21,270 nucleotides of DNA from a virus, in the IMG/VR virus record IMGVR_UViG_3300010883_000607, positions 1 through 21,270 of that record. The stretch is one strand, 5' to 3'. Positions 1-21,270 of this stretch are shown here, piece after piece. Position numbers and translations under genes: made by a program. The notes under the pieces are model-generated. The model saw only the letters and a list, made by a program, of their open reading frames with translations, was not told the origin of the DNA and did not search any database. Position 1 is the first letter of the stretch; each line of letters begins with the position of its first letter.

Positions 1-1687
1 CTCTCAAGCTTTCATCTGATGTCTCGTTTAATATTTTCTTAAATGTTACAGCTAGTTGTGCTATACTTGCAGGGTTACCATCAGACGCTAATCCTGCTTG
101 TGCTAGTAGTTCTTTAAATTTTACAAAAGATACTTGATATAACTGTGATGTTATAAACGATCTATTGATTCTCATTGTCTTTCTAACTTCAGTTAACTTT
201 TCTGAATCATGCTTTATTGCATCTTTTCCTAATTGCTCTCTAACTAAGTAATCTGCAGCTTTTTTAATTTGTGAACGTAAAATATTTAAAGGGACAGAAT
301 TATATAAGTAAATTGGTACACTTTTAAGATCAGAATTGCCACCCATACAAGCTAATGAAACATCAATGCTTACTGTATTGTCTCCACCAAAACTAAAGTT
401 ACTTGACCTTACTGTAAACATACCTACGTCTCTTAAACAATTTAATAATCTACCTATATCATTATCGCTATTGGGATCGCCGTCAGGATGTGACCAGCCA
501 TACTCAATTAACATTTTAGTCATTCCAAATTGTTCAGGTGCAATCAAAGGTGCAATGTCTTTAAGTCTAGAACGATCATGTAATGTTAGTGATAATGATG
601 CTGTTTTAGATTGTAACAGTTGTTGTCCTGCACTGGCAATTGTTGTACTAAAACTATCTATTGTTAAAAAGGGAGCGATTGGTTCTAAGATTTTCTTTCC
701 AGATATTGATGCGTCGCCGGATGAAACACTAGAATTCCTTACATTTGCATTACTTAAAGTTTGCGGTCCAGTAAATATTTCCATACCTGCAGTTACAACT
801 TTTCCTAATACTTTGTCTGTACTGTCAAAACCTAGCGGCTGGCTTCTCGCTATGCCTGCATTGTCATCATAATCAAATCTATTTTTATTTGCAGCTGCTT
901 TAAAGTATCTTAAGAAGCTTACTTGATTAAGAGTATTAACCCCTTGTGAATTTTCAGGTGTGATTATTGTTATATTAAGATAAGGTTGGCATCTTGACAT
1001 TTCTAACGGTGTTACTGCGTTAAAAAATAAGTTGATTAAATCAGAATTTCTATTTGCAATTCCAAACTTAGATCCTTTTACAACAATAGCACCCAAGCTT
1101 GGAGACTTAAATCGATCTGGGGACTTTGGCTGCTGGTTAATAACTATTTGTGCTAATCTTACGGGTGACTCGCCTTTAATTGATGCAGTCTTGCCTAAAA
1201 TGGGAACGCCTTCATTATCGTATAGCGTTTCACCTTTTTCATTTACTGCATGCGCTTCTGATACGAGTAAGTTTACAACTGGTTTGACTATGTCTTTTGT
1301 ACTCATTGGCCCCGTTCGTGTAGATCTATAAGCGCTTGGATCATAATCCGCTGTAATTACAGGTGTTAGACTGTTAATCATGACATCTGGTTCGTATAAC
1401 ACTTCAAAGATCTTTTCAGAATTTACTGGCAGCCCTTTAGGGAATGCAGCTCCTCCCATAATATCTCGTAAAAAATATGCGCCTGTTGTTGTGTCTAATA
1501 AACCTTGTTTGATACCTACAATCTGTTCAATGTCACTACGATCAGGTGCTATACCTTCAGAAAATGGTAACTGTAAAATTTCCATTTCAGGGCTAGACAT
1601 GCCTTTAAACATTTTTTTACCTGATGTCAGCTCAGAAATTAATTGTCTAATTAAGACTGCCCTTAAATAATAGTCTGATATACTCAT
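1..1687 (-). CDS. Baseplate/tail hub protein, gp27/gpD-like (partial, 3' end beyond left edge)
   Basis: This frame opens with ATG at 1687 and stays open for 562 codons to the window edge, so the C-terminus is missing. Its start overlaps the TGA of the upstream 97-residue gene (ATGA), which suggests translational coupling; only a weak GGA lies upstream. Residues about 365-405 read LHDRSRLKDIAPL...MLIEYGWSHPDG. I recognise this pattern from phage baseplate-hub proteins of the gp27/late-control-D type, in which a strand-rich domain forms the ring below the tail tube. The protein is mostly soluble beta-rich sequence with no signal peptide or membrane segment. Position at the end of a tape measure - hub - LysM-like series fits a hub. 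The hub role is inference from these motifs and context; the missing part could carry a lysozyme or spike-binding region. Confidence 0.6.
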   Translation of the reverse strand, partial: MSISDYYLRAVLIRQLISELTSGKKMFKGMSSPEMEILQLPFSEGIAPDRSDIEQIVGIKQGLLDTTTGAYFLRDIMGGAAFPKGLPVNSEKIFEVLYEPDVMINSLTPVITADYDPSAYRSTRTGPMSTKDIVKPVVNLLVSEAHAVNEKGETLYDNEGVPILGKTASIKGESPVRLAQIVINQQPKSPDRFKSPSLGAIVVKGSKFGIANRNSDLINLFFNAVTPLEMSRCQPYLNITIITPENSQGVNTLNQVSFLRYFKAAANKNRFDYDDNAGIARSQPLGFDSTDKVLGKVVTAGMEIFTGPQTLSNANVRNSSVSSGDASISGKKILEPIAPFLTIDSFSTTIASAGQQLLQSKTASLSLTLHDRSRLKDIAPLIAPEQFGMTKMLIEYGWSHPDGDPNSDNDIGRLLNCLRDVGMFTVRSSNFSFGGDNTVSIDVSLACMGGNSDLKSVPIYLYNSVPLNILRSQIKKAADYLVREQLGKDAIKHDSEKLTEVRKTMRINRSFITSQLYQVSFVKFKELLAQAGLASDGNPASIAQLAVTFKKILNETSDESLR

Positions 1688-1977
1688 GCAATTAATCCAA
1701 TTGCAATATTTGGCTGGGTTGGTATTCTAATTATAGTTCCTGGTGGTACTTGTAAACCCCAGCCAATTCCGCTAGCTGCACCTATGATCCACCATAATGT
1801 TGAGTCATTATAGTACATTCCTGCTAAGTGATCTAATCGTTGTGACTGCTCTAGGACCAATGTAGTATAATCAATTTCTCTATTTTCTACTGCACTGTAA
1901 ATCTTAAATGCATTGCACGAACTTACTCCCCTATTTGATTCTATTCTTTTTGAAAAAGCGTATCTACCTAATCCCAT
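1684..1977 (-). CDS. LysM-like baseplate protein (gp53 / tail protein X type)
   Basis: A 97-residue protein. Residues about 45-90 (RLDHLAGMYYNDSTLWWIIG, then GWGLQVPPGTIIRIP) form a compact LysM-like fold of the kind seen in T4 gp53 and in tail protein X of P2-like phages: a helix with a YYxDxxLWW motif, then a P-P-G-T turn and a short strand. In such phages the protein joins the hub to the baseplate wedge. The start is well supported, since AGGAG lies 7 bases before the ATG. The gene begins 2 bases after the TAA of the 1194-residue gene and its TGA overlaps the next ATG, so it sits in a tight operon. Residues 1-44 are not recognised. Confidence 0.7.
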   Translation of the reverse strand: MGLGRYAFSKRIESNRGVSSCNAFKIYSAVENREIDYTTLVLEQSQRLDHLAGMYYNDSTLWWIIGAASGIGWGLQVPPGTIIRIPTQPNIAIGLIA

Positions 1978-1979
1978 TA

Positions 1980-4900
1980 TTAATCTCCTGATGTCTTCTT
2001 GCTAGTTCTAAAAGTAGATCTAGCAGAATTTTTATAATTAAACTCTGACATAGTGCCGTCATCATCATGTGGATCGCCTGCAACTGATCTCATAACATCT
2101 CCAACATTATAAAGTGGCGCACGATTATATCCGCTATGATCTAACCCAGGTGGAAGATCATGAATAACGTTAACTTGAAATGAAATTTTACATCCCATGG
2201 GCGCGCGAGAATTCCAGTCTGTTTCCCAGTTAAAGTCAGCATCCAACCAATTAAAACTTAGCCCACTTAATGCGCCTGCTAAGCCTCTACCCTTTGTTGT
2301 ATCAAATGCACGAACTATTGGATTATTTTTAGCTAACATAAATTTACCTTCTGTGGGTAACGCTCTATCAGCTATTTTATCGACAAGATCAGTGCCGATC
2401 CCTGCAGCAATTGATGCTTCCCTTGCAACATTTTGTACTAGCCCTAGTGCGCCTCTTGGATCCAGAAAAGTAGGCATTACAAAAGTATTAAACAAAGCTG
2501 TCGGTGAAGGAAGAATATCTTCATGATAAACTTTAAACATTTTAAAAGCTACTTCTATAGGCGCAGTTAAATCTATAATCATTACATCATAAATTGTCCT
2601 ATTGGGATTAAAATTTATTCTTTGCTGTTTTTTAAATGTCGGCGATGATGAAAAAGTACTTGATGAACCTAGCGTTACGCTTGGTCTATCTTTAAATTTT
2701 GAATGTCCTAAAATTAAAATATTGACCGGTCTGTTAACTAAATAGGTTTTTCCATTATCAGAACACAAGTATCCTTTTGACGTATGTTTAAGTAAGGCTC
2801 GCAGACCTTTGCTGTAGCCCTTTGCATTAATTGTAGACATTGTTGTGTTAAATGTATCATTCTTTGAAGCGTAGTCCATTGCAGCTGTTTTAAGCCCTTC
2901 TATGTTAAATGCCACAGGTTGTGCAACTTCTTTAGGATTATCAGGACTCTTCATTTGATTTAGTATTATTGCAGAACCCAATGGGTTAATAGCACCGTTT
3001 GGAAGAAAGTTACTAGCTAAATTTCTTAATGAGCTTCGTTCTACCCATTCAATAGGAGAAGCAAAGATTGCATAGAATAAAATTGCAGCTAAATCTTTAT
3101 ACGCGTTTGCCATAAACTTACCAGCTCTTCTAAGCGCGCCTAGTTCGCTAGGCGCTTTTTCTCCTTCTCCGGTAGGGTCAGCGATGATGTTATCACCATC
3201 ACCTATTCCAAAGATTCTTGCTAAGTTAAATTTAGAATAATTTGACTTAATAACGTCACCTACTCTAATTCTAATAATAGGTGATGCGCCCATTACTTGA
3301 CTAAACGGTTGCGTAAAATTATTTGTTTTACCTACTAGCTGTGTTCCTTTTGTCCATTGTGGATAAAATAAAGTAGTAAGCTTATTAATTTTATACCACA
3401 TTGTATTAAAGTCTTCTTTTGATGTTGCAAATAAAGTAAAACCTACTTGTAATGTTCTAGATGTAGAACCAAAAATTTGTACCGGATCCATTCTTCCGTA
3501 CCCAGGCGTTGAATTCCACGTTGTATTATAATTGTCCTGCAGCTGATTTAAAAATGCATGAAAAGAAATAATCTCATTTGTTCTCAAGTCGTGTATGTAA
3601 AAAGGAACATACTCTGCGTCTAGTCTATCTTCTAATCTTTTTACAACATCTTGAGGTATTCTATTGTATGATCCATCTAACTTTTCGCTTAAGAAAGTAT
3701 TGTTAATCATTGATGAACCTAACATACCTTTCATTGGATTTGTGCCTACTGATAGGTTACTTAGAGATGTAACAGCTCTTACAATGTTTTTAGGAAGCAT
3801 GTACATCGACGGTGTTGAATTTTGTGCCCAGCTTAAACTTAATTGATTTAAGCCGTCAGCTGCTCTACTCTTACTAACTCTTGTGCCCGGGCCATCTGGT
3901 AATGCATCGACATTAAATGGATTAATTGTTGTATTTATTGCACTAATTCGCTTGTCACCGCCTGTCCTTTTAAGAAATATATCACCTATTGTTGCTGCAA
4001 CATTTAAAAAACGAATAAAGGGTGTGTCTAAAACTTCCTGCAATGTTGCTGCCAAAGTTTGTGATGTAAACTCAGCTACGTCATATGACTTATTTTCTGA
4101 AAGTGCTTCAATAGCACTTGTAGCACTTTTAAGTAATGATGATGAAACTGCCAGCCAAAATCCATGTGCTTGTGTAATAAAATCGTACTCTTTTGTCTTT
4201 GATATACTACTAGTATCTTCACCAAAAAATACTTTTATTCCCATTTCTACACAGTCAGAGTATGGATAGTCTGTAATTGTTAGTACATTTTTCATTAAAA
4301 AGTCAATTTTTTCTGATAGAACAGGACGATTTCTACCATAGTTATAGGGACCTGATCCTTCATACCTCTGCTGTTTTGAAACATAATTATCATCTGATTC
4401 ACCGCTATTTAGAGAGCCTATGTTGCCTTTATTTTGATCAAAAAGCGTGCCTAATAAGTCTCTAAAAGAGCTAACAGCATTAACTAATGCAATAATTGAT
4501 GCTGCTGCTTTTAATTTTGCCATTACGCCTGATGATTTCTTAAATGGCATTGCAGGGCTGTACGTTGATCCAAAACTTTTAGAGTTAGAAGCCTCAGGAT
4601 CATTTGGAAGAAATGTTCCCTTTCCATCACGTGTTGAATAGCCTGTAGTGCCTGCAGGGAATCCTTTTGCATTTTTTGCTCTAAGTAAAGATGCATCTCT
4701 TTTAAGATATCCAAAAGAATCGTATGTATTAGTATCAGAATCTCCCATTTGTGCCATTGACTCTATATCACTAATATCTGGACTGTCAGCTGGTGTATCA
4801 GAGTTATCAAAACCCACTGCTTTATAAATTAAACTAGCACCGATACTTTTAAGTTGATCAATTGTTATAGCTTTTAAATTTTTCTGATAATCTCCAAATT

Positions 4901-5564
4901 CAACTTGTGAGCTTAAAGTTCCTTGCCCGTCTTTACCTGATTCAAAAGTTTTTTGACTTGCATCTTGATCTGCGAATGTGTCGCCTGCAGGTGTATTGCT
5001 AAATCTATTGTTTCGCCTAAGCTCTTCTTGAATTGCCTTAATAACTTTATTTGTTGTATCGGGATTTTTGTTTGCATTAGTTTTGCCAGACTTATCTAAA
5101 GGTGAACCTTCAATGTCTTTTAATAGTGAATGAGCTGTACTGTCCTTGCCAGTTTTGTCAAGAATGTCTTGCAAAGTATGTTGCTCATTTTGAAATTTGC
5201 CACTATCAGAATACATGCTTAGCGTTTGTGCCAAAGTTGTGCCTTGTTTTACAAAAACACTCTCTGCACCTTGATCATCTGCAAGTGTTAAGCTATCGCC
5301 TCTATTTGAAGGTGCAGCTTTTTCATTACTAGGCTTTATTTTAAATTCATTTGTAGATGCTTCTATAAGGTAGCTTAAGTAGTCACCTAACAAACCGTTT
5401 GATGTATTGTCCAAATCTAATAAGTGCTCACCTGTACCTGTGTCAGTACCTAGATCGTCGCCGGCATGAGCATAGTCACCATCAGTTCTAATATTATAAG
5501 ATATTCTATTTGCTGTAGAACCCATACGATTAGATAAAAAATCTTTAAGTGTCGGTCTTGACAT
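1980..5564 (-). CDS. Large baseplate/tail-hub structural protein (1194 aa)
   Basis: The longest frame opens at 5573, but AGGAGG directly abuts that ATG; the next ATG (5564, MSRPTLKDFL) is 9 bases from it and is chosen. Residues about 30-340 are hydrophilic and rich in D, S, T, G, N and K, so probably disordered or extended. Residues about 348-375 are a hydrophobic Ala/Ile/Leu helix. Residues about 650-740 (FYIHDLRTNEIISFHAFL, later GSTSRTLQVGFTLFATSKED and KINKLTTLFYPQW) and the end (about 1140-1170, HDLPPGLDHSGYNRAPLYN) resemble large structural proteins of other myoviruses that I associate with the tail tube end or hub. It overlaps the upstream 75-residue gene by 20 bases and is followed at once by the LysM-like gene. 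A baseplate role is inferred; the exact T4 counterpart (gp48, gp54 or none) is unclear. Confidence 0.55.
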   Translation of the reverse strand: MSRPTLKDFLSNRMGSTANRISYNIRTDGDYAHAGDDLGTDTGTGEHLLDLDNTSNGLLGDYLSYLIEASTNEFKIKPSNEKAAPSNRGDSLTLADDQGAESVFVKQGTTLAQTLSMYSDSGKFQNEQHTLQDILDKTGKDSTAHSLLKDIEGSPLDKSGKTNANKNPDTTNKVIKAIQEELRRNNRFSNTPAGDTFADQDASQKTFESGKDGQGTLSSQVEFGDYQKNLKAITIDQLKSIGASLIYKAVGFDNSDTPADSPDISDIESMAQMGDSDTNTYDSFGYLKRDASLLRAKNAKGFPAGTTGYSTRDGKGTFLPNDPEASNSKSFGSTYSPAMPFKKSSGVMAKLKAAASIIALVNAVSSFRDLLGTLFDQNKGNIGSLNSGESDDNYVSKQQRYEGSGPYNYGRNRPVLSEKIDFLMKNVLTITDYPYSDCVEMGIKVFFGEDTSSISKTKEYDFITQAHGFWLAVSSSLLKSATSAIEALSENKSYDVAEFTSQTLAATLQEVLDTPFIRFLNVAATIGDIFLKRTGGDKRISAINTTINPFNVDALPDGPGTRVSKSRAADGLNQLSLSWAQNSTPSMYMLPKNIVRAVTSLSNLSVGTNPMKGMLGSSMINNTFLSEKLDGSYNRIPQDVVKRLEDRLDAEYVPFYIHDLRTNEIISFHAFLNQLQDNYNTTWNSTPGYGRMDPVQIFGSTSRTLQVGFTLFATSKEDFNTMWYKINKLTTLFYPQWTKGTQLVGKTNNFTQPFSQVMGASPIIRIRVGDVIKSNYSKFNLARIFGIGDGDNIIADPTGEGEKAPSELGALRRAGKFMANAYKDLAAILFYAIFASPIEWVERSSLRNLASNFLPNGAINPLGSAIILNQMKSPDNPKEVAQPVAFNIEGLKTAAMDYASKNDTFNTTMSTINAKGYSKGLRALLKHTSKGYLCSDNGKTYLVNRPVNILILGHSKFKDRPSVTLGSSSTFSSSPTFKKQQRINFNPNRTIYDVMIIDLTAPIEVAFKMFKVYHEDILPSPTALFNTFVMPTFLDPRGALGLVQNVAREASIAAGIGTDLVDKIADRALPTEGKFMLAKNNPIVRAFDTTKGRGLAGALSGLSFNWLDADFNWETDWNSRAPMGCKISFQVNVIHDLPPGLDHSGYNRAPLYNVGDVMRSVAGDPHDDDGTMSEFNYKNSARSTFRTSKKTSGD

Positions 5565-5772
5565 TCGTATCATCCTCCTGAATAATTGAATCTAGTGTAT
5601 CTATAAGTTCAGCTTGCTGTTTTTCAGAATTTTTAATTCCTTCTATCATTAATTGAAAGAATTGTAGCTTATCATCAAGCAGACTAATATGTTCTTCAAG
5701 CTCATTCTTTTCGTCATCATTCAATTTCCAATCTTCAAAGTATTCCTGTAGTTGTTTTTTTATCTTTCCCAT
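5545..5772 (-). CDS. Small coiled-coil protein of unknown function (75 aa)
   Basis: I do not recognise a family. The protein is highly charged and helical: residues about 5-65 carry spaced Leu/Ile/Phe (LQEYFEDWKL, LEEHISLLDDKLQFFQLMI, LIDTLDSIIQ) consistent with two antiparallel or tandem coiled-coil helices, followed by an acidic tail. It lacks a signal peptide or membrane helix. GAGAG upstream of the ATG is a modest ribosome binding site. It lies 14 bases after the tape-measure stop and its end overlaps the start of the 1194-residue gene, so it is cotranscribed with both. By position it might chaperone the tape measure or hub, but the sequence alone does not show this. Confidence 0.65.
   Translation of the reverse strand: MGKIKKQLQEYFEDWKLNDDEKNELEEHISLLDDKLQFFQLMIEGIKNSEKQQAELIDTLDSIIQEDDTNVKTDT
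5574..5579 (-). promoter_or_regulatory. Ribosome binding site AGGAGG fixing the 5564 start
   Basis: A perfect AGGAGG on the minus strand touches the ATG at 5573 with no spacer but is 9 bases from the ATG at 5564. Only the second can use it. The site lies inside the end of the upstream 75-residue gene. Confidence 0.8.
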
Positions 5773-5786
5773 ATCTAACTCTCATT

Positions 5787-8000
5787 TTATTGTACATTTG
5801 TACTATTCAAAGACTCACCATCAGATCCGACCCAGTCAACTAATGATTTTCCGATGGCTTCTTTATCTAATGTTATATTTCCTTGTATTTCTAGCTTTGG
5901 AGGTATGTTCAACACAGATGTTTGAACTGATTTTGCAATTGTTTTAAAGTGCTCTAAAAGTTCCTTAATGTCAAGCATCTGTTGATGAATCTTATGATCT
6001 ATTTGTGATTGCATTTCGCCTATTTGCGTAGAAGCACCCGCAACAGCAGCATCAATTTCTGGTAAAACTTTTACACCAACTTCAACTTCATCTGGTAGCG
6101 TTTCTGCAAAATCCAGCCTAAGATTAAATTGTTCCGACATACCTTTTGCTAATGCCTCAGCAATAAAACCACCAGCAGACTCAGCAGCATCAACCATAGG
6201 TTGATAAAATTTTGGTGCTGAGTGTTCTACTGTTAGCTCTTTATAAACACCCAATTCCATCAATCTAGTTTTTGCTTCTTTGCCAAACCCTTTTGCTACA
6301 CCGTCAGCCATTCCTTCGCCTGCTTTCAAAGCTCCCATTCCCAAATCTTTTATAAATTGTGATGCACTAAACGCTTCATTCTCTCCAGCTTTTATCATTC
6401 CTGCTGCAAGGCCTTTTTCTAATGTTACAGCGGCTGCATTACTCATTCCTTGTTTTTCAAATGCTGCTACCCATTGATTTTCATCTACTGAATTTTCAAT
6501 AAACGAAGCAGTTTCATCAAATCCTTCCTTAATTGTTTTAGACATTTCTTTATTAAGTGTGCCAATAGACTGTTGCATTTCTTTATTAAAGCCTTGCATT
6601 GAATCTCTTAGCTGCTGAATTCTTTTGGGTCCTACCTCATTAAATAGTAAACTATTTAATGTTGCCTCATTTAGATCGTCAATAGACTTTTCAGTATACT
6701 TTGCTTGCTCAATCATATCACTAAATGCAGTTGTTAAATCAGCTTCATCAGTAGCTTCAGTAAGCTCATCCATAGTCATCAATAGATCTTCACCAAAGAA
6801 TTGATCTACTTCTGTGGCTTTCATACTAAGCGTACTGGCAATCATGTTTCTCTGGGCTTTTGATAGATCATCCATCGCGATGCCTTGCTCATCGAATGAA
6901 TCTCGAAGTCTATGTAAGAATGCTTCCTCATCCTCATTTGCTAATTGCATCATCTCCATTGCATCTAAGTGGACACCGAACACTGACGTTAAGTCACTAA
7001 TTGCAGAAGCAGCAGATTCAAATGACATAAACTTATTAACCATCGATCCAAATGATTGATAGCTTACACCCATCATGTCTAATGATGATACAATTCTTGC
7101 AGCTTCATCAACTTGTATGTCACCAAAGTTTTGCACATCAAGAATTATTTCTTTTATTCCATTCGAAATAACTTTATAAGACTGGCCGGTTGCTGCTGAA
7201 ATAGACTTAGAGTAAGCGCTGACTTCTTCTAGTAAACTATTACTAGCTTCTCCAGTTCGACGTATATTTTCTTGCATAAGATCAGCAACTTCTGTCTGTT
7301 CAAGTCCCAAACCTTTTGCATACGTCACCATCTCAATGCGTTGTTTATTGCCCATTTCATTGATCTTTAACATATTGCGATCAAAGAACTGATTCATTAA
7401 TGCCTCTTCAGCGCGCGTCATCTCTCTTCTATCTTCAAAAACCCTAGATAGAATGTCAGTCTGCTTATTTGTGTTAGGAATAAGTGCCTTAAGTGAATCA
7501 TCAAGAACACTTAAGTCTGCATTGCCGTAAACGTACTGGACACTTTCACCAAGCTCCATCATGTTTTTAACAGTTTCATTAGTAACGTTATCTAGATCTT
7601 GCATCCCTCCAAATGTGTCATAAATTGGATCATAAATTCTTTTTGAGAATATTGCTAAATTATTAATTGAAGTGTCCAGTGCTTCAAATGCTTTAAAGGC
7701 ATCACTAACCATGACAAGTGTACTATCAGCAAAAGCGCCTAAGTCACTCAAATGATCTTTTTTATCTTTGCTACTTGCTAATAATAGATCTCTTTCCTGC
7801 TTGCTGAAGTCTTCATTGCTGACTCCTTTTATTTCAGGTACATTATTATTAGGCTGAATAACATTTGCTTGCAGGTTTTGTTTGGGTGGACCCTGTTTGA
7901 GTGCTTTGTTTATTCCATCAAGTGTACTATCTAAACTTTTAAAAAACCTAGATTCTCTTAGTGCCTTTTCTATTGCAATTGCTAATTTAGTTTCATCCAT
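5787..8000 (-). CDS. Tail tape-measure protein (737 aa)
   Basis: A long, almost entirely helical soluble protein, as expected for the ruler that fills the tail tube and sets its length. Residues about 215-410 form the recognisable core: EQTEVADLMQENIRRTGEAS, SKSISAATGQSYKVISNGIK, then FGVHLDAMEMMQLANEDEEA. I know this pattern from tape-measure proteins of large T4-like myoviruses. The N-terminal 90 residues are charged and Gln/Asn-rich; the C-terminal part ends in a short strand-like segment (LEIQGNITLDKEAIG). T4 gp29 has 590 residues, so a somewhat longer tail is possible. AAGGA about 11 bases upstream serves the ATG. It follows the frameshifted chaperone frame by 35 bases, the classical chaperone-then-tape-measure order. 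Confidence 0.8.
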   Translation of the reverse strand: MDETKLAIAIEKALRESRFFKSLDSTLDGINKALKQGPPKQNLQANVIQPNNNVPEIKGVSNEDFSKQERDLLLASSKDKKDHLSDLGAFADSTLVMVSDAFKAFEALDTSINNLAIFSKRIYDPIYDTFGGMQDLDNVTNETVKNMMELGESVQYVYGNADLSVLDDSLKALIPNTNKQTDILSRVFEDRREMTRAEEALMNQFFDRNMLKINEMGNKQRIEMVTYAKGLGLEQTEVADLMQENIRRTGEASNSLLEEVSAYSKSISAATGQSYKVISNGIKEIILDVQNFGDIQVDEAARIVSSLDMMGVSYQSFGSMVNKFMSFESAASAISDLTSVFGVHLDAMEMMQLANEDEEAFLHRLRDSFDEQGIAMDDLSKAQRNMIASTLSMKATEVDQFFGEDLLMTMDELTEATDEADLTTAFSDMIEQAKYTEKSIDDLNEATLNSLLFNEVGPKRIQQLRDSMQGFNKEMQQSIGTLNKEMSKTIKEGFDETASFIENSVDENQWVAAFEKQGMSNAAAVTLEKGLAAGMIKAGENEAFSASQFIKDLGMGALKAGEGMADGVAKGFGKEAKTRLMELGVYKELTVEHSAPKFYQPMVDAAESAGGFIAEALAKGMSEQFNLRLDFAETLPDEVEVGVKVLPEIDAAVAGASTQIGEMQSQIDHKIHQQMLDIKELLEHFKTIAKSVQTSVLNIPPKLEIQGNITLDKEAIGKSLVDWVGSDGESLNSTNVQ

Positions 8001-8017
8001 AATAAGATTTATCCTTA

Positions 8018-8034
8018 CTTTAAATTAAATAGGT
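8018..8034 (-). promoter_or_regulatory. Repeated AT-rich element before the tape-measure gene
   Basis: In the 35-base gap before the tape-measure gene the minus strand reads CCTATTTAATTTAAAG. A near copy, CCTATTTAATATAAAAG, lies before the gp13-like gene (19580-19596). Both sit just upstream of a start codon. A promoter or transcript-processing role is possible but unproven. Confidence 0.25.
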
Positions 8035-8035
8035 C

Positions 8036-8296
8036 TTAGGATGATTTCTGTGCTAATTTCTTTCCAACTAAATCTTCAAATTTATTTAGCTCGCTAACGT
8101 TAAGCGGTTTAGGACTATCTGTAGAAGCATTACCCTTTTTTTCATTAACCATTCTGAAATGCTTAGACAGGCGTTCTATGAACCACCTTCTATAGCGAAT
8201 AGGTAGTTCTTTCACCTCTTTATAATTCATCCCGAGGTGGAGCTGGAGGGCGAAGCTTTCTTCTAGGAAAGCCTCTCTCCAGCTATGTACTGGGCC
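8036..8296 (-). CDS. Frameshift-expressed C-terminal extension of the gp26-like tail assembly protein
   Basis: This frame is open from 8311 and its first usable ATG is at 8230 (64 residues, MNYKEVKELP...). That ATG has no ribosome binding site: the preceding bases are C-rich. The frame is open without a stop between the T-run of the upstream gene and this ATG, and the 22 codons in between read like real protein (GPVHSWREAFLEESFALQLH). The joined sequence WREAFLEES...LPIRYRRWFIERLSKHF looks like one helical domain, as in the second part of tail-assembly chaperones. I therefore call it the second half of a fused product of about 349-350 residues. The fused protein would help load the tape measure, whose gene follows. 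Independent translation from 8230 remains possible but is less likely. Confidence 0.75.
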   Translation of the reverse strand, partial: GPVHSWREAFLEESFALQLHLGMNYKEVKELPIRYRRWFIERLSKHFRMVNEKKGNASTDSPKPLNVSELNKFEDLVGKKLAQKSS

Positions 8297-8303
8297 AAAA
8301 AAA
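8241..8303 (-). promoter_or_regulatory. Programmed frameshift signal: T7 slippery run plus two-tier hairpin
   Basis: On the minus strand GAA TTT TTT TGG (T-run 8303-8297) precedes the TAG of the gp26-like gene (8285-8283). Twelve bases beyond the run starts a hairpin: an outer 8-bp stem (AGCTGGAG 8284-8277 with CTCCAGCT 8248-8241) and an inner 6-bp stem (GCTTTC 8272-8267 with GAAAGC 8260-8255, loop CTAGAA). The other frame has a TAA at 8314-8312, so a shift must fall between 8311 and 8286, exactly where the T-run lies. A +1 slip, or a -2 slip of tRNA-Phe on TTT, gives the same downstream frame. Confidence 0.75.
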
Positions 8304-9086
8304 TTCTGAGGTTACTGGAATCATTACATCTGATGTTGACTCGCACTCATCGCAAATTAATGTATGATTCATATCAATACCCGGCTGGTTTTCATTAATA
8401 AACTTTCTAAGTGCTTTTGAATCAAATGCCGGCATATACTGGACGAAATGGCGAATTTTATTTTTATCAGAAATGTTATCTATAGACACGATAGACTTTT
8501 CTAATAATTCTGTTACATTGCTTTCAATATCGTTATTATCAAAATACTTTTTCATTTTTTCTTTTGCAGCATTTCTATCTTTATCTTCCCCGGCAGTCGC
8601 AAATTTAAAAATAATATTCTTTTTTGTAACTGGCAAAGTAAACTCAAATGCATTTTTTCCTTTCTCTATCGGGCTTATTTTTAAAAACTTTAAGGGAAGT
8701 TCTGCTAGATTCAGTGTACGTTGATTAACATTATTACAATGTTTACACCTAATTGATGTATTATAATCATGACCATAACCTGTAATACGAATTGATACCA
8801 TAACGGCGTTTCTATCACCAATCAACATTTCATCAACATCTATTGATTTATCAACGATGCAAGAAGCTAATAATCTGCTTATTGTTGATCCTTTCTTAAT
8901 GAGCGCAGGTGAAGATAATATATCTTCTTCTTTCGCTGTCATAGCTTTAATATCTAAAGTCTCTTTTAAATATAAAGTTGAATTTGGTGAATAAATCACC
9001 CCTTGCGATGGAAGGGGTACTGTTTCATAAGGTATTTCCCATCCAAAGTCTTCTTTTAATACATTTCTAACCGGCGTATTTGACAT
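8283..9086 (-). CDS. T4 gp26-like baseplate hub / tail assembly protein (267 aa)
   Basis: The N-terminal part (YETVPLPSQGVIYSPNSTLY, then MTAKEEDILSSPALIKKGST and DRNAVMVSIRITGYG) matches the pattern I know from gp26-type baseplate proteins of T4-like phages and cyanophages (Pfam T4_baseplate family). Two CxxC pairs, C114/C117 and C245/C248, could bind zinc. The frame ends SEFFWPST with TAG. GGAGA 7 bases before the ATG supports the start. It lies after a terminator that follows the tube gene, so it probably starts a new transcript. The FFW codons are part of a T7 slippery run, and a minority of ribosomes probably continue into the next frame. Whether the product is a structural hub subunit or a lambda G-like chaperone is open. 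Confidence 0.8.
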   Translation of the reverse strand: MSNTPVRNVLKEDFGWEIPYETVPLPSQGVIYSPNSTLYLKETLDIKAMTAKEEDILSSPALIKKGSTISRLLASCIVDKSIDVDEMLIGDRNAVMVSIRITGYGHDYNTSIRCKHCNNVNQRTLNLAELPLKFLKISPIEKGKNAFEFTLPVTKKNIIFKFATAGEDKDRNAAKEKMKKYFDNNDIESNVTELLEKSIVSIDNISDKNKIRHFVQYMPAFDSKALRKFINENQPGIDMNHTLICDECESTSDVMIPVTSEFFWPST

Positions 9087-9116
9087 ACAATCTTCTCCAT
9101 TTTTACAATTCTAATG

Positions 9117-9126
9117 ATTTTATCTA
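9117..9126 (-). promoter_or_regulatory. Candidate promoter element TAGATAAAAT before the gp26-like gene
   Basis: Between the terminator at 9141-9164 and the gp26-like start, the minus strand carries TAGATAAAAT, about 30 bases before the ATG. TAGATA also occurs in the gaps before the tube (9727-9737), gp13-like (19658-19663) and tubulin-like (20887-20892) genes. A new transcript is expected here because a terminator precedes it. No good -35 box is visible and the T4 late consensus TATAAATA is absent. Confidence 0.3.
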
Positions 9127-9140
9127 CACAGTAAAACAAA

Positions 9141-9164
9141 AAGTGCCAGCTTTAGCCGGCACTT
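9141..9164 (-). terminator. Rho-independent terminator after the tail tube gene
   Basis: AAGTGCC...GGCACTT closes a stem with inner GC pairs and a TAAA loop, followed on the minus strand by TTTTTGTTTT. The one imperfect position is a G-U wobble when read on the minus strand but an A-C mismatch on the plus strand, so the element is oriented to end minus-strand transcripts from the tube gene 22 bases upstream. Confidence 0.85.
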
Positions 9165-9186
9165 ATTTTTATCTTTTATAAAATTA

Positions 9187-9678
9187 TTAGAATTGCAATA
9201 CGCAATTATCAAATTCTAAGGTTAATGTAATACCCAGTGGTTCTTCACCGCCAGTATATGATAGTACACCATAATCAGCGCTAGCAATAAAAGCACCTTT
9301 AATGTCCCACAATTCTACAACAGTTCCAACAGGATCTAATAGTTTAAGTTGCAAGTCACGTTTATAAAAATCTGCGTAACCAGCTCGTGCAGAAACTGAT
9401 TCATAATGTGTTCTAATCCATTCCATTACTTGCTGTGCACCTGAGGGTGCAATAGGGTCATGTAAACCAACTGTAATATTGCCCATATCAAGTTTTCCTG
9501 ATATCTTACGATAAGAGTTTATATACTCTATTTTCGTATTATTCAATGTGAATGTAGGGCGTTTTGTATCTTTTACCAAGAACGCATCAATTCCTTCTAT
9601 AGCTAAAACCCATCTATACTGTCTTTTGGGTTCAAATTTATTTGGAAGCATATCTGTGACTGATAGTGTTTCTGCCAT
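9187..9678 (-). CDS. Tail tube protein (T4 gp19-like, 163 aa)
   Basis: The 163-residue length is the same as T4 gp19. The start FEPKRQYRWVLAIEGIDAFL, the central KISGKLDMGNITVGLHDPIA, and the end GITLTLEFDNCVLQF follow the tube fold: a beta-sandwich that stacks as hexameric rings around the tape measure and inside the sheath. The segment SGAQQVMEWIRTHYE is the expected amphipathic helix. AGGAG with 6 bases of spacing supports the ATG. The gene directly follows the two sheath genes, the usual sheath-tube order, and is closed by a strong terminator, which fits the high copy number needed. Confidence 0.9.
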   Translation of the reverse strand: MAETLSVTDMLPNKFEPKRQYRWVLAIEGIDAFLVKDTKRPTFTLNNTKIEYINSYRKISGKLDMGNITVGLHDPIAPSGAQQVMEWIRTHYESVSARAGYADFYKRDLQLKLLDPVGTVVELWDIKGAFIASADYGVLSYTGGEEPLGITLTLEFDNCVLQF

Positions 9679-9740
9679 TTTGTTCTCCTAAATGTTTTCC
9701 TTGTTTAATAAGTATCGTTCTAAATAATTTTTATCTAAAC

Positions 9741-12700
9741 TTAAATGTTTGAGCCTGCATTTGTTACCACAAAGTCCAATGCAACGAATTCTGCAGTTCT
9801 TGTAGGTTGTAAGAATATTTTTCCGCGAATGGTATTATTTTCAACATCAGCTTGTGTTGTTGTTGTTGTATCTATAATAACTTTATAACGATCGACGCCG
9901 CTTTGTTCTTGGACTCTTTGCAAGATTGGATTAACTAATGCAGTAAATTTCTCCAATGTTTCTTGTCTATTTGGTTCAAAGAGTAAAGAATTAGCAACAT
10001 TTCTAACCTGGCGTCTTATATTGATGAGTAACCTTCTAACATTCACTCTATCTAGTGCGGAGGGGGATGCTAATAATGTTTTCTGTCCCCATACAACCAC
10101 TCCAGTTCCTGGAAATGCTGTTAGTGGATTGATATCTGCTGCATAAAGATCATCTAAATTTGTCCTATTTAGTCTAACAGCAGCTAGTTCAACTGATTTT
10201 AGTGAGCCTCTAGAGAAACCTGCAGGTGCAAACCAAGGATGCCCTAACTGGTCATTTAATCCAAATGCGCCTAAGACAGGAACTGACGGCGGAACTTGCA
10301 CATTACTATTAGTAGTAGGATCGATGACTACTGTGTTTGGAAAATAAGCTGCGCTGAATGATGAATCTAGCGCGCGTCCTTTGAATGCATTAACTGTATT
10401 AAGTACATGAGGCCGTTGATTTGATCCAGTTATAACTGTATTAAACTGATCTCTTTCTTCAATGTCCATAATGTACATTGCATCAAATCTATTTTCAACT
10501 GCAGTCATTGCATAATCACTTATTGCGCTATGTCTCATTCCTGGAATTGCTAAAAGTTGAATATCAACATCAGATTTTGATTCCATAATATCTATTGCTT
10601 TACGATAAGCAGCAACTGTTGGACCTGACGTTCCGCCTTGCGTTGTTGTAAAGTCCATTTCTCTCTTTGCTGATGCATTATTTAATGCAATTTGATCTGC
10701 ATTAAATAAATTAGTACCCTCAAAGCCGCCTTGCAAAAATAATGTAAATTTGGAATAAGTTCTATTTCCTACACGTTCTAGATCTGTTACTCGCCAAGCA
10801 CGAGTCTTATTAGTACTATTTATAGAAATGCTTCCCTGCCTCACGTATGAAGCACTTTGCCAATGTTCAATATCAGCGTATCCATCACTTCCCGTTCTAA
10901 CTCTGACTCTCTCTAGGGAAAATATATTATTATTAAATCTATCACAATCTAACACAGACCCTAGTACATCAGCAGTACCTTGATTATTTCCTACTGATAC
11001 ATTAGTTCTTGAGCCCCCTAATCTTGGAAAGTATTTTGCATAGGATTCAAAGCTTGATTCAAATAATCCAACTTTGTTAGGCTCAGTAAGTGATACTTTT
11101 CTAGTAAATTGAGAACCCCAGTATAATCTTGCATCTGCTCGTGTTCTTATTCCTGTCCCAATTGCAACATTCTCTCGATAAGGAATGGGAGGTTCAGACA
11201 TTTGCTGTAATTTTGTAGAAACAGCATAAATACTATTGTCATTTGATAATAAACTTCCTGACGTTACTAGGTGATTGGGCCCTCTATAACCTACAGGTAA
11301 TGCTTCTGACGGAACTTGATTTGATGTTAACTTTGAAGATTGTTCTAGCCTTATATAATTTGATTTTACAGGATAATCGCCGGCGACAAGAATTTTTTGA
11401 GACGTCGTTGCATTATCAAATGCAAAATAAATATGTTGATCACCTATAACACGCGGTGCAAATCTATTAGAATTATGATCAAGGCTTAAACCTCTAAAAG
11501 ATTCTAAAACAACCTTTTCATCATCTGTGTCGTTAAAAGCACGTATAACTAAATCAAATGTACCGTAAAGATACGTTGTTGTTGACGATTTTACAATATT
11601 TTCAATTGATACTTTTATTTTTGTATTTCCTTCTGCGCCTGGTGACAAATAAATAATTCTAAATAGATCGTCTCCTGATCCACCAAAGTTTTGTGTTATA
11701 ACATAAGGTGACGCTGCATACCTAAATCTATCTTCAAAATTTTCATAATCAGGTATACTTGTTGAAACACCTGAGTCGGCATTTCTTGCCAGCGAAGATG
11801 TAAGTAAAAAAGCAATGTCTTCTTTAGTTGTTGTGCCTGCAGAATACCTTCCATTTGGAATTGCACCTGTTCCTGTTACAGCTGCTAAAGTAGGATAAAT
11901 GTCATAATGAGAATAAAGTAAGTGTCCTTTCTCTTCAATCTTTAGTGGATCTGTATTCAATACGTTTGCAAAATACGCAGGTGATGTAAGGTCGAAAGAT
12001 GCAGTAATAACATTAGATGCGCCACCTTTTCTATTAAAACCATTAAGGAGCATAACAAATTGCTGATTTGCCAATGTCAGTGACCCTGTCATAAAGCCTT
12101 TTCTTGGCGCTAAGCTTGCATCGGATGTTGTTGCAGTCTGTGTGCTACTAGGGACATTTCCAATCGATGTGCTGTTACCTGATAGTGACAAAATTACACC
12201 GGACGGTGCCATTAAAATGCCTCGAAGAATAGTGGTTGCACCACCTTTCCCACCAGATAATGTAGCTGCGTCAATTGTTGGAGACCCTGCCACGTCTGTA
12301 ATTGTGATCTTGTTTCCAAAAGGACCCTTAGCGTCACAAGTTAAAATTAAGTTAGTACCGTCTAACGATGCTGTAATTCCTTTTACACCGGATGAGTAGT
12401 CTGCACCCGGTGTTGGTGTACCTGCTGATACAACGCCGGCAAGTGTTCCATCGTTAATAAAATCTACGATATTTGCAGCCCCAGTGGCATCTACTGGACC
12501 AGTGAGAATACCTACACCTAGCTTGTCTAGCCCAAGGGCTCCAAGTCCGGTGTTGTTGCCATTAGTGAAACCTATTTGAAATTGTACACCGGTGCCTCCT
12601 GCGCCTACCGGAATGGTTATACCAATAACCTCGGTTGTTACAGGATCAGCGAGATCAAAAACAGTAGCTGTAGCGGTGCCATCTGGTTGTTGAATTCCTG

Positions 12701-13166
12701 CACTACTAAAAATTGTTGAGCCATTTGACTCAGACATTAGACAACCCAAGAAAAATGTACGACCAAGTTTAGAGCCGATGCCGGAGTTTGCATAAGTATT
12801 GTCGCCATAACTTCCATTATTTTGAATAACTCTACTACCTGCAATAAATCCTGCATTTGTTACACGACCGGTCGTTCCATTTCTTTTTTGACAATTACCT
12901 GCACCCATAATTCTAATAAAAGTACATGCTCTAGCATTTTTTAGCCATTCATTAACAGCTAGCGGTCCAAATTTTTTACCATCTGTTTCACCAAACAACT
13001 TTTGAAATTCTGAAAAAGTTGCAACTGTTATAGGCACAAAAGCAGGACCTTGAATTGAAGTTCCTATGATACCCGCAGGAACTCCTTGAGGACCTTGAAT
13101 TGTCGGTCCAGAAAGGTCGATTTCTCTTGTGCTAACTCCTGCACTTTTAAATGTTAATTCTGGCAT
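9741..13166 (-). CDS. Tail sheath protein, second paralogue with inserted domain (1141 aa)
   Basis: The longest frame begins at a TTG (13172), but GGAG stands 7 bases before the ATG at 13166 (MPELTFKSAG), which is chosen. Family signatures are clear: N-terminal GVPAGIIGTSIQGPAFVPIT, then AVNEWLKNARACTFIRIMGA; C-terminal HPWFAPAGFSRGSL, VVWGQKTL, RVNVRRLLINIRRQV and PTRTAEFVALDFVVTNAG. These are the conserved domains that interlock to form the contractile sheath. At 1141 residues it is far longer than T4 gp18 (659); part of the excess is an insert at residues about 159-310 that is more GC-rich than the rest. It is a paralogue of the gene just upstream, matching strongly at both ends and weakly in the middle. 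Confidence 0.9.
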   Translation of the reverse strand: MPELTFKSAGVSTREIDLSGPTIQGPQGVPAGIIGTSIQGPAFVPITVATFSEFQKLFGETDGKKFGPLAVNEWLKNARACTFIRIMGAGNCQKRNGTTGRVTNAGFIAGSRVIQNNGSYGDNTYANSGIGSKLGRTFFLGCLMSESNGSTIFSSAGIQQPDGTATATVFDLADPVTTEVIGITIPVGAGGTGVQFQIGFTNGNNTGLGALGLDKLGVGILTGPVDATGAANIVDFINDGTLAGVVSAGTPTPGADYSSGVKGITASLDGTNLILTCDAKGPFGNKITITDVAGSPTIDAATLSGGKGGATTILRGILMAPSGVILSLSGNSTSIGNVPSSTQTATTSDASLAPRKGFMTGSLTLANQQFVMLLNGFNRKGGASNVITASFDLTSPAYFANVLNTDPLKIEEKGHLLYSHYDIYPTLAAVTGTGAIPNGRYSAGTTTKEDIAFLLTSSLARNADSGVSTSIPDYENFEDRFRYAASPYVITQNFGGSGDDLFRIIYLSPGAEGNTKIKVSIENIVKSSTTTYLYGTFDLVIRAFNDTDDEKVVLESFRGLSLDHNSNRFAPRVIGDQHIYFAFDNATTSQKILVAGDYPVKSNYIRLEQSSKLTSNQVPSEALPVGYRGPNHLVTSGSLLSNDNSIYAVSTKLQQMSEPPIPYRENVAIGTGIRTRADARLYWGSQFTRKVSLTEPNKVGLFESSFESYAKYFPRLGGSRTNVSVGNNQGTADVLGSVLDCDRFNNNIFSLERVRVRTGSDGYADIEHWQSASYVRQGSISINSTNKTRAWRVTDLERVGNRTYSKFTLFLQGGFEGTNLFNADQIALNNASAKREMDFTTTQGGTSGPTVAAYRKAIDIMESKSDVDIQLLAIPGMRHSAISDYAMTAVENRFDAMYIMDIEERDQFNTVITGSNQRPHVLNTVNAFKGRALDSSFSAAYFPNTVVIDPTTNSNVQVPPSVPVLGAFGLNDQLGHPWFAPAGFSRGSLKSVELAAVRLNRTNLDDLYAADINPLTAFPGTGVVVWGQKTLLASPSALDRVNVRRLLINIRRQVRNVANSLLFEPNRQETLEKFTALVNPILQRVQEQSGVDRYKVIIDTTTTTQADVENNTIRGKIFLQPTRTAEFVALDFVVTNAGSNI
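12239..12692 (-). other. GC-rich domain insertion inside the second sheath protein
   Basis: Residues about 159-310 of this sheath (TVFDLADPVTTEVIGITIPV ... ANIVDFINDGTL ... GPFGNKITITDVAG ... LSGGKGG) resemble the small beta domain with a terminal xxGG motif that recurs in phage structural proteins. The neighbouring sheath lacks it at the equivalent place. Hand counts give about 47-53% G+C in three lines of this segment, against 27% in a sampled line of the first sheath gene. Confidence 0.6.
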
Positions 13167-13205
13167 TTGCAAACTCCATCTACTAAACTTATTTTTAAAT
13201 ATTTT

Positions 13206-16200
13206 CTAATCAAAACTTACACCCGAATTTGTTATAATAAAGTCAATTGCAATAAACTCAACTGCTCTTGTCGGTACCAAAACAATTCTTCCGTTTAATC
13301 GATTTGATTCGACGTCCTCAGGTGAATTGTTTGATGAATCCATAACAACTTTAAACTGATCAATACCTTGCTGGCTTTGTATTATTGAAAGTAGCGGCGT
13401 AACTTGTGCAACAAATTTAGTCCTAGTGCTTGGTGTATTTTGATCAAAGACAATTTTGTTTGCGACGTCTGAAACCAATCGTTTCACTTCAATTAACATC
13501 CTTCTAACATTGACACGATCTAAAGCACTTTGTGCTTGTTGTAATGTTTTTTGTCCAAAAATAACGAATCCTCCATTAGGAAAATTAGCAATAGGATTTA
13601 TTCTATTTTCATAAAGTTCGTCTCTTTCTGACGTTGTTAGCCTTGTTGACGTATTCACTACTGACTCTAGAGCGCCGCGATTAAAACCAGCAGGAGCAAA
13701 CCATGGATAAGCAACAGCATCTGTATAGCCTAAAGCACCTACGACAACAACAGAGGCCGGTACTTTTGCTGCCCTACCATTGATGGGATCAGAAATACTC
13801 ACATCAGGAAAATAAGCACCAGCATAACTATTATCAATGTTTCTTGCAGAAAATTGTTCAGCTGTTGTTCGTACATCAGGTGATGCAACATTGCCGTCAA
13901 ATATTATTTTTTTATCATTACTATACTGCGGTATATCCATGATATAGAAACCTTTACTATAGTCACGGGTTCTGTCTGCAATGTAGTCAGTAACAAATGA
14001 ATCTCTCATTCCGGGGACGGCAATTATATTTACTCTAGAAGCCATGGGATCTGTTAATATTCGACCAGCAGCTCGATAAGCTGCTACTGTATTATTATTT
14101 TTCCCCACGCCCGGTGCATAATCACTACTTAGATTAATTCTACTATTTTTTCCGCCGGCTGCTTTACCACCTGATGCTGCATCTGAAGAAGCAGCACGAT
14201 CATTCATAAGTCGCATATCACTATCAAGAATATTATTGCCATCAAATCCGCCATACATCATATTTGTAAACTTGTTATAATCAACAAATCTATTAAAGTA
14301 AACATGTGAGGTTGGATGAGCGTATAATGAAGCTATTGATAGTCTACTTAGCGTGCCATCTGTAAGCGAATAATTAGCATTGTCAGGATCTTTATCTCTT
14401 AAGTATGCCGCTTCGCGAATATGTGTAGCAGCTGATCCTGTAATTGTAGCTTCAATCGCTGCTTGTAAAGTTTGTCCGCTAGTAATAGAATTGTATAAAG
14501 CAACGCGAGCTAATGTAAACTTATTATCATTAAATGCATCTGCACCAGACCCTGTTACTAGTGCATCTAACTTACTTATTCCTAAAAATTTAGAATAAGA
14601 AGAAATAAGCTTGTTAGGTGTAGATGATGCATTAGATTGCAGTACTGCATTTGAAATTGATGCTGTTGAAGGGAGTCTTTCAAACTTAATGCCCCAATAG
14701 TATCTTGAATCTGCAAGCTCTAATGTTCCAGGTTCACCAATAAATGCAGGTGATGATGATTGTTTTACTGCTCCGCGTGTTGATTTAAATCTAAGCGGGA
14801 CAGGTGGTAAAATTGAACCTGTTAAGGCTGCTGGGATTACAGACCCTACAACTGAGATAGATCCCGAAACTAAGCCTAGCCTTGGTTTAATATTTGTTGC
14901 ATTTCCTATTCCTGCCAAACCCAATGTATTGTCATCAGTTAGTGTATCATTTGTTTTAATAACAGGTAAGCCTCTAAATCCAAATGGAAGCGCATCTTTA
15001 GGAATATCGCCAGCATTCAGTGCATCACTTAAAACAATTCTTACATAACTAGACTTGTTAGGATGAGAACCTTCTACAACTAATCGACGTTCAGATTCAG
15101 TTTCTGCATCAAAATTATAAAATACTTTATAATCACCAATTTTCTTTCCAACAAAGTTTTCATTAGCAGGATTTAAATTGCATAAAGGAAAGCTTTCTAA
15201 AATTTTTGTATCTGTATCTGTATCATTAAAGTCTCGAATTTCTAATGTAAAGGTACCATACTCTGTTTTAGGATTTGTAGATTTTTTTACATCTCTAATT
15301 GAAATTTTAAATTTGCCATTGATAACTGACCCATCTGATATTGTTTCTAAATAAAATAAATCATATTCTGATGATCCATACGGCTGTGAAATAAAGTTTG
15401 TTGTTCTTGCAGGTTGATATCTTGTGTCAAATTTACCAAATGTATTTATAAATTTTAATGATGTATCGCCAGAATTACCGCTTGTATTTTGCGATCCTGA
15501 TACTAAGCATACATAGCTTTTTAATCCTGATCTTTTAACTTTTGCAACTTCACTCTCTACTGGGAAGTCTGCGTATAATAAGTGTTGCTCTGCTGAAAAC
15601 CTACTTGGATCTTTATTTAATATCTTTCCAATGTAAAATTTACTATCTGGGTCAAGCGATGCTGTATAGATCTTAATTCCTGCTCTACCTTCATCAGATG
15701 CAAAATTTGATCCCATAGCAGAAGATACAATTAATTTAAACGTACCTTGTGTATCTGATCCGTTATAAGCACTTATGTATGCATCATCACCCGGTGTTCT
15801 AGAACCCGGTGTAGTTGGGTAAAATGCATTAGACCCTGTTATTTCTAATCTTGATCCCGAAGCTGTAAATACCATTGCTCGGATGAGATGTACGTCTCCT
15901 CCTGTTGACAATCCGTAAGATCTATTGTCAGTAAAAATAGGATAACCTGCAACTTCATAGTTTGTAGGTACTTCATGTGTCGCTGCAATAAACTGCACTG
16001 CACCTTTGTATCTACCATCAGCAGTACTTGCAGCTTGTCCTTTTATTATAAAACCAGCATTCTTTACTGTACCTTGTGTACGTGTTACATTAATATCTGT
16101 AGTTGATGCATTGGATCCAGCACCCAGCACCCTGATATATGTTACTGCTGTTCTATTTTTTAAAAATTCATTAACTGCGTACGGAGCAAAATTTTCTGAA

Positions 16201-16382
16201 TTAAGATCTCCAAACTTTTTCGTAAAATCAATCATCGACCCAACTGTTACCGGTACAAATGCAGGTCCTGTCTGTGACGTCCCTGCAATACCTGCAGGAA
16301 CCCCCGTTATTTGACGTTCACGTTGGGTTAAGTCTATTTCTCTTTCGAAAAAACCCGGAGATTTAAATGTCTGTTCGGCCAT
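13206..16382 (-). CDS. Tail sheath protein, first paralogue (1058 aa)
   Basis: The frame is open from 16421, but AGGAG lies 7 bases before the ATG at 16382 (MAEQTFKSPGFF), which also aligns with the start of the second sheath, so this start is used. The N-terminal domain (REIDLTQRERQITGVPAGIA, AVNEFLKNRTAVTYIRVLGA) and C-terminal domain (YPWFAPAGFNRGALES, FGQKTLQQ, RVNVRRMLIEVKR, PTRAVEFIAIDFIITNSG) are typical of myovirus sheath proteins. The middle third, with ESFPLCNLNPANENFVGKKI and similar segments, is the variable, surface-exposed part. A 39-base gap separates it from its paralogue. The pair probably arose by duplication and then diverged; both keep the contraction-critical ends, so both are probably functional. 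Confidence 0.9.
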   Translation of the reverse strand: MAEQTFKSPGFFEREIDLTQRERQITGVPAGIAGTSQTGPAFVPVTVGSMIDFTKKFGDLNSENFAPYAVNEFLKNRTAVTYIRVLGAGSNASTTDINVTRTQGTVKNAGFIIKGQAASTADGRYKGAVQFIAATHEVPTNYEVAGYPIFTDNRSYGLSTGGDVHLIRAMVFTASGSRLEITGSNAFYPTTPGSRTPGDDAYISAYNGSDTQGTFKLIVSSAMGSNFASDEGRAGIKIYTASLDPDSKFYIGKILNKDPSRFSAEQHLLYADFPVESEVAKVKRSGLKSYVCLVSGSQNTSGNSGDTSLKFINTFGKFDTRYQPARTTNFISQPYGSSEYDLFYLETISDGSVINGKFKISIRDVKKSTNPKTEYGTFTLEIRDFNDTDTDTKILESFPLCNLNPANENFVGKKIGDYKVFYNFDAETESERRLVVEGSHPNKSSYVRIVLSDALNAGDIPKDALPFGFRGLPVIKTNDTLTDDNTLGLAGIGNATNIKPRLGLVSGSISVVGSVIPAALTGSILPPVPLRFKSTRGAVKQSSSPAFIGEPGTLELADSRYYWGIKFERLPSTASISNAVLQSNASSTPNKLISSYSKFLGISKLDALVTGSGADAFNDNKFTLARVALYNSITSGQTLQAAIEATITGSAATHIREAAYLRDKDPDNANYSLTDGTLSRLSIASLYAHPTSHVYFNRFVDYNKFTNMMYGGFDGNNILDSDMRLMNDRAASSDAASGGKAAGGKNSRINLSSDYAPGVGKNNNTVAAYRAAGRILTDPMASRVNIIAVPGMRDSFVTDYIADRTRDYSKGFYIMDIPQYSNDKKIIFDGNVASPDVRTTAEQFSARNIDNSYAGAYFPDVSISDPINGRAAKVPASVVVVGALGYTDAVAYPWFAPAGFNRGALESVVNTSTRLTTSERDELYENRINPIANFPNGGFVIFGQKTLQQAQSALDRVNVRRMLIEVKRLVSDVANKIVFDQNTPSTRTKFVAQVTPLLSIIQSQQGIDQFKVVMDSSNNSPEDVESNRLNGRIVLVPTRAVEFIAIDFIITNSGVSFD

Positions 16383-16389
16383 CAAACCA

Positions 16390-16394
16390 CTCCT
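16390..16394 (-). promoter_or_regulatory. Ribosome binding site AGGAG fixing the first sheath start at 16382
   Basis: AGGAG with a 7-base spacer precedes the ATG at 16382. The upstream in-frame ATG at 16421 has no comparable site and would add 13 residues absent from the paralogue. Confidence 0.8.
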
Positions 16395-16438
16395 TTTCAT
16401 TCTATCAGATATAACTATCAATCACGAAGCTAATTATC

Positions 16439-17722
16439 TCATTCTGATTGATTATCAATTTTCTTTATTATTGCAGGACCAATAACAGTTTCACCTGCTC
16501 TTTGATTTATTAATTTTATCTTTCCATACTTTGTTTTTTTACTATTATTAAATGGGTCTTCTACAAAATATGCAACTTTTTCACTAGATTGCCCTCTTTC
16601 TAAATAACTGCCATCAATACTTTCAATTTTTTCTATATCACTAAGTATAAATTTATCTAAATTGTCTTTAGAATACTCGCCACCCTCTTCCTTTATAACT
16701 TGTGTATGAGCTGAATAATAACCAAAATCTAGTTGTGGCGCAGAATAAAATGATTTAAACGGTGATGATTCACCTTCAGGTTGATTTGCTACAATATAGC
16801 CCGGGACTTTTATATTAAAACTATACTTGATAACCCTTTCGCTATCACTGAAGTCTTCTAAATTCGTGCTTTGCCTAAATGATTCATCAAAAAATATAAC
16901 TAACTCGTATCCCTTTGCCGTTTTTATTGCAATTTGATTTTTTTGATTAAGACTTGCTAGCAACATTTCCATAACTTCATTTGCTTGTTGCATATACTGG
17001 ACCCAAAAAGTTACATTATAAGTAACTGTAATAAAAGAGGGATAAGCCATTTGAATTATTTCAAATATGTTGTCACCAATTTTTGACTCAATACCTACTT
17101 TGCCTGCCTTGTCTAAAAAACTAACATTTCCTTTGTTTCTTCTAGAAGCTAATGTATCGCTACTTGCAATTGCACCTGGACTAATATCTGAGCCATCAAC
17201 AAAATGCCCTAATGAAGCAACATTATCTTGATTCTTAAGATCTAGCTTATTGATAATATTTTGATAGTCTCTGTCAGATGTTGCTAATCTTTTTTTAATA
17301 AAATACTCTGATTGACTTCTATAAGCAATTGCAGTTCCAAAACCACCCTGACCTGATGAAAAATCAATATCTTCTCTTAAGATAGATATTACCGGTAAGA
17401 TAATTGCATTATTACTATCTCGAATAGGGCTGTCTCTTCTTGTAAGTGCAAATCGTTCTCCTGCAGCAAATATAACAGGAACTTTTGTTGTGTTTCCTTG
17501 ATACGTTACTTGTAATGATATATCTTTGTCAAATAATGTAAATACTGCTCTATCTATATCTTCAATGCCAAATGCAGGAATATGAAAGTCACTTGGCACA
17601 TTTGTTCCATCTCTCCCAAGTTGAATTACTTGTTTAGCTGATGGCACACCATTTTGTTGAACTGTATCGGCACTTTGAATTGTTTTATTATTCAATTTGT
17701 TGTTTTTAGATGAAGTAGTCAT
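16439..17722 (-). CDS. Tail sheath stabiliser / tail completion protein (T4 gp15-like, 427 aa)
   Basis: Residues about 54-121 (IEDIDRAVFTLFDKDISL, then TKVPVIFAAGERFALTRRDS and NNAIILPVISILREDI) match the gp15 pattern of a strand followed by VPVIFAxxERF and LPVIxxxR. Residues about 225-320 (PSFITVTYNVTFWVQYMQQA, RVIKYSFNIKVPGYIVA) complete the fold. In T4, gp15 caps the top of the tube and sheath as a hexamer and connects to the neck. The protein is longer than T4 gp15 (272) through a hydrophilic N-terminus, a middle segment and a C-terminal tail of about 100 residues. The start has only a weak GAGAG. It lies 5 bases after the gp14-like gene and just before the sheaths, as expected. Confidence 0.75.
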   Translation of the reverse strand: MTTSSKNNKLNNKTIQSADTVQQNGVPSAKQVIQLGRDGTNVPSDFHIPAFGIEDIDRAVFTLFDKDISLQVTYQGNTTKVPVIFAAGERFALTRRDSPIRDSNNAIILPVISILREDIDFSSGQGGFGTAIAYRSQSEYFIKKRLATSDRDYQNIINKLDLKNQDNVASLGHFVDGSDISPGAIASSDTLASRRNKGNVSFLDKAGKVGIESKIGDNIFEIIQMAYPSFITVTYNVTFWVQYMQQANEVMEMLLASLNQKNQIAIKTAKGYELVIFFDESFRQSTNLEDFSDSERVIKYSFNIKVPGYIVANQPEGESSPFKSFYSAPQLDFGYYSAHTQVIKEEGGEYSKDNLDKFILSDIEKIESIDGSYLERGQSSEKVAYFVEDPFNNSKKTKYGKIKLINQRAGETVIGPAIIKKIDNQSE

Positions 17723-17727
17723 GATTA

Positions 17728-18393
17728 TTAACTCTCGTCATAAAATGAAGAGCCTGTCTTTTTTGAACCACCTTGCGGTGAAACTTCAGCAGGTCCTGTT
17801 ATTGGCTTTGTAAGAACTCCATTTTTTTGCAAGTCTCTAATATCTCCTGTCAAGCCCTCTTGATTGCGCTTAAAACCTCTTTGCTGTGCAAATGTTTTTT
17901 GTGTAGCATTTTCATCTGAGTATGATTCGTCTGTAGGGCCAAATAGCTTACTTAAAAACAATCCTTTTCTAGATTGCTTTCCTGTTAAAGTTATATAGCC
18001 ACTATACTCAATTTCTCCATAAATGATACTAGAAACGGGTGCTTTAATAATTTCAAAAAATACAGTCCCATAAGAAAAGAAGTCTCCTTCTTGAATTTCT
18101 AGCCCTTTGTCTAGTAGATCTCGTGATTGAATATAGACTTCTATTGTATAATATTCCTCAGCGCCAAATCGGCCTGTTGTAATTTGATCAGCTGAATATA
18201 AAACTAGTGCATCAACTGATACAGGGTTTTCAAATATTTTATCAACAGCTTCTTCATAGACGTCATGTATTTTAGTTTTAACTGTAGAAATTGGAAAAAG
18301 ATAAATCTTTTGACCAATTACATCTTTTACTATTTCTTTTCCTAAATCATTAATAAAGTTGATTTCTTTTGGTGTTATAAAAAGTCGTGACAT
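17728..18393 (-). CDS. Neck protein (T4 gp14-like, 221 aa)
   Basis: The N-terminal half (FITPKEINFINDLGKEIVKD, VIGQKIYLFPIS, VYEEAVDKIFENPVSVDALV) and the segment YTIEVYIQSRDLLDKGLEIQ, EGDFFSYGTVFFEII match the neck family of T4-like phages, in which gp14 forms a ring between head and tail. T4 gp14 has 256 residues. The C-terminal 60 residues are polar, with Gln/Lys/Gly, and probably flexible. The ribosome binding site is weak (GGGAT), and the gene follows the gp13-like stop by 6 bases, so coupling is likely. The neck assignment is fairly firm from motif and position; the exact ring it forms is inferred. Confidence 0.75.
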   Translation of the reverse strand: MSRLFITPKEINFINDLGKEIVKDVIGQKIYLFPISTVKTKIHDVYEEAVDKIFENPVSVDALVLYSADQITTGRFGAEEYYTIEVYIQSRDLLDKGLEIQEGDFFSYGTVFFEIIKAPVSSIIYGEIEYSGYITLTGKQSRKGLFLSKLFGPTDESYSDENATQKTFAQQRGFKRNQEGLTGDIRDLQKNGVLTKPITGPAEVSPQGGSKKTGSSFYDES

Positions 18394-18399
18394 GTTAAT

Positions 18400-19566
18400 T
18401 TATCCCATAAAAATTGCTTTTGGTATTGGAACGTAACTTAACTGTTTATTGAGCAATTCTGCTCTAGTAGACTGTATCTCAACTAATTTATCATATGTTA
18501 GCGATTCTAACATTTCTGTTAATGCAGTTTTTAACTTTTCTTGGTCTTCTCTGCCTTCTCCAATCAAAGAAGTTCCATTTAAACTTAAATCACCACCAGG
18601 TATAGGCACACTAGCAAATTTTGATCTGACTAGCCCTAAAACTTCTCTACTTAATGCTAATGTATACTGCCTTATCCACTGCTTGCCAATAGAATTTATT
18701 CTATTATAAATTAAATTACCAAATGGTATATTGCTTAAATTTGAAACACCCTCAATTGAATCATCCTGATACGCTGGCTTAAGCGGATCTGAAGAATACC
18801 TTACTTTTATCCATAGCTTACTAGGCTGGACAGGAACACCTGTTGGCATAGGATACATTCTAATATTTGTTCCTACAACTTCATACGAATAGTTAGACCT
18901 TCTAACCCTGTTTGATAAATCCAATTGTCCTGCCCTTAGTATGTCTTCAAAAACTGGCAATACATAAAAAATCGTCTCAGGTGTAAATGATTCAAAACTA
19001 AATTCATTGTTTAAATAGTTTATAGCGCTAGTTGTATCAAAAAATCTATAAGCAGCTTGGGGACTAAAATGAAAAACTTCAACAATTTTGAGCTTGCCTT
19101 TTCTAGTCTGCTGATCGAAAATTACTTCGCCGGCCTGATTTTTAAGATCAGAGTATATATCATAATCCTGTTTTTGTGAAGTAAGTGTTATAGAACCTGA
19201 TATCGTATTATAAGACCCACCAATGCCGGCTTCCATTGCATAGGGCTCAGCTGCTCTAGACATAAAATCTAGATTTTCACGTGGTAATTTCTGTTCTGAC
19301 CCTGATAAAATACTACCTGTTGAATAGCCTAAAAAATTTACCATTTGTGATTTTGCTTGGTACTGATTTAATATTGAACCATACTCAAAAAGTGATTCTT
19401 CAAAACAACCCCATATTTGCTTTTTTGTCAATTCAACAGACAATATATCATCACCCATCTTTCTCTTAACAAATGTAACCATTTTATCAGCATCAGCTGA
19501 AAATTGTGAATCATTGTCAAAAACTCCAAAGGGTGTTGGATTTGATGTATTCGCAAATATTGCCAC
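18400..19566 (-). CDS. Neck / head-completion protein (T4 gp13-like, 388 aa)
   Basis: An ATG at 19578 opens the longest frame but lacks a ribosome binding site; GGAGG lies 5 bases before a GTG at 19566, giving (M)AIFANTSNPTPFGVFDNDSQ, and this start is preferred. Residues about 29-62 (MVTFVKRKMGDDILSVELTK, IWGCFEESLFEYG) and the later helix-strand blocks (FRFFDTTSAINYL-like, PSKLWIKVRYSSDP) resemble a neck protein that precedes the gp14-like gene in T4-type phages; T4 gp13 has 309 residues. It would bind the portal or close the filled head before the tail joins. The gp13 equivalence rests on the pattern, on its place before gp14- and gp15-like genes, and on size, so it is moderate. Confidence 0.6.
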   Translation of the reverse strand: MAIFANTSNPTPFGVFDNDSQFSADADKMVTFVKRKMGDDILSVELTKKQIWGCFEESLFEYGSILNQYQAKSQMVNFLGYSTGSILSGSEQKLPRENLDFMSRAAEPYAMEAGIGGSYNTISGSITLTSQKQDYDIYSDLKNQAGEVIFDQQTRKGKLKIVEVFHFSPQAAYRFFDTTSAINYLNNEFSFESFTPETIFYVLPVFEDILRAGQLDLSNRVRRSNYSYEVVGTNIRMYPMPTGVPVQPSKLWIKVRYSSDPLKPAYQDDSIEGVSNLSNIPFGNLIYNRINSIGKQWIRQYTLALSREVLGLVRSKFASVPIPGGDLSLNGTSLIGEGREDQEKLKTALTEMLESLTYDKLVEIQSTRAELLNKQLSYVPIPKAIFMG

Positions 19567-19571
19567 GTATG

Positions 19572-19576
19572 CCTCC
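19572..19576 (-). promoter_or_regulatory. Ribosome binding site GGAGG fixing a GTG start at 19566
   Basis: GGAGG with a 5-base spacer precedes GTG at 19566. The ATG at 19578 lies upstream of the site and is preceded by AT-rich sequence with no Shine-Dalgarno match. Confidence 0.7.
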
Positions 19577-19579
19577 ATA

Positions 19580-19596
19580 CTTTTATATTAAATAGG
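19580..19596 (-). promoter_or_regulatory. Repeated AT-rich element before the gp13-like gene
   Basis: The minus strand reads CCTATTTAATATAAAAG, nearly the same as CCTATTTAATTTAAAG before the tape-measure gene (8018-8034). Both copies are intergenic and close to a start codon. The TATAAAAG part loosely recalls the T4 late promoter but is not a match. Confidence 0.3.
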
Positions 19597-19650
19597 CAAA
19601 ACAAAGACGTAAGACAAAAATGAACTTAATATATTAATTATTAGTTTAAA

Positions 19651-19665
19651 ACTAGAGTATCTAGT
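19651..19665 (-). terminator. Weak hairpin after the tubulin-like gene
   Basis: ACTAGA-TAC-TCTAGT is a perfect 6-bp inverted repeat with a 3-base loop, 19 bases after the stop of the tubulin-like gene, followed on the minus strand by TTTTAAAC. The stem is short and AT-rich with only four T, so termination would be partial at best. It also contains the TAGATA string seen in other gaps. Confidence 0.35.
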
Positions 19666-19683
19666 ATTTTTAATAATTTAAAT

Positions 19684-20793
19684 TTACATTCCACCTAATG
19701 CAAAGATTGCTACAACACCGGGAATTCTTTCTCTTACGTATACACCAGAAAATAACGTATCAGACCTTCCGCCTACGTAAGATATAGCTGATTCCATTTG
19801 ATTAGAAGCAACAGGGTCACTAGCAGTTTCAGTGCTTGCAATCAGTAATAAACAACCAACTTTTGGCCTTCCAGAAGGCGGCGGACATGGTGATCTTTCT
19901 GAACACCCTTTAAAAATCTTAAGACCTAGTTTGTCATCTTTGAAGTCTCTTATTGCGCAAGTCCCTAAAAACATGCGCCCATTTGCTTGTAAACATTTTT
20001 CTAAATCTTGCGTGTCAAATGACTGAATTGGTGAACTTTCTGATGCCAATTTAAAAACTTGAGATAGCATTTTTGCAAAATTTGTATTTGCAGTTGGGTA
20101 CATTCCCAACATTCCAACTTTGCCGCGAAGTAATTCTAACTGTCTTTCATTATCAATTATTATATGCGGACGGGATCTAACGTTGTTAATCAAGTGTGTA
20201 TAGTTAATTTTTATTGTAGGATTAAGCTTTTCTTGTGACGTTGGTTCACTTACGATATACACAACATTGCCTTTAGCTTGGACTGAATCTAAGTATCTTT
20301 GGAATACATCATGCAATGTTAATGTTGAACTGCCTGTTCCTCCACCGCCTGACGCACAAACAAATAACCAATCAACTTTTCCTAATCGAGCACGAAGTGT
20401 GTCTTCAACAAAAGTTCCATTTTCATTCAATACTTGTTGTCCTGCTTTTATATCTTTTCCTACACCGTCTGCACCATCTAAGAGCAAGAAGTGCTGCGGG
20501 CTTGTTCCTGCAGGCTGGTCCTTATGTGTTGTGTTGATTAAGACAGTGCGATTATAACCTAAATCAAGGAACGCCTTTGCAAGCTTACCACCGCCGCCTC
20601 CGATCCCTATAAATGCACAGTTTATAGCTGTTTGTGCTGTATTTTCAGGTAATAGTTCTGAGTTGGCATCAATTTTGTCTTCACCGTAATGATCAACAAA
20701 ATCTAAATCACCCAAATCCATAAAGTCGTTAGTTTGTGGCTCAGGTTGCTGTGCTGTTTCGCCTTCAATCTTTGGATCTTCACTTGTGTTCAT
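19684..20793 (-). CDS. FtsZ/tubulin-family GTPase encoded by the phage (369 aa)
   Basis: The longest frame starts at 20871, but no ribosome binding site precedes that ATG, whereas AGAGGA lies just before the ATG at 20793 (MNTSEDPKIE), which is used. Numbered from there: residues 1-53 are acidic (15 D/E, 2 K) and probably disordered; the phosphate-binding loop GIGGGGGK is at 63-70; the tubulin signature GGGGTGSS at 149-156; IIIDNERQL with a likely base-contacting Asn near 215; and the catalytic T7-loop-like FDTQDL supplies D260 and D263. The protein ends at ALGGM with no FtsZ-like C-terminal peptide and no long C-terminal tail as in PhuZ. All parts for GTP binding and polymer-coupled hydrolysis are visible. 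It lies between a terminator and the neck genes. A filament function is likely; what it moves or positions is unknown. Confidence 0.85.
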   Translation of the reverse strand: MNTSEDPKIEGETAQQPEPQTNDFMDLGDLDFVDHYGEDKIDANSELLPENTAQTAINCAFIGIGGGGGKLAKAFLDLGYNRTVLINTTHKDQPAGTSPQHFLLLDGADGVGKDIKAGQQVLNENGTFVEDTLRARLGKVDWLFVCASGGGGTGSSTLTLHDVFQRYLDSVQAKGNVVYIVSEPTSQEKLNPTIKINYTHLINNVRSRPHIIIDNERQLELLRGKVGMLGMYPTANTNFAKMLSQVFKLASESSPIQSFDTQDLEKCLQANGRMFLGTCAIRDFKDDKLGLKIFKGCSERSPCPPPSGRPKVGCLLLIASTETASDPVASNQMESAISYVGGRSDTLFSGVYVRERIPGVVAIFALGGM

Positions 20794-20797
20794 AATT

Positions 20798-20803
20798 TCC
20801 TCT
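20798..20803 (-). promoter_or_regulatory. Ribosome binding site AGAGGA fixing the tubulin-like start at 20793
   Basis: AGAGGA lies 4 bases before the ATG at 20793. The in-frame ATG at 20871 is preceded by AT-rich sequence without a match and would place this purine-rich site inside the coding region. Confidence 0.7.
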
Positions 20804-20886
20804 TTTTTAATTTTTATCTTTATTGTGCGATCAAATAAACCGCCAAACGATACTTTAGTTGTCGACGACATAGTATGATTATTACA

Positions 20887-20895
20887 TATCTAGTA
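20887..20895 (-). promoter_or_regulatory. Candidate promoter element before the tubulin-like gene
   Basis: Just after the terminator the minus strand reads TACTAGATATGTAATAAT, about 95 bases before the preferred start. The 9-mer TACTAGATA recurs at 19658-19666 before the neck genes. A promoter is expected in this gap because the preceding transcript ends here, but no clear -35 box is visible. Confidence 0.3.
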
Positions 20896-20908
20896 AAAAA
20901 GTAAATAA

Positions 20909-20940
20909 AAAAGACACCCTCTAATGAGAGAGTGTCTTTT
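20909..20940 (-). terminator. Strong rho-independent terminator after the small virion protein
   Basis: AAAAGACAC-T-CTCT-CATT-AGAG-G-GTGTCTTTT forms a 14-bp stem with a 4-base loop and then T-rich sequence on the minus strand. The single imperfect pair is a G-U wobble on the minus strand but a C-A mismatch on the plus strand, showing that it serves the gene ending at 20961. Confidence 0.85.
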
Positions 20941-20960
20941 TTAAAGTATCTTTATACCAA

Positions 20961-21270
20961 TTATGATGTGTGCTTCACAACAAATACAACATTTAATCTT
21001 CTAGCACCTGACGCGCCACCATCATTATCTAATGATATAGCTTCACCTGCTGCGACTGCCATTGAAAGTGATGTATCAGACTTTACTGTCCCTGCTGCAT
21101 CACCTGATGCAAAAACAAGTGTTGATGTCCCTACTCCCTCTACTTGTATTGTAAAAGTTGCCGTAGCGCCTGGTGTGCCACCTGAATTTGTTGCATATGC
21201 TGCAACAAGTGTTCCTGCAACCGGGCATGCGACAAAGCAATCATTACCTGATCCGCTGATATCTTTTATA
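20961..21270 (-). CDS. Small virion surface/decoration-like protein (C-terminal 103 codons, partial)
   Basis: The frame is open from the right edge to TAA at 20961, and its start lies outside the window. About 102 residues are visible: CFVACPVAGTLVAAYATNSG, then TATFTIQVEGVGTSTLVFAS, DTSLSMAVAAGEAISLDNDG and RRLNVVFVVKHTS. It is rich in Gly, Ala, Thr, Ser and Val with alternating strands, a one-domain beta-sandwich. The layout (P-x-A-G-T-L early, V-x-A-G-E-A-I late, then D-N-D-G) matches small proteins of about 110-130 residues often found among phage head genes. A capsid decoration or other surface role is inferred, and most of the protein is probably present. A strong terminator follows. 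Confidence 0.6.
   Translation of the reverse strand, partial: IKDISGSGNDCFVACPVAGTLVAAYATNSGGTPGATATFTIQVEGVGTSTLVFASGDAAGTVKSDTSLSMAVAAGEAISLDNDGGASGARRLNVVFVVKHTS

Follow-up and report, generated by a model that had tools for sequence, protein, structure and literature searches.

Phage-encoded tubulins are discussed almost solely in connection with the phage nucleus, as PhuZ, or with plasmid-like partition, as TubZ, and reviews treat phage tubulin as one or the other of these (PMC7950403, PMC13282480). A stretch of 21,270 nucleotides (positions 1 to 21,270 of IMG/VR virus record IMGVR_UViG_3300010883_000607, hereafter the window) has a tubulin-like gene inside a block of virion structural genes, next to those for the neck and the tail sheath. 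This raises the question of what kind of tubulin is encoded there, and of whether its place in the structural block says anything about its function.

The gene is a single frame of 369 amino acids on the minus strand, from 20793 to 19684, opposite which the plus strand has no open frame; the first-pass annotation of the window had its coordinates (19684-20793) exactly, without giving the strand. It is assigned to the tubulin/FtsZ-superfamily GTPases on the open reading frame, family matches, the predicted fold and a tree. The start of the gene is not fully settled. A strong ribosome-binding sequence precedes the ATG at 20793 (AAAGAGGAAATT-ATG), which would favour this start, and none is seen before an alternative ATG at 20871, from which a possible in-frame 5' extension (20794-20871, minus strand) would add 26 residues to give a protein of 395 amino acids. 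Several relatives with the gene order of the window have a readable upstream extension that starts M-A/P-S-S/T and is lysine-rich; the GTPase domain is the same with either start.

Upstream of the tubulin gene, and likewise on the minus strand, is the end of a surface-protein-like ORF (20961-21269) that is cut by the window edge; it has counterparts (F64) in loci L002 and L004, and family searches with this partial ORF gave no match. The terminator-like hairpin that follows it (20906-20943, minus strand), just upstream of the tubulin gene, would set the latter apart as its own unit. On the other side, again on the minus strand, are a gp13-like neck protein or head-tail adaptor (18400-19578, PHROG 211), a conserved gene assigned to the gp14 position by its place and without a family match (17728-18393), a gp15-like tail sheath stabiliser (16439-17722, family match) and two tandem tail sheath genes (9741-16421, comprising 9741-13172 and 13206-16421, family matches), downstream of which is a tube gene. 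The neighbours are those first described, surface-protein-like on one side and neck, sheath and tube on the other. The sheath genes encode 1143 and 1071 amino acids, each with the sheath C-terminal domain, and tandem pairs of this kind are frequent among the relatives.

That the gene belongs to the tubulin/FtsZ superfamily is secure at the superfamily level. The single window protein matches Pfam Tubulin (1.5e-4), NCBIfam FtsZ (5.2e-6) and PHROG PhuZ (5.9e-5), all of which fall under the curated cut-offs where such cut-offs exist, the last being a weak match that spans the GTPase half only; Pfam Tubulin matches 41 of 42 family members, at best with 1.7e-10. The best single-sequence match in the PDB is the archaeal CetZ 3zid (1.7e-5), and a family profile finds FtsZ, CetZ and TubZ there at about 1e-9 to 1e-5. 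From a 42-sequence alignment AlphaFold (AF2) gave, at high confidence (pLDDT 88.6, pTM 0.84), a two-domain tubulin fold with the long central helix H7 and a tubulin-like C-terminal domain, and the fold on which the claim of a tubulin depended is thus present in the model. Structure comparison (VIA-align) ranks TubZ first (4ei7, Z 32.3, rmsd 2.3, 308 residues aligned), followed by CetZ2 (4b45, Z 31.6) and then FtsZ (Z about 28); no PhuZ chain is among the 50 PDB structure matches listed, which by itself says nothing on likeness to PhuZ. An NAD/FAD enzyme was also considered and rejected: dehydrogenase matches in the PDB are marginal and confined to the glycine-rich N-terminal stretch, and they drop beneath the tubulin matches once the family profile is used.

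The loops of the active site can be read from an alignment of the relatives and are, all on the minus strand, the glycine-rich phosphate loop T1 (GIGGGGGK, residues 63-70, 20584-20607), loop T3 (GADGVGKD, residues 107-114, 20452-20475), the tubulin signature of loop T4 (GGGGTGSS, residues 149-156, 20326-20349), loop T5 (PTSQE, residues 184-188, 20230-20244), a DNE motif (residues 214-216) and loop T7 (residues 256-265, 19999-20028, including FDTQD at 259-263). D260 and D263 of the last align with the two catalytic T7 aspartates of FtsZ and are both found in 111 of 111 sequences, as are G63, G65, G66, G68, K70, N87-T88-T89, D109-G110, K113, G150-S155, P184, Q187-E188, D214-N215-E216 and N236. 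The phosphate loop, GGGGTGSS and both T7 aspartates were the grounds on which the first-pass annotation had proposed a tubulin/FtsZ-like GTPase, and both the fold and the 111-sequence alignment agree with it. Loop T1 ends in a lysine (K70, 111/111), the counterpart of which in E. coli FtsZ is an asparagine, and nucleotides may be handled differently as a result. Selection on the gene is strongly purifying, with a dN/dS of 0.02-0.07 over all pairs with unsaturated dS. In known tubulins the T7 aspartates hydrolyse GTP that is held by the neighbouring subunit, and their invariance in this family argues for head-to-tail polymers; on these residues the phage protein would be expected both to hydrolyse GTP and to polymerise.

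The N-terminal arm is acidic, variable in length and of low pLDDT in the AF2 model. The relatives have in common an acidic motif there (residues 28-38, 20680-20712, minus strand) with the consensus DDFDFVxxYDD, the aromatics of which are near-invariant (F30 in 103, F32 in 107 and Y36 in 105 of 108 sequences). At the other end 0-7 residues follow the last conserved glycine (G368) across the 111 aligned sequences, in which neither the linker and peptide of FtsZ nor the tail of TubZ was found. Because such a C-terminal tail is missing, the acidic arm with its DDFDFVxxY is probably the adaptor or cargo site.

In a tree with PhuZ, FtsZ, CetZ, plasmid TubZ and gp138 of Bacillus phage G the family forms its own clade (100/100) on a long stem, and the FtsZ and PhuZ clades (each 100/100) both exclude it. 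Its neighbours are TubZ and phage G with support that is too low for use, the grouping that involves gp138 and plasmid TubZ being weak (71.5/52); the three CetZ sequences do not group with it, in a tree whose deep branches are weak and in which CetZ and archaeal FtsZ are represented by partial sequences taken from printed alignments. The family is best read as a new branch, and not as FtsZ, PhuZ or TubZ proper. Whilst FtsZ has a like fold and like GTPase motifs, the window protein scores 26 bits against an NCBIfam cut-off of 295.2 and has no C-terminal peptide. TubZ, from Bacillus plasmids and phages, is alike in its T-loops and T7 aspartates at 16% identity, however TubZ proteins end in a C-terminal tail and come with a TubR/tubS locus, neither of which was seen here, the partner having been sought among the adjacent genes of 68 loci. 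CetZ, at 20-21% identity, is a cellular protein of archaea with a cell-shape function and does not group with the family in this weakly supported part of the tree. PhuZ is likewise a phage-encoded tubulin of large myoviruses, those that form a nucleus, yet it is the poorer structural match, and the relatives of the window are T4-type phages without a detected shell gene.

Two further viral proteins can be compared with the family. Gp138 of Bacillus phage G, a "putative FtsZ-like cell division protein", is also a phage tubulin outside the PhuZ clade and is the sole match of the family profile in the annotated records tested (E 1.4e-19). It is a distant relative from another phage lineage, with about 25% identity over half the length, and unlike the window family it has a long C-terminal extension and does not have the acidic N-terminal motif. 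The best viral structural match is A0A6J5RW92 in BFVD (E 3.8e-24, TMq 0.75), a 452 amino acid "FtsZ Cell division GTPase" of an uncultured Caudovirales phage with 19% identity, and such proteins are thus already public under automatic FtsZ names.

Relatives of the gene are numerous, with at least 323 in IMG/VR in a scan with the family alignment, in which 80 of the 323 matches were listed; a scan with the protein alone listed 32. Contigs that bear the gene reach 293 kb, and each of the 12 large contigs tested has one copy, with a T4-type major capsid gene (PHROG 138) in 11/12 and a contractile sheath gene (PHROG 23) in 12/12. The nuclear-shell family was found in 0/12 of these contigs, which may be incomplete, in a search that did detect the phiKZ positive control. 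The terminase of one tubulin contig is nearest to that of Flavobacterium phage immuto (47.6%) and then Microcystis phage Mel-JY01 (43%); by terminase and sheath no annotated phages come nearer than these two, and the tubulin has no match in either, nor in the uncultured 484-kb genome LR756508. A search of 50,697 annotated phage records with the window protein gave no match, tblastn of the tubulins of L083 and L113 against annotated phages matched only gp138 of phage G, and the plasmids searched gave two weak TubZ-type matches only. Some tubulin-bearing phage contigs are in bacterial bins, namely L111 and L112 in one Flavobacteriales assembly and L113 in a Halobacteriovorax assembly; these assemblies are metagenome bins and hence no proof of host, being either a host hint or a binning error.

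Two further features were seen in the genomes of these phages. In two of the largest contigs the T4-type major capsid gene occurs as a tandem pair (G001:C1:176341-180096 and G004:C1:139182-142911). Otherwise unlike ORFs have a common N-terminal tag of about MKITKRQLRRIIKEE, with 17 such ORFs in G007 and 11 in G001, and it was absent from shuffled N-termini; examples are L254:6644-16239, L297:1038-7725 and L277:3486-4925, with further ORFs in G001, G007, G005 and G018. One possibility is that it targets these proteins, for instance to the head during packaging.

The order seen in the window, capsid, (surface gene), tubulin, gp13, next neck gene, gp15, sheath and sheath, is found in about 25 of 68 representative loci. 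There is a second group in which the tubulin gene has portal-side genes on one side and the head maturation protease on the other, and at other loci it is beside PhoH, a fused SbcCD-like gene, or small membrane-protein-like or unknown genes. On large contigs the tubulin gene is anywhere between about 1 kb and about 155 kb away from the capsid gene, and about 9 to 155 kb away on the contigs without the window order. The question of whether relatives keep the position thus has a divided answer, with about a third of the representatives keeping it and the remainder having the gene elsewhere. Conversely, amongst 57 loci that have a window-like gp13 and enough flank, 14 have the tubulin upstream and 43 do not, and for 12 of 13 contigs behind the gp13 loci without it there is no tubulin anywhere (up to 176 kb), with a copy at the end of the thirteenth. 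The gene is accessory and mobile in position, and its position is therefore no argument for the role near head-tail joining that had been suggested from the window, a suggestion that these counts do not bear out. The variable order, and the absence from many close relatives, favour a protein that acts in trans, and the tubulin is probably an accessory function rather than a part of the neck. The observation that its context is unlike that of PhuZ or TubZ has held. At two loci (L025:12792-13378 and L026:9391-9983) adjacent small ORFs by or near the tubulin gene are membrane-protein-like and membrane-anchor-plus-coiled-coil-like; by eye only they resemble a lysis cassette, and they have no family matches beyond weak ones.

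A directional motif, ATANTTA, occurs upstream of structural genes in the relatives of the window, mostly 25-45 bases before the start, and precedes 32/39 sheath, 14/14 F9 and 19/29 gp13 genes. It also precedes the tubulin gene in 18 of 20 cases with the window gene order (shuffles: mean 4.5, maximum 11) and in 9 of 25 cases elsewhere (mean 3.0, maximum 8), counts that are not independent of its discovery, as the motif was noticed in the same regions in which it was later counted. The tubulin of the window itself has a site with one mismatch, ATAATCA (20876-20882, minus strand). The motif is distinct from the late promoter of T4, TATAAATA, which is not enriched (2 found against 3.2 expected). 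As a promoter-like motif common to tubulin, neck and sheath genes it suggests late expression, so the late timing first proposed from gene context is probable, and expression together with the virion genes has moderate support.

We hold with about even confidence that this late-made tubulin forms GTP-driven cytoplasmic filaments, which would probably position or move capsids, phage DNA or assembly sites. The protein would be made alongside the virion proteins, and its GTP-bound subunits would add head to tail into filaments in the cytoplasm; the T7 aspartates of one subunit would reach the GTP of the next, and the resulting hydrolysis would make the filaments dynamic. The N-terminal arm would link the filaments to capsids, DNA or membrane, and in cells crowded with large phages they could then bring newly made capsids, phage DNA or assembly sites into place or move them. 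Both the cargo and the function are guesses, with PhuZ, which carries capsids along its filaments, as the comparison (PMC13282480).

The conserved GTPase domain could also belong to a GTP-binding switch or sensor that has kept the tubulin fold and lost long polymers. The lysine that invariably replaces the usual asparagine in T1 fits such a protein, and polymerisation is itself a prediction; the two invariant T7 aspartates would be useful only across a subunit interface, and we regard this reading as decidedly unlikely. It is somewhat less unlikely, although still improbable, that the protein co-assembles or competes with host FtsZ and thereby blocks division and enlarges the cell for phage production. 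Its fold is that of FtsZ, which is a known target of phage proteins, however the known inhibitors are usually small early proteins, and the promoter-like motif here is of the late type. Furthermore identity to FtsZ in structure alignments is 15-18%, the clades are separate, the catalytic T7 loop is intact and the FtsA/ZipA-type C-terminal peptide is missing. A GTPase with a structural or scaffolding part in joining head to tail, or in building the tail, would account for the place of the gene amid capsid and neck genes in 25 of the 68 representatives, for its place next to portal and head protease genes in another group, and for the motif of neck and sheath genes ahead of it. Yet phages with near-identical neck genes do without the tubulin, and in others some 9-155 kb separate it from the capsid gene, which leaves a virion role with only a slim chance.

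Two more readings follow the established kinds of phage tubulin. Partition in the manner of TubZ, for a plasmid-like prophage or pseudolysogen, would be in keeping with the highest structural Z and with the weak tree grouping with gp138 and plasmid TubZ. It would seem very unlikely given that no gene is consistently adjacent in 68 loci, where TubR would be expected, that the C-terminal tail is missing and that there are many T4-type structural genes. For a spindle like that of PhuZ, with a phage nucleus at its centre, one can point to the weak PHROG PhuZ match, which 21 of 42 members have. Against this, PhuZ is a separate clade, the model has a TM of 0.46-0.53 to PhuZ models compared with 0.68-0.75 to FtsZ-like phage models, and the shell family is in none of the 12 contigs, which are possibly incomplete and in which an unrelated shell protein would escape detection; we consider such a spindle highly improbable.

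A lead on nucleotide supply comes from gene content. When four tubulin-bearing contigs are set against three tubulin-free ones, two other genes are left, one for an unknown 149 amino acid protein and one that is IMP dehydrogenase/GMP reductase-like. The latter is in 10/13 tubulin-bearing and 0/12 tubulin-free contigs, counts that are uncorrected for kinship, and the tubulin-free contigs are short, such that the chance of 0/12 is 0.6-5% given genomes of 200-300 kb. It is also present in two phages without the tubulin, and in the reverse direction a tubulin was seen on 2 of 16 additional contigs that have the gene. The gene encodes about 344 amino acids and is found at L274:4126-5157, L026:3375-4400 and on at least nine more contigs, among them most of the large tubulin-bearing ones. 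As a lead only, a phage IMP dehydrogenase may be paired with the tubulin in a group of these phages, supplying guanine nucleotides.

PhuZ is present in only about two thirds of the phages that bear a shell gene (PMC10299810), and in a survey of marine jumbo phages the shell and tubulin genes were described as unique to the phiKZ-like cluster (PMC9123017). In the open-licence literature our searches gave no account of a tubulin family from marine phages of the T4 type, which is not proof of priority as subscription papers are mostly outside it. Why phages need cytoskeletal proteins has been left open in review, with large virions suggested as a cause (PMC7950403). A tubulin that is conserved in some T4-type phages with no detectable shell gene, and absent from close relatives of theirs, offers a natural comparison between a tubulin that serves the nucleus and one that serves large virions. 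The prokaryotic tubulin tree gains a deep branch with an unusual layout, with an N-terminal motif and no C-terminal tail. Tentatively, and with more doubt than for the filaments themselves, a widespread marine T4-type lineage without detectable shell genes may have its own late tubulin cytoskeleton that carries or arranges capsids and DNA and has an N-terminal cargo motif, perhaps paired with IMP dehydrogenase in one group.
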